Shown here: positions 1 through 64,000 of the stretch, piece by piece | Numbering within the stretch: the stretch's first letter is position 1 | Layout: every line of letters begins with the position of its first letter | DNA from: Pelagophyceae sp. CCMP2097 | Taxonomy: Eukaryota > Sar > Pelagophyceae | Length of the DNA stretch: 64,000 bases | Assembly: GCA_026770575.1 (NCBI GenBank) | Contig: MU657176.1 | Span: forward strand, 425,804 to 489,803 | Reading direction: 5' to 3' | Position numbers and translations under genes: made by a program | The notes under the pieces: generated by a model | What the model was told of the DNA's origin: nothing | The model's input: the letters and a program-made list of their open reading frames with translations, nothing else | Databases searched by the model: none

Positions 1-839
1 GGGCTCAAAGGTGCGTCTGCTTTGGCGCGTGAGAGAGCCTTGCTCTCACTCGCGCAGCTCCCACTCACATGGAAAAAAAGGCTCGAAGGGTGGCTCGAAG
101 ACAACTGTCGCGAAAATTGACGCAGCGGTGGCTTCTCGAAGCGCGCGACGGGACGCCGAAAGCGAGACCGGGCGCCAGCGCCACCTGCAAACCCTGTCCC
201 AATTCGACGGCAGAGGACGCACTGGCAACGTCCTTGTTTGCACTGGAACAAACGGACGAAAGTCGGCGGACGACGGCACGCCTGTCAAAGAGAAATTGCT
301 CTGGGTGACGCTGCCAGTGACCAACGAGTTTTTAGAACTTAACGGGTTAGTAGTTATTCGCCCCGAAAAGGGCGGAAACCAAAAAGTCGTGAAATGTTCT
401 GCATACGTCGCCGTCAACCGCGACACCAACATGTGCATCGAAGTATAAATTTAATCAGTAAGAATGCGGCTGTTTAATCCCGCCTCCGTCGGAGTCTTGC
501 ACCGTGACCCCTCTTTCAAAGTTGCCGCAGACAACAAACGACCCTTTGGCAAGCCCCAACGCCATGCGTGAGAGCCCCATATGGTACAATTTTAGAACCC
601 ATCATAGCCGCAGCAAGCCCCTGAAAGCCAAAATCAAACAGAGCGACGAGGAAGCTGGTACGGGGACGATTTCGGCTACCAACGCGCGAGGCGGAGGCAA
701 GGTCATTTATCATCCACTTTCGCAAGGTCATTCTTAAAAGAAGCGGAGAGTTCTTCACAGAATTCAGCGCCCGGCCTCGCAGCGTTCGGGGCACCCTGGC
801 GGTCGCCACCCCTCGGCCGTCTAGGCCCGCGCCTCTGCG
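1..839. other. Gene-poor left edge, no supported gene
   Basis: There is an open frame at 11-448 on the plus strand, with an equally long one antisense to it. The protein is low-complexity basic sequence at its start, with no domain I recognise. The bases AAAG|GTGCGTC at 7-14 match the donor pattern of this genome, so the window may begin inside an intron of a gene that starts further left. Nothing between 449 and 839 looks coding. Confidence 0.3.
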
Positions 840-1753
840 ATGCTCGCGCGGGACTGGAGCGCGACTGTCCTGGAGGACGTGGGCGGCTGCGGCATCGAAG
901 GCGGCGTCTCCCTGGTCACGTCGACGGCCGGCCCGCGACCGGGCGGCAATTCGGTCGTGGGCGTCTTCGACCTCGAGGGCACCGGCTCCCTATTCGACCT
1001 GCGGACCAAGGAGCGAATCGGCGCGCCCTTTGCGACGGACAAGCCGCCGGCCGGCGCCGCCGAGGGCAAGGCCGGCGCCTCGAAGGACAAGGCCGGCGCC
1101 GCCAAGGACAAGGCCGGCGCCGCCATCGAACCGACGGCGTCCCTCGCAGCGCCCGAGTCGTGGGAGGACACCCTGATTGTGGCAGGGCGCCTGCTCGCAT
1201 CGTCGCTCGCGCGCTCGTGCGCGAGGCGTCGTTAGGGACCCCGGCGGGCCGGCGCGCACGAGCGTCATCGGCGGCGGCGACCTCTTCTCGCGCGCGGCCG
1301 CCGCGCGCGGCCGCCCGCCGCCGACGGAGCCCAAGCTCACGAAGCGCGCCGCCGTCGCCGACCGAGCCTCGTGAGCCAAGACTGCCTTCTTGGCGCCGCC
1401 CTCGGCTTTTTGCACCCCGAACCTCGGCTTTTGCGTCCCTCGGCGCGGCGCCTTTGTGGCACCCCAAACCTCGGCTTTTGCGTCCCTCGGCGCGGCGCCT
1501 TTGCGGCACGCGAGACGCTAGAAACCGCGTCGACGTCTACGCGCGCGAGGGCGCGGCTTGGATGTTCGAAAAGGTCATCGAGGGCCTCGAGGGCCCCGAG
1601 GGCCTGTGCTGGGCCGGCCACCCGAGCGAGCTCTTCGTCGCCGAGAAGTCGGCGGACCGAATCTCCGTCTATGCCATGCCGGCAAACGGCGAGCGCGACT
1701 TCTTCGAAGAACCGAAGCGGTTCAGCGATACCTTCTCAACGCGCCCGGGGTGA
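840..1753 (+). CDS. Hypothetical protein with NHL/beta-propeller-like C-terminus
   Basis: Predicted exons are 840-1159, 1236-1370 and 1522-1753, all joined in phase 2, giving about 228 residues. The first exon contains the segment VVGVFDLEGTGSLFDLRTKE and three tandem AGA(S/A)KDK-like units. The last exon (NRVDVYARE, then GLEGPEGLCW, then ADRISVYAMP) looks like one and a half blades of an NHL or SMP-30-like propeller. The protein is too short for a whole propeller, so it may be a fragment or belong to a longer gene. The first ATG after a frame break was taken as the start; a further 5' exon is possible. The second intron holds a 47-bp tandem repeat. Function is unknown. The gene lies 86 bp upstream of the peroxiredoxin gene on the same strand. 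Confidence 0.45.
1420..1513. repeat. 47-bp tandem duplication inside an intron
   Basis: Two nearly identical copies of a 47-bp unit with the core CTCGGCTTTTGCGTCCCTCG lie back to back inside the second intron of the NHL-like gene. It is one of several short tandem duplications found in or at introns of this window. Confidence 0.8.
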
Positions 1754-1839
1754 GCCGCGCGTTTCCGCCCGGTGCCGCGGCGCGCTCTCGTCGACTGCGC
1801 GGGTCGCTCTTTTCGCCTCGCCGCGGCGTTCTTGGCGCC

Positions 1840-2951
1840 ATGGAGGCTTACGCGGGCCAGCCCGCCGACGTTTCGAGCTCTGCGGCGCAGCTCTACGCGG
1901 ACTCGCAGGCTGACGGCGCCGGCGCCGTGGAGGCGCTGCAGGTCGGGTCGCCGATCCCCGACTTTACGGCCGACTCGTCGGCGGGCGAAATCGAGTTTTA
2001 CGTCGAGATTGACGGCGGCTGGAGCCTCTTTGTCACGTTCCACAAGACGTTTGACGCCGTCGCGACGACCGAGGTCGCCGCCCTCGCCAAGCTCGCGGTG
2101 CGCTTTTCCCCGCGGGTTTGGCGAAAAACGCTAAAGGTCCTAACGTGCGCCCGTAGGACGAGTTCGCCGACCGCGGCGTCAAAGTTATTGCAAACGTCTG
2201 CAACACAAAGACGAACAACGACAAGTGGGCAAAGGAGTGCGCGGAGATGGGCGACTGCCAGATCACATTCCCCATCGTCGCAGACCCGCGAAATACCGGC
2301 GCCCGCGAACCGGAAGGATCGGGGCCACTCCTCGAGTCCGCAGGGGCAAACGCGTCCGGGACCGGAGGCCCACTAGGATGGCCGAGATCGCCAAGAGCTT
2401 TGGGCTCGTGTACCACGGCGCCGCGGTCCCCATCCGCAACCTCTTGCCCGTGAGTCCCCGGCGCCTCTTGCCCGTGAGATGCCTCGAAAGCTCCGACGGC
2501 GCTCCGCTTCGGGGACTGCGGTCGGCTCTCGTCTCCGGCGGCTTTTGCGCGTTTCCACGAGCCCGCGCCAGGCCACGCTCGTCGTCATCGCGGACCCTTC
2601 TCGGACGATGCGCTTCATCCAGCAGTACCCGGCGACGACAGGCAGGAACTTCGAGGAGATTGTGCGAATGGTCGACGCGCTGCAGCTCACGACGTCGCCA
2701 CCGCAGCGCCCCGTTCCAAAGAGCGGCCTTACGAGTCGCTTGACTCCGACAAACGCTCCGATAGGGACACGCCGCTCGCGACGGGCGTCAACTGGATGGT
2801 CGGTGAAGACGTGTTCATCGATTCGAGCGTCGGCGCCGACGATGCAAAGGCGCTCTTCCCTAAGGGCTTTGTGGAAATCAAGCCCTGGTTCCGCATCACC
2901 GCGCCGCCGGACCCGCCGCAGCCAGCCTCCTCGAGCGCGCTGGCGGCGTAG
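1840..2951 (+). CDS. Prx6-type peroxiredoxin homologue lacking the peroxidatic Cys
   Basis: Predicted exons are 1840-2097, 2157-2287, 2377-2449, 2572-2693 and 2765-2951, giving 256 residues, a little longer than the usual ~220 for the 1-Cys (Prx6) group. The fold is recognisable throughout: LFVTFHKTF, then DEFADRGVKVIANV, FPIVADP, SFGLVYHGA, LVVIADPSRTMR, YPATTGRNFEEIVRMVDALQ and the C-terminal VNWMVGEDVF region with LFPKGF. In active Prx6 proteins the catalytic motif is PxxxTxxC; here the matching residues read HKTFDAVATTE, so Pro, Thr and the peroxidatic Cys are all replaced (Cys to Ala, codon GCG at about 2068). The YPATTGRN Arg is kept. The gene is therefore probably not a peroxidase and may be a chaperone-like or redox-dead paralogue. 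Intron 2 (2288-2376) fits only a GC-AG boundary, and intron 3 starts with a duplicated donor site. Confidence 0.8.
2440..2478. repeat. Direct repeat duplicating a 5' splice site
   Basis: The 15-mer CCTCTTGCCCGTGAG occurs at 2440-2454 and again at 2464-2478. The first copy spans the exon/intron boundary of peroxiredoxin intron 3 (exon ends CCC, intron starts GTGAG). The second copy lies inside the intron and is a potential alternative donor. Confidence 0.8.
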
Positions 2952-3286
2952 GGCAACGACGAGCCTCGCGGACCTACGAGTGCCGCCTCTGTTTAAAGAA
3001 ATGACGTGTGGTGTCGCTCGTCCGCCCCCGGGGGGACATCTGGCACGCCTCGCCGCGACAGACCATTGGTCCGCGTCAGAGCGCACCTGGCGGGCGTCTG
3101 GGCCGTCGCCGCGGGGCTCGGCGGCCCTCAAGCCGGGTAGAGGGTTTTGGACGGCAGCGCGCGACGGCCTCGTCCCAAAAGGCGGCAAGGGCCGGAGGCA
3201 TGTTTATTAGAACGGGTTATGCGCCCCGGGCGAGCACAGCGTCGCGCGGCATCCTCCCAGAGCAGAGGGATGCGCGCTGGCCGAGA

Positions 3287-4336
3287 TCAGCGGGGGCGCG
3301 CCGCCGCGGGCGACGCCTCGAGCTTATGGATTTCCGCCGCAGCACCGGTGTGCCCCTCGGCCGCGGCGCGCTTAAAGAAGCGCAGCGCCTCGTCGAGGTC
3401 CGTCGACACGCCGAAGCCGCTCGCATAACAGGTGCCGAAGCCGTAGAACCCGTCCGCAATGCTCTGCGCCGCGGCGAGGCGCCACCACCGCACGGCCTCG
3501 TCGTACGACCGGGCCACGCCCCTTCCCAGGATGAAACGGCGACAGTGCACTGCGCGTGAGGGAATCCTAGCTCCGCTGCGCGTCGAAACCACCGCGCGGC
3601 GGTCTCGTGGTGGATCTGGACGCCTTCCCCATCATAATAGCAATATCCCAGTTCCGTCTGAGCTGGTGCGTGCCCTCACGCCGCGGCGCGCTCGAAAAAC
3701 TGGAATGCCTGCTTAAAGTTCTGCTCGAGATCCATGTCACCATCGCGGTACGCGCGTCCAAGAACCAACTGCGCCGTGGCGTTCCTGTCGTCCGTGTGGT
3801 TCTGCACCCGGCGCAGCCACTCGGCATTTGACTCGGAGGCTGACGCTCGGCAGGGCGGGCAGCGCGTGTCGTGCTGCGGCACTTCTCGAAGCATGTCCCG
3901 CAGATCGTCTTGCAGCAGCAGTCGTAGAATGTTTGCCTGCTACACATGTACTTTCGAGTGGAAGCATGTCGAGGCAGATGGCGCAGTGCCGCGCCATTCT
4001 GGCGTATCGTCGTTCGGCGCGGCGGCCTTGGCCACATCCGTCGTCCGAGCAGCCGGTAAGCGCGCCGCCGCCTTGGAGCCGTCCGCCAACAAGACATCCT
4101 CGACGATGGCGGGCTCCTCCTTGATCTTCAGCTTCACTGGCATCAGCTCGTCAAGGAGGCGGTCCTGAAACACGGAGTTGCCTGCACGCCTTGTTGTGGC
4201 CGCCCTCTTTCCAGTCTAAGATCTGGCACGCCTTGCCGCAGTAGTAGCGCGATTTGAACTTGGCGCAGTGCTTGCCGTTCGGTGCGGCGCAGACGCAGCA
4301 CGGCTCTTTGGGTGCGACCGGCGGCGGCGCGGCCAT
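3287..4336 (-). pseudogene. Decayed MYND-RING-Sel1-repeat gene
   Basis: Read on the minus strand from the ATG at 4336, the parts of one family appear in order but in shifting frames. A MYND finger (CCVCAAPNGKHC, then YYCGKACQILDW, then GGHNKAC) is followed by the linker FQDRLLDELMPVKLKIKEEP, a RING-like part (HCAICLDMLPLE, FYDCCCKTICGTC, RCPPCR), and Sel1-like repeats (YRDGDMDLEQNFKQAFQFFE, YYDGEGVQIHHETAARWF, GRGVARSYDEAVRWWRLAAA, GFGVSTDLDEALRFFKRAAA). I count at least five one-base shifts: before FQDRLL, before CAICLD, before FYDCCC, before DTRCPPCR, and after PHAQCT. There is also an in-frame TGA after FERAAA at 3676. The gaps are too short for introns. The family is, as I recall, highly expanded in Aureococcus. 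It shares a 287-bp divergent upstream region with the PQBP1-like gene. Confidence 0.85.
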
Positions 4337-4623
4337 CGCGGCGGCCGGCCCCGCGAGCGTATGGTGCCGTGTACGCGGTCTTGGTGCCGTGTGAGGACGA
4401 GCCCACGCGCGCGATCGCGCGAGCTCGAAGCTTCGTTTTCGTTTAAGTTCGCCGAACCGTTATCGAGACGGAAATTGCTCGAGCTCAGAAGCCGGACTAG
4501 CGTAAGCAGGGCGGCTCGCGGGCGTCTCGGCTGCGCCTTTGCGCACGCGGCGGTTTCTCGCCCCTCGCGCCCGCGGTCGCCCGCCTCGATTTCCGCGGGC
4601 CTGTGGCCTTTTCCGCTTGGATC

Positions 4624-5775
4624 ATGATGAACGGCCAGAGCCGCCTGGCGGACCGGGAGCGCATGAACCGCGTTGCGGAGGCGTCGGGCAAGAAGTGGCA
4701 CGAGCTGCAGGACGAGATGGACAACAAGAACTTTACGGACCGCAACGGCAAGCAGCCCAAGCTCTGGCGCGAGAACAGCGGCCAGCACTACCCGGGCTTC
4801 GTGGACCGCGTCACCAAGCCCATCGAGTACGGCGAGCTCAAGGTCGAGAAGCCAAAGGCGGTGACTTCGCGCGGCCACACCATCTCCGACAAGCGCTACC
4901 ACGAGGAGGTGGACGCCCAGCGCAAACGCGCCGAGGCGCTGGCGTACCTCGCTTCCACCGATGACGGTGTCCCCGACGACTGCCTCCGCGGCCGCGCGGC
5001 GGCCCAGCGCGCCAAAGAGAAAAAGTCGGCCCTCTCGCAGGACAAGGACAACACGCTCGCGCTGCTGTCCAAGCAGCGCAACGACGACGCGTATTCGGCC
5101 ATCCAAAATAAGCTCGTCGCCGTCCAAAACGCGCTCCGCGCCTCGGGCGGCCTCCTCCAAAAGTCCGGCGGCGCGCCGCCGGGCGCCTTTCCGCCGCCGC
5201 CGCCGCCGCCGCGCGCCGCCGTGGCGACGTTTGACGCGGCGCTGCCGCCCGGCTGGCGCGCGGCGCGGCACGCGGCGACGCTGCAAACGTACTTCGTCCA
5301 CGACGCCACGGGCGAGCGGCGCTGGACGCCGCCCGAGGGCGCAAACGACAAGACGGACATGCCCGACCGCTTTGCCACGCTCGAGGACGCGGGCGCATCC
5401 AAGCGCAAAGGCGCCGGCGACGACAAGGCGCGGAAAAAGGCAAAGGCCAACGTCGACCCTTTGGACCCGACGGGCGGCGGCGGCGAATCCAAGTGGGCCA
5501 GCGGCCTTCACCACAAAGGCGAGAGGATGGCCGACTCGACGGCCAGCGGCCCGCTCTGGCAGCAGCGGCCGTACCCCGCGCCTTCCGAAGTGCTCAAGAT
5601 GAAGGGCCCGGGCATCCGCGAGGGCACGTCCATCGGGCCTTCCATGCCCGCGGGCATGGCAAAGGCCAACAAGCCCGCGGCCACGGCGTTTGGTGCACCG
5701 CGCCAGGCGCGCCGCGCGCCGCCGCCGCCGCCGCCGAGGCCCAACGCGCACATGCCCCGGCCGCCCGGGCTCTGA
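4624..5775 (+). CDS. PQBP1: PQBP1-like WW-domain protein
   Basis: Intronless, 383 residues from the first of two adjacent ATGs at 4624. Residues about 208-240 form a WW domain (LPPGWRAARHAATLQTYFVH, then GERRWTPP), preceded by a poly-Pro stretch (PPPPPPP). The C-terminus carries the PQBP1 signature: DPLDPTGG, then KWASGL, then ASGPLWQQRPYPAPSEVLK, close to the DPMDPS...GPLFQQRPYPSPGAVLR segment through which PQBP1 binds the U5 spliceosomal protein TXNL4A/Dim1. The N-terminal half is helical and charged and not familiar to me. The protein is expected in the nucleus, in the spliceosome. The assignment rests on the C-terminal motif and its order after the WW domain. A second poly-Pro run (PPPPPP) precedes the end. 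Confidence 0.8.
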   Translation: MMNGQSRLADRERMNRVAEASGKKWHELQDEMDNKNFTDRNGKQPKLWRENSGQHYPGFVDRVTKPIEYGELKVEKPKAVTSRGHTISDKRYHEEVDAQRKRAEALAYLASTDDGVPDDCLRGRAAAQRAKEKKSALSQDKDNTLALLSKQRNDDAYSAIQNKLVAVQNALRASGGLLQKSGGAPPGAFPPPPPPPRAAVATFDAALPPGWRAARHAATLQTYFVHDATGERRWTPPEGANDKTDMPDRFATLEDAGASKRKGAGDDKARKKAKANVDPLDPTGGGGESKWASGLHHKGERMADSTASGPLWQQRPYPAPSEVLKMKGPGIREGTSIGPSMPAGMAKANKPAATAFGAPRQARRAPPPPPPRPNAHMPRPPGL

Positions 5776-5850
5776 CGCGGAGGAGACGCAAGCCCGCAGC
5801 ATATAAATTATGTTCAATGACACGTCTCGGGCCGGGTGACGAGATGCGCC

Positions 5851-6807
5851 TCACGTTTCCGCGGGCGGCGGCTCGATGCCGAGCGCCTGCAGGATATCTT
5901 GGAAGGTGGGATTTGCCGGGTCTGTTTTGTACGCCTTTGTTGCCTCGCGCAGCGCTTTGACGTCGACGTGGACGCCGAGTCTACGCAGCTGTTGCAAGAC
6001 CCAGGCCGAGGCCAAGTATTGGCAGAATTGAGTCACGTTGCGCGGCTTCGCAACAAAGCGGCAGCGCTCAAAGTCCAAAAAGACGCAACGTTCCGCCGAG
6101 ACGATGAGGTGGCGCAGCGGCCGCTGCATCTCGCGCTTTTCGATGCCGGCGCCGTCGAGCGCGAAACACTGGTCCAGCGCAGAACGGACCACGCGCCGCA
6201 CGTCCGCGCCGTCCAACGCCGACCTGCTCGAAAAATGAACCCGCAAGGCGATGCGGCGATGCGGCGAGCTCACTCGAGGAACTCGCCGACGGCTACGCCT
6301 TGTATACGCTCCATCGCAAAGGCGCCGTCGCGCGCCGCGAGCAGTGCCGGCCCGACGCCAAAGGCGTTGCAATTCCGCAGCCACGCGGCCTCGTCCGCGT
6401 CGCCGGCCTTGTCGGCGCGTCGCCTGAGTGGCGGCGTCGGCGCCGATCGCCACAGTCCGTCAGTCAAACTCCAACATTCACCTCTTGATGACGATGTTTC
6501 CGCCCGCGTGCGTCGCGCTGAGGACGACGCCGCGCTGGCCGCGCGCGAGGAATCGGACGTCTTCGAGTTGGAGTTCGGCCACGAGCGCTTCGATGGCCCG
6601 AGACGATTCGTCGTCGCCGACCAGCGTTTCGAGCACGCCGCCGGCGAGCGCCTGCCGCGCCACGCGCCGCCGCCGCGCGCCGCGCTTGTCGGCCTTCTCG
6701 TGGGCGCCCGCGCAGCCGCCGTCGTCTAGAGGAACTGGAGTACCGCCGTCGTCCACCGAGCCCGACAGAGACCCCTCGATCGCACCGAGGCCCGGGGAGG
6801 CCGTCAT
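5851..6807 (-). CDS. COG2112-type predicted Ser/Thr kinase
   Basis: Predicted exons (minus) are 6482-6807, 6274-6423 and 5851-6223, with introns of 58 and 50 bp, giving 282 residues. Visible motifs are a glycine-rich loop (FLARGQRGVVLSATHAGG), a beta-3 lysine (NIVIKR), EAAWLRNCNAFGVGP, the hinge-like FAMERIQGVAVGEFLE, a catalytic-loop equivalent (REMQRPLRHLIV), a DFE metal motif (CVFLDFERC) and the terminal KPRNVTQFCQYL. The order matches the small RIO/Bud32-like kinases of COG2112, known mainly from archaea and bacteria. DFE replaces DFG, as in that family. The substrate is unknown. About 100 low-complexity residues precede the kinase core, so the true start could be further in. Confidence 0.75.
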
Positions 6808-6960
6808 CGTCGCATGCCGCCGGTCAATGCGGGTTCAGCGGCGTTCGACGCGCGTTCGACGAGCGGCACCGTGCTTATCGCCGATTTCCCAAAGTCGCGC
6901 CTCGCTTTTTTTCCCGCTCAGGCTCCGTCGCTGCGCGGCCGCGGGGCGCCATTTGAAGCC

Positions 6961-8882
6961 ATGGCGGACCAGAACGCGTACGGTGCGTCGCAGCGTCTTG
7001 CAAACATCGGCGCGCGCGCCTCCTTTTGAATGCGCTTGGATCGATGGAAGTGTGTGTCGGGAACTGTCACACGGTGACCGTCGGTGCGCTTTGTAGAGGA
7101 GGACGCAGAGCGTCTCGCGGAGATGCAGAATACGCACCGGCCCATGCGGACGTGGTACGAGGACAAACGGTCAACCGCGCTCAAGGAGGCGCACGGCAAC
7201 TTCCCCGCAATGTGGCAGGAGCTCAAGACGTGGGCCCCGTGGCGCGGCATCCGAAAGGCCTACTTCAAGTTCCTCGACACGGGCGAGTGGGCCGGCGGCG
7301 GCGCGGCGGTGACGTCCGAGGCAGCGCCCGCCGTCGCCCCGCCCGCGTCGCCGGCGGCGACCGCGGCACCGGCCGCGCCGGCCGCGGCGGCGCCGGCCGA
7401 GGCCGCCGCGTCGATGCCCGAGGCCTCGGACGCGGAGATGATGCGCGAGCTGTACGAGCCCATGAAGGCGTGGTACCACGCGGCGCCGCAGGCTGCGGTG
7501 GCGGCGGAGCACGGCCCGTTCCCGTCGACGTTCGAAGGGTGCGTCTTCTTCGGGGGGAGCGGCGCCCTGAAACACCCCCACGACGTTTCGACAGGCTCGA
7601 GCTCTGGGGCCAGTTCCAGGGCGTGACTGCGAAGTTCCTCGGCGCGGAGCTTCCGGCGGTGGTCGAGGAAATCGCGGAGCCGCCGAGGAAGCGCCGGTCT
7701 CGCTTCCGCGACGTCTTGGCGACGGACGCGCGCCCCGCGCGCGGCGCCGGCGACGCGGCGACGGCTGCGAACGCGAACGCGGGCGCTTTGGCGCTGTACG
7801 GCGGCGACGGAGCGATGGCCGTGCACCAGGCGTCGCAGCTCGCGTTGGTGGCGCACCACGCTTCCGGCGCGCCGCGCGCGCCGATGACGCACGAAATGCA
7901 GCAGGAGCTTTTGGTGCTGCAGATGAAGCTGCGGACGCTGCAGGAGAAGCAGATGAATTTTGACACGGAGTTCCAAAAATGGCTCACCGACCCGAACCGC
8001 GCAAAGGACCCGGCCCCGATCTACGGCCCCGACGGCAAGCGCGCCAACACGCCCGACGTCGTCTTCCGCCAGCTCTTGATGCGCGAGCGTGCCGAGTTGC
8101 TGGCAGGCATCGCGAGGATCCAGCCGCAGACCGCCGCGTCTCTTGGCGACGCGCCCAAGCGGCCCGTGCGCAAGCTCTACATCCCGGTCCGCGAGTTCCC
8201 AAACGTCTGCTTCATGGGTCTGATCTTGGGCCCGCGCGGAAACCACCACAAGCGCATGGAGCGCGAGACTCTGTGCAAGATCCGCATCCGCGGCCGCGGC
8301 TCGCTGCGCGAGGGCTCGCGCGGCAAGGACGCGCAGCGCGACAACGACGACGACCGCGACGACCTCCACGTCTTCGTCGAGGGGCCTTCCGAGGAGAATG
8401 TGCAGCGCGCGTGTGAGATGATCGAGCCTTTATTAAACCCAGAATCCAAGGCCGTCGACGACTTGAAGGAGCTGCACCAGAACGAGCTCGCGGAGATCAA
8501 CGGGACGCAGCGCGTCGAGGTCTTTTGCCACATTTGCGGCGAAAAAGGCCACCAACAGTGGGAGTGCCCGGCCAAGCAACGGTCGTATTCTATGGCCAAC
8601 GTCCGCTGCGCCACCTGCGGCGACACGTCGCACCCGACGCGCGACTGCACGGCCGGCAAACGCGAGGCCGAGCCGGGGGCCGACGCGGGGGCCACGCAGG
8701 CCGCGCAGACAAAGGTCAACGCCGAATTCTTGGACTTCATGTCAGAACTCGGCGAGCAGCCGGGGCTTGGCTTCGCGGGCAAGCCGGGCGCTCCGCAGGC
8801 CCGCGCCGGCGCCGCGCCGTACAACCCCTTCGCCGCCGCGCAGGGCGGCGCGCCGCCGATGCCGCCGCCGCAACAACAATGA
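6961..8882 (+). CDS. SF1: Splicing factor 1 / branchpoint-binding protein
   Basis: Predicted exons are 6961-6982, 7097-7538 and 7595-8882, giving 583 residues. The C-terminal half has the SF1/BBP layout: a KH domain with KLYIPVREFPNVCFMGLILG and PRGNHHKRMERETLCKI, a QUA2-like helix after it, and two CCHC zinc knuckles (CHICGEKGHQQWEC and CATCGDTSHPTRDC), ending in a Pro-rich tail. In other eukaryotes this protein binds the intron branchpoint together with U2AF. The N-terminal half holds two similar blocks (MRTWYEDK...FPAMWQELKTW and MKAWYHAAP...FPSTFEGLELW) that look like a small internal duplication, joined by an Ala/Pro-rich linker; these are not typical of animal or yeast SF1. The first exon is only 22 nt. 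Confidence 0.9.
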
Positions 8883-9018
8883 CCCCGCTCGACCGCCCCG
8901 CCGGGGCACGCGGCGCCCCGCGGCGACGACGGCGCTCGGCCCCCCGAAGAAGAAGAGGCCTTGCAATGAATATTACGTAAAAACGCTTTCCCGAGCCGAC
9001 TTGGCCCCGGGGAGCGGC
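8883..9018. other. Short convergent intergenic gap
   Basis: 136 bp between the stop codons of the SF1 gene (plus) and the aminotransferase gene (minus). It contains ATGAATATTACGTAAAAACG-like AT-richer sequence that may serve 3' end formation. No gene seen. Confidence 0.4.
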
Positions 9019-10511
9019 CTAGGCCTTGCCCGCGCGTAAGAGGAGCTGCTCGAGGCCGGTCTTGAGCCGCTGCGCCGCCTCGGCGCACCGCTCGGCCGTG
9101 AGGTTGGCGTAGCAGACCTAAGGGTCCGGCTTGCCCTTTGGAGGGCGACTGGCCTCGGACGCCGGCTCTTTACTCGGATGTAGCCGGGCGCGCCGCAGGC
9201 GTAGCCGGGGAGCACGACGACTTTGAAGTCGTCTAGGAGGGCCTTTACGACGGCGCGGTCGTCGCGAATCGTGTCGGGGAGCTTGGCGAAAAAATAAATC
9301 GCCCCGTCGCCGCCAGAGACCGAATCGGGGCCGAGCACCGAGAGCGCGTCGCGCACGAGCCTGCGATGGAAGCATGGCGTTTGTGGACTGCGATGCCTAT
9401 GTGGCAATCGCGGCTCAAAGAGACGCACTGCTTTTGTGTTGAAAGGCCGGCGACGTTATCCGCGACCCATTTGGCGCCGGCGCCCTCTAGAGCGCCGTGC
9501 GCGGCATGCTGCGACGCGATGGTGGCGCATATGGCAATGGTGTCTTGGGCCTTCAACAGCTCGGGCCCGAGCGCGCCCGCCGAGTCGTAGGCCACGTAAC
9601 CCACTCGCCACCCCATCATGCCGTAGCCTACCCTGGAGACTGCAACGGTGTCCACGTTCGAGGGTCGACGGACCTTTAGAGAATGAGAAGAGGTTTATCA
9701 CGTGCACCCCGCCGACGCAGGCGTGGACCGCGTCGCCGTACACAAAACTCTCGTACGTGTTGTCGACGACGAGCCAGCATTTATGGGCGGCGCACAAGTC
9801 GGCCGCCCGCTGCAGCAATGCCGCGGGCACTACCGTGCCCGTCGGGTTGCCCGGGTTGACGATGGTGACCATCTTTGGGGCGCCCTGCGGCCTCTTTAGA
9901 GCGGCCTCTAAAAATGCGAGGTCGGGCAGGAGATTTTGCATCGGGGCGAGCTCGAGCTTTGCTCCCGTCATCTGCAGAGCCATCTTGTGGTTGAAATAAA
10001 ACGGCACGAACAGCATGGCCACGTCGTTTTCGCCGAGGAGCGAGAGCGCGACGTTGATAAAAGCCTGGTTTGCGCCGTGCGTGACCATGACGTCGACGTT
10101 GTTTAAACCGTTCTCCGACGAAAGCTTCGATGCCAGAGCGTCGCGCAGGCTCTGGATGCCTTCGTCGGCGCCATACTTGTGCGCCACGCCCGACGAGATG
10201 GCCTCCAAAGCGCCGTCGACGGCCGAGACGGGCGGCGCCCAGTGCACGATGCCCTGCGCCAACGAGAGGATGCCCTCTTTGCCCTTCATCATTTTTTGCA
10301 GCGTCACGATCACGGGGGCCTAGGAAGGCCAGGTACACGCTCGTCGGACCCCTCTCTCGGTGTCGGCTCCCTCGTGCCTCGCGGGACGACGCACGTCCGT
10401 TTGAATCATCCTCGGCGACGGCATCGCAGTCGTCATGCTGCGCCGAAGCAGAGCTTTGCTGGACCGCGAGGCGATGACCGCGGAGTAGAGTAGAGCGGTG
10501 TTCAGCACCAT
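9019..10511 (-). CDS. ISS1/VAS1-type aromatic aminotransferase
   Basis: Predicted exons (minus) are 10395-10511, 9674-10319, 9429-9627, 9174-9360 and 9019-9117, giving 415 residues. It is a class I/II PLP aminotransferase: SLAQGIVHWAPP, HKYGADEGIQSLRDAL, VTHGANQAF, the VNPGNPTGT loop, the Asp/Tyr pair VDNTYESF, and the PLP-Schiff-base lysine in NLFSFSKGYGMMGWRVGYVA, split by intron 2. The closest family I recall is plant ISS1/VAS1, which uses aromatic amino acids or methionine and links to auxin and ethylene metabolism; the match SLAQG-x-x-W-x-PP plus GMMGWR supports this. The N-terminus (MVLNTALLYSAVIASRSSKA) could be a targeting peptide. Substrate and location are inference. Confidence 0.85.
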
Positions 10512-10759
10512 GCCATGCTATCCACACGGACTCACGCGATCACGATGGCCAAGTCTCGTCGCCGAAATTTGAGGGGCTCCCCAAGCAGTCTGACCCGCGC
10601 CGGCCGCCTCCGGTGAGCCCCCCGCATTTTGGCGCCGCCGGTGTTAGCAGCGTTATTCGATTCCATGTGATTAGTTCCAAAAAATGGCGTGGCAGTTTGT
10701 TGGGTCCAGTTTGTTCGCCTACACTCACTGGCATCCGGAATCGATTAATCATCCGTCGA

Positions 10760-11608
10760 CTACTCGTCTCGCAGGCCGTGCTCGGTGCAGAGCCTCTGGT
10801 AGTTGGCCATGGCGACCATGGCGACGCCGTTGCGGAAGCCGCCGCAGAGCGTGCCCGGCCAAACGCCGAGGTAGAGGCCCCGCGGCCCGCCGAGGTAGTT
10901 GATTCGCTCGGCGATTGTCGCGTTGGGGAAGGGCCGCGCGGCCTGGGCCAGGTTTTTCAGCGTCTCAAAGGGCCAGGCGGCGGCGTATGCTGCCGCGCAG
11001 ACGCCGCTGACGAAGAGCCACTGCGACCCGATGTGCTGCATCCACGTGGTCTTGCGCGCGGCGATGTCGTACGGCACGAAGATAAAGGTGAGCATCACAG
11101 TCGTGCGCACCGTCTGCATGGCCACGCCGCGGTAGACGTCCCTAAAAACCCAGCCGCGGCCCGTCTGCGCCATGACCTTTGCGTACTCGAACGGGGACTC
11201 GAGCGTCGCGCGGCAGAGCGAGGAGAACACGACGGCGGCGACGACGAGGGGCCGCACGCCGAGCACTTCGGCGTGGAGCACTCCGCCCCATGGCGAGGCC
11301 TTGTCGACGGCGCCGAGGGCGGTGAAGGAAAACTCGTACGACGACATCATCACGCTCCTGTACACGGCCGAACCCCAGAGCGGCCCGCCGACGCCTCTGG
11401 TGAAACCGCGCCAGCCGACGTCTCGCCAGAGCGCCTTTGCGCAGCCGACGGCGCTGAGGCCTCTGTACTTGGGCTCGAGCTGCAGGGCTGCCTTGACGTT
11501 ATCCAGCGGGTGGCCCGAGATGGTATGCGACGCGCCATAAATGGCGCCGCCCACGACGGCCAGCTGCCCCTCGCGCATCGGCGACGCCCTACGCTCCGTG
11601 TGCGCCAT
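10760..11608 (-). CDS. Mitochondrial carrier (SLC25) family protein
   Basis: Single exon, 282 residues. Three tandem ~90-residue carrier repeats are visible through their Px(D/E)xx(K/R) motifs: HPLDNVKAALQ, SPFEYAKVMAQ and WPFETLKNLAQ. Each is followed by a second hydrophobic helix with Gly-rich ends (GWRGFTRGVGGPLWG, WVFRDVYRGVAMQ, GPRGLYLGVWPG). The length fits the family (about 280-320). The transported substrate cannot be read with confidence from the contact residues. It is expected in the inner mitochondrial membrane. Confidence 0.85.
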   Translation of the reverse strand: MAHTERRASPMREGQLAVVGGAIYGASHTISGHPLDNVKAALQLEPKYRGLSAVGCAKALWRDVGWRGFTRGVGGPLWGSAVYRSVMMSSYEFSFTALGAVDKASPWGGVLHAEVLGVRPLVVAAVVFSSLCRATLESPFEYAKVMAQTGRGWVFRDVYRGVAMQTVRTTVMLTFIFVPYDIAARKTTWMQHIGSQWLFVSGVCAAAYAAAWPFETLKNLAQAARPFPNATIAERINYLGGPRGLYLGVWPGTLCGGFRNGVAMVAMANYQRLCTEHGLRDE

Positions 11609-11720
11609 GCCCGCGGGCGCCCGCGGCCGACCCCACTTCCGTGACTCGGCGAATTCTCACGTACGACCTCAAAAATTCTATCACTGAAATATTAGCGATA
11701 CTTTGACCCGAGGGCAGGCG

Positions 11721-14700
11721 ATGGCGGTGGCCCGGCTGCTGCTTCTAGGCCTTGGCCGGATCTCGGGCCTCGTCGGGTCTCCCCGCACGGCCTCCAATGG
11801 AAGGGTTTCGACTCGAGCCGCATCGACAATCTCGGACTGGGACGCACTCCTGGCGTCTCCTTCGAGCCGTGTCTCCTTCGAGCCGCGTCGCATGCCGTCG
11901 GCGTCGACGCGCGGCGACCAGACTATAGGCTCGACGCCGAGCTCACGAAGCACGATGGCTTGTACTACAACGAGGTGCGCGAGATGCGCCTCGCTGCTCT
12001 CCAGAGCCGCGCCGTAGGCCGCGCCGGTGATCAGCGACGCCGAGTACGACGCGCTCGCGCGCGAGGTACCTTTTCCGTTTGTCCACGGTCAACTGGCCCG
12101 ACGGTGGTCGTTCTAGCGCGCGGCGCTGCGCACGGCCGTGGCCGCGGGAAGGCGAGACGTCGGCGCCAAGCTTTCCGGGTCCATGCCCGCCGCGCCGCCG
12201 CACCTCGTGCCCATGCTCTCGCTCGAGAACCTCAAAGTCGAAGGAGGCGACGACGCGGGCGCGATATCAAAGTGGCTCGCCAAGGCGCGCCGCTTCGCAA
12301 AGGGCGCCGAACTCGGCGCAATCGTCGCCGAGCCCAAGCTAGACGGCCTGTCAGCGTCGCTCAAGTACATCGACGGCAACTTTGCCGGCGCGGCGACGCG
12401 CGGCGACGGCGCGCAGGGCGACGACGTCTCGGCCAACGCAAGGGGCGTCGGCGGCGTGCCACAACACTTAGACGGCGCGCCAAGCGACACGTGCGTCGCT
12501 CGCGGGGACATGCCCCGTATACAACGCTTTTCGTGTAGCATTGAGGTCCGCGGCGAGGTTTGCCTCGGTATTTCCGAATTCCTGGCGCTCAACGCGGCCT
12601 GCCGAGCCCGCGGCGACAAGGAGTTCTCCTCGCCGCGCAACGCAGCCGCCGGCTCGCTCCGCCAGTGCGTCGCCCGGCCGCCGTCGCCGCAACGCCGCCG
12701 CAAAAGCGTCTGCCAGGCTCGACGCCGAGGAGACTCGACGGAGGTCCCTCCAATTCATCGCGCACGACCTCGTCGGTGCGCCGTTGCCGACGCGGGCCCT
12801 CGTGACGCTGGCGACAGGCGACGCGGTCGGCAACCTCTCGTACACAAAGAAGCGCGAGGCCCTCGAACGCTGGGGCTTTGGAATCGCGACGCCGGTAAGC
12901 TTTTCGCGCGAGAGAGCCTCCCACAAGCTTTTCGCGCGAGAGAGCCTCCCACCCGTGTCACTCGATACGCGTGGGTTCCTCGTGGGGTTCTTCGTGGAGT
13001 GTTCTCACTTTTGCATGGTTCCTCGAAGAGTCTGTCCTCGGAGACGGACGTCGTCCAGGCGCTGCGCGTGCATCTCGGGGTGAACGCGACGGACGCTGAT
13101 TTGGCGACCGTGGCGGCGCAGCTCGTAGAATACCACGCGAACCTCATCACGCAGCGGCCGGTCCTTTCCGCCGGCGCGGATGCAGCGGGCCTGCGGTTTG
13201 AGATGGACGGGGCCGTGTACAAGGTCGACGGCGCTGCCGCCGTCCTCGCGTGCGGCGCGACGCGCAAGGCGCCGCGCGGCGCCGTCGCGCACAAGTTCGA
13301 CGCCGACGTGCCCTGCGAGGCCACGCGCCTTGTTGGCATCGAGGTCACAGTCGGCCGCACCGGCTCGCTCACGCCGGTCCGTTTTCTGTATTGTCCGGCC
13401 TGAGGCTCGAAGGCCGAAAAAGTCGGATTCAGGGTCCCTTCTTCCGAGTGTCCCGGTCGTCGTGGTTTTCATGCCACAGACGCGCTCCGCGCACACGCGC
13501 GGCCAGGTCGCGCTCGTGGAGCCCGTCAAGGTCGGCGGCGTGACCATCAAGACGGCGAGCCTGCACAACGAGGCGACTCTGCGAAGGTCGCTCCGCGGCA
13601 CCACTGTGCGTCGAAAGGCCCCTCGCCCACCGGCCTCGGCGTGCGACAGCGCCGCGTAGATGAACGGCGTCGTGCTCGTGAAGCGCGCGGGCGACGTCAT
13701 CCCGCAGATTTCGCCGCGGTTTGGACCCGACGAGGACGCGCCGCCGGGCGACTTTGACGCCTGGACGCTCCCGGAAGCCTGCCCCTGCTGTGGCACGCCC
13801 ACCGTCCGCGCCGCCTCGCACGACGACGTCGTCTGCCCCGCGGTGAGGCGGCGTCGATCCAGGCGCGGAGCCCGCCGGTTGGCCGACGAATCGGGGACTT
13901 TGGCAGATGGTGGATGTGTCAGGCTTTCGACTGCTCGGCGCAAGCGACGGAGCGCCTCATTCATTTCATCGGACGTGCGCCCCCTCTCGAACGTACGAAA
14001 CCCGCGGGCCGAGGCGAGGCGTTTAGGTAAAGCGCTCGACTTTGGGTCTGGTGTCTTGGGCTCGAAAAAGTTGAAGCAGCTCGTCGACGAGGGCGTCGTT
14101 CGCCACGCCGCCGACCTCCTCGAACTCTCGGTGCGGACGCCCGTCGAGCATTCTCTCCGTCGAAATGCCTCTCTCCCTCGAAATGCCTCTTGACATGGCG
14201 ACGCGTAGGCCGATGGTAAGCCGTCCTTTGCGCGCCGTTCCCCGAGAGTCCGTCTTTGCGAATCCCCGCCGTGCACCCGATCGACTCTGGGCCTGCTTAG
14301 CCGACGCGGCGGATCGTCTCGCCGCGCTCAACGGGTGGGCCAAGCCGTCGGCGGGCAAGCTTCTGGGCAGCCTCAAAGACCGCGTGGCGCGGCCCGTGCA
14401 GCTCAAGACGTTCATCTACGCCCTCGGCGCGCCCAGAGTCGGGCAGGGCATGGCCGAGAAGATATCCAAAGTGGCGCGGACCTGGGACGCGCTCTGGGCC
14501 GCGCTCGTGGCCGACGACGACGCTGCCCAAGCGTACCGCGCAGACCTCGCCGCGACGAAGAACGTCGGCGCAGTCGCAGTCGACTCGCTCCGCGCGTGCG
14601 TCGCTCCGCGCCGCCGAAATGCCGCGAATCGCGGCGCTAGGATGGCGCTCGACGCGCGGGAAAGAGAAGTCATCGAAAGGTGCGCAGCAATCCTCACAAT

Positions 14701-14737
14701 CGCAGAGGCGCCAGCCGAGGACCCGCCGGCCATCTAA
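11721..14737 (+). CDS. ligA: NAD+-dependent DNA ligase (LigA type)
   Basis: Fourteen predicted exons: 11721-11854, 11929-11974, 12018-12065, 12117-12490, 12539-12664, 12717-12894, 13029-13376, 13507-13605, 13660-13842, 13923-13974, 14027-14130, 14209-14215, 14301-14595 and 14641-14737, about 696 residues. The family layout is complete up to the HhH region: domain Ia (HDGLYYNE, ISDAEYDALARE), the adenylated lysine in AEPKLDGLSASL (about K150), EVRGEV, FSSPRNAAAGSLRQ, MDGAVYKVD, APRGAVAHKF, VGRTGSLTPVALVEPVKVGG, the four-Cys zinc finger (ACPCCG...VVCPAAFDC), and helix-hairpin-helix repeats. No BRCT domain follows. The N-terminus (MAVARLLLLGLGRISG) may be an organelle-targeting peptide, suggesting plastid or mitochondrial DNA replication. 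The introns rule out bacterial contamination. Confidence 0.9.
12897..12952. repeat. Perfect 28-bp tandem duplication at a splice donor
   Basis: Two perfect 28-bp copies (12897-12924 and 12925-12952, each beginning AAGCTTTTCGCGCGAGAGAG) lie immediately after the GT of LigA intron 6 (12895-13028). Confidence 0.9.
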
Positions 14738-15225
14738 TCGAATGAAACTCGAAGCACGCGGTCGCAGACCGCAGTCGATGAGCACCCTGCCAGTGGCGTC
14801 GCAATCCCCGAGGGGGCTTCTTAAGCGCTCTCAAAACGTTCAAATCTTCACAAAGTATGTGCGAGGCCACGACGCTTTGAGTCGGCGGGGCGCGCGCGCC
14901 GCCGCGCCCGAGCGGGCGCACGTCTTTCCAATCTCGCTGGATCCAGAATCCGACTAAAAATAATCGCCGCTCGTTACCGCAACGCCTCTGGCGGACCGGG
15001 GACGGCGTTGAGCGCTCGCCTCGAGGGTCGTCTCATTTTATTGCTCAACGGCTCGCTAATAAATATTCCTGGTTGGCGATTCTGAGAGAGAGAGATGACT
15101 GCCATGTCGGACTCAAATTCGGAGAGCTGTTTCAGGTATTATCCCTGAAACTAGGCGAAGACCTCGCGTCGGGCGTGTCGATACGGCCTGTCCGCGCCCT
15201 CGAAGCCGCCCCCCGAAGCCCCGCC
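14738..15225. other. Intergenic, no gene seen
   Basis: 488 bp between the LigA stop and the Tudor-PHD start, both plus strand. It holds a short AT-rich patch near 14955-15070, including AATAAATATTCC, and a GA run (GAGAGAGAGA) near 15085, likely the upstream region of the next gene. No coding frame looks real. Confidence 0.5.
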
Positions 15226-16993
15226 ATGGAAAATACCGACGAAGTCGACCCCGCCCCCGAGACGGTGAGCGGCCACAAACGTGATCGCGAAATCGAGGCA
15301 CCGTTGGAGCCGCCGCCGGCGGACGACGACGCCGACGAGGAGGAGGAGGAGGAGGACAACGCCGACGCGGCGCCCGCGCCCGACGAGGCCGCGGAGCCCC
15401 CCGAAAAGAAGGCCAAGGAAACGGTCCCAGATGAGCCCCAAGCGCCGCTCACGGTCGGCGCGTCGGTTGAGGCCCGATGGGACGGTAAGGACGCCCCGAT
15501 TTCAAATCCCCTCCTGATGCGCCCCTCGCAGGCGGCCCGAACTGGTACGTCGGCACCGTCGCCGCTGTCAACGTTGAGGGCGACGCGATCACATACGACG
15601 TGAGCGGCCCCGGGAAACAGTTGGACATTTGAATTCCGTATCGGCTTGTCGGGGCTCCAGGCGTTTGGCGGCTAGGTGACATACCACGACGGCGACTTCG
15701 AGTCCGGCGTGGCGGCGGACCTCGTGCGCTCCATGGAGACGGCCAAGAAGGAGAGCAGCAAGACGGAGGGCTTGTGCGACTGGCTCAAGGAGCGCGACTT
15801 CACAGACGCTGAGGTCAGCCAGGTCTGCGCCACCGCGGCGACCGTCGAGGACCTCCTCCTCGCGACGCGCGACGAGCGCGCGTGCGCCCGCGGCGTCTTT
15901 GCCGAAGCCGCGGCCGAGGAACAGACGCGGACGGCGGTTGAGAAGGAATCTCGCGCACAACTGTCATTTTTGCGATACATTTTATCGTCTTTGCGTTTGC
16001 GCCATGTCTTCGTGCCTTCTCGATTCCGCCCGGGCGTAGGGCGATGATGCGCGACTGGAAGTCGCAGCCCCGGCAGCGCCTCGAGCGCGAGATTGCCATC
16101 GCCACCGGCCTCGCGCAGCAGGCCGGCCGCATCCAGGGCGCGCCCGCGACGCGCGACGGCCGGCCGACGCAGCCCTGCTGCGTCTGCGGCTGCGACGACG
16201 AGGAGGAGTCCCTCCTCCGCTGCGCCGGCCTCAACGGCCACTGCAACGCGACCGCGCACGCGCTTTGCGTCGGCTTCAAAAAGGCCAATTCAACGTGGTA
16301 CTGCGCCGCCTGCCGCGACGTACGTCCAACGGCGTCCCAGGGCCGCTTTTGTCTCGGAGCCCGAGAGGTGTTTACGCGCGAAAATTTGAAAACAAGCAAG
16401 TCGGCAGTTGCGTTTTCAAACGAGCCCGCTACGCAGGCGCAAGACACCAAGCGCGACGACGAGCCGCGGCGCTCGCTCGTCGTGCACGCCACCGCCGCGC
16501 GGGGGCGCGCGCCGTCGTCGTACGCCGGGTCGATTTCTGCGACAGTGGACCCAGCCTCTCTGAGCCGCGAGTCGTGCGACGCCTGGGGACCAGAGGACTA
16601 CGACACGCTGAAAAATTTCCCGCGCGCGCGCGGCCCCCGCCGCAACTGCGTCATGTGCGTTGCGTTGCCTGCAAGCCCCGGGGCGCCGCCGCGACGCCGG
16701 CGCGCCTTGCAGAGCCTCTGGCGTTTGACGTCTTTCCTCTTAGGTGCGGGCGCGCGGCGCCCGAGCAGTGCAGCATCCCGAAGCAGAACAAGGACGTGTG
16801 CGACGCGTGCTCCAAGGCGTTTTGGCGCCACCTGCCGACGACGACTTGCTTCAAGTGGTGCAAAGGCTGCAAGCGCTTCCGCTCGTTGCCCGCGTTCGCC
16901 ACCAAGCTCGTGGCATCCAAGTGCGACGCCTGCCGCGAGCGCGGCCGCGAGGGCTACCAGCGGTCCAAGCAGAAGCTGCTCGAGGGGCAGTGA
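15226..16993 (+). CDS. Tudor-like plus PHD-finger chromatin protein
   Basis: Predicted exons are 15226-15484, 15532-15599, 15676-15962, 16040-16319, 16437-16654 and 16744-16993, giving 453 residues. After an acidic, disordered N-terminus (poly-Glu) comes a Tudor/Agenet-like barrel (VEARWDGGPNWYVGTV, then AITYDVTYHDGDFE). Next is a small helical segment (GLCDWLKERDFTDAEVSQVC) that could be a SAM- or CUE-like fold. A PHD finger follows (CCVCGCDDEEESLLRCAGL, HALCVGF, WYCAAC). The last exons carry a C-rich tail (CVMCG, CDACSKAF, CFKWCKGCKRF, CDACRERG) that probably binds further zinc. Such combinations read histone marks in the nucleus. The target mark is unknown. Stop is TGA at 16993. Confidence 0.75.
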
Positions 16994-17615
16994 GTGCCGC
17001 CCGCGATAAGCCGCGATGCCTCCTTCTGTGATGCCTCCTTTTTTTGAAAAGAGCGCGGGCGAACCCCGTCGAATCCCGCGCTGACCCTGCCAAAAACAGC
17101 GACAACACCGGCGCGCAAGTCCCGCGCGACCCGGGCACGGTCGTGCCGGTCATCGCGACGCCGTACTAAACGCGACGCGCGGCGGCCGATTTGCGCCGGC
17201 GGCCCTCGCGGCCGGCGGCAGCAGAGGCCCTCTCGCGCCGTCACTCGACGGCGACCCACACCACACCACACCCCATCGGCACGCACACCCCCCCTTGCTT
17301 CCCCGCGCCACGCACCCCCCCCACCGGAACTCGAAGTCGGTGGCCTGTTCCGGACCCCAGCTGCTGAGTCTATATAATTGCGAGCTTATTCCTCTTCCAC
17401 CAGCGAGGAATGGGAGCCCGGCCTTGCTGCCCAGCGGGACGTCGCACGCTCTGGCACTCTCGGCGAGTTGTACCATTCGAATACCGGCGGACCAGGGGTC
17501 AAGAAGGGGGATCCAAGAGAGGGGATCCAAAATCGATCCAAAATCAAGTCCGTGTTCGATGCGGGCCCCTCCCTCGGACGTCACCCTCCTTTCGCAGGAG
17601 TGCCGCAAGGTCGCA
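16994..17615. other. Convergent intergenic region, no gene seen
   Basis: 622 bp between two convergent genes (Tudor-PHD and symplekin). It contains C-rich runs (ACACCACACCACACC near 17258-17275), a TATA-like CTATATAATTG at about 17369, and a local repeat (GGGGGATCCAAGAGAGGGGA near 17506). Because both flanking genes point into it, the TATA-like string is unlikely to be a promoter for either. Confidence 0.5.
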
Positions 17616-20600
17616 TTACGCTTCGATGCCGAGAACTTTGAGCGTGGGCTGTTGGAACGGCGGCGGTTCACTCTTCGTCGCCGCCTTTTGCTGCTCCGCC
17701 TGCGCGTGGCGCTTCAGCGGCGCCTTGAGCTTTGGTGCGACGCGGAGGAGGTGCTGCAGCTGCGCCGGCGGCAGGGACAGCGCGGCGGCGAAGCAGTTTG
17801 GCGCGTTCTCGTCGCCGAGCATCGTGCAGCACATCATAAACCCCTTCCACAGCGGCGCGTTCTGCCACACGGCCAGCGCCGTGGCCAAGCGCGAGAGCAC
17901 CGTGCCCGCGACGAAGCCCGCGAGCTGCGACGGGTACATCTTCACAGCTAAAATGGCAGTGCGCATGAGCATCTGAGGTAGCGCGTTTCCGGCGGGAGCG
18001 GCAGTCATGCGTTCCAGAGCGTCGCGCAAAGGCGATGCGCCAAACGTGTCGCGCAAAGCGAGGCAGATGCCGACGGCCTCGGTCAGGCGCTTGGTCGAGA
18101 CTGAAGAATCGTCGTCGAGTCGGTGCAGCACGACCAGCACGTCCGCGGCGGAGAGGCGCGGCGCCTTTGACCGCTCGCGCGGCGCCGACGCCGCCTGCTT
18201 CAGCGCCGAGCCCAAAGCGTCGTCGTCGAGAGCGTTGAGCAGGAGAGGCAGCACAAGAGCCAGCCGGTCCACGTCCGCAGCCGCCAGAGCGGGCACCAGC
18301 AGGCCCACGCAGCTCCGCCGGTCCGCGTCCGTAGCCTCGAAGGTAGGCTCCGTCGGCGCGACGTCCATCGGCGCGGCGTCCGTCGGAGCGGCGTCCGTCG
18401 GGGTGTCGGCAGGCGGGGCGTCGGTTGGGGCCTCCGTCGGCTCGGCCTTGGGCTCGACCTTTGTCGGCTCGACCTTTGTGGAGTCGGCCTTTGTGGAGTC
18501 GGCCTCCGTCTTCATAGCCGCGTCCGTCGGCGGCGCGCCGCCGTCGGTCGGGGCCTCAGCGAGCATTCGCTTGCGCGCGGCGGCCCTCTCCGCGGCGTCG
18601 CGGAGGGCGCAGGCGCCGTCCCAGAGTCCCGGTCTTAGGGTCAAGGACTCTTGGGGCCCGAGGATCTCGACGAGGCGGAGGGCGACGAGGCGGTGGGCGT
18701 CGAAGAATTGTGCGTCGTCGTCGAAAATCCGCGCAGCATTTCGCAACGTCGCTTCGCAGCCGTGGCCCGTCGCGAGCGCGGGGGCGAGGCGCGGCAGCTC
18801 GGCGGCGACGGCGCGGTGCACCGGGCCCGCCTCGGTTTTGCCTTGGGCGCTTAAACGTACGTTCCTCGCCGCGGCCACCAAAAGCTCCGGAAAGAGTTCC
18901 GGGTCCTTGACGCAGAGGGCGATGAAGAGCGAGAGCTCAGTCCGCGCCTGCGTCACCGCCTCGTCGTCGTCGGATTCCGGCGCGGCGCCGTCAAAGGCGG
19001 CGGCGCAGTGCTCCTCCAATCGCAGCCTCGCAAAGTTGACCACCGCCGCCTGGACCACCACGCGCGGCCAGAACTGGTTCGACGCCAGCCGAACGGCCTT
19101 GTCGCGCACGGCCGGGTGCACCTCGCCTCTCGACGACAGGCGCAGCACCGCCTCGACGCATGCCGCGCGCGCCGCGGGCCGCGCAAACGCCGCGTCTCGG
19201 AGCGCCGCCAGGCCCAGCGCCACGCAGCCCGGCGACGCGCTCTCGCCGTCGCAGCACGCCACCAGGAAAGCAATCGCCGACGACGGGAAGCCTAGGTGCT
19301 TGATGAAAAGAGTGCTCAGTGAACCGAGTACTGCGAAGACTCACGTGGTGCCGCGATGACTGTGTCTGTGAAGAGGTTTCGGTTGTCGCGCGAGTCCTGG
19401 TAGGCGTCGCGGAGCGCGGCTAAGAGGGCGAGGAGCGTTTCGTCGTAGGCTTGCGTTGATCCGGCGCGGACGACGACGACGTGCGCGTCAAAGAGGAGGC
19501 GCATGGCCATGTCAAAGCCGCCCGCGTCGTACTTTTCCACCGCGAGTAAAATTGCCCCGTGCGGCACCGCGTCGCAGCTCGCCAGCTCGTAGCGCACCAG
19601 GCGCGCCACGAGGTCCGAGGCCCACGCGGCGCCGCCGACGGCGCCGGCGGCGACGCGGTCCGTGACAAAGGCGCGCATCTGCTCGGCGTGCGACTTCGCC
19701 AGCGGCGCCGCCGTCGCCGTGAGCACCGCCGCGCCGCCGCCGGATGAGCCGAGGACGAGGGCGCCCGCGCCCGACGCGTCCAGCGGCCGGCCGAGGTCCG
19801 CAATCGGCTCGGCCGCGCGGCGCTTGCCGCCCTCGGCGCCGGCGTCGCCCTCGCGGCCGCGCTTCGCGAGCGCCAGCGGCAGCGGGTCGTCGACGTCCTC
19901 GACCTCCATCGCGTCGCCCGCCGCGGGCGCGCTGTCGGCGGCCGCGGCGGGCTCCTTTTTCAGCGCGGCGGTTGTGGCGGCGCCGAGCGCAGCGGCGCCG
20001 AGCACCTCGCCGGCGCGCGCCGCGCGGAGGGCCTCGTCTGCGGCGGCGCCCTGGCCCGCGCGGCGGAGCGCGGCTTCAATTTTCGCCGCCGCCGCGGCGA
20101 CGGCGCCGCCGCCGGTGACGCCGGCGCCCTGCGCCGCCTGTCGCGCTTTTTCCGCCGCGTGCAGCGCCACGGTGCCCGCGCGCGCCGCCGCCGCGCGCAC
20201 GGCGCCGTCGTCCGACTTGCCGTCCGAGGTCAAAGTGCCGTCGAGCGCAGAGATCACCGCCGCCACCAACTCGCGGTGCACCACGTCGAAGCACGCCTTG
20301 AGCGCGGAGCCCGTCGCGTCGAGCGCCGCCGCAGAAACCTACAGTCATGCGTCGGCCGCGGGGGCACCGCGTGCGACGCTCGCGAGGACGCCCTCTGAAA
20401 AACGTTTAACATCCCAAGACGACGCACCCTCGGCTGCTTCGTCGCGGCGGCGAGGCGCGCCGCGCCGCCTTTGGTGCTCGCCGAGCCTACGGGGCGATAT
20501 TGCGCAACACGTTGGAGGCGCCTCAGGGACTTCGGTCCGGCAGGGTCATCAAACAGGCGGGTCCTCTGGCATGCGCAATTTGCCCGCGTCGACGCACCCT

Positions 20601-21158
20601 TCTTCAGCCCCGCGGCGGTGTCGTTGGCCGCGTCGCGGAGGAGCACCGCAAGGGCGCACTCGACGGCGGGCTGGCCGAGGTCCGCGCGACCCCCTTCCAG
20701 GAGCGGCGCTGCGAGGCGCAGCCGCGTGTCGCAGTCGTCGCCGCCGGCCGCGAAGCACATGCCGCGGCCCACGAGCCGCGTCGCGACCTGCGCGCGGCGT
20801 CCAAAGGCGCCGAGTCGCGCGGCGGGGTCTGCACCTTAAAAGCCTTTAAAGCGACCGAGTCGACGTCGTCGGCGACGAGGAACGACGCCGTGTGCACGGC
20901 GCGCAGGGCGAGGTCGGCGCCGCCCTTGTCCGACGCGGCGACCTTTTCCAAAAAGTCGAGGGCGCACTTGCGCACCGGCGCAGCTCTATCGGAGACGAAC
21001 TGCGAGACCGACGCCACGATGTCCTCGACCAACGGCGCATCGGCGCGGAACAGCGCCAGCTCGACGAGCGACGAGATGGCGCGCAGCTTTTCGTCCTTGC
21101 TCGCCGATAAAGCGGCCGACTCCATGAGGGCCACCGTCTGCCTCCGGATCGCCTCCAT
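17616..21158 (-). CDS. SYMPK: Symplekin (Pta1), mRNA 3'-end processing scaffold
   Basis: Predicted exons (minus) are 20835-21158, 20598-20787, 20428-20486, 19345-20338 and 17616-19291, giving 1080 residues. The N-terminal part has HEAT-like helices (DEKLRAISSLVELALF, APVRKCALDFLEKVA, VVHRELVAAVISAL) as in symplekin's N-domain. The C-terminal part matches the symplekin C-terminal domain: PQMLMRTAILAVKMYPSQL, then VLSRLATALAVWQNAPLWKG and FAAALSLPPAQLQHLL. In between is a low-complexity acidic/Thr-Glu segment (TEADSTKADSTKVEPTKVEP). Symplekin scaffolds the cleavage/polyadenylation machinery in the nucleus. Exon 3 is only 59 nt and was needed to keep phase between exons 2 and 4. The ATG at 21158 was preferred over upstream non-ATG codons. 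Confidence 0.85.
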
Positions 21159-21543
21159 CCCGCCCGGCAAAGGAGCCGAAGCGCCGGGAAGAGGCGCGAC
21201 GAAGAGACTCAGGCAGCCCCTCGAACAACGCTGCGGCGCCTCGAGCGCCGGGTCCCGCGGAGGATGGACGCGCGTGTGACCGCGCGAGCGCGAGCGGGGA
21301 GTCGCCGATATCGATTCGCCCCGGGTTTTCGGCGAGCGCTAGCGCGCTATTCGCTCAGCGTCCGTCGGAGTCGCGAGAGAGGTGAGCACCGCGCGATGTT
21401 CGTTTAACGCCACCCGCAGCGCCGGGCCGTGGGAGGCGATGCACCGTCGACCGCCGTTGCAAGTTCCAGAGGGCGCTCCCTCGAGCCTGGGGCTCCAGGG
21501 CTCCACACACGTTAAAAAGATCCGCGGTCCTTGCACTGGGAGC
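21159..21543. other. Short upstream region of symplekin, no gene seen
   Basis: 385 bp between the symplekin start and the methyltransferase stop (both minus strand). It contains GC-rich sequence with ATATCGATTCG at about 21309 and no convincing coding frame; it presumably includes the symplekin promoter. Confidence 0.4.
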
Positions 21544-22982
21544 TCAGCCGATGATCTCGAACCAACGCGTGCCGTCTTGCTCGTGAACGACTCGGACCTT
21601 GTCGAAGCCGCCGGCCGCGAGCATCTCGCGAGCCTGAGGCCGCGTCGGTCGCAGCCGGACAAATACGGCAGCAGGGGACTGACTCGCGGCACGGTGAAGC
21701 CGAGCGTGCCGAGGCCCGCGCCGTTGGGCTGCGAGAGCGCCGAGGCCATGCAGAGGCAGATGGAGAAGCCGTAGAGTAACGCGGCGTCAGCGTTCTTGTC
21801 TCGGAGCGTCGACCGGACGCCGTCGCGGCAGGCAATGTCGCCGAGGAGCCAGCACCCACCGGGCTTCAGAGCGCGGCGCACCTGGGCGATGAGCGCGGCG
21901 GGGTCCGTCGAGTCGTGGAGGACGTCGAACGTGACGACGACGTCAAAAGGCCCCGCGTCGCCGAGCGACCGCACGTTGGCGTTGACGACGGTCGCGTTCT
22001 TCACGTCGCGCGCGGCGCCGACGTTGAACCGCGCCGTCGCCAGCGCGGCGGCGGAGATCTCAAAGCCCTCGAACGACGCCTCGCTGTAGCGCCGCGCCAG
22101 CGCCAGGAGCAGGTTGCCGCCGCCGCAGCCGAGGTCGGCGACGCGCGCGCCCGGCAATAGCATGGCCGCGTGCGCCGGCGTTAGCGGCACCACCTTTGGG
22201 ACGACGACGTCGCGGATCTGTCGCGCCTACAATCGCGGATCTGCCGCGCCTACGAGATTGCTCCGGGCCCCGCAGCGACGAGCAAATCGCACGTGCGCGC
22301 GGTCGATGGCCTCCGAAATGTCCTTGTCGTCGTAGGACCGGCCGATGCCGCTCTTAAAGGCCTCTGGCAGCATCGTCTTGGCCTAGACGCGTTTCCGTCT
22401 CTAGGCTTTCTCCGGGATTTCCGGAAGAGCGTCGCACCCGCGCGACGAGGGCAGGGACCATTTGGATGAGCGGGATGTCGTACTGTGCGTGGTTTGGGTC
22501 TGCGAGGACGTCTGCGAACTCTTGCGGGAATTCGTAGACGAGGTCCGCGTCCGAGTCGCCGTCGCCGTCGAGGAGGACCACCACGCCCAGCGCCGCTTGC
22601 TGAGCGAGCCACTGCGCGGTAGACGCGTGAAATCGCGCAGACGAGGCGAAGGGCCCTGCTCCGATTGCCCCCGCTCCAACTCAAGGCGCGCGATCCCGGG
22701 ACGCGCCTCGCGGAGCCAGCGGACGTTCAATGACGTTGCTTTAGCGAGGTCTTCGGCGGTGCAGGGTCCGTCCATTTCCCGCAGGGCGGCGTAGAGGCCG
22801 AGCTTGTCGCCGACGAAGAGCTGAGAAGCCGACATGGCACCGCTGATGCATTTCCAAACTAAAGCCCGCGCAACCGCGTGGCCCGCGGGCCGCCGCCGCC
22901 GGGCCAAAACGCGCAGCACAGCGACGGCCACGCCGGCGCCGAACGCCGACGCCAGAGCCAGCTCCAGACCGCGCCGCGCCAT
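21544..22982 (-). CDS. Membrane-anchored SAM-dependent methyltransferase
   Basis: Predicted exons (minus) are 22707-22982, 22438-22611, 22293-22382, 21693-22226 and 21544-21633, giving 387 residues. After an N-terminal hydrophobic segment (ALASAFGAGVAVAVLRVLA) comes a winged-helix-like part (SQLFVGDKLGLYAALREMDG, WLREWLAQQAALGVVVLLDG). A class I SAM-binding domain follows: VADLGCGGGNLLLALARR (motif I), VVVTFDVLHDSTDP (motif IV) and LKPGGCWLLGD. The order resembles the Rv2258c-like methyltransferases, whose substrates are unknown. Intron 1 (22612-22706) fits only a GC donor (GAG|GCGCGT). A 23-bp-spaced tandem duplication at 22210-22253 contains the acceptor of intron 3 and would otherwise put a TAG in frame. 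Confidence 0.75.
22210..22253. repeat. Tandem duplication at a splice acceptor
   Basis: Two copies of a 21-bp unit differing at one base (TCGCGGATCTG(T/C)CGCGCCTAC, at 22210-22230 and 22233-22253) overlap the end of methyltransferase intron 3. Both copies read TAG|GCGCG on the minus strand, so both are possible acceptors. Confidence 0.75.
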
Positions 22983-23045
22983 CTCCGGCCGAGTCCGACG
23001 CAAAGGTCTCCGATCGCGATCGCCGAAGCCCCTGTCGGAAAACGT

Positions 23046-24172
23046 ATACGTAGGCTTGCTGGCGCGCGGCGTATTGGCGCCGAGCCTGTGCGGCAAAGAA
23101 GCAGCTCGACGGCGCGTGGCGCGGCTCGCCGACGGCGTCGAGTTGCGTGAGCAGCGCGCGGGCGCGGCCGCGCATGGAGCCGATCCCCCACTCCCTGTAG
23201 AACAAAAAACCTCAATAGGAATTGGATGTGTTTGTATACACTATTCTTAACTGGCTCCTGGCACTGGGACCGGAATTCCCTTTTGCCAGGACACACGTCA
23301 GTGACAGATGGTTTCATATTTTCATGTCAACAGCCGCCCCTTGATGTGCAGTCTCGGCTGCTTCTTGGATCAAGTGGTTTTTCACTCCCTGTAGAAGCGG
23401 TTGGAGAGTGCGGAGGCCGCGTCGTTGGAGTCGCGCGCGCCCATCTCCTTCCAGTGGCGGAGGGCGATGCGCTCGGCGATGACCTTGAGCACCGCGTGCA
23501 CGTTGACGGACGCCTCTCCAAAGTCGCCGAAGACGAGGCCCTTGACGGGGCCGAACGAGCGGAGCACAGCGCCCGCACCGGCCCGACGGTCGTGGACGCC
23601 ATCTTTGTGCCATTCGCGTGCTTGCGTGGCAGGCCAGTGGTCGGGTCCACCTCGTACGCCGGACAGCGGTTGAACTGGACGTCGAGTACGATCACGTGCT
23701 TGTCGTACTCGACGTTGACCTTGGCCGCGCGGATGTCGACCGGCTTGCCGGCGCCGAGGGCTCGCGCTTGGCCGTAGTTCGTGACGTTGTTCACGATGGT
23801 CTTGACGTCCCCGAGGCATTCCGCTCCGGACAAGCCTTCCCACTTTAAGTCGGGGACCACCTTGCGGCGGTCACGGTACCCGTGAAACGTGTTGCGTGCC
23901 GCCGCGCCGCCGCCGGCGCAGACGTTCGCAAAGAGGCCGAAGACTTCGGTGCTGCACGGCACATTGGCCTCGGCGAGACCGGCGGCCAGGCGCTCCGAAA
24001 TCCCGTCGTGATAGTCGTTGCGCGCGATAACTAGAGATGTACTAGTGTCCCGAGCCGCACCCAACACGGAGCACCCGACCTGCACTCGAGTTGCCGCGTG
24101 CCCCTGCGCCGAGCGCGTACAACGGCACCGCCCGCCGCACACGTCTTCTTGAGACCCAACCACGGTACGCAT
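23046..24172 (-). pseudogene. Degraded mobile-element-associated ORF
   Basis: On the minus strand an open frame covers most of 23600-24172 (ARNDYHDGISERLAAGLAE, VVPDLKWEG, DVKTIVNNVTNYGQ, VDIRAAKVNVEYDKHVIVLD). One frameshift near 23595 then leads into AVLRSFGPVKGLVFGDFGEA and HAVLKVIAERIALRHW. The frame stops at FYRE* at 23382 but resumes after the inserted segment 23189-23382 as FYREWGIGSMRGRARALLTQ. The ELKT/DVKT...VGPV...FG-VKGLVFG-FGEAS...HALL order resembles hypothetical proteins that accompany reverse-transcriptase elements in algal and dinoflagellate genomes; this is recollection, not a search. No reverse transcriptase domain lies in the window. I consider it a dead mobile-element remnant. 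Confidence 0.45.
23189..23396. mobile_element. 194-bp AT-rich insertion with 14-bp target-site-like repeats
   Basis: The 14-mer CACTCCCTGTAGAA occurs at 23189-23202 and 23383-23396 and brackets 180 bp of much more AT-rich DNA. On the minus strand each repeat reads TTCTACAGGGAGTG, which supplies both a 3' splice acceptor (TTCTACAG|G) and, at its other end, a GTGAAAAACC donor. Removing the segment restores the reading frame of the mobile-element ORF. This is the structure expected of an introner element or a small transposon insertion; see findings. Confidence 0.7.
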
Positions 24173-24333
24173 CGCCGCGCGCGTCGGGGATCATCCGTTA
24201 TGGAACTTATGGAACGACGCTCTTCCGCGTCACGCGGCAAGGCGCGCCATGAGGACTCGGCCCGGGAGGTTCTCTGCAGGTTTAGCGATTCCGTGGCAAA
24301 AGCCTGAGCACCGTGGCACGACTCAAGAGAGGA

Positions 24334-24761
24334 ATGCGCACGTTCGTGGTGGCCCCGGTGCTCTTCGGCATCTGCGGCGGCTTTTCGGTCGTCCCGCGCC
24401 TCGGCGAGTTGCGACAAACGCGCCTCGCCTCGCAAAAGGAGAGCGAGGACGCAGCAGAGGGGGCGACCAAAGTCGGTTCGAAAGAATACTACGAAGGCTT
24501 CCTCGAGTCGCCGATCATCGACCCGAGCCTCGTGGAACGCGACCCCAACGGCGGTGCCGACCAGCGCAGCGTCTCTTCGCACCCATTCACGAGGCTCTCT
24601 CGCGCAAGACGCGTCTCGCGCAGAGGTCGCCTCGGCGACGCACCCCCGCTGGACGCCCGGCGCGCGTAGGCCTCGACCAGGCACTGAAGCTCGGCGCGAC
24701 GGCGTCTGCCGTCCTCGCCTTGCTCTTCGTTGGTTTCATGAAGTCAAACGGCCTGCTCTAA
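24334..24761 (+). CDS. Small plastid-type membrane protein, unknown
   Basis: Predicted exons are 24334-24553 and 24670-24761 (116-bp intron), 103 residues. The N-terminus [20 protein letters not shown] followed by P looks like a signal peptide with an A/G-F cleavage site, the bipartite plastid-targeting style of secondary algae. The middle ([26 protein letters not shown]) is hydrophilic, and a single C-terminal transmembrane helix follows ([19 protein letters not shown]). I do not recognise the family, but small one-TM plastid proteins of this shape are often photosystem or thylakoid accessory proteins. The ATG at 24334 was preferred to an upstream GTG. The stop codon lies in the first unit of a 17-bp tandem duplication. 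Confidence 0.6.
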
Positions 24762-24780
24762 AGAACGGCCTGCTCTAAAG
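24747..24780. repeat. 17-bp perfect tandem repeat across a stop codon
   Basis: AACGGCCTGCTCTAAAG occurs twice in direct succession (24747-24763, 24764-24780). The first copy contains the stop codon of the small plastid-type gene. The next stop codon, of the convergent DUF6816-like gene, is only 5 bp further on at 24785. Confidence 0.9.
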
Positions 24781-24784
24781 CTTC

Positions 24785-25839
24785 TTAGTCGTTCTCACGG
24801 CGCCGGTTCGCCGTGTTGGCGGGCAGGAACTGAGCGCCTTCGGGCGTGTCGCGGCGCCGCAGCGCAAAGGTGTAGTCGTAGACGGCATCCGGCTGGCACG
24901 ACCCGGGCGGCGCGCCCGCGTCGAAGGCGGCGATTCGCAATCTGATTCGGAGCGTGTCGGGGCCGGTCCGCTCGAAGAGGCGCCAGGTCGTGTACCGCCC
25001 AAAGAGACCCGAGTAGACGTCGTCCTGGGTGTCGAGCACCGTCGACTGTACAAACGTCTCGACCTGCGTTGCTGGGGTGACGCCGCTGCATGGATCATAT
25101 TCGACTCACGAGGAGCGCGGCCTCGGCCTCGAGGGCCCAGCTGCAGGAGAGCCGCTCGGCGTCGGCCCTCTGCCGCTGCCGGCCCTTGCTCACCGTCGGC
25201 GCCTCTACGCGAGTGCCGCGTCATGCGAGGCGCGTCACGCTGCAAACGCACCAAACTTGACGACGTGCCTGCCGGGGCTGACGACGCGGGCCTCGACAAC
25301 GTTCGCCTCGGGGAAAAACGCCTCGAGCGCTTGCGCCGCGTTGTACACGGCGTCGGCGTCGCCTGCGGCGGCGATCGCGCTTTCCGCGCGGCACGCGCGC
25401 GGCACGCACGGTCGGAGGAGAAACGTTGGGCGTAGCCTTTCGGCGTCGCGCCGATGTTTGGCAAAGCGAGGCACGACCCGACTCGCGCGCCTATAGTCTT
25501 CGCCGGCGGGCCGCGCCAGCCGAATTTCGGGAACACGACGCCCACCAGCACCGACTGGTCCACCGTCCACTCGCCCTCGAGCCACGCGGGCGACGAAGAG
25601 CACGCCGCAAACACCGGCTCGCGCACGCTCTCCGGCAAAACGGCAAACGGGAGCCGGATCGGGCCGCCGGCGGACGCCCGCGCCGGCGAAGCGCGCTGCG
25701 TCCACGCACCGACGGCCAGCCCGCCGGCGCCGAGGCCCCGGGCGAGCGTGGCGCGCCGGGCCAGCGTGGTCCGCCGTGTCTCGGGTGCGGTCATGCTCGT
25801 ACACGTCGCAACGAGCGTCGCCAGCAGAAATGGCTTCAT
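24785..25839 (-). CDS. DUF6816-like plastid protein
   Basis: Predicted exons (minus) are 25410-25839, 25252-25362, 25110-25204 and 24785-25063, giving 304 residues. The N-terminus (MKPFLLATLVATCTS, then RRATLARGLGAGGLAVGAW) looks like signal peptide plus transit/twin-Arg-type hydrophobic stretch, suggesting the plastid or thylakoid lumen. The body has PAWLEGEWTVDQSVLVGVVF, RVGSCLALPNIGATPKGYAQ, RDADAVYNAAQALEAFFPEA, then QSTVLDTQDDVYSGLFGRYT and ALRRRDTPEGAQFLPANTAN. This pattern (WLEGxW, then a mid-domain AxN segment, then a WRxF strand) resembles the cyanobacterial/chloroplast DUF6816 lipocalin-like domain. Function is unknown. Introns 1 and 2 have GTGCGT donors. Confidence 0.65.
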
Positions 25840-26120
25840 GGAAGCCGAGGGCTGCAGCCCAACCGGGTTGAGGCTTGCGTCCGGTCTCGAGCCCGCGTCG
25901 AGGCGCGGAGGTCCCGGGTACAATTCTGGCTCAGGTGGTACTTTCCAAATAGGCACTTTTCGCTGAAAAACAGTTTTTGGCGAAGTATACTGAAAAAGGG
26001 ACCTCGAGCGGAACCTTCTGTTACGTGGAGAGAGGCCCTATGCCCCCCTGCATCGCGTCGGCTCATCGGTCGGCGCACAGCGAAAAAAACACATTACAAA
26101 ATCTCTGTTGGGCGTATCGG
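25840..26120. other. Upstream region of the DUF6816-like gene
   Basis: 281 bp between two minus-strand genes. It is AT-rich around 25950-26000 and contains the motif GAAAAAGGGACCT at about 25992, which also occurs upstream of two other genes (see findings). No coding frame looks real. Confidence 0.4.
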
Positions 26121-27879
26121 TCAAGCCATTGCGGGCTCTCGGCCTTCGGCCGCCTCGCGGCCGCGCTGGTCAAAGGGCTTGGCCTTGTCGTTGTGGAGCT
26201 GGAGCTTGGCCTCGTAGCGCCTGGTGCTCCATTCGAAATCGAGGTCGTCCAAAAGCTCTCTCCGTCTGCGCTCCTCCTCCGTGGCCGGCAAATCGCCGTG
26301 GCCGACGTAGTTGCCCTTGGACCGAATCGCCGCCACGCGCATGCCCAAAGGCAGGTCGAAGCAGTGCGGCGGCCACGGCGACGAGCACGGCACGACGAAC
26401 CTAGCCGGCGTCTGAAAGGCCGCGCTTCGAGGGCCGCGTAAGGCGGGCGATCCACTCACTTCTGGGGCACGCGTGCGTGGCCGTGGATGCCGACGTAGGC
26501 GCGTAAAGCGTCGAGGACGACCTCGAAGGCAGTCTGCCGGACCTTTGCGCCACCCGAGTATCTCGCCTTGGCCGCGAGGCCGCCGAGGCGGAGTCCTCGG
26601 CAGTCTGCGGGCCACCGCTCTGCGCCGTCCTCGCCGTCGCCGGGCACGACGAATCTCGCCGCGGGCGCGCCTCCGTGGATGGCGGCGTGACACCGTAAAG
26701 CGACGTCGAGGACGGCGGCACGGTGCTCAGCCACTTGCCAAACGAAGCCCATGCCGTCGAGCTGCGAGCATCTCGCGGCGTCGTGGCCGACGTAGTCGAA
26801 CCTCGACCGGATCTGGCAGACTCGCCGCCCGAGGGGCATGCCGCGCACGCCCACGGGCCAAACTGAACTCGCGGCGGGCACAACAAACGCCTTTGGAACA
26901 CGCAAGTGGCCATAAAGCGACTTGTACACGACCAATGCCTCGACGATGAGGTTGAACTCGGGCTGCAACCGCTGCCAGACGAATCCGATGCCTCGCAGAG
27001 CCGCCTGCCTTTCCGGCGCGCCCGCGACCAAGTCTCTGTAAAAGTCAACGTTGTAGACCTTGCGGTCCAGGTCCATCCCGCCCAAAGAGACCGGGTACGG
27101 CGGCCTGCGCGGCACGCGCCAGTTGCGGGGTAATACGCAGTCGCCGTGCTCGGTGTGGTACGCTTTCAGCGCCGCAAAGAGCAAATGGAATCGCCGCTCC
27201 GCCAGGTCCGCGTGGCCGAACTCGAAGCCCGTCGCTTCTGCGAGACGTCTTCCGAAGATTGTCTTCGAGAGCCGCGGCGCCGCCGTCTCCGCGGGTCGCC
27301 GCGGCAGGCCGAAGACTGCTGCGTCCTCGTCATCGTACGGCAGTTCGCCGTCGTCGTCGCGCGCGGCTGGCCGCCACCCGCTCACCGCTAAAGCCTCGAT
27401 GGCGCGCAGCGCAGCCGCAGCCTTGCCGAGCTTGAGCCTGCGCATTGTGTGAGGCCGCGACTGCCGCAACGATGGCGTCAAAGGTGGACTGACCCGCGAA
27501 GCGACTCTGGCCAGTCCGAGTTGCCGGACTCGTCGACGACGAAGTCATCGGGCACGTCCGCGGAGCCGTTGTGCCGCGTGGCGTACCTGTTTGGACCGGA
27601 ACTCGGACCGGAATGCCCCGCGGTCGCGGCCTCTGCCTTTGGCCGAAGTTTCAGCCACCTCGCCTCTCTATGACCATGGGGCCCGGAGCGCGTGGCGACG
27701 CACTCTGCGACGGCCCAGCGGAGCGTCTCGAGCGGCGTTCGCTGGTGCGACTCGGCGGCATCGGATAACTCGGAAACAAACGACTGCCGCTGCGTTTGCC
27801 CGCCTTTAGTGCATATGCGCCGGCCCTGGAAGGCCGACACCAAGGGGTGCAGCGCGAAGAAAAAGACAAACAGCCTCAT
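26121..27879 (-). CDS. Secreted/targeted protein with helicase-associated repeats
   Basis: Predicted exons (minus) are 27494-27879, 26460-27437 and 26121-26400, giving 547 residues. The start MRLFVFFFALHPLVSAFQG is a clear signal peptide with an A-F site. Three to four copies of the helicase-associated (HA, PF03457-like) fold follow, each with ..LxxYxxxHGxxxVPxxF...WP...GxxLGxxVxxIR...L...GFVW: AALKAYHTEHGDCVLPRNW, ALVVYKSLYGHLRVPKAFVV, GMPLGRRVCQIRSRFDYVGH, ALRAYVGIHGHARVPQKFVV and LGMRVAAIRSKGNYVGH. No helicase core is present. HA repeats are thought to bind nucleic acid; combined with a signal peptide this might be a plastid or nucleomorph-derived compartment protein. The intron 2 boundary makes the continuous repeat VPQKFVV. 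Confidence 0.7.
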
Positions 27880-28223
27880 CCGACCATGCGGCCCTCGGCC
27901 GCGCGGAGATTCGAGGGCGAGATAACCCCGACGCGGATGTGACGCCAAAAGGGTCCGTTGATCATAAAGTGCCGTTGGAGGCATGTGCGATGAATGATTG
28001 AACGTACAAGTGTAGCAGCATCTCGCCCGTGTCGTTTGTTTGACCCTAAGCCCGTCGCGCAGCCTCTCCTTTTTGCGCAGCGACGCCCCGATAGGGGCCA
28101 CCCTTTCCCCGAACCCTTATTTTCAAGTTGGAGAGAGAAAAAGAAAAAACCCGGCTCAGTGGCTGGCCAGGGGTTGGCTAGCCCTTCAAAGACGAGCGGC
28201 GGTCCCGGGGCATCGACGGCGCG
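27880..28223. other. Divergent intergenic region, no gene seen
   Basis: 344 bp between the HA-repeat gene (minus) and the ankyrin gene (plus), so it should carry both promoters. There is a purine run GAGAGAGAAAAAGAAAAAAC at about 28132-28151. I see no coding frame that I trust. Confidence 0.4.
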
Positions 28224-31200
28224 ATGTGGCAGCCTCGCGAGGAGCTCTGGGGTCATTTCCTCGCCGGCGTACTCGTTGCCTTTTTCGCGAAACCCCAGAG
28301 TGCCCGGCCGGAGCGTTGCGGAGCGTTGCGGCGGCCCCGCCTTTCACGCGACGTGTCTAGGCGAGCTAGCGGCTTTGGTGGCGGTGGAGTCGGGCGTGCG
28401 CTTCGCGCCCGTGGAGGACGTCCTGCACGACGGGGCGGTGGCCGCGCCGCCGGGCGAGCGCGCGCACGAGCGCATCACGGCCGAGTACGCCGCTGTCGTA
28501 AAGACGGGCGGCGCCGCCGCCGCCGCGCGCGCGGCGGCGCGCGCCGCGCCGCGCGCCGGCGAGACGGCCCTCACCGCGGCCTGCCGCCGCGGCGCCACGG
28601 AGGCCGTGCGCGCGCTCCTGGCGGCGGGCGCCGCCGTCGACGCGCGCGACCCGCGCGGCACGGCGCTCGACGCCGCCACGGAAGCGCGCCAGCTCGCCGC
28701 CGCGACGGCGCTCCTCCGGTCGGGGGCGCAGGTCTCGAAAACGGACGACGCCCTCCTCCGAGCCGTGCGTCCCGACCGCCTCCCCGGCGACGCCGACGCC
28801 CGCGGGCGCAGGCGACGCACGAGGGCGACGACGTCCTCATCGCGCTGCTCCTCGAGCGCGGCGCGCCGCCGCTCCTCAGCCGCGCCGACGACGAGTCTGG
28901 GCAACTCGGCGCCGACGAAGAAGACGTCGGCGAGACGAGTTGCGTCCCGAACCGCGTCCTGGCGTCGATTGTCGAACGAAGCTTTGGGTTGGCCGCCGTG
29001 AAAATGCCGCCGTGAAAATGCCAAGCCGTGATGATAAATTTGCAGGTGCTCATTGCTGCGCGGCACCAAGTCCCCGCCGTCCTCGAGGCCTACGCCAAGT
29101 GGGCGGCGGGCGAGGCGAGTTTGCCCCTCGACGCGCCCCACGGCCCGCGGCGCGTCACGGCGTTGATGGTCGCCGCCGCGCGCGCGGGCGCCGACGCGGC
29201 GCGCGGCGTGAGGTGCCTCCTGCGCGCGGGCTGCGCGGCGGCCGCCGCCGACGCCGGCGGGCGCACGGCGCTGCACCGCGCCGCTGCCGCCGACTCGGCC
29301 CTCGCCGTCGACGCGCTGGCCGCCGCGGCGCTATCCTCGCTCGCGGGCGACGCGTACCTCGGCTTCATCGACGCGGCCCAATCAAAGGACAAGCGGACGG
29401 CGCTCCACTGCGCCGCCGCCGCCGATGCCGCCGCCGCCGTCGCCGCTTTGCTCCGCGCCGGCGCCAACGCCATGCTCTTCGACGGCCAGAGAACGACAGC
29501 GTTGGGCATCGCGCAGACGATCAACGTTGACGGCGAATCGGCCGTTTGAACCAGCGTCTCGGGACTTTGCACCAAAAGGGCCCGCCGCGATACGATATGC
29601 TAGGTACGCTACGAGCTCGAGGCGATGCGGCGCGCGGTGCTGGACGGCGACTTTGCTGGCTGCTTGGAGCTCGCCGCGCGGCGCAACTGGGCGCTGGACG
29701 GCGTCGTCGAGGGCCTCGAAGACACGCCGCTCGTGGCCGCGGCGCGGTGCGGCGACGCCGATGCGGTGCGCACTTTAGTCGCCGGCGGCGCGCGGCTCAC
29801 GGCCGCGTCCGCCAAGGGCGAGGCGCCGCTGCGCGCTGCCGCCGAGGCGGGCCGCCTCGGCGCGTGCGCCGCGCTCTTGGCCGCGGGCGCCAAGCCGGGC
29901 GCCGCTTTGGACGACGGCGGCGCGCAGCTCCTGCTGGCCGCGTGCTTCGCGCGCGACGCTGGCCTCGTCGACCAGCTCCTCCGCGCTGCCGGCGGCGACG
30001 CGACGGGCCGGCCGCTGGAGCGCACGTCGCTGCGGCGCGCGCTGCACGCCGCCGCCTCCAACGCTGACGACGACAGCGTCGAGGCGCTGCTGCGGCACTG
30101 CCCGCAAATGCTCTACGCCGACGTGCCGCCGCCGGCGGCCAAGCGGCCGTCGCAGGCTGGGGGCGACTCGCCCTACGCGGCGGCCCTCTCGCTCTTCGCA
30201 GCGCCGCCGCCCGGCGCCGACGACGAGGACGACGAGGACGGCGAGTGCTACCTCACGCGCTTCCCCGCCGACGGCGACGCGCGCGAGCCGGCGCTGCTGG
30301 CGGCGTGCCGCGCGGGCGCGGCGGGGTGCGTCGCCGCCCTGACGCGCGAGGTCGGGGCGCTGCGGTCGGCCCTGGACGACGACCGCCGCTGCGCGCTGCA
30401 CCACGCCGCCGCCGCGGACCGCGCCTCCGTCGTCGAGACGCTCTGCGGCGACGACGCCTCGCTCGTCACGTGCCGCGACGCGCGCGGCGCCGCGTCGCTT
30501 CACGCCGCCGCCGCCGCGGGCGCGGGAGCGGCGATAGGCGCTTTACTGCGGCACGGCGCAGATGCGACGCTCGCCGACGCTCTGCAGCGCACGCCCCACG
30601 ACGTGGCCCTCCAGCGCGGCCACGACCGCGCGGCGCTGCAGCTCGACGCCATGGCCGCGGCCGTCGACGACGGTGACTTTGACGAGTGCGCCAGACTCGC
30701 CGCCGCCGGCAACTGGCCCATCGACTGGCGCGCGCGCGGTTCGGGAGACACGGCCCTCGTCGCCGCCGCCCGGCGCGGCGCGCCCGACGGCGTCGCCAAG
30801 TTGCTGGCCTGCGGCGCCGCCGTCGACGCGACGGCGCTCGTCGCCGCCGAAGGCGAAGGCCCCTCCACGATGCTGACGCCCCTCGGCGCGGCGGCGCGCG
30901 CGGGGCATCTCGACGTCTGTGCGGCGCTGCTGGCGGCGGGCGCCAAGCCCGAGGCTCTGGCGGACCGCGCGGCGGCGCTCCTCGAGGCGGCCGTCGTCGC
31001 CGACGAGCCCGAGTTGGTCGACGCTCTGCTGGCAAAGGGTGCCGACGCGACGGGCGACCGCGCCGCCGGCGAGCAGGGCGCGTTCGTCGTCGCCGTCGAG
31101 CTCGGGTCGCCCGAGATTGTGGCCTCGTTCATCGCTCGAGCCGTGCAGCCCAAGCTCCTGGACGTCGACGCGCCGTACGGCGAGTTCCGCACCGTGGCGC

Positions 31201-31481
31201 TGCACGCGGCGGCGTCGCGCGGCCGCGCCGCCGTGGTGGAGTCGCTCCTCGACGCGGGCGCCGCTGTCGACGCCGTGGACGCGCGCGGGCGGTCGGCGCT
31301 GCACCATGCGGCGCAAGGCGACCACGACGGCGTTTTGCGCGTCCTCGTCTCGCGCGGCGCCGACGTCCGGCGCCTCGACGCGCTGGGCCGCACGCCCCTC
31401 GCCGTGGCCGTGGCCGCCTCGGCAAAGTCCGCCGAGTCGGCGCTGAAGATGGCAGAGTCCATGAAGACACGCAGCACGTAG
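28224..31481 (+). CDS. Large ankyrin-repeat protein
   Basis: Predicted exons are 28224-28251, 28361-28764, 28812-28997, 29046-29525 and 29604-31481, giving 991 residues. Ankyrin repeats run almost throughout; clear examples are GETALTAACRRGATEAVRAL, GRTALHRAAAADSALAVDAL, KRTALHCAAAADAAAAVAAL, GEAPLRAAAEAGRLGACAAL and GRSALHHAAQGDHDGVLRVL. There are about 15-20 repeats, some degenerate. No other domain is visible, so it is probably a protein-binding scaffold. Strand, exon phases and repeat register are all consistent; the least certain boundary is the end of exon 3, where the donor is duplicated. Its base use is extremely GC-rich (many GCC/GCG Ala codons). A 31482-31700 downstream tract contains short tandem repeats. 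Confidence 0.8.
28992..29020. repeat. 14-bp tandem duplication of a 5' splice site
   Basis: GCCGCCGTGAAAAT is repeated back to back at 28992-29005 and 29006-29019. The first copy contains the GCC|GTGAAA boundary chosen for ankyrin intron 3; the second gives an identical alternative donor 14 bp further on. Confidence 0.8.
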
Positions 31482-31970
31482 AGTCCACGAAGGCGCGCAG
31501 CCCGTAGAGGGTCTATGAAGGCGCTCAACGACTATCCCGCGCGCACAAGACCGAGCCCGCGCCCGCCCGCCGCCGTCAAACGACGCCGCGCCGCCGCTCA
31601 CGGGACGCGCCGCTCACGGGACGCGCCGCTCCGCACGCCGTCATTAAGAACCCACTTCCAAGATCGGCAGTCGCCGCCGGGATTGTGTCTTGGGCAGTCC
31701 TCCACCCTCGAACGGATTTGGAAACTCGACGAGAGCAAAAGTTTCAAATCAAGAATTTAAACTTGAAGTGAAAAAGTTTCGGAAAGCAAATTTCTTGCGA
31801 ATCAAGGCGTGAAAATCTGCATCAAAATTTCGCAAAGTCAATTTATTTTGACAAATTTGCTGAAATCTTGATATTTTGTTCTGTTTACTAGTAGGAATTC
31901 CTATACGATAGCATCGCGACGGACAGCCTGCCGGCTTGCCGCCTACCCGGCCAGTATCCTTCTTTCCGCC
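31482..31970. other. Intergenic region with AT-rich island
   Basis: The first part has short tandem repeats (GACGCGCCGCTCACGG twice near 31600). From about 31725 to 31910 the sequence becomes strongly AT-rich, unlike everything around it, with small hairpins (GTCAA...TTGAC near 31840). It precedes the signal-peptide/TM gene by about 60 bp and may be its promoter or the remnant of an AT-rich insertion. No coding frame. Confidence 0.5.
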
Positions 31971-32642
31971 ATGCCCTCGTGGCTGCGCCGCCGGCTCGGC
32001 GCGCTCTGCTTATTGGCGTTTGCGGGCCGGGCTCTTGCGGCGCCGAGCTGCTTGACCTGCGCGTCTTTGGAGGACGCTGCATGCGTCGACCGCTTCGGCG
32101 CCGACGTGCCCGCCGCGGTCCCGTCGGCGGCGCCGACGACGGCACGGCCGGCGGCGACGGCGGCGCCATCGGTTGCGCGGCCGGCGGCGGCGGCGGCTTT
32201 ATGGGTCGCGCGGAGCCTGCGCGGCATCCTGCCGGGCGCCGCCTTCGTCTGCGCCCAACTCTCAGACGAGCAGTGCCTTACCGCGCTCGACGCCGCCCTC
32301 GACGCTTTGCCGGGCGACTATCGGCTTACCTATCTCTGAAGCGCCTGCGCCACCACGCAGACGGCGGCAGCCGCAAACGACGCCGCCGAGCTCGCCGCCG
32401 CCGCGGCCGCCGACGAGCGGCGCGCCGCTGCCGCAACGCCGGCACCCTCGGTCGTCGCGGCCGCCGCCGCCGCAACGCTGGCCCTCGACGCCGAAACAAC
32501 GCCGGCCGCGCACGCCGCGCTCTTCCCTCTGGCCGCCGCGACGGCCACCTTCGTTGCCTTCGCCGCTGCCGCGGTGGTGGCGCTGCGGCGCTGTCGACGA
32601 AAGAAGCGCATTTCTGAAAGAGAGTTTAAAACGGCGGTCTAA
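31971..32642 (+). CDS. Signal-peptide/TM protein with an in-frame TGA
   Basis: From the ATG at 31971 the frame gives a signal peptide (MPSWLRRRLGALCLLAFAGR), a Cys-containing ectodomain (SCLTCASLEDAACVDRF, FVCAQLSDEQCLTALDAA) and then an in-frame TGA at 32337. The same frame stays open for another 100 codons. It passes through an Ala-rich stretch into a transmembrane helix (ALFPLAAATATFVAFAAAAV) with a basic cytosolic tail (RRCRRKKRISEREF), ending at TAA 32640-32642. The TGA is followed by SAC. It may be removed by an in-frame intron (a GTCTGC donor near 32249 and the CAG at 32358-32360 would work), be a selenocysteine or readthrough codon, or mark a damaged gene. I do not know the function. 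Confidence 0.5.
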
Positions 32643-33577
32643 GTTACGTGCCGCCGCTCGCCGGCGTGTGGGTGCGTCGCGCGGGACTGCGCCTTGAGCC
32701 ACGCGTAGAGTTCGGCGTCTCGGAAGGCGAGGTCGTACGAGGCGTGCCCCGTCATATCGGAATAGCGCGGGTCGGGCGGCGCGGGGGCGTGGGCGTAGCG
32801 CGTGTACCGCACGGGCGCAATTCTGTCTTTTGCTTTGCCGAGCACGGCGACGGCGCCGTCGGCGAGGTCGACGGGCATGGCCACGTCGTCGGCACCGTGG
32901 AAGACCCACACTGGAAGTCCGGCGAGGCGCTGCGCCGCCGTCTCGAGGCGGACGGGCACTGCGCCGCAGACGACTACCAAAGCGGCGAGGAACCGCGGGA
33001 ACCGCAGAGCAAAGGCGTACGCGCCGACGCCGCCCGCGCTCTGGCCCGCGAGCCTGCAAACGAGCCGTGAGAAGCGCGGCGAAACGGCGGCAGACGCTGC
33101 GTGGGACGATATACGGTCGGGGTCGACGTCGTAGGCCTCAGCGACTTTCGTCGCGAGCGTTTGTACGGCGTCGAGCCGGTCGTGCGACCACCCTCCGCGT
33201 TCCTGAAAGAGCCACCCTTGAGGCATCAAGACGACGAAGCCGCACTCGGATGCGAACGTGGCGTTGGAATAAAAGCGGCCGTCAAAGGTGAACGTCCACG
33301 CCGGGGCAGCGTCGAACGCCGTCGACTGGTCTCTGGAGAGGAGGCGAGGGAGCGACTGCGAGTTCATCACGTCAAAGGGGCCGTCCCCGGACCCGTGCAA
33401 AAAGATGAGCATGGGGTGCTTCGCGCCGCGGCGCCAGCTTTGGGGGAGGAAGAGCTGGAAGTTGTCGGCGCCAGAACGCATGACCGTGCGCTCGCCGAGC
33501 GGCGGCACCGCGCCCAACTCCAGCGGCGCTGCGCACGCGCGCCACAGCGCGACCAGCAACGACGCGAAACGAAGCAT
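32639..33577 (-). CDS. Secreted PHB-depolymerase-like esterase
   Basis: Predicted exons (minus) are 33108-33577 and 32639-33053, with a 54-bp intron that keeps the frame and has no stop; 294 residues. The signal peptide is MLRFASLLVALWRACAA. The alpha/beta-hydrolase landmarks are the oxyanion-side HPMLIFLHGSGDGPFD, the nucleophile elbow GQSAGG (Ser in G-Q-S-A-G), the acid HGADDVAMPVD and the late His in MTGHASYDLAF. The order matches poly(3-hydroxybutyrate) depolymerase/feruloyl-esterase-like lipases. Splicing gives DRISLAGQSAGGVGAYAFAL, which fits the family better than the unspliced version. It is probably secreted; the natural ester is unknown. Its stop codon overlaps that of the convergent gene by two to three bases. 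Confidence 0.8.
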   Translation of the reverse strand: MLRFASLLVALWRACAAPLELGAVPPLGERTVMRSGADNFQLFLPQSWRRGAKHPMLIFLHGSGDGPFDVMNSQSLPRLLSRDQSTAFDAAPAWTFTFDGRFYSNATFASECGFVVLMPQGWLFQERGGWSHDRLDAVQTLATKVAEAYDVDPDRISSHAASAAVSPRFSRLVCRLAGQSAGGVGAYAFALRFPRFLAALVVVCGAVPVRLETAAQRLAGLPVWVFHGADDVAMPVDLADGAVAVLGKAKDRIAPVRYTRYAHAPAPPDPRYSDMTGHASYDLAFRDAELYAWLKAQSRATHPHAGERRHVT

Positions 33578-33839
33578 CGCGCCTTGGTCGCCGCGCACTG
33601 CGCTTCAAAGGCCTTCACACACAGAACTTCAGCGTCGCGACGCCTCGGGAGCCTCTGCGAGAGCCTCTGCGAGACCTCTGCGGTACTGACCTGAGCCCCG
33701 GGGCGATTCACAGTCTGCTGACTCACGTGAGATACTCCCACTGGCAGCCTGGGCCCGCAGTGAGAGTGATTCGAACAGAACTTCCGGTGTCGCCGAAACG
33801 TCCCGACACGACATTGAGCGATATATACACGCAGTCGCG

Positions 33840-34795
33840 ATGAGTGCGCTCGTGGAGGAGGAGGAGGAGGCGCAGTGGTCGGACTGGGAGGACGACGAGG
33901 ATCCCGCGCGCGCGCTGACGGATGCGACGCTTCACCCGGGCGTCGCCGCAGCGCATGCCACCGCGTCCCTTCGAAGTCCCGGCGGACGCACTTCCCGGGC
34001 GCGCGGCGACCGTGCCTTCTTAGGCTCGCGCACGACGCCGCGCGCGGCTTCGACCTCGCGGCGGCGGTGCGCGAACTCGGCGTCGACTTTTACGGCGCCG
34101 TCCGCCTCGTCAACTACGTGTGAGTCGCGGCGCAGCGCGTAGACGCCGCGCGCGCCGACGCGCCGACGCAGGCGCGCGCAAGCGGCGCAGCCCGTAAGAA
34201 ACGCCGCGCTCGGGGCCGTCCGAGGTGGCCATCGCTGGCCGCGCTGACGCAAAACCCGCGCAGGGCTTCACCGTCGACGGCCTCTGCGCGGCGCTCCGGG
34301 CGCCGGGGGCCGCGTGGCGCGGCGACGAGTGCGCCTTTGTGTCGCCGCGCCGCCGTTGGCGCCACGCGACGCCCCGCCGCCTAGGTTCCTCAAGCCCTTC
34401 CTCGAGAATGACGCGGTACTCTGCGCGTTAGACGAAATCGTGGCAGACGAGGCCGCCGGTGCGCCCGCCTCGCCCGCGGCGCCTCGTCGACGCCGCGGCT
34501 AGGCGGCGCGCCGGCGGTGCGGCAGCAGCTGGCGGCGGCGGCGGCGGACTTGCGGTCGCTCGGCGCGGCGGTTTTCGATGCTATGGGTAGCGGCTACGTG
34601 CCCGCGCACAAGGTCGAGGCTTTACGCCTCGCGGTGGCGGCCGTCGGCGAGGCGCAGGTCAACGGCCTCCTGGCCTCGGCGACGCTCGCCGAGGACAAAG
34701 AGACGGCGGCGCTGCAGGCCGAGCTCTCCGACGTCCGCGCCAAGCTTAGCGCGCTCGCAAGCCAGGCCCAAACCATCCTCGACAAAGCTTCATAG
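33840..34795 (+). CDS. PRMT3-like N-terminal domain without methyltransferase
   Basis: Predicted exons are 33840-33964, 34024-34119, 34172-34193, 34264-34328, 34385-34458 and 34503-34795, giving 224 residues. The acidic start (MSALVEEEEEAQWSDWEDDE), the segment HDAARGFDLAAAVRELGVDF ending in YGAVRLVNYV, then WRGDEFLKPFLENDAVLCAL and a helical/coiled tail (AALQAELSDVRAKLSALASQ) follow the N-terminal half of arginine methyltransferase PRMT3, where a C2H2 finger and a linker precede the catalytic domain. The zinc-ligand cysteines are not visible here and no SAM-binding motif follows before the stop at 34795. It might be a truncated paralogue or a regulator of PRMT3. Exon 3 (22 nt) and the exon 1-2 junction are the least certain. 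Confidence 0.6.
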
Positions 34796-34831
34796 AGGCA
34801 CCGGTCGACGGGTCGTAAATCGCAGCGGTTC

Positions 34832-36129
34832 TTATTCGATGACGACGGCCCACTCGTGTTCGACCTTGCCGTAGTGGATGGCGCAGAGGGAATCCCATAG
34901 TTTCGTGGCAAAGGGCCCGATGGAGTCGCCCGTGGGCACCTCGACTTCGGCGTTTTCGTAGAAGATGGAGCGGATGGGGCAAATGACGGCGGCCGTGCCC
35001 GTCCCAAAGACTTCCAGGAGGCGGCCTTCCTGAGCCGCTTTGCGCACGTCGGGCATGGTGAACGATTTCTCGGCGACGGCCACGTCCAAGCCCTTTGCCA
35101 AGTCGAGGACGGACCGGCGCGTCACGCCGGGCAGAATGTCGCCATACGTGAGCGGCGCCGTGACGAGCTCCCTGACCCCATCTTCGTTGTGCCAGAGCAC
35201 GAAGACGTTCATGGCGCCGACCTCTGTGACGCGGTGCTCCTCTCCAAAGAGGTACAAAACCTGGGCGGCGCCGTACTTGGCCATGGCGTCGAGTTGCGGC
35301 TTGATCGTCGGCCCATAATTGCCGCCGACTTTGGCGTTGCCGACGCCGCCGGGCCAGGCGCGGACGTTTGCCGAGTCGGCGTAGACCTTGATGGGTTTAA
35401 ATCCGTCCGGATAATACGGCCCCACGGGCGAGATGATGGCGTACAAACGCGTCTGCTGCGACTCGCCGACGCCGAGGAACGGGTCCGTCGCAATCGCCGT
35501 CGGCCGCAAGTAAGCAGAGTAGCCCTCGCCCTCTGGCACGAAGCGCGCGTCGACCTTGAGGAGTTGCTTGAGGCACTCGATGAACGCCGGGCCGTCAAAG
35601 GGCGCCATGCCCAGGCGCGCCAGCGACCCGTTCAGGCGCGCCATGTTCAGGTCCGGCCGGAAGAGGCGGATCTTCCCGTCGACGCCGCGGTACCTACCGT
35701 CCGTTGCTCCCACGCGCGCGTCGAGCCTCTTTGAGGCGTCTTAGGCGTTGCCGGGCTTGCCGAATGGCGCGGCATCGGACGCCTTCATGCCTTCGAAGCA
35801 CTGCATGCCGTAGTGCAAGCTCATCATCGCCGGCGAGCAGGCAAAGTCCCCGTAGGGCACGATTTTCGGCGCGCCCCACCCCGCCGCGCGCTGCCAGTCG
35901 GCCAAGAGCATGTGGTCGCTGAAGAGCTTGCCGAAGTTGCCCTTCAAAGCCGCTTTAGAAGGCACCTGAGCGAGAAGCCTCGCCGCGGCCGCAAAGGCGC
36001 GGGGGGGGGGGTCACCTCGCCCGGCTCGGCCCGCCGCTCAATCGTCAGCAGCGACGCGTCCAGCTTCGCCACGCTCGACAGCGCGCGAACCGGCGCCGGC
36101 GCACCGCGCCGCAGCGCGCGGAGTAGCAT
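34832..36129 (-). CDS. BCAT: Branched-chain amino acid aminotransferase
   Basis: Predicted exons (minus) are 36016-36129, 35781-35965 and 34832-35693, giving 386 residues, normal for eukaryotic BCAT. It converts Leu, Ile and Val to their 2-oxo acids using PLP. Family landmarks are [33 protein letters not shown], the SAYLRPTAIATDPFLG stretch, the PLP lysine in GNAKVGGNYG, and GTAAVICPI near the end. The N-terminus MLLRALRRGAPAPVRALSSV is Arg-rich and amphipathic, a good mitochondrial presequence. Intron 1 contains a run of 12 G (about 36000-36011). The gene lies 36 bp from the stop of the PRMT3-like gene in convergent orientation. Confidence 0.92.
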
Positions 36130-36491
36130 GGCGCGCGCGCTACGCCTCGAAGAAGAAAAAAGGCACGGGTCGCCGAACGAACTTTTTAAAAGACGGAATT
36201 TACAAAGAAGGACCCAGAAACGCTCAGAACGGGACCCGCTACAATTGTACAATTGTATGAAGCGCCGCCTTGATACGGTGCCACGTCGCGAGGCCGTCTG
36301 CTCGAGCGTGTATCTCTGATCGCGTGTCGGTCTCTGGCATGGATAAGTTTCCCGGTGTGGTGTGGTGCCGCTCATCACACGACCTCACGATGCGTGGGAG
36401 CCCAAAAGCCCAAAAAGTGGTTGAATTCCGGGCCCGGCACCGTGGCGGGCCTGCGCTCGCGGGCGCGGCGGCCGGCGGCGTTGACGGGCGC
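36130..36491. other. Intergenic region, no gene seen
   Basis: 362 bp between two minus-strand genes; it should contain the BCAT promoter. A direct repeat ACAATTGTACAATTGTA sits at about 36241-36257, an AT-rich island in GC-rich surroundings. No coding frame looks real. Confidence 0.4.
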
Positions 36492-37044
36492 TTATGCGAC
36501 TTTTTTGTCATAATTGCTAAAGTCTTTCTGGTACTTGTCCATCGCTTCTCTGTACAGCTGCGGCCTATGGAAGCGCCTCACGGGCCCAGCGCCGCGTGGC
36601 GGAGACTCACAGCTTGTCGCCGACGGAGAAAATTCGGATGCCGAGGAAGGCTGCGAAGAAGAAGAGCCACGCCATCGGCAGGTTTGGAATCTCACTCCGG
36701 CCGATGCCCTGAGAAGCGCGTCGTCCGGCATTCGATGCGACGCTCCATTCGATAGACGCTCCAAGGCATTCGATGCGATCGAGGCGGGTGGTGACTCACG
36801 AGCCACATACCCGACAGGATAACGAGGATGACCAGGCAAGTCGTACCCGCACCGTTCAGGATGACCTACGCCAGCGGCGGTCCGGGGAACCGCGCCGGCG
36901 GCCCGGGGAACCGCGGCGGCCCGGGGCGCCACCGGCCCAAAGCAGGACTCGCACCGACGCCGCGCTAAAATCTTTCCGCTGGTGCTTCTGCATCCTCTGG
37001 TGGTCCAGCTGACGGTTCTGCTTGCCCTGCGCGCTCCGGCCCAT
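36492..37044 (-). CDS. Small two-TM protein, unknown family
   Basis: Predicted exons (minus) are 36955-37044, 36800-36865, 36611-36708 and 36492-36564, giving 108 residues. The N-terminus is basic and polar (MGRSAQGKQNRQLDHQRMQK), followed by a transmembrane helix (TTCLVILVILSGMWLGI), a short loop, a second helix (PMAWLFFFAAFLGIRIFSVG) and a basic C-terminal tail (YREAMDKYQKDFSNYDKKVA). All phases join and donors/acceptors are canonical. I do not recognise the family; the shape recalls small ER or mitochondrial membrane subunits. Intron 2 carries repeats of GCATTCGATGCGA. Because each exon is under 100 bp it is easy to miss by ORF length alone. Confidence 0.6.
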
Positions 37045-37582
37045 GGCGCCGAAAGGAGCAGACGACGACGCCGACGAAGCACTGGCACCCTGACTCGGAA
37101 GCTCCGAGTCGGACTCGGAGACTGAGTGACAGTGAGTCGAACTTGAGTCACTGTTTAAATTTACTGACTATTAAATCAAACCCTCAAACAGCGCGGGGCA
37201 ATCGCAAAAGGAAATGGGGGAAGGGGAAGTTTGGAGGCGGAGGCGACGGACGGGCGCCAGGTCACCAGCAAGCAGCCCCAAGTACTAGTTAGCAGGGTTT
37301 CGCCGAAAAGCTCTCTACCTTTTAAAGGTTTTCGCCTCTATCGGAACTCAGCGACGCAAACAAGAGACTCGAGTGTATTGTCGGCTCATCCTGACGTCTC
37401 GAGCCCTGACGTCCGAGGGCCTGAAACTGCGACGGACCCGAGATTAACTGACGGGTAAAATATTAGGACGAGGTGGTAAAGCCTTGACGTCAAAATATTC
37501 AAACTTTAGAAGGTTCCGTGAAAGATTACTTATACTTAACGCTCCGCCCGCCGCTCTGTGAGGACCGCGTCTCGACGGGAGC
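37045..37582. other. Divergent intergenic region, no gene seen
   Basis: 538 bp between the two-TM gene (minus) and the tyrosinase fusion (plus), so likely both promoters. It is AT-richer than its surroundings near 37145-37190 and 37440-37545, and has several GAGTC/GACTC-type repeats and a small hairpin CTCGGAAGCTCCGAG near 37095. No coding frame looks real. Confidence 0.4.
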
Positions 37583-40039
37583 ATGGGGTGCGCCGCTTCG
37601 GTGAGCGACGGCGCAAAGGGCGGCGATGCCACTGCGACGCTGCAAGAGCCGACCAAGGTAAAAACCGACGACGCCAAGCCTGCCCCCGCGGTGCCCGCCA
37701 CCGCGGAGCCCGCCGCGGAGCCCGCTTTAGCGGAGCCCGCGGCGCCGGCGTTGCCGTGGTGGGCCGCGCCTTTGGACGAGTCGTTTGTGGCCGTGCGCCG
37801 CGAGGTTCGAGCGCTGCCGGATGAGGAACAGAAGCGCTTCGGGGCGGCGGTCATCCAGCTGCGCGAGAACAAGGACGGCGTCCCCGGGACTTCCGAGTAC
37901 TTCCGCCTCGCCATCGTCCACGGCGGCATGCGCGAGCTCAGCAGCAAGGAGTACCCGCCCTACTGCTGCCACGGGCTCGAGTGCTTCCCGAACTGGCACC
38001 GGCCGTACCTGCGAGTCACCCCGCCCCGCTCTATGCCGCGCGCGCCGAGACGCTGCGAGTCACCCCGCCCGCGAAACAGGCTCGACTTTGAGCGGTCGCT
38101 GCGGCGCGCGGACCAGTTCCTCGGCGGCGACGGGCGGCTCGCGCTGCCGTACTGGGACTGGAGCCAGGCAGAGGCCAACGGCGAGGTGCGGTCCCTCGCC
38201 GGGCCCCTCGAGACGAGGCCCCACGCGCTGGCTAGGTTGTGCCCAAGGTGATCCGCGACGTGTGCATGCGCGAGTTTGACTCTGATTTTTTCCCGGTCGA
38301 GGCCGGCGACGTCTCGCGCAACTACGGCATGGCCGTAAACTCTGACGCCGACATCGGCTGGAGCCTCCGCGGCCACGGCGTGGCCGCGCAGGCGGACGCG
38401 TGCCTGCTCTCGAAGGTGCACTCGAAGCACGCGACGACGAAATACTCGGACCCGCGCAACACGTCGTTGGAGTCGCCCCACAACTCCATCCACATGGCCG
38501 TGGGAGGCATGATGGGCCACATGCACTCCTCCTTCCACCCCGTGTTCTGGGTCCACCACTGCAACGTGCGTCTCCTCACTGCAACATGCGCATATCGCGT
38601 AACCCGACCGATAGGTGGACCGCATCTACGAGGGCTACCTCAAAGTCGAGCCGGACTCCCAGGCGGAGTTCCGTCGGCACCAAAAGGGCCTCGGCGGCAA
38701 CGTCTCCCGGGACCACGGCTTCCCGGAGGGGCCGTGGGGCCCGTACTTTCCGTTTAAGCACCCGACGACCGGGGAACAGTTCCACGCCCGCGACACGTTC
38801 GACTGCCGCGCTCTGGGCTTTGCGTACGACGCGGTCCCGGCGCCGAACCCGCCGCAGCTGCGGGAGATGCCGTACTATGCCATTTTCCCGCAGATTGACA
38901 TCAAGAAGCTGCCGGGGACGTGCTCGCTCTACGTCTACGTCACAGACTCGTCGGCGGAATGGACGGCGCCAGGGTTCGCGGCGACGCCGCGCGAGTTGAT
39001 GGCCCCCGAGACGGGCTTTGCAGGGTCGGCGGGCGTGTTCTTTTTAGACACGAACGCGTGCCCGAATTGCTTGCAGCGCGAGCCGTACGACGAATACGTA
39101 GACATCACCGCCGCCCTCCGCGCAAACCGCATCCGCCCGGCAAAGTGCAAGCTGCGCGTTTTGGTCATTTGGCACAACGGCAGCGGCGCCCAGGCCATCG
39201 AGGCGACGGCGCTCCACGCGCCCATGCTTCGCGGGCCAAAGTTTGAAAGCATGGAGACATCCATCCAAGCGGCCGAGGGCAAGGAGGAGGACGACGAGGA
39301 CGAGGACGTGGCGGCTTTGAAGGCTTTGCTCGGCGACGCGCTGGCGGTGGACAGCATGGAGAACGTAATTAAGGCCGCCCAGAAGCGCCTTGGCCTGAAA
39401 GAGGACGGCGTCGCTGGTCCGAAGACAAAGCGCGCGCTGCTGAGCAGCGGCCTCTCCGCCGACGACGCGCTGCCCGGCGAGAAACTCGACTGTTTACGTG
39501 GAGACGTCGTCACGTACAAGGTCCTGACGGCGACGATGCCCGCGTCGCTGCCGCGCGACAAGACGCTATCCGCGATCCAAGACGCCCTCGACGTGTGGAC
39601 GGCGGCCACGGGCGTCTCGTTTGCGCCCGCCGCACCCGCCGCCGTCGACGCCGACGGCGACGACATCGACGACGCCGCGGCGCTCGCCGGAGTCCGGCTC
39701 ACCATCTCGTGGGAGGACCGCACGGCGGCCAACGACTTTGTATTCGACGGCCCCGGGGGCGCTTTAGCCGTCGCGACGCCGTCGAGCGTCATCTTGGACA
39801 GTTCCGAGTTTTGGGAGCTGGACGACGCGCCGCACCCGCGCCGCAAGCTCGGCGGCGACGCCTTTTTCGACCCGTACTTCCGCCTCGAGCCCGTGCTCCT
39901 CCACGAAATCGGCCACGTCCTCGGCCTAACGCACTCGGACGACTCGGAGGACGTCATGGCGCCGTTCTACGTCTCCCACCGACTCGAGCTCACGGAGATC
40001 GACGTTCAACGCGCGCAAGCAATCTTCCCGCAGGAATGA
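37583..40039 (+). CDS. Tyrosinase fused to PGBD and matrixin metalloprotease domains
   Basis: Predicted exons are 37583-38010, 38080-38185, 38236-38565 and 38615-40039, giving 762 residues. It starts MGCAAS, a typical N-myristoylation/palmitoylation signal. The tyrosinase copper sites are CuA (LAIVHGGM, CCHGLECFPNWHRPYLLDFE, PYWDW) and CuB (SPHNSIH, then FHPVFWVHHCNVDRIYE). A hemocyanin-C-like beta domain follows (CKLRVLVIWHNGSG). After an acidic linker comes a peptidoglycan-binding-like helix bundle (VIKAAQKRLGLKEDGVAGPK), as in matrixin propeptides, and then an M10A catalytic domain (VVTYKVLTATMP, DALDVWTAATGVSF, the zinc motif HEIGHVLGLTHSDD and Met-turn DVMAPF). One continuous 1425-bp exon holds CuB-side sequence through the protease, so the fusion is not an assembly of neighbouring genes. 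Intron 1 has a GC donor and a duplicated donor region. Confidence 0.9.
38009..38070. repeat. 18-bp direct repeat of a splice-donor region
   Basis: CTGCGAGTCACCCCGCCC occurs at 38009-38026 and 38053-38070. The first copy spans the exon 1/intron 1 junction of the tyrosinase fusion (CT|GCGAGT), the second lies near the intron end. Confidence 0.85.
38557..38590. repeat. 14-bp direct repeat of a splice-donor region
   Basis: CACTGCAACGTGCG (38557-38570) and CACTGCAACATGCG (38577-38590) differ by one base. The first spans the AAC|GTGCGT boundary of tyrosinase intron 3; in the second the donor GT has become AT. Confidence 0.8.
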
Positions 40040-40372
40040 GTCGCCTCGTGCCACTCGCACGGGGGACGGCCACGCGCCGCCTCGCACGCGCACGTCGAGT
40101 GGGACGCAACTGCCGCTTCCGCGGCCAATTGTACTTAAAGTTTTACGCCACCAACAGAGGCGCAGGACGGTCTGCTCCGGTGCTGCTCCCGGTCCGGGGC
40201 CAGTTCCAAGCCGAATGCTTTCTCTGAGCCGATTACTCCATCAGAGCGTGTGTTTCACTACCCTGCTGGAGACCAGGACGCCCCGACGCGTGTTCCAAAG
40301 TACGTCCATCTGTCGTCGCCTGGTTCGGTGCCACGTCGGTTCGAGTGGGCCCGCGGCGTCGTGGTACGTAAA
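40040..40372. other. Convergent intergenic region, no gene seen
   Basis: 333 bp between the stops of the tyrosinase fusion (plus) and the plastid-type gene (minus). Contains AATTGTACTTAAAGTTTTAC near 40127, plausible for 3' end formation. No gene seen. Confidence 0.4.
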
Positions 40373-41545
40373 TTACGATTCAGGGCGGACTGCGGCGCGC
40401 CGCATTGAAAAGGTGCCGATGAAGCAGGGGTCGGCGTTCCACCCCACGGCCGTGACGCCGGCCGCGCGGAGCGCGACGCGGACGCCGGAAGCGTCGAGGC
40501 CGTTTGCGGCCCCTGCGCCGCCGAGTTCGCCGACGAAGAGCATGTCGCTGTCGTAGCTGACGCCGGTGCCGACGAGCCTCGGCGACGTCCCGAAGCGCCT
40601 TGCCCAGAGAAATACGAGGTGGCCGCGGCCGGGGGCGCCGCTGAAGAGGTCCAAATCGTCTTCGTCGTCGAAGACGTTCCAGGTGCCGCAGAGCTTTGCG
40701 TCCGTCCGAGGGGGGGCGGCTTCGAGGCCTTGGCTGAGGAAGGCCTTGTCGTCGCGCGTGCTCCGGGCGGCGGCGCGCTCGAGGCTGCGGAGGCCTTCGA
40801 CGAGCCCCGATTCGAGGACGGCGGGCCGCATGCCGAAGCCGCCCTCGCGCGACGACTCGGAGCCGTCGAAGCCGCCGACGGTCTCCCACGTCCTGTTCGG
40901 GTAGAGTCGGACGTCGTAGGCCACCGACTCAGTCGTCGTGAAGACCAAGTCCCAGCGGCCGTCGACGGCGCCTGCCTCGCCCGCGTCAAAGGCCGGCGGC
41001 GCCTCGACGGGCGGCGGCAGCGCCTCGTGGAAGTCGGGCCAGAGCGGCGAAAGCGAGAATTTGCCGACCCACTCGGGCTCGTGCGCGCCCTCGAGGATGC
41101 TCCCCCGGAAGATGCCCAGGTTGGCGCCGGCGTCGGCGGGCGCGCCCGTGTACCACTCGACGGGCGACTGGCGCTCGAAGCGCGCGAGTCGGAGCTCGCG
41201 GTCCGCGCCGTCCGAGTACCACCGGCCCTTGAGTTTCTCCGCCAGCGCCACCGAGGCGGCCGCCGAATCGCCCGTAGCGAAGCGGGAATCGTGCCACGCC
41301 GTAAACGTCCCAGCCGCAGTAAGCTTGACGATGACGTCGTCGACAGCCGGCAGGCCAACCTCTTCGCGCCGCAGCCGCCACAACCCGACGAGCGACGTTC
41401 TAGGACCGCCGACCGGCGAATGCGCCGGCTCCGGGAACGCACCGGCGCACAAAACGGGCAAACGCGCCGCCGGCTGCTGCGCCGGCGCGCGGGAGCTCTG
41501 GAACGCCGCACAGCGCCATGCGCACAGCGCCAGGAAACCGCGCAT
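40373..41545 (-). CDS. Conserved plastid-targeted-type protein, unknown
   Basis: A single-exon frame of 390 residues. The N-terminus MRGFLALCAWRCAAFQSSRA has a signal peptide ending in AAFQ, the A-F site used by complex plastids of stramenopiles. The rest contains many beta-strand-like segments around W/G residues (SLVGLWRLRREEVGLP, FTAWHDSRFATGD, DGRWDLVFTTTESVAYDVRL, KLCGTWNVFDDEDDLDLFSG, AVGWNADPCFIGTFSM), which suggests a lipocalin- or PAP-fibrillin-like barrel. I cannot name the family. It is not interrupted by any stop and keeps strong codon bias, so it is a real gene. Confidence 0.6.
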   Translation of the reverse strand: MRGFLALCAWRCAAFQSSRAPAQQPAARLPVLCAGAFPEPAHSPVGGPRTSLVGLWRLRREEVGLPAVDDVIVKLTAAGTFTAWHDSRFATGDSAAASVALAEKLKGRWYSDGADRELRLARFERQSPVEWYTGAPADAGANLGIFRGSILEGAHEPEWVGKFSLSPLWPDFHEALPPPVEAPPAFDAGEAGAVDGRWDLVFTTTESVAYDVRLYPNRTWETVGGFDGSESSREGGFGMRPAVLESGLVEGLRSLERAAARSTRDDKAFLSQGLEAAPPRTDAKLCGTWNVFDDEDDLDLFSGAPGRGHLVFLWARRFGTSPRLVGTGVSYDSDMLFVGELGGAGAANGLDASGVRVALRAAGVTAVGWNADPCFIGTFSMRRAAVRPES

Positions 41546-42565
41546 CCGCGCGACGCCGGCGCGACGAGGCGGCGACGCGCCGACGCGCTCTTCGAAGGCG
41601 CCGCCGGCCGCGGGTTTCCCCGACCGGGCGCGCGACGTGAGCCGCTCCGTTCACGAGCCGGGCAACGCCGATAGAAGTTTGGTTGTACGTGCAGCTCCAA
41701 AATGTTCCGGAATGTGCTGGAATTCGTCCGTCGCAAATCCGCAGCCGAGAGACCGCACGTCCGCGCGACCCTCCACGCCAGGTGAATCAAGCGCGGCGTC
41801 GCCGAAGGGTAGCATGAGAAAGCTACGTGCCAGGTCAATCAAATCTCACGTCCTTTTACTGTGCATTTAAAGATTTTCACCGCGATTTTGGCCGAAACGG
41901 AGGCCCGCGCGACGATGCGGGCTACGCCTGCCTTGCTATCGGCTTGGCCTGCTTCGCACAGTGCCTTCGAGCGTTGCGGTTCCTCTCGTTGAAGTGCAAG
42001 CCTGTCGACGTGGGAGCGGACAACTTCCGAGCCCCTTTGGTGCCTCGGATGCCCGCCGGCTGCGCCATCTTCATCAACATTGTGTTCATGGCCCAGTACT
42101 CGGCCGAGGACCACTGCGACTTCCTCGGCAAGAGAACCCGCGCCTGCAAAGTCGCCCGACCCGCAAAGTGCAAAGTCGCCCGACCCGGACGGTTTCGCGC
42201 GCAGTGGCCTGCGTGAAATGCCTTTGCGACGACCCCGCCCCGAGGCCTCTATCTCGGCGCGTGTGTGATGTACTTTGGCCAGAAGAACTCCCGCGCATTG
42301 GCGCAGACGGATGTCGTGGACGGCAAGCATGTCGAAGTCGCCCTCGACGACCAAGTCCTCGCCAAGGAAAAGCCCCTCGTATTGCCGCTCTGAGGGCCAC
42401 CGCGCTGAAACGAATTCGCGCGGACGCGCCCAAAGGCGCACACCTTTCACGAAGACGTACCAGGGGGGGGTATCCCAACGACAACGCCGCGGCACTAATG
42501 CAATGCTCAAATCTTCGAACAGCACCGTACGACAAAGGCGCCAGAGACCGCGGGTATACAGAGTA
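41546..42565. other. 1-kb region with one weak candidate gene
   Basis: On the plus strand a frame from about 41890 reads CLAIGLACFAQCLRALRFLS and then FINIVFMAQYSAEDHCDFLG, and near 42250 RGLYLGACVMYFGQKNSRAL. This is possibly a small membrane protein split by an intron whose donor lies in a duplicated 19-bp unit (42145-42163, 42169-42187, TGCAAAGTCGCCCGACCCG). I could not find a splice pattern that joins the parts in phase. The rest of the region shows no convincing coding frame; long antisense frames run across it without domain matches. Confidence 0.3.
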
Positions 42566-44975
42566 TCATACAGAGTTACATTCGGAGGATTCGGAGGATA
42601 CATCCTCACGCGCCGAGCGGGGCCCTCGACTTTCAAAAGCTACGGCCGCAGCGGTGAGCGGCGCGGCCGCCTCGATGAGCGGCGAGGTCTCCTCGGCCTC
42701 CTCGAAGCTGGCGCGCATCTCGGAGCCGGTTCGCGTCCCCGTGTCGTCGTCGCGCGCCGCCAACGTCGCAGCGTCGGCGGCGGCGTCAAGCTGGTGGCAC
42801 GTCCGCCGCGCGGGCGCCGGCCGCGCGTCGGCGAGGGCCTTGAGCACTGCAATCGTCTCGGCGACGCTCAGGCGCGCCTCTGGCCGCTGGCTCCAGCACG
42901 TGCGGACCACGTCCGCCAGCGCCGGCGGCATGCCTAGACAGACGCGGGTCGGCGTCGGCCGGGGCGCCGCGGCACCGCGGAGGAATGCTTTACGGATAGC
43001 GACGCAGGCGGATTCCCCGAAGAAGGAAAAACGCACCTTGTGGTACGGCGGGCCGCTCGCCGGCTGCAATTTTGGACATCACTGTAAACGCCTGCGGCGC
43101 GTTTGGCGAATCCGTGTCCGCAAACGGCGGAAAGGTGGTCCACATGGCGACGAGGAGCATGGAGAAGCTAAAGGAGTCTGTCAAAGCCATTCTTTGCCTG
43201 CGCGGCGGGCTTTCGTTTCCGTCGCGGTCGGCGCCGGCGGTGGACAGCGACGCCAGCCCGCCGGTGATGAGCTCCGGCGCCATAAACGCCGGCGTGCCGA
43301 CGCCGGCGGTGCACGTGTTCATGGCGGCGTCGTCGTTGCGCGAGAGGCCAAAGTCGCAGAGCTTTGCGACGTTTCTCGGGGCCACCAAGACGTTGGACGG
43401 CTTGACGTCTCTGTGTGCGGTCCCGCGCGCGTGCAGAAAGGCCAGGCCGCGCGCGATGCCGAGCGCCAGCGCGCCGTAGTCCCGCACGGGCAGGCCGCGC
43501 GCGCGATGGGTGTAGACGTGCGCATCTAATGACGTGGAAACGAATTCGGTGACAATAAAGGCGTGCTGGGCGTGGAGCACGACCCCATAAAATGCTACAA
43601 TATTCGGATGGTGCAATTTGGCCAGCGCGGAAGCCTCGTTGCGCAGCTGCGCCTTGTTGCCGCCGTCCCAGTGGAAGCAGGGCACGCGCTTCGCGGCGAC
43701 GACGCTGCCCGCGTATTCCGCGCGGAAGACTTGGGCCGTCGCCCCCACGCCGACCATGGCCCCAAGTACAAGCTCCGCCGGGTCCATGATCCAGTCCGCG
43801 GACTCTGTTCGCAGGCCGCCGCCGACGAGGCCCCGCAGAGCCTCTGGCGGTGCGCCGCCAAAGGACCTCTGCGCCAGCCGCCGCGCCTTGTAGACGCAGG
43901 CCGCCCGGCGGCCGTTTGGCGGCCGGCAGGCGAATACGCCCGCGACGCAGACGAGCGCACCGAGGAGGACGACGATGAGCTTGGCCCGGGCGTTGCGCCG
44001 CAGCGCGCGCCAGAGGTCAAAGGGGGTGTCGTCGTCACCGTCGTCCGTCGCAATCGTGCACGTCAGCTGCAGCGGCCGGGAGATGGCGTAGTAGACCCGC
44101 GCGCGCTGCAGCCGGCGGCCCGCCGCCGGCGAAACCCGCGAGCCGTCGACTCGGAGGCGCCGCGCCGTTATAGCGCGCGCCCCCGGCCACACGGGCTGCG
44201 CGACTTGGAGTGAGACTTTGACGCAGTCGACGGCATGCGTCGCCGTGTAGGGGCAGCCGTAGCGGTAGATGGTCGTGTCCCAGGTGGCCCAGCCGCGCGT
44301 CGCGGGCACGCTCTCCGCGAGCACGGGGCCGACCTGCTGCCCGGACGCCGTGTCGTTCGAGGAGCACGTCCGGAGCGTCATCACCACTCGGAGCTGCGCG
44401 CACGACGGCGCCGCGAACGGCCCGTCGACGCAGGCCCACGTCACGTTGAACGTTCCGGCGGGAACCGGCGAAGGCAGCGCGCTGAGCCAAAGGCCTTCGA
44501 TCGTCGTCGGCGGCGCTGTCGGCACAGCCGTCGGCACAGCCGACGGGGGCGGCGACGGGGCTGCCGTCGTCGGGACAGACGTTGGGACCGCCGTCGTCGG
44601 CAACGACGTCGGCAACGACGTCGGGGGCGCCGTCGTCGGAGGCGCCGTCGGGAGTGCCGTCGTAGGGGCTGCTGTCGTCGGGGATGCAGTCGTCGGGGAT
44701 GCCGTCGTCGGAAAAGCCGTCGTCGGAACAGCCGTCGTCGGCACCGCCGTCGTCGGGGGCACTGTCGTCGGGGGCCACGAGGGGGCGCGCGTTGGGGCGA
44801 GAGTTGGCACGGGCGCCTGCGCCGTGCCTTTCCGCGTCAAAGGGAGCGCCGTCTGGGCCGTCTGCGCCGGCGCGGCGCCGCCAAGGTCCGCTCGGCTGGC
44901 CGTCGCGGCGAATCCGCAGGACAGCGCCAACGCGAATAAAACCAGCCGACTCGGAGGCGCCCACATAGCCTTCAT
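42566..44975 (-). CDS. Receptor-like protein kinase with Thr/Pro-rich ectodomain
   Basis: Predicted exons (minus) are 43235-44975, 43037-43177 and 42566-42933, giving 749 residues. A signal peptide (MKAMWAPPSRLVLFALALSC) is followed by a mucin-like tract of PTT(A/S/V)P units (for example VPTTAVPTTAFPTTASPTTA), a beta-rich ectodomain with paired Cys (TWACVDGPFAAPSCAQLRV, YRYGCPYTATHAVDCVKV) and a transmembrane helix (AKLIVVLLGALVCVAGVFAC). The kinase domain resembles the TKL group: Gly-loop GAMVGVGATAQVFRAEYAG, VVAAKR, HRDVKPSNVLVA, LCDFGLSRN, GTPAFMAPELI and SFSFSMLLVAMW, then the C-lobe MPPALADVVRTCWSQRPEAR. The internal 57-bp segment 43178-43234 keeps the frame but breaks the kinase motif; a GC-AG intron there restores STADSFSFSM. 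Confidence 0.8.
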
Positions 44976-45334
44976 AGCCTCGCTACCTCGCGAGCGCCGA
45001 TGGGCAATCGGCGCACCGATTTCTTCTCCAGATAATTCGGGTCGTCAGCTCATCGACCCGGCGTCGCGAGGGCTCAGCCGTCGACCCGGACGTCTTCCTT
45101 AAAAAGCTTTCGTCAGGCCACCGCGTTTGGCCTTTTCGTAAACAGACATTTTTCAGCCATTTTGTTCCTGGCGGACCTCGCGCTCTCAAGGGTACTGCGT
45201 CGTTCGCTGCGGCCGCCATCGCGCTGGCTTCGACTCTGGGGAGGGGCTCGAGAGAGCGGAGACGACAGAAGATGCATTTTCGCGACTTAGCCCGGAAAAG
45301 GGACCTTTGTTCACATCTCTTACGCCTGCTCGCC
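44976..45334. other. Intergenic, upstream region of the receptor kinase
   Basis: 359 bp between two minus-strand genes. It contains GGAAAAGGGACCT at about 45294-45306, a motif shared with two other upstream regions. No coding frame looks real. Confidence 0.4.
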
Positions 45335-46269
45335 TCACGCGGGCTGCGCGCCGTACTTGTTGTGCGCTTGGCCGTCGAGGAAGTCTGCGAACTCAAAGTC
45401 TTTGTCGCAGGTGAACCAAAACGAGAGGACGAAGCGCTTGCCGGCGGTGACGCGGTGGACTTTGTGCCTGTTCTCCTCTGACGAGGCGAAGAGCACGACG
45501 CGGCCCTTGGACGGTTCGATTTCTAGATGCGGGTCGAAGAACTCGAGCATGCCGCCCTCAAAGTCCGTCGAAGCGTCGGAGAGGTAAAGTAGGCCAGAGT
45601 ACTCGTAGTGCTCGGTATTGTCCCTGTCGACGTGGGCCTGCCAATACTCGTCGTGCGGGCTCTCCGGCGCCCAACTCGAATTCTCGCCGCTCAGACGAGT
45701 GATAAACGTCGGCGCCGTAAAGTACAAAGGTTTGGCGGTGTCGAACGTGGACTCGACTAACACCTTGAGGCGATTGATTACTTGTTTGTATAAAGCGTAG
45801 TCTTCTGAAGAGAACAAACCCGGCCGCGTCTCGTGCACGTTCGAGAGGCGCGCGCCCGGCGCCATGACAAAACCGCTGTTGATGTCGAAGATCGTCGGCC
45901 CGCCGAAGTTCGAATCGGCGCCCGCGGCGGCCATGCCCTTTTCGGCGATGCTGCGCAGGCTCGCCACCTCGGCCGCACTCGCAAAGTCGGAGACCGTGGC
46001 GCGGTCGCAGCCCGCCGGCCGACGCGCGCCGCACGACGTCGGAGACCTACCGCCGCAGTTTGTTGTTTCCAAGGCACGCAGGCCGCGGCCTCCACGACGC
46101 ACCTGCACGCGATGGGCCAGCGCTGCGTGCCCCCGCTCTTGCGTTGCAGCAGCGCGACCGCGAGGCCGAAAACCGCGACGGCGGCGTGTGGGAGGAAGCG
46201 CCGCGGCCGGCGCGCCGCAGTCGGCGCCGGTGCGGCCTCCTTCTTCGCCTTTTGCTTCTTCGGCGCCAT
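45335..46269 (-). CDS. OGFOD3-like 2-oxoglutarate/Fe(II) prolyl-hydroxylase-type protein
   Basis: Predicted exons (minus) are 46103-46269 and 45335-46046, giving 292 residues. A lysine-rich cytosolic start (MAPKKQKAKKEAAPAP) and a single helix (HAAVAVFGLAVALLQRK) give a type II membrane protein, probably Golgi/ER. The double-stranded beta-helix domain has the iron ligands His-x-Asp (AHVDRDN) and distal His (RHKVHRVTAGKR), with the 2-oxoglutarate-binding Arg/Lys in GKRFVLSFWFTCD. GLLYLSDASTDFEGGMLEFF and EPSKGRVVLFASSEENRHKV match the OGFOD3/PKHD type. The reaction is expected to be protein or small-molecule hydroxylation; the substrate is unknown. Confidence 0.75.
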
Positions 46270-46516
46270 GGTCCGAACCAGCAGACTCGGCCCGGGACCT
46301 CGAGGGGCTCGGGCACGGACCTCTGTCCACAGTGCGGCCCGCTCGGCCCGGGGCCGCCGCCTCAAAGACTTCTAGTACTTAGCTGAAATATTCGGCGACT
46401 CTTTCAAGATCTGCTGTGCCGCGCCCCACGCGCGTCTCACAGCCTTTTGGGGGTCTGGTCGTCCAGCTCTCCCCCCGCACGCGGCGGCCTCGCTGCTTTA
46501 ACATTTAAGGAATGGA

Positions 46517-47550
46517 TCACTTTTTGCTCGCCGTGAGCTGTTGCGCGGCGTAGATGGCGACGATACCGCCGACGGCGACGACCGCGCCCTTGGCCCCTGC
46601 GCGCGCGAGCGCCGAGACGATGAGGCCCGCGCTGACGACGCCGACGAAGATTGCCGAGACGCCCTCGAAGAGCGGGATGCCCAGCACGAACGCAATCTAA
46701 GCGGGGGATGCGTGAAACGACTCGCCCACGCAATGGAACCTTGCCATGACTCTCGACTCAAGGGCGAGGGCGGCGCACCATGGCGCCGGTCCACGCGCCC
46801 GTGCCTGCGCGGGGTCGTCGTCGGAAGGGCGTCGTTGGAAGGACGCGGGCAGGTGGTGCGGGCCTCACCCGGGAAGGGCACGCCGACGAAGGCAGCGAGG
46901 GCGGTCCACCGCGCCTTGCCGTCGCCGAGGACGTCTGAGCTGAGGCGACGCGCCTTGGAGAGCGGCTTGGCTAAAATCCTCTGGACCACGGGCGCGCGGA
47001 GCGCCAGGATCAGCGGCAAGACGGGGATCATGTTGCCCAGCACGGAGAGCAAGAAGACCTTTGGGAGCGGCACCTGCGCAATAGTGTATACATACCCGCG
47101 CGTCGGCTGCCGGCGCGCCGCGGCGCGACGCATCGTCGACGCACGCCCATGATGCACCCGACGGGGATCGCGCCGCGCAGCTCGACGACGGGCATCGCGG
47201 CGATCATGGCGATGATCGCGGCGTCCGGCACGCCCGTCGAGCTACACGGTGGTGGTCGTCGAAGGGTCTCGTCGACAACGACGCAACGAGCCGAGGGCTC
47301 CGCGCGGCTGCCCGACGTACCGCAGGTATGTGGCCACCTTTTCGCCGATCTTCATGTGCGGCACCGCCGCCGTGGCTGCCGCCGCGGCGAAGGCCGCCGT
47401 GGGCTTGGCGATCGCGACGGCGACGCTGGCGGCCAGCCCCGCCCGCTGCAGCAGCGCCGGCGCGCGGAGCGACGGCTTCGGCACTGCGCCGACGCGCAGC
47501 GCCGCACCGCAGCGGAGCCACAACAGCAGAACGACGCACGCGGCCTTCAT
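46517..47550 (-). CDS. Plastid small-multidrug-export-family membrane protein
   Basis: Predicted exons (minus) are 47321-47550, 47145-47241, 46869-47073, 46779-46804 and 46517-46696, giving 245 residues. The N-terminus MKAACVVLLLWLRCGAALRV with A-L-R and a following Ala-rich stretch suggests plastid import. The membrane part has the Sm_multidrug_ex (COG2426, PF06695) signature: TGVPDAAIIAMIAAMPVVEL, RGAIPVGCIMGVPLPKVFLL, SVLGNMIPVLPLIL, then GTGAWTGAMIAFVLGIPLFE and GVVSAGLIVSALAR. Chloroplast homologues exist in plants, but their transported substance is not known. The short exon 4 (26 nt) carries the conserved GTGAWTGA loop. Confidence 0.82.
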
Positions 47551-47963
47551 CCTCCTTCGCGATACGAGATTCGAGTTGCCAAAATAAATTGATTTCTCGC
47601 TAAACCTCAAGTGCAAGGTCGACAATTCAAATTTCTTAAATTTCTTTTAAACGAGGGCTTTGCGCTCTTCCTGCGCCGCGGTCGGGCGGGCAGACGCGCA
47701 CGGACCACGGTGGAGAAGAGCTCGAGACAGGATGCAGAGCTGCGTCTCTGCGTGGCGCCGAACGCTGCATTCTAAAGCTGTAAAAACAAATTTTCGAACT
47801 TTCCGGCGACGGAGCGGCCGCACGCGAGCGAGCGACCCGACGGGGGCTTGTCAGGGAAGCCTCGCCGGCGCTGCCTCCACTGAAAGCATCCACATCGCCG
47901 ATCTTTTAAAATTTGAATAGCCAACGAGCTTTCCCGGCCGGCCGAGCTGGAGTCGCTGCGGAC
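47551..47963. other. Divergent intergenic region, no gene seen
   Basis: 413 bp between the plastid membrane protein (minus) and DNMT5 (plus), so it should hold both promoters. AT-rich stretches (AATTTCTTAAATTTCTTTTA near 47629 and TCTTTTAAAATTTGAATAG near 47902) lie near the ends. No coding frame looks real. Confidence 0.4.
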
Positions 47964-50900
47964 ATGCCGCCTCGCAAGAAGGCCAAGGCGGCGGCGAGCC
48001 CGCAGGCGACGATCACGTCCTTCTTCAAGGCCAAGCCCGCGCGCACCGAGCCAGTGCAGGGCGCCGTCGACGAGGCCGCCGCAGTGGCGGGCCCTTGTTC
48101 GCCCGTCAAGGCCGCGGCCGCGGCGGCGAGCTGCGACGACGACGCGCGGGCGTCGCCGCGGCTGAAGACCAAGGCGCGGCCGAGCTACACCGAGCAGGCA
48201 GAGGTTGCCGACGAGGCGCGTGCCTCGTTGTCGACCACCGTCCATCGCCCCCGAGGGCCGGGCGACGGTCATCCTCGCGACCCACAGGCCGCTTCTCGAC
48301 CGAGGCGCACGAAAAAGGCGCCGCGCCGCGTCCCACAAATGCCTGCGCGTCTCTGGCTCTCGGTGGCGAGTCGGGCGGCGCTCGCCGTCCGAGCGTCCGA
48401 CTCGGGGAGCGTTCGACGCCGGATCAACAGGCGACGGCCTCGAAGGACTTTTCCTACGGCGACGTCGTGGCCTCCGACGACGACGGCGAGATGGAGAAGG
48501 ACCCCGGCGACGACGGCGAGGACGATGCTTTTGAGGCGAAGAAGCCCCGCGGCGCGAAAAAGGCGGGCCCCAAGGCCGCCAAACCGCGCAAGCCCGCGGT
48601 ACGCCGGCCGCGTCCACATGCCGTCGCAACCATCCGTGGTGTCTCCCACTCGGTGGCGTCGTTCCGAGGCGTCGTCGACAGGTCCGAAGCGCCAAGCGCG
48701 CGGCCGTCGTCGAGGAGGAGGAGGAGGAGGACGTCGCGGCGGAGGACGACGCGGAGGACGACGGCGCGTGCGACCCGAGGAGGCATGCGATCCAGGCCGT
48801 GCCGCCCGCGTACCGCGAGGCGAAGCCCGCGGCCGCCGAGGCGGCGGCGCCCGCCGAGGCGGCTCCTGCGGAGGCGGCGTTGCTGGCGCCCGCGGACGAA
48901 GCGGTCGCCGCTGCGGCGGAGCCGCCCGCGGCGTCTCGCCGGTCGAGCCGGCGCGAAGTGGTCGCGGCGTCGGGGGCGTCGTCCGCGTTCGACTTGATGA
49001 TGAATTCCAAGCAGCCCGCGCCGGCGAAGAAGCCGCGCGCGCGCGCGACGGCGAGCCTCGCCTCGATGGGCACCGACGCCGGTGACGAAAAGTTCTCCGC
49101 GGATCTCGATAATGACCTGCCTGTGCTCTCGCGGCCGGCCGACATCTTCGCTGACGTCGTCCGGCGCTTCCCCGCTCTGGGCGACTTTGCCAAGCGGCAG
49201 GCGCGGCCGCTGCGCATCGCGACCATGTGCTCGGGGACGGAGGCGCCGCTGATCGCGCTGGAGCTGACGTCGCAGGCGTGCGCGACGCAGTTCGGCGCCG
49301 CTCTGGACGTCCAGCACGTCTTCTCGTCGGAAGTGGAGCCGTTCAAGCAGGCGTACATCCAGCGCAACTTCGCGCCGAAGCTGCTCTTCCGCGACGTGCG
49401 CGAGCTGGGGGACAAACAGGCGCACACGGCATTCGGCGCTTTAGAAGACGTCCCGCAGCAGCGCGACTTCTTCGACATGCTCGTCGCGGGCACGTCCTGC
49501 GTCGACTACTCGAACCTCAACGACCGCAAGAAGCAGCTGGACGAGGGCGGCGAGTCTGGCCAGACGTTTTATGGCATGTTCGAGTGGGTCCAGCGCGCCC
49601 GGCCCGCCTTTGTGCTGCTGGAAAACGTCTGCGGCGCGCCCTGGCCGGGCATGAAAAAGAACTTTGCCTCTATCTCGTACCACGCGAGGCACATCAGACT
49701 GGACACGAAGCACTTTTACCTGCCGCAGACGCGCACTCGAGGCTATATGCTCGCCGTCGCGCACGAGCGCTGCGGGCCTGAGATCCTGGACCACTGGGAG
49801 GCCATGGTTATGAAGATGCGGCGGCCCGCGAGCGCGTCACTCGAGGCTTTCATGCTGGCGGCGGACGACGCGCGCGTCTCCGCTGCCCGAGACGATTTGA
49901 AGCATACGACGCGGAACAAGAACGACGTGCCCTGGGATAAGTGCGAGGCGCGGCACGCGCGCGTCCGGTCCGACGAGAAGCTGGGGCAGAAAAGACCGGT
50001 GACGAACTGGTCGCATGGGACGAACAACGCCCAACTTCCAGACTTTGCTTGGCGAGACTGGGCCCAGGCGCAGACGGAGCGTGTCCTAGACTCCATCGAT
50101 ATCCACTACATGCGCCTCGTCAAGGAGGCGACCGACCCGAACTTTAAGACGAGTGTTTGGGACCTCTCCCAGAACGTCGACCGCATTAATCCGGTCACGT
50201 CCAAGCTCGGCATCTGCCCCTGCCTCACGCCGTCCCTCTGCGCCTACGTGACGAACCAGGGCCGGCCCGTCATCGGCGTCGAGACGTTGGCGCTGCAGGG
50301 CATTCCAATTGACGACCTTTTGCTGACGCGCGAGTCCGAGGACAACCTCACCTCGCTCTCGGGCAACGCCATGTCCACGACCGTCGTTGGCGCCGCGATG
50401 CTCGCCGCGATGATGTGCCTGCCCGACGCGGCGAAGTTGCAGATGGGCCTCGTTTCCGCGGTTGAAATGGAAAAAGTGGCGTCGATGCTGCCGTCCGCGG
50501 CCATGCCCACCGCCGTCGTCGTCGACGAGTCGACGACGGCCGGCGCGGAGCCGTTGGTCATGGGCGCGCGCGAGCCCGGCGCCGATGACGCCGACGCCAT
50601 GTTCGGCGCCGGCGGCACGGTGACGTACGCCTCTTTGCAGCGCGCCGCCGAGCTCACCTGCCGCCGCTGCTTCTGCGAGTCGCGCGGCAGCAACGCTGCC
50701 GCGGCGATCCGGAAATGTGCGCAGTGCGGCCACACGGCCTGCGCCGCCTGCGCCGGCCGGCCGGAGCACGACTACGCCGACTGCGGCGTGGAACGCCTCG
50801 ACCCGAAAAGATTCGAAGCAATATTCGCCCACGCTTTACCCGCGCAGCTCCGTCTCCGCGGCGTCACGCGCGACGCGCTCAAGGTCCTCGTCGACGCGGC

Positions 50901-53900
50901 GCGGGCCTCGAAGGCCGGCGACTCTGCGGAGGACGACGGCGCCTGGCTTGACGCTTTGGACGCTTTGGACGGAGCGCACTTCCGCCTCGCCGAGGTGACG
51001 CGCGGCGCCTCCTGGCGCGCGAGCTTCGTCGACGCGACCGGGGCGCTGCACCTCGAGCTCCACGTCGACGCTCTCCGCAGCGAGTGGCTCGTCTCGGTAG
51101 ACCCGCCGTCGATGCGCGGCGCCCTGCGCGACCGCCTCAAGAACGCCGTGCTCCGCGGCACGCCGTCGGGTGCGGGCGGCCTCATGGACGCCGTCGAGTG
51201 GACCGTGCGCCTGCCTTGGGACGACGTCGCCGCGCTGAGCATCGAGTCGACGGGGCCCGTCTTGGGCACTTTCTCGTCGACGTTTGCCATGGAGGACGAG
51301 ACGCGCGGCCAGTCGCAGCGGTCCAGGCTCGTCGTCTCGGGCTGCGCGGACATCGACGGCACGTACGAGGCGCTGCCGAGATGCGCCGCAGCGCTCACGT
51401 CGCTCCACAAGCGCGTATCGGCGCCGGAGCAGCGCGACGTCTACTGCTTCCTCGAGTCGCAGCCCGTCGGCCCTGCGTTTGCAGATGGCTACGTCTTCGC
51501 CAGGGACTGGCGCAAGCTCCACCTCGGGGAAAGCCGCGCCTCTACGATTGCTACGCTGTCGTCCGACTGGCGGCCGCCTTTGGTGGACGACGCCGTCGGC
51601 ACGACGCCGCCCGCTTTCAAGCAAGCCGCCGACGCGTCCATCGCCAAGTGGGTCGCCGTCGGCGGCGCTTTGGAGGCCGCGGCCGAGGACGGCGTCGTGA
51701 GCTCGTTTTCCGCGGAAGCCTGGCGCGCGTCGGCGACTGCCAAGGGCAACGGCGCCGTCGACCTCGAAACCGCGTCGCCCTTTGAGATGGTGACGGTGCT
51801 CCAGGCCTCTGTGCCGCTCGGCGACGTTGCGGGGAAATCGTCCGTCTGGAACGCGCCGGACTGGGCGCCGCTGTCGGCGGCGCGCCTCGGCAGCTCGGGC
51901 CGCGTGGCCGCGCGGACGGCGCGCGAGATTGGCTTTTTGACGCCGCGTTTGGTGCTGCCGGCGGCGCTCGAGGCATGGCAGACGGTATCCAACGCGACAG
52001 TCTTGGGGGACCGCCTCGCCTTGGGTGGGACGTGCTGCGCCGTCTGCGCGCCGACGCCGCCTTCCTTGCAGTGGGCGCGCGAGGCAGGCAAGCGCGCCGC
52101 CTCGTTCGTCGCCGTCGAGGACCCGTACTCGGCGGGCATTTATGAGCGCGCGCTCAAGGACCGGCCGCCGACGTTTGCAATGCACGCCCGCCTCCGCGGC
52201 GGCGACGGCGACCTGCGCATCGCGGTCAACGCGACGGCGCTGGCGACGCGGGCCTTTGCGTCGCTGCCGGCGTCCATCCACGCGCGCGCGCTCAACGGCG
52301 GCACGAAACTCGAGTGGCGCCTCACCAGAGGCGAGACGACGCACTGCCGCGAGCGCGAGGCCGGCCGGCCCTTTGCTTTGAGTTCGAACCGCGGCGACGC
52401 TCCGGCGGCGCAGCCGGCGGCGTTCGTCGCCGCGGGCGCGCCGCTGCGGCCGGAGCAGCTGCGGTCGCTGACGTGGATGCTCGAGATGGAGCGCGGCGTC
52501 GACGTCGTCGAGGAAGAAGTCGTCGACGAGACGCTGTCCGCCCTCGGCTGGCGCGCCGAGGCGCGCGTCCAGGTCTCGACGCGCGTGCGAGGCGGCGTCC
52601 TCGCCGACGCGGTCGGCTACGGGAAGACGGCGATCACGCTCGCCCTCGTCGACGAGACGCGGAGGGCGGAGCCGCCCGAGCTCCCGGCGTACCTCAAGAC
52701 GCAGCGTCGGCGCTCCGACGGGTTTCCCGACGAGGCGGCGGACCCGGGCCTGCGCGCGATCCCGTGCAAGGCGACTCTCATCGTCGTGCCCAAGCACTTG
52801 ATGGCGCAGTGGCCGGCCGAATTGAAAAAGTTCCTCGGCAAGCGCTCCGCGTCGTACAAGGTCATCACCATCGCGTCCATGAAGGACTTTTACGCTCTGA
52901 CCGTGGCCAAGGTCCTCGAGGCGGACATCATCTTTGTGGCCGTGTCGACGTTCCGCTCCGAGGCGTACTTTGACCACCTGTCCGCATTCGCTTCCGTCCA
53001 CCAAATGCCGAAAAAGGGCGGCCGCTACTTCGAAGAAGTCCACGGCCGCGCTGTGGCCAACGTCGAGCGCTACGTCGGCATCTTGACGAACAAGGGCCCG
53101 CAGGCGCTGCGGGCCGCGCAGCAAAAGGACCGCGCTTTGCTCGACGTCACCATCGAAGTGAACACTTCGAAGAAGCAGGCCTACAAAGACTCTGCGCCGA
53201 AGCGCGGCGCGCGCGAAAAGTCGGCGCCGATCAAGTCGCACAACGTTAAAAAGGCGGCGAAGATCTCAGCGCCCTCGGACGACGACGACGACGAGATGGA
53301 GGAGGAAGAGGAGGCCGCGGAGGCAAAGTGCCCGGTGGACTGGCGCAAGGTCAAGGCGCCGCCGCTGCACATGTTTTACTTTGCGCGCAAGGTCGTCGAC
53401 GAGTACACGTACCTCGAGGCGCGCGACGTGCCCACGATCCAGGCTTTAAAGGCGCACGCGTCGTGGGTTTTATCGGGCACGCCGCCTTTAGACGTCTTTG
53501 ACGACGTCAAGGCCATTGCCGCGTTTCTGGGCGTGCACCTCGGCGCTTCCGACCCCGTGGCGCTCACCAAGCGCGGCACCGTAGCCAAGCGCGACGCGGC
53601 CAAGGAGCTCAGCGGGTCGGAGCTCTTCCACGAGTTTCTACAGCGCCGCTCCGCCGCCTGGCACGCTCGGCGGCGCGACGTGGCGCAGGCGTTTGTGAAT
53701 CGCTTCGTGCGGCAAAACGTCGCGGAAATCGAAGAGATCCCCTTCGAGGAGCACCTCCGGAAAGTCGAGCTGCACTCGGCCGAGCGCGCCGTCTACTTGG
53801 AGCTGGAGCACCACCTCCGAGCGTTGGAGATGCAGACGTCGAAGCACGCGGGCCGCGGCCGCGCGGGCGCCGCGCGGTCGGACCGCGAGGCGCGGCTCCG

Positions 53901-55509
53901 CGAGGCTCTGGAGGGCTCGGGCGACGCGCAAGAGGCGCTGCTGAAGCGCTGCGCGTACTCCGACTTTTCGGTCGCGGGCGACGGCACTGTCCGAAAGAAG
54001 TCGTCTGCGATTCTGGACGCGTGCGAAAACGTCGTCGCGCGAAGGAGCACGGAGCTCGCGGCGTGCGAGGCGCAGATCTCGCGCGAGTTCGGGGCGGCGC
54101 ACCGCTTGGAGGCCGAGCTGCGGCGGTGGTACGGCGCGGGGCCGCACAGCGGCCCTACCGAGAAGAAAAAGGCGCAGACGTGCATCTTTGAAAAGTACAG
54201 CGGCCCGCAGGGCATGTGGGCCGCCGCTGCGGACTCGCGGAAGCGCAAGGCCGGCGCCGGCGCCGGTGGGCACAAGCACATGCGCGAGCTCCACGGAGAG
54301 GTTTCGGGCGGCTACGGCGACCCGGACTCGTCCGACGTCCTCCGCGCGCTCTGGGCTCAAGCCGCCGCCGCCGCCGACGGCCAGAGCGCCTCGTCCAAGG
54401 CCTCGCCGTCGAAGAGGGCGCGGCGCGAGGCCCAGGAAGACGACGACGACGACGACGGCGACGACGGCAAGAGGAAAAAGAAGAAGGCGCCGGCTGCGAA
54501 GGAGAAGAAGGAGGCGGGCGACTCGGACGTCAAGTTCCCGCGCGCCAAGCTCATCGCGGATGCGTCTTACAACCACCGCGTGGGAGACCTCATTTTCCCC
54601 GAGGCCATCCCCTCTGGCGAGACGGAGGTCAAGCGCGCCGAGCGCGAGGCGACGCTGAAGGAGCTCATCTGGGCGCTGCGCAACCACGTCTACGAACTGC
54701 GCGCTTTGTGCAAGGAGTTTGTGGGGCGGACGCGTTCTTTAAGGTTCTTCGAGGGCATCGAGCGCGCGGCCACGACGACGGGGCGGCCCGACGTTTTGCT
54801 CGTCGACGCCGTCTCGCAAGAGACGCTGCCGCTGGCGCGGTTTGCGCTCCTTTCGTGCTGCGGCCACGGCGGCGACGTCGACGCTTTGCGCCGCGCGGCA
54901 GTCAAAGAGCAATGCCCCGTCGCCGGCTGCAAGGCCGCCGTGCGCGCGCATTCCGTCGTCGCCTGCGCGACGTTTGCCACCGACGGCGCGGCCTCGGCGC
55001 TCGCGGCGCAGCACGGCGCGAAACTCGCCGAGGTCGTGGACCTCATCGAGTCGCTGCCCGCGGGCGAGCGCGTCTTGGTCTTTGTCCAGTTCGCCGACCT
55101 TTTGACAAAGGTGGAGCGCGTCTTGACGGCGCAGGGCATCAAGTCGCTGAAGATCAAGGGGACGGCGCACCAGATGATGGCGGCGATGACAGCTTTTCAG
55201 AAAGAGGTCATCGGCAAAGACGACGCTCGAGTGCTCCTCTTGGAGCTGCACAACGAGTCCGCTTCCGGCGCCAACCTGACGACGGCGAACCACGCCGTCT
55301 TCGTGCACCCTTTGCACGTCGATAAGCTGCAGACGTACATTGCTTGCGAGACGCAGGCCATCGGCCGAGTGCGGCGCTACGGCCAGAAGAAAACAGTAAA
55401 GCTCTACCGGTTCCTCGCCACGGACACCATCGACACCGAGCTCTATGCGATGCGCAAGGCCGAAGTCGACAAGCGCAACGAAATGCTCGCGCAGGCGCCA
55501 ACTGCGTGA
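47964..55509 (+). CDS. DNMT5: DNMT5: SNF2-linked cytosine-5 DNA methyltransferase
   Basis: Predicted exons are about 47964-48203, 48431-48598 and 48682-55509 (the first donor is ambiguous), roughly 2411 residues. A PCNA-binding box (QATITSFF, residues 14-21) opens the protein. An acidic linker leads to a C5-methyltransferase core: RIATMCSGTEAPLIALEL (SAM site, about residue 312), catalytic Cys in VAGTSCVDYSNLNDRKKQL (about 408), LLENVCGAPW (motif VI) and LPQTRTRGYMLAV (motif VIII). Then come a RING-like finger (CRRCFCESRG...CAQCGHTACAACAG) and a full SNF2 ATPase: ADAVGYGKTAITLALVDE, LSGTPPLDVFDDV, LVFVQFADLLTKVERVL and the arginine finger region AIGRVRRYGQKKTVKLYRFL. This is the DNMT5 layout, a maintenance CG methylase of fungi and many algae that uses ATP. 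The final 6.8-kb exon has no stop. Confidence 0.95.
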
Positions 55510-55660
55510 TGTGCGGGCCGACGGGCGCGCCGAAGCGACCCACCGAGACTGAAACGACCCGACGTCGGACTACTAAAATGCGACTCTCGAAGCGGCTCTC
55601 CGAGGCATGCATGCGTCTTCGTTGAGAAGGGGCCCCGTCGCGACCGTTCGGGAAAAGGTT

Positions 55661-57469
55661 TTAAGCAGTCATTTCGCGGCGGCGCTGAGCGATTTCGGCC
55701 TTGACGGCGGCGTCGCCCGGCGCTTTGCCGAAGTCTTCGTCGGCTTCGGAAGGCAAAACCATGCCGTCGCCGAAGAAGGGCGTGACGGACCTCAAAAGCG
55801 AAGGGCCGAACTTGAAAGTGTACGCGGCGATAAACGTCGCCAAGCGCAAAGCGAGCTCGGGCGGCAGTCTGACGAGGAGCGAGACGCCGAAGAGGAGTCT
55901 TGCGGCCCTCGTCTCGTGGAACGTGTTGCCCGGCAGTTGGGGCCACCCCGCCAGGAAGCCGCCCCACGTCGCCTCTTCGAGCTGGAAGAAGCCGCCGAAC
56001 CAGCCGCGCAGCGCCTCTGCATCCAGAGTCATCAAGAACTCGCCGCCGAAGAGCTGGAACTCGCGCTGCAGGACCGTCTTCCGGTTCCACACGGCGACGT
56101 ACGCCGCTTCCGCCGCGGCGTCGGGCCCTTTTGACGACGCTGCGGCGAGGGCGGCGGCGCAGGCCGGCGCGCCGGCGAGGCCGCGGCAGAGCTGGTAGCC
56201 CGTGGACGGGTGCACCATGCGCGCGGCGGCGCCGTAGGGTACCACGCGCTGCTGGCGAGGCAGGCTGCCGCCCATGGGAATGTAGCACAGCTCAAAGTCT
56301 TCCACTTCTTTCACGGAGATACCCAGGTGCTTGAGGCGCGCGTAGCAGCGGCGCTCGCACTCTTTCACAGATAGCGCGGGCCGCGCGACCAGGGACGTCT
56401 CCTCGAAGAAGACGCGCTTCAGGCCCGTCTTCTCGTCGACGCCGAGGGGCATGGCGTACATGAACGTCGGCGAGTCTTTCTGCTCCGCCGGCGTGAGGTG
56501 GTCCGTGCGATAGTCGAAGAGGAGCATGGACTCCTTGTCGTACGCATTATGGTTGTCAACCAAGCATTCGATCCCAAAGGCAATCTGGTACCCCGGCTGC
56601 GGCTCGTCGGCGATACGCTGCGGTGTCAGGAACGACTCGCCGCCGGAAGCGTCGACGACGCTGAAGGCGCGCACCGTGCCGCCAGAGACGAGGTCCAGCT
56701 CCGTGCCGGCGGCGTCGTGCCGCACCGCCGAGACGCGCTCCGAAACGCCTGAGTTTGAAGCTCCGGGAATATCCGAAAAGGTCAGTGGGACGCACATTGT
56801 ACGCCGAACTGCGCGGCGCGCGACCGGAGCTTGTCCTTGAGTTTCACTCTGTCGATTCGGAAGTACGGAATGTCCAGCCGCGTGCGCTCGGCAACGTCGA
56901 CGCCCCACGACCCGCCGAAGAAACAGTCCGTCTGCTTCCACGAGTGCGAGACGCACGACAGCAGGTCCAGCTCAGGCAGCCTACAAAGCGAACCGTCGGA
57001 TGGAAACATCTAAAGGCATACGAAAGACGCACAGCGCGGCGAGCGCCTCCCACTCCTTGCGCCAGACGCCGTAGTTGTTCGGCCACTTGGCGTCCACAGC
57101 GCTGTCGATCATGACGACCTGGCACGTGAAACGTCCGCGAACGCGACTAGGCGCGAGCGACCACTCACCGACTTGCCGTGCCGCTCGGCGAGCCTAGAGC
57201 GTGCGTCATGATGCGTTCGAACCTCTAAGGCGACGGACGCACGCCCAGCCGATGACACCTACGCATGTCGTCACGCGGCGAGGTCACCGATTCGTAAACA
57301 AGCAGGACTCGCTTCCGGCGGGCCCCGCCCCGACGACGGCGACGTCGTAGAAGGCCGTCGCTTCGACTGCGAATTGCCGCCGGAGCGCCGGCGCGCGCGT
57401 CTGCGTAAAGGCCATGGTCCCCCCGAGAAAGTAGACTACAGCCGGAATAGCCATCGTCCGGGCCCGCAT
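55661..57469 (-). CDS. LCYB: Lycopene beta-cyclase
   Basis: Predicted exons (minus) are 57309-57469, 57169-57193, 57033-57118, 56796-56980 and 55661-56748, giving 514 residues. It closes both ends of lycopene to beta-carotene in the plastid. Family marks are the FAD/NAD(P) fingerprint FYDVAVVGAGPAGSELAERH, WPNNYGVWRKEWEAL, HSWKQTDCFFGG, GYQIAFGIECLVDNH, FLYAMPL-type FMYAMPLGVDEKTG, RRCYARLKHLGISV, and the terminal QQRVVPYGAAARMVHPSTGY. The start MRARTMAIPAVVYFLGGTMA followed by F carries a signal peptide with the A-F site of complex plastids. Exon 2 is only 25 nt. It is convergent with DNMT5, 151 bp apart. Confidence 0.92.
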
Positions 57470-57858
57470 CGCGCTATAGCCTCTGCGCGACTCCGGAAGT
57501 CGGCGACGCGCACGCGCAGGTGAACGACGAAGCAGCCGGGACCGTCGAACACGCCCGCGCGTCGCGACTCGATCCGAGAGTCTTGAAGTATCGTTTTTTT
57601 AGAAAAAGGGCGTTCAGCGAAGGTCCCTTTTCAGCGCGAACTTGTACAAGGCTACAAGCCCTTACAAGTGTGTGACTTGCGCGCGCGGAGGTGCAACGCG
57701 CGGCATCCGGAGCTCACGGATCGCTCACGATGGCCCCGAACTGCCGCCCTTCCAAGCCCGTGCTGCGGCGGCGTTCCAACCCCTCGAGGCGACGCCCACT
57801 CGACGTCGTCGAGACGGAGATCCGAGGGAGCCTTTTAAGAAGCCTTGTTCGCCGACGC
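57470..57858. other. Intergenic, upstream region of lycopene cyclase
   Basis: 389 bp between two minus-strand genes. It contains a short T/A run (CGTTTTTTTAGAAAAAGGGC near 57592) and, on the minus strand, GAAAAGGGACCT at about 57621-57632, the motif also found upstream of the DUF6816-like and receptor kinase genes. No coding frame looks real. Confidence 0.4.
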
Positions 57859-59383
57859 CTATCGTCCGCGCAAATGCCGGTTCTTCTCGAGGAATTCGCG
57901 CATGGCGTTTGCGACCTCGATGTCACTCTTGCCCTGCATCTGCAGCATGAGCCCGACGGCGGCGGCGCCTGCGGCAAGCGTGCCGGCGGCTTCAACACGA
58001 CGGGGCACGGACCTTTCTGCACGTCGTCGGCGTGCCCGTCGAAATTTTCGCCGATCCTAGCGCGGCGCCGTCGTCGCCTTTGCAACAGCACGACAGCACG
58101 ACGCGCGGCACTCGCCGCTTCTTGATCTCGTCGTCGCCGACGCCCGCCCGCCGCATGGCGTCGACGTTGTTCGCGAAATCGGCGCTACGAGAAACGCGAT
58201 ATAGCGACCCGAGCGTCGAAGCACGTCCAGACGCCGGGCGAGGACTGGCGCCGCTGCTCTTCTTCCCGCATCGCTGCACGCGTCGACGGCGCCGCAAAGG
58301 CCGTGGGTGGCGGCCCGGGCGCGCGCGGCCGATTGTCGCCGCCCGGCGGCGCGAGCGAGGCGCCCGCGAGGAAGCCCATTTTGATCTGCGACCTGCGACG
58401 CAGTGTGAAAGTCCGTAAGGCCCGCGCCAGCGCGAACTGACTCCTTGGCGGCCGGCGGCGGCGCATCTCCGACGAGCCGGCGGCGCATCGCCTGGGCGTC
58501 ACGGAGCAGCGGCTTGTCCACGGCGGCGCCTCGCCTGCGTAGTCGTCGTCGTGAGCGGAGCCGCGTGCGCTCGTGCGACGCGTCTCGCGGCCATCGCTCG
58601 ACCACACGCACTCGAAGAGCGGCTCGAGCGCCGCCGCCGCTTCGTCGCCGCGGCCCAGGCGCTCCAGCGCGGCGGCAGCGCGGAGCCGCGCCTTGTGCGT
58701 CTCCGCGGGGCTCGCGCATTTCGCCTGCGAGACGCGCAGCGCCGCGGCGAGCCTAGCGGCGCGCGTCCCACAGGATCCGCGCCCGTCGGATCCGCACGCG
58801 AGTTCGAGCTGGCCCTCGAGCTTCAAAGCAACCGTCGCGACGTTGAGGTGGAGCGATCGGCGTAGCGCGGCGACTGTCCTGCAGAACGACTCGCCGCCGA
58901 TGACCGCCGCCGATTCGCCCTACACGCTCCGTGGGGGACGAGCGGCGCGCGCGCGACGACGCGCCTTGTCGCCGAGCATGGGCGCGGCGGCGTCGCCGCG
59001 CAGCGCCGCCGTCATCTGCGCGGCGGCGTGGGCGAGATGTGGCGGCGTCCGCCGGCCCGCCTTGCAGAGACGCACCTCGGCCGGGAAGGCGTGGACCTCG
59101 CCGTCGCGGAGGTGCCACAGCGCTTCAAAGTACATTTGGAGCGCGTCCCCGGACCGGCCGCCTACGGTCATGGCATCGGATTGCAGGGTATCCGTTGGAC
59201 TATAGGGCAGCCGTGAATCCACGTGCGCCAGGGTCGTAGCTTACCCGTAAAGGCGTCGTTGGCGCTTTGCTTGAGCGCCTCGGCGCTTCGCAGCCTCGCG
59301 TCGCCGTCGAGCGGCTCTGAAGACTGCGCCCACGAGTCCAGCGCCGCGCCGCTGACCGCCGACCCGCCGAAGAGCGCCGCCAT
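57859..59383 (-). CDS. TPR-repeat protein, unknown
   Basis: Predicted exons (minus) are 59245-59383, 59076-59161, 58965-59015, 58798-58919, 58612-58752, 58400-58534, 58112-58184 and 57859-57939 (the last junction is the weakest), giving about 275 residues. TPR helices are visible: SAEALKQSANDAFTGGRSGD with ALQMYFEALWHL, then AALRRSLHLNVATVALKLEG and ETHKARLRAAAALERLGRGD followed by EAAAALEPLF, a standard three-TPR start as in Hsp70/Hsp90 co-chaperones. The C-terminal part (AQAMRRRLVGD, DAMRRAGVGDDEIKK, MQGKSDIEVANAMREFLEKN) may be an STI1-like module. I infer a co-chaperone; no client or partner can be named. Intron 3 fits a GC-AG pair (AAG|GCGCGT). Confidence 0.6.
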
Positions 59384-59547
59384 TCAAGCAGGCGCACGCG
59401 CGGGCGCCCGTTCTCGACTGACGTCGCTGAACCTTTTTAGCGAGTCTTTGTTCTGGCGCGGGTTTTCCCTCGGAGACTCCCCAATTTTGGGCAGGGCTCG
59501 GCGTCGTGCGCGGCGGGCGCGTCGTTGCACCTTTTGGCGTGGGCGGC

Positions 59548-61764
59548 ATGCAGCAAATGCGTCGGTTGGCCACTGCGGACGGTTTGAAGGACGGACTCGC
59601 CGATACTCGGAATTTGGTCAAGGGGGCGGCCAAGGGCTTGTTCGATCGCTTCGCACCGCTTCGCGCAAAGGCCCTCCCGCCGTCACCGCGGCAAAGCGAA
59701 GCCGACGCCGCCGCCGAAAAGCACGACGCCCACGTCGAAGCGCTCGTCGAGGCCATTGTGCGGCCGAGGCGCGCAGAGTACGGCTTCTCGGAGCTTGGGC
59801 CCACTGCGTTCGTAGTCAATGGCCGCGGCCCCTGGCGCCGAGACGACTTTACGCTGACGAACGCGCGCGGCCACCGCCTCCACGGGTCCTGGTGGCACCC
59901 CGTGCGGCGGAGTGCAGACGTGGTGGTCTACCTGCACGCCAACGCTTCCTCCCGTATCGAGGCCATCAAGGCCGGCGCTTTAAGCGTGGCCGTCTCGTCG
60001 GGGTGTGAGCTCGTCGCTTTCGACTTTGCCGGTAGCGGCTGGTCCGACGGCGAGACGGTGTCGCTCGGCGCGCAGGAGTCGTTAGACGTGGCAGACGTCG
60101 TCGCGTTCCTGGAGCGAGACATCGCCGCGCGCGGCGGCGCCCAGCCGCGCTTTGTGCTCTGGGGGCGCGCCATGGGCGCCACGGCCGCCGCGCTCCACTG
60201 TGACGCGCTGAACCACGAAAAGGGCGACTTTGGCAACGTGAGAAACTCTCCGAAAACGTGGCCTCGCTTACAGGATGCATAGGTGCGCGCGGTCGTTTTG
60301 GACTCGGTCTTCGTCTCCGTTTCCGCAATCGTCGACGACCTCGTCCTCCGCGGCCCGTCGACGCTGCAGCCATCGGCGGTGCGCGCGCTCCTCGACGACG
60401 CGCGGCCGGCCGTCTTCCAGCGCACCCAAGGCGCTGACGTCGGCTCTATAGACCTCCTCGAACCGCAACGTGCGTGTCCTCGAAGACATCGCAAGGCACC
60501 TCTGCGCCGGACCATTCAAGACGCCCGCAGGGTCTGCGTCGAGCGCGGAGGCGTCGGATCGGCGGAGGAGCAGCGCGGGCCCGACGCTCGCGGCGCCGCC
60601 CGCGCTCCTCTTCGCCGCGCGGCGCGACGCATTTCTGCCGCCGGTTTTGCGCCGCGTCGGGGTGACGGGGCGATGGCAGAGTGTTCGCGGCGCGCTTCGG
60701 GAGCGGTACGCGTAGGCGGTGCACACGGACGCGCTCGCCGCGCGGCTGCAGACGGCGCACCTCGCGGCGCACTTCGACGGCGCGCACTCGACGCCGCGGC
60801 CGCTCTGGGTCCGCGATGCCGTCGAGACGCTGCTCCGCGCCGCGTTTGCGCCCCACGATTCCGAAAACGACGACGTAGACGCGGCGCTTGCGGCCGTCGC
60901 CGACCGTGTCAGCGAAGAAGGGCGGACAAACGAGGAACGATGGAGAGGGCATCCGCGGCGAGGTGCTCTGGAAAGACTCGAGGCCTTTGCAGACGGGTGC
61001 GTCGAGGATCTTCGCGTCTTTAGGTGACTGACGGCCTGGCCTTTGACCGCGCGCTGGACACGGTGCGCGTCGTAGCGCGCGCGGATGCGGCGATTTCGGG
61101 CGCGCTGGGCGACGCCGCGCGCAACGAGTTTGACGCTGGAGACCTGACCCAGCTCCGCGTCATCGCCGTCAGTCGCTTTTTGCACCGTGGTGGCTCGACC
61201 CTCGTCGAAGCGGTGTCATGGCGCGCGTAGGCGGCGGACCGCGTCATGACGGCGGTGGCGCTGGAGGTTGCGATTGTGGCCATCTCGATGCACGTCGCCC
61301 AAGAGCTCGCCATCGCCGCGCTGGCGACCGAGGGCGACGAACAGTGCGACTTCCCGGACCACTGGGACCACGGCGCCTTGATCGGCGCCGCGGCGGAGAT
61401 CGCCGCCGAGACTGCGGCGGGCCTGGGCCTCCTCGGCTGGAGCGCCGACGAGCTGCCTTTTGATTGGCCCGAAAACGTCGGCCTCGACGATTTCCGCGAC
61501 GGCGCCGCCTCGCCGCTCTCTGACGGCCCCGGATCGCTGAACTCGTTCGGGTCGCCGTTTGGGTCGCCGCGCACGCCGTCGCAGTTCCGAGAAGACGAGA
61601 GCGCGCCCGACACGGACGACTACAAAGACTACGACGCTTCCGCGCTGCGACGAAGACTCGCCCAGCTCGACGACGACCTATCCAGCCCCGGCGTATCCGG
61701 CAGCGCGGCCGACGCCGCCGGCAGCCCAAACGCCTTTCTCTCTAACGGGGCCTTTAAATCTTAA
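59548..61764 (+). CDS. Alpha/beta-hydrolase lacking the catalytic serine
   Basis: Predicted exons are 59548-60237, 60283-60469, 60531-60643, 60716-60907, 61024-61167 and 61231-61764 (end of exon 4 uncertain), giving about 619 residues. The fold is clear: DVVVYLHANASSRIEA, GCELVAFDFAGSGWSDGETV, the elbow FVLWGRAMGATAAALH, AVVLDSVFVSV, the acid strand ALLFAARRDAFLPP and the His loop FDGAHSTPRP. It resembles Bem46/S33-like membrane-linked hydrolases. At the elbow, where G-x-S-x-G is expected, the sequence is G-R-A-M-G (codon GCC), so the nucleophile is missing while Asp and His remain. A long acidic C-terminal tail (PLSDGPGSLNSFGSPFGSPR) looks regulatory. It diverges from the TPR gene with 164 bp between starts. 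Confidence 0.75.
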
Positions 61765-61774
61765 TTAGATCTAG

Positions 61775-62010
61775 GATTCCTAGGTCCCTAGTGACTCAGT
61801 GACTAGGGAATCCTAGGGATGAGGCATATGCGCATGAGGTGTTTTATTTATATCTCGTGGCGTCCGTCCGCCCTCTCCTCTGGGCCCACTCGACCTTTAT
61901 TGCCATCACCTCTCCAGTTTTCTCTTGCCGGGATATAAATAAACACCCTCATGCCTCATCCCGGCAAGAGATCCCTAGAATCTATTCTCCGAGTCATCCG
62001 AGTCCAAATC
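61775..62010. mobile_element. MITE-like fold-back element
   Basis: A long imperfect inverted repeat pairs 61818-61854 (GATGAGGCAT...TTTTATTTATATC) with 61932-61960. Inside it there is a perfect 14-bp inverted repeat, TCTCTTGCCGGGAT at 61921-61934 and its reverse complement at 61958-61971, with a 23-nt loop. The outer parts share further imperfect inverted matches (CTAGGAATC/GATTCTAGG). The segment is AT-rich compared with its flanks and codes for nothing. The pattern is that of a miniature inverted-repeat element, though no clean target duplication is visible. Confidence 0.55.
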
Positions 62011-62160
62011 TTAATTCTCATCCAATGCCGCAGCGAAACGGACAGAGCGCCGATGGAAGGAGGCCTCTCCATAGAGACTTCTGCAGCCTGCGGAAGCGCC
62101 CGGGGCCCCGCCGTTCCGACTCCCTTTGGCGGCTCGGAGCATACGCACATTTACTATGAT

Positions 62161-63240
62161 TTAGGTTGCGACGTCCCAGAGCCGCACCGTCCCGTCGTAG
62201 CTCCCCGTCACGACGCGCTGGCCGTCGGGCGAGAAGCTGTAGACGTCGTTGGTGTGCCCCTCGAGGGTCGTCTGCAGCACGCCCGTCTCGACATCCCAGA
62301 GCTTCGCCGTCTTGTCGAAGCACACCGAAACGATGCGCGCGCTGTCGGTCGAGTACGCGCAGCTGTAGACGCGGTCGGCGTGCCCCTCGAGCGTCTTCTG
62401 CAGCGCGCCCGTCTCGGCGTCCCAGAGCCGCGCCGTCTTGTAGTAGCTCGCCGTCACCACGCGCGTGCCGTCGGGCGAGAACACGCAGCCGAAGACGATG
62501 CCGGTGTGCCCCTCGAGCGTCAGCAGCAGCGCGCCCGTCTCGGCGTCCCAGACCCGCGCTGTCCTGTCCCAGCTCCCCGTCACGACGCGCTTGCCGTTGG
62601 GCGAGAAAGCGCAGCTCGTGACTACGTTGGTGTGCCCCTCGAGCGCCCTCTGCAGCGCGCCCGTCTCGGCGTCCCAGATCCGCACCGTGTAGTCGTAGCT
62701 CGCCGTCACGACGCGCTTGCTGTCGGGCGAGAAAGCGCAGCTCGTGACTACGTTGGTGTGCCCCTCGAGCTTCATCAGCAGCGCGCCCGTCTCGGCGCCC
62801 CAGAGCCGCGCCGTCTTGTCGTAGCTCGCCGTGACGAGGTGCTTGCCGTCGGGCGAGAACGCGCAGCAATTTTCGGCGTGCCCCTCGAGCTTGAGGAGCA
62901 GCGCGCCCGTCTCGGCGTCCCAGATCCACGCCTTGCGGCCGCTCGCCGTCGCGACGCGCTTGCCGTCGGGCGAGAACGCGCAGCTCCGGACCTCGACGGT
63001 GTGCCCCTTGAAGATGGCGGTGCCCTTCAAGATCCGGTCCTGCCAGATGAACTTGCGCACGGCCGGCGCCACGGCTCGCCCGGCTCGAGCGACTCGCATC
63101 GTCGATAAGAGCGCGTCGGGCGAGGCCGCCAGCCGGAAGATGAGCGCGAGCAGGTCGCTCAGCTCGAGCACGCCGAGGACCGGCGCGGGCTCGACGGCAG
63201 GATGCACGGCTCGCGAGGCCTCGTCGTCTTCCGGGGCCAT
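62161..63240 (-). CDS. WD40-repeat protein
   Basis: Single exon, 359 residues from the ATG at 63240. An N-terminal helical part (LGVLELSDLLALIFRLAASP) resembles the F-box-like lead-in seen in some algal WD proteins. It is followed by seven WD40 repeats, each about 42 residues, of the form L-E-G-H-T-x-x-V-x-S-C-A-F-S-P-D-G-K-R-V-V-T-A-S-x-D-x-T-A-R-L-W-D-A-E-T-G-A. The repeats are very alike, also at DNA level (the string CCCGTCTCGGCGTCCCAGA recurs). Two repeats are short (GHAENCCAFSPDG, GHTNDVYSFSPDG). It is probably a propeller scaffold; if the lead-in is an F-box, a ubiquitin-ligase adaptor. No enzyme domain is visible. Confidence 0.8.
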   Translation of the reverse strand: MAPEDDEASRAVHPAVEPAPVLGVLELSDLLALIFRLAASPDALLSTMRVARAGRAVAPAVRKFIWQDRILKGTAIFKGHTVEVRSCAFSPDGKRVATASGRKAWIWDAETGALLLKLEGHAENCCAFSPDGKHLVTASYDKTARLWGAETGALLMKLEGHTNVVTSCAFSPDSKRVVTASYDYTVRIWDAETGALQRALEGHTNVVTSCAFSPNGKRVVTGSWDRTARVWDAETGALLLTLEGHTGIVFGCVFSPDGTRVVTASYYKTARLWDAETGALQKTLEGHADRVYSCAYSTDSARIVSVCFDKTAKLWDVETGVLQTTLEGHTNDVYSFSPDGQRVVTGSYDGTVRLWDVAT

Positions 63241-63448
63241 CGTCACCCCGCCGCGGGCTCCAGCACGAAGCGCGCTCGGCAGGAAGCGCACGACGACCCA
63301 ATAGTATAGGCTAGAGCCTATAGGCTATAGGCCTCTCGGCCCCCGGCGCGCTGTGCTACGTCGACGCCCCTCTGGTCCGTTTGGCTCCACCGGCAATCTT
63401 CGTTGCGTTTTCGTCAAACTCGGCAAGTCGCGTCGGCACCGAGTCGGA

Positions 63449-64000
63449 ATGGCCCCCATCCGGCGCAAGTACGCGCGGGTCTTCGCGGACCTGCTCAACG
63501 AGGTGCAGGGCGAGGAGGGCGGCGGCGATGCCTTCTTTATGGCGGGTAAGTCCGTCTCACTGGCGCAGCGGAGGTCGCAGCAGGGCAAAAAGGAGGCTCT
63601 GAAGAACGCGCAGGAATCGAAGTCCGCCGAGAAATCGGCGCCGTCGGCGTTATACTACGACGCGCGGCCCTGTGATATTGGCCGAATGGCGCCGCAGATG
63701 CGGGATGATGTGAAATCGACGCTTCGCAAGGCAAAGGCCACTGCAAAAGAGCAATCCAAGGACCAAAAGGAGTGGGTCAAGTTCTGGGAGCCTCTCCAGC
63801 GGTGCTGCTACTACGTCTCCAGCAAGAGCGGCGAGTCACGATGGGCCGCACACTTTGACGAAGCGGTCATGGTCGTGGAAGCTGAAGACGGCGCGGTGAC
63901 GTACGTCCACTCCGCGACCGGCAAGACCGTCGACGGACCCGCCGAAGCGCCCGCGCAGACGCTCGGCGACGCCGTCTGGAGTGCGTGCCCTTTGGAACCC
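63449..64000 (+). CDS. WW-like domain protein, 5' part only
   Basis: From the ATG at 63449 an uninterrupted frame runs to the right edge without a stop (MAPIRRKYARVFADLLNEVQ onward). A likely donor (GGA|GTGCGTGCC) lies at 63980/63981, so the coding part probably ends there and continues beyond the window. After a basic, helical, charged segment (LAQRRSQQGKKEALKNAQES) comes a WW-like module, roughly residues 110-160: WEPLQRCCYYVSSKSGESRW, then VTYVHSATGKTVDGP. The beta-rich W...YY...W pattern fits a WW domain, though its start is unusual. No function can be given. A GTAAGT-like site at 63546 was not used because the frame reads through it. Confidence 0.55.
   Translation, partial: MAPIRRKYARVFADLLNEVQGEEGGGDAFFMAGKSVSLAQRRSQQGKKEALKNAQESKSAEKSAPSALYYDARPCDIGRMAPQMRDDVKSTLRKAKATAKEQSKDQKEWVKFWEPLQRCCYYVSSKSGESRWAAHFDEAVMVVEAEDGAVTYVHSATGKTVDGPAEAPAQTLGDAVWSACPLEP

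Follow-up and report, generated by a model that had tools for sequence, protein, structure and literature searches.

A conserved fusion of a latent-type tyrosinase with a matrixin-like protease in a pelagophyte alga

Analysis of a 64,000-nucleotide stretch of the Pelagophyceae sp. CCMP2097 genome (hereafter the window) revealed a gene whose predicted product joins a tyrosinase to a matrixin-type metalloprotease. An earlier note, made from the letters of the window, had proposed this fusion, and the present data confirm it as genuine: the tyrosinase lid and the protease lie on one stop-free exon of 1425 bp, and 35 relatives contain both domains. The Pfam E-values of the domains, together with these relatives, exclude a chance association. 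All of its domains are known individually, and neither their combination nor its conservation seems to have been described so far in the literature searched. Searches of titles and abstracts (the latter in their opening parts) in the open-licence literature returned no earlier description of a tyrosinase-matrixin combination, in agreement with the earlier statement that no enzyme with this order was known. As a tentative best reading, we propose that the protein is a lipid-anchored intracellular double zymogen in which the matrixin would serve as built-in maturase of the latent tyrosinase. The features of the gene and its surroundings are collected in Table 1.

Table 1. Features of the fusion gene, its product and the neighbouring frames (positions in the window; residues of the window protein)
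Feature	Position	Strand	Residues or content	Basis
Aminotransferase class IV	34832-35740	-	ordinary upstream neighbour	PF01063, E 9e-22
Fusion gene	37583-40039	+	4 exons; 762 codons plus stop, 762 aa	predicted splice model
Exon 1	37583..38010	+	MGCAAS, low-complexity linker, CuA site (H113, C128, H130, H139)	splice model
MGCAAS	37583..37600	+	codons 1-6; predicted N-myristoylation (G2, S6) and palmitoylation (C3)	sequence motif
Tyrosinase core	37892..38638, including introns	+	104-296	PF00264, 110.8 bits (cut-off 22.6), E 1.6e-31
Intron 1	38011..38079	+	69 nt, GC-AG	splice model
Exon 2	38080..38185	+	part of tyrosinase core	splice model
Exon 3	38236..38565	+	CuB H260, H264, H286; waterkeeper E257; N261 after first CuB His	splice model, conservation
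Exon 4	38615..40039	+	core end, lid, PG-binding bundle, matrixin, stop codon	splice model, Pfam
C-terminal tyrosinase lid (predicted)	38864..39238	+	about 372-496	predicted strands, P0003 superposition, conservation
PG-binding-like helix bundle (predicted)	39254..39448	+	about 502-566; in MMP-prodomain position	Pfam, exon-4 model
PG_binding_1	39353-39439	+	535-563	PF01471, 25.3 bits (cut-off 23), E 1.8e-5
D571, candidate aspartate switch	39461..39463	+	linker before protease	
Matrixin catalytic domain (Peptidase_M10)	39506..40027	+	586-759	PF00413, 80.8 bits (cut-off 24), E 1.3e-22
HEIGHVLGLTH	39902-39934	+	matrixin zinc motif	
Met-turn	39956-39958	+	M736	
Stop-free frame	40373-41650	-	425 aa; just downstream, convergent with fusion gene	no Pfam match
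Stop-free frame	42990-45044	-	684 aa; PTTA-repeat stretch and protein kinase domain	PF00069, E 2.8e-35

Exon 4 starts at V289, between HHCN and VDR, and introns 2 and 3 of the splice model are short (50 and 49 nt, respectively) with GT-AG borders. Intron 1 is stop-free and in frame, and encodes 23 residues; that it is spliced out is supported by alignment A1, in which these residues are missing from all 11 relatives spanning the site, the remaining two of the 13 aligned relatives ending short of it. The earlier note had assigned both the CuB side and the protease to the 1425-bp exon, which holds for the protease and fails for the CuB histidines, since their codons (38479, 38491 and 38557) are all in exon 3. 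The argument for the fusion survives this correction because the lid, a feature absent from that note, shares exon 4 with the protease. The gene model of the window is a computed prediction, and an annotation or assembly error could in principle have joined two neighbouring genes, but this explanation is hardly credible in view of the uninterrupted exon and of the recurrence of the join in 35 relatives, two of which (P0014 and P0015) correspond to MMETSP transcripts whose open reading frame is marked complete and thus back the join in relatives at the level of cDNA.

When the joined protein was scanned against Pfam, PF00264, PF01471 and PF00413 all scored above their curated cut-offs, as the earlier note had anticipated, and the type-3 copper and metzincin motifs that it quoted as complete were found with the key histidine ligands in place. 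The six copper histidines are H113, H130, H139, H260, H264 and H286, with C128 of the CuA site two residues ahead of the second of them, and the zinc site consists of H718, H722 and H728 with E719. The matrixin (M10A) signature is present as HEIGHVLGLTHS at residues 718-729, followed by DVMAPFY at 734-740. The copper positions are histidine without exception wherever a relative has a letter (34 to 39 of 49 alignment rows), and HExxHxxGxxH is intact in 32 of the 35 fused relatives; P0019 and P0036 do not have an intact zinc motif, and their C-termini look mis-predicted. Matrixins require calcium, and two residues which we take to belong to a calcium-type loop, D683 and E686, are highly conserved: the former is present in all 43 relatives with a letter and the latter in 42 of 43. 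For P0003 and for exon 4 of the window gene, every NCBIfam model stayed below its cut-off.

All 13 proteins retrieved by a search with the window protein have PF00264 and PF00413. A profile search, which scored the 7996 candidates sharing most words, gave 58 proteins: 31 with both domains, one piece of the window protein itself (P0035) and 26 with PF00264 and no PF00413 match. Six of these 26 (P0037-P0042, 146-387 bits) resemble truncated members, and the other twenty (P0043-P0062, at most 74 bits) resemble ordinary tyrosinases. P0006, P0008, P0009 and P0013 were absent from the list of the profile search, and both searches taken together yielded at least 35 distinct fused relatives. The tyrosinase precedes the protease in all of them, so that the order noted in the window recurs elsewhere, including Aureococcus. 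From their domain content, these proteins are judged to form a conserved family. Its members come from Aureococcus anophagefferens (P0004 and P0032) and from the haptophyte Scyphosphaera apsteinii (P0024), among other sources. Pfam scans identified all three domains in each of P0014, P0024, P0026, P0028 and P0030, whereas seven of the 35 fused proteins gave no PF01471 match, so the prodomain would be either dispensable or beyond recognition in the latter. The nearest named relative is the Aureococcus protein P0004, which its source names a metalloendopeptidase after the protease alone. It matches the window protein in having a tyrosinase followed by a matrixin (49% identity over 88% of the query), but it starts with MACPCL and lacks a PF01471 match. 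In a further member, P0007 (1252 aa), the tyrosinase is preceded by a Dpy-30 motif (PF05186) and by a very long run of alanine-rich sequence.

In P0034 the fusion is intact and the zinc motif is altered to REIGLALGLGLS, with REIGL replacing HExxH and the third histidine gone; the protein also lacks the glutamate at 257 and the asparagine after HisB1. P0070, a partial Emiliania huxleyi record to which the full-length P0034 is related at 92% identity, likewise lacks the three zinc histidines. The two sequences are therefore read as a natural pseudo-protease branch of E. huxleyi type, an assignment predicted from the missing ligands. A search with the protease half gave 12 proteins, comprising the window's own piece P0035, the fused P0032, the E. 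huxleyi piece P0070, three proteins with lid sequence before the bundle (P0063, P0065 and P0066), five short ones possibly cut from fusions (P0064, P0067, P0068, P0069 and P0072) and one unfused matrixin (P0071, 42 bits). Among these 12 matches, from a search limited by length and shared words, none was shown to be a stand-alone close relative of the window protease.

The structure predicted for the relative P0003 (pLDDT 89.6, pTM 0.89) aligned with latent mushroom and Aspergillus tyrosinases over 387-393 residues and with lid-less forms over 283-288 residues, and the model of the window exon 4 has the same strand order as the lid of P0003. The lid residue F430 is F or W in all 38 relatives with a letter, and a CxxC pair (C437/C440) occurs in 39 of 40. 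These models identify the window protein as a predicted latent-type tyrosinase, in which a C-terminal beta-sandwich lid would follow the core. Eukaryotic lid-bearing tyrosinases are described as being produced latent (PMC4157443) and as undergoing a maturation step (PMC4157443, PMC10526336); for the mushroom enzyme, the activating protease is stated to be of unknown origin and type (PMC4157443). The presence of a lid hints at a reason for attaching a protease to a tyrosinase. The latent fungal enzymes Agaricus abPPO4 and Aspergillus oryzae MelB, aligned at 19-20% identity, differ from the window protein in having no attached protease.

The peptidoglycan-binding part, which the earlier note had treated separately, was confirmed, and its position corresponds to that of the prodomain in pro-MMPs. 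The exon-4 model aligned with proMMP-9 (5ue3_A, 5ue4_B) and proMMP-10 (9csx) over 202-206 residues (rmsd 3.7-4.1), and with catalytic domains alone over roughly 143-153 residues (rmsd about 2.3-2.7). This suggests that the bundle occupies the place of a pro-MMP prodomain, at low model confidence (pTM 0.69, bundle blocks at pLDDT 48-78). The placing rests on exon 4, the weaker of the two models, as the matches of P0003 were tyrosinases and haemocyanins and offer no test of it. With lid and bundle combined, the window protein looks like a pair of zymogens arranged in tandem.

No cysteine switch was found to be conserved among the relatives aligned over the prodomain linker. PRCGxPD is the cysteine-switch motif, and the surroundings of C581 in the window protein differ from it. 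C581 was rejected as a family switch, since not one of the 42 relatives that have a residue aligned with it shows a cysteine there; five of 43 relatives (P0027, P0033, P0064, P0066 and P0069) have a cysteine elsewhere in the 562-592 stretch. D571 is a candidate replacement for this switch: of the 41 relatives with a residue in its column, 37 have D, three have N (P0010, P0027 and P0033) and one has E (P0017), P0018 showing a gap, although the linker is gappy and the aligner may draw aspartates into a single column. In comparison with pro-MMP-9, pro-MMP-10 and bacterial karilysin, the window protein differs in its joined tyrosinase, in showing no visible signal peptide and in the absence of a conserved cysteine switch. 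The MMP-16 histidines which we take to be structural-zinc ligands have no histidine counterpart in the window protein in the alignment.

Regarding the location of the protein, the earlier note had read MGCAAS as a predictor of lipid anchoring, and the relatives speak in its favour. An MG start was found in 11 of the 18 fused relatives with long N-termini; serine follows at position 6 in 8 of these 11, and a cysteine occurs within the first 10 residues in 9. The MGxxxS/T pattern is shared by the window protein and 8 of the 18. For inclusion among the 18, a protein had to start with Met and to have its third CuA histidine motif preceded by 80 or more residues, a cut set after the N-termini had been seen; P0025 and P0031 were dropped (no Met start), and 15 others were shorter or had no motif. 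The enrichment corresponds to a binomial p of 1.6e-8 at an assumed background of 8%, a value to be read with the relatives being non-independent and the cut post hoc. As a control, MG starts were counted in ordinary tyrosinases and found in 2 of 20 (P0046 and P0056). The unfused fragments P0038, P0041 and P0042, outside the count, also start with MG. The seven non-MG proteins are P0004, P0007, P0022, P0024, P0028, P0030 and P0036, and the N-termini of P0022 and P0024 are hydrophobic.

A crude hydropathy scan detected no secretion signal among the 60 N-terminal residues of the window protein (maximum 15-residue mean, 0.54) and no strongly hydrophobic N-terminal stretch in the MG-type proteins. 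Five fused proteins (P0025, P0026, P0028, P0031 and P0036) have C2 domains (PF00168), which in P0026 and P0028 lie on the N-terminal side of the tyrosinase. The C-terminus of P0028 reads CALL, a CaaX-type ending that we presume to be a prenylation signal. Different members appear to have acquired their membrane attachment in different ways, and these signals point to a predicted location of most members at the cytosolic face of membranes. As 11 of 18 relatives start with MG, a cytosolic, lipid-anchored protein appears likelier than an exported coat enzyme. The suggestion that the fusion acts in coat or exudate processing consequently loses ground, both from the lack of an export signal in that scan of the MG-type proteins and from the C2 domains or C-terminal CALL of other members.

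To compare the history of the two halves, separate trees were built for the window protein and 27 of the 35 fused proteins by a quick method with SH-aLRT support only; P0012, P0013, P0019, P0020, P0021, P0023, P0032 and P0036 were excluded as fragments or doubtful. Six supported groups are shared by both trees (P0014/P0015 with P0006, P0010/P0018, P0011/P0017, P0024/P0034, P0027/P0033 and P0028/P0031), and both group the window protein with P0001, P0004 and P0008. The trees conflict on the placing of P0007, P0010/P0018 and P0024/P0034, some placements having support of 83-97, and P0034 is a long branch; swapped halves, chimaeric records or long-branch error are possible causes. These conflicts aside, the trees suggest that the tyrosinase and protease halves were inherited together. 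Within its own 66-Mb genome, the window gene was the sole PF00413 match, a lower bound obtained from four candidates scored exon by exon, and a whole-protein search with three candidates scored matched the gene's own exons alone and showed no second fusion. Other tyrosinase loci, where open frames were inspected, are on contigs C261, C332 and C11/C630; C11 and C630 (L004 and L005) gave the same tyrosinase match with identical score, and probably represent a duplicated or haplotype contig. In a scan of bacterial sequences, 298 stretches were found to encode relatives, and the 80 kept match the query between residues 50 and 495 alone; as the scan used tyrosinase patterns and these residues are the tyrosinase and lid, bacterial fusions may escape it. 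A viral origin was also considered and rejected: when viral contigs were scanned for the family profile, none of the 14 pattern matches was confirmed as a relative.

According to the reading that we favour, an N-terminal myristate and palmitate, predicted from the motif, would tether the protein to the inner membrane face. The tyrosinase core, predicted to hydroxylate and oxidise phenols, would be held latent by the beta-sandwich lid, which by homology and fold would offer a CxxC motif for copper loading and an aromatic residue as plug, and the lid would be followed by a pro-MMP-like unit of PG-binding prodomain, linker and matrixin. Latency of the matrixin would be lifted, perhaps via calcium entry into a damaged cell; the freed protease would then cleave the core-lid region, either in cis or in an adjacent chain, whereupon quinones would be released at the damaged membrane. 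The more specific proposal of a two-stage zymogen cascade, in which an aspartate-switch pro-MMP cuts the attached lid on injury or calcium entry and sets off a quinone burst, is rather doubtful. Against a maturase stand the zinc-less copies of E. huxleyi type, the members with no recognisable bundle and the lack of a conserved cysteine switch; as P0034 and P0070 keep the architecture without zinc ligands, proteolysis would be unnecessary in some members. Matrixin-type proteases are otherwise known mainly as secreted enzymes. If the maturase reading is true, bloom-forming pelagophytes and haptophytes would possess an intracellular acylated matrixin, and the protease would be covalently part of a latent tyrosinase, making the activator question testable in cis. 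A possible role of the fusion would be in wound response or defence.

The two domains might instead be independent effectors, the protease cutting and the tyrosinase cross-linking the same outside or membrane-bound targets with no maturation involved; this would cover the coat or exudate idea as well as an anti-grazer or anti-viral burst. Tyrosinases can cross-link proteins, both active sites are conserved and a variable linker joins the two units. We nevertheless hold this alternative to be somewhat unlikely, as the MG-type proteins have no visible export signal in the hydropathy scan and the lid, by analogy with the lid-bearing tyrosinases described in PMC4157443 and PMC10526336, would imply maturation. 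The pseudo-protease branch, with REIGL for HExxH in the otherwise retained fold of P0034 and three histidines missing from P0070, could also indicate that the protease mainly extends the lid in a regulatory or structural role, such as that of a calcium sensor or docking module, with peptidase activity secondary or lost. The retention of D683 and E686 is in line with this idea, but the zinc motif is intact in nearly all fused relatives, and two of the exceptions appear to be mis-predicted C-termini, which makes it unlikely as an account of the family. The nearest solved folds are functional units of molluscan haemocyanins, which would be consistent with an oxygen-binding or catechol-oxidase protein instead of a tyrosinase; we regard this as improbable. 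Molluscan haemocyanins are secreted oxygen carriers in tandem arrays and have no protease.

Among the neighbouring frames, the one at 42990-45044 may encode a receptor-like kinase. With regard to the fusion gene itself, retention of intron 1 would add 23 residues beside CuA. The 16-nt sequence GCGAGTCACCCCGCCC occurs twice in this intron, at 38011 and 38055, as a perfect direct repeat, and has no other copy in the window; the repeat may reflect the origin of the intron.
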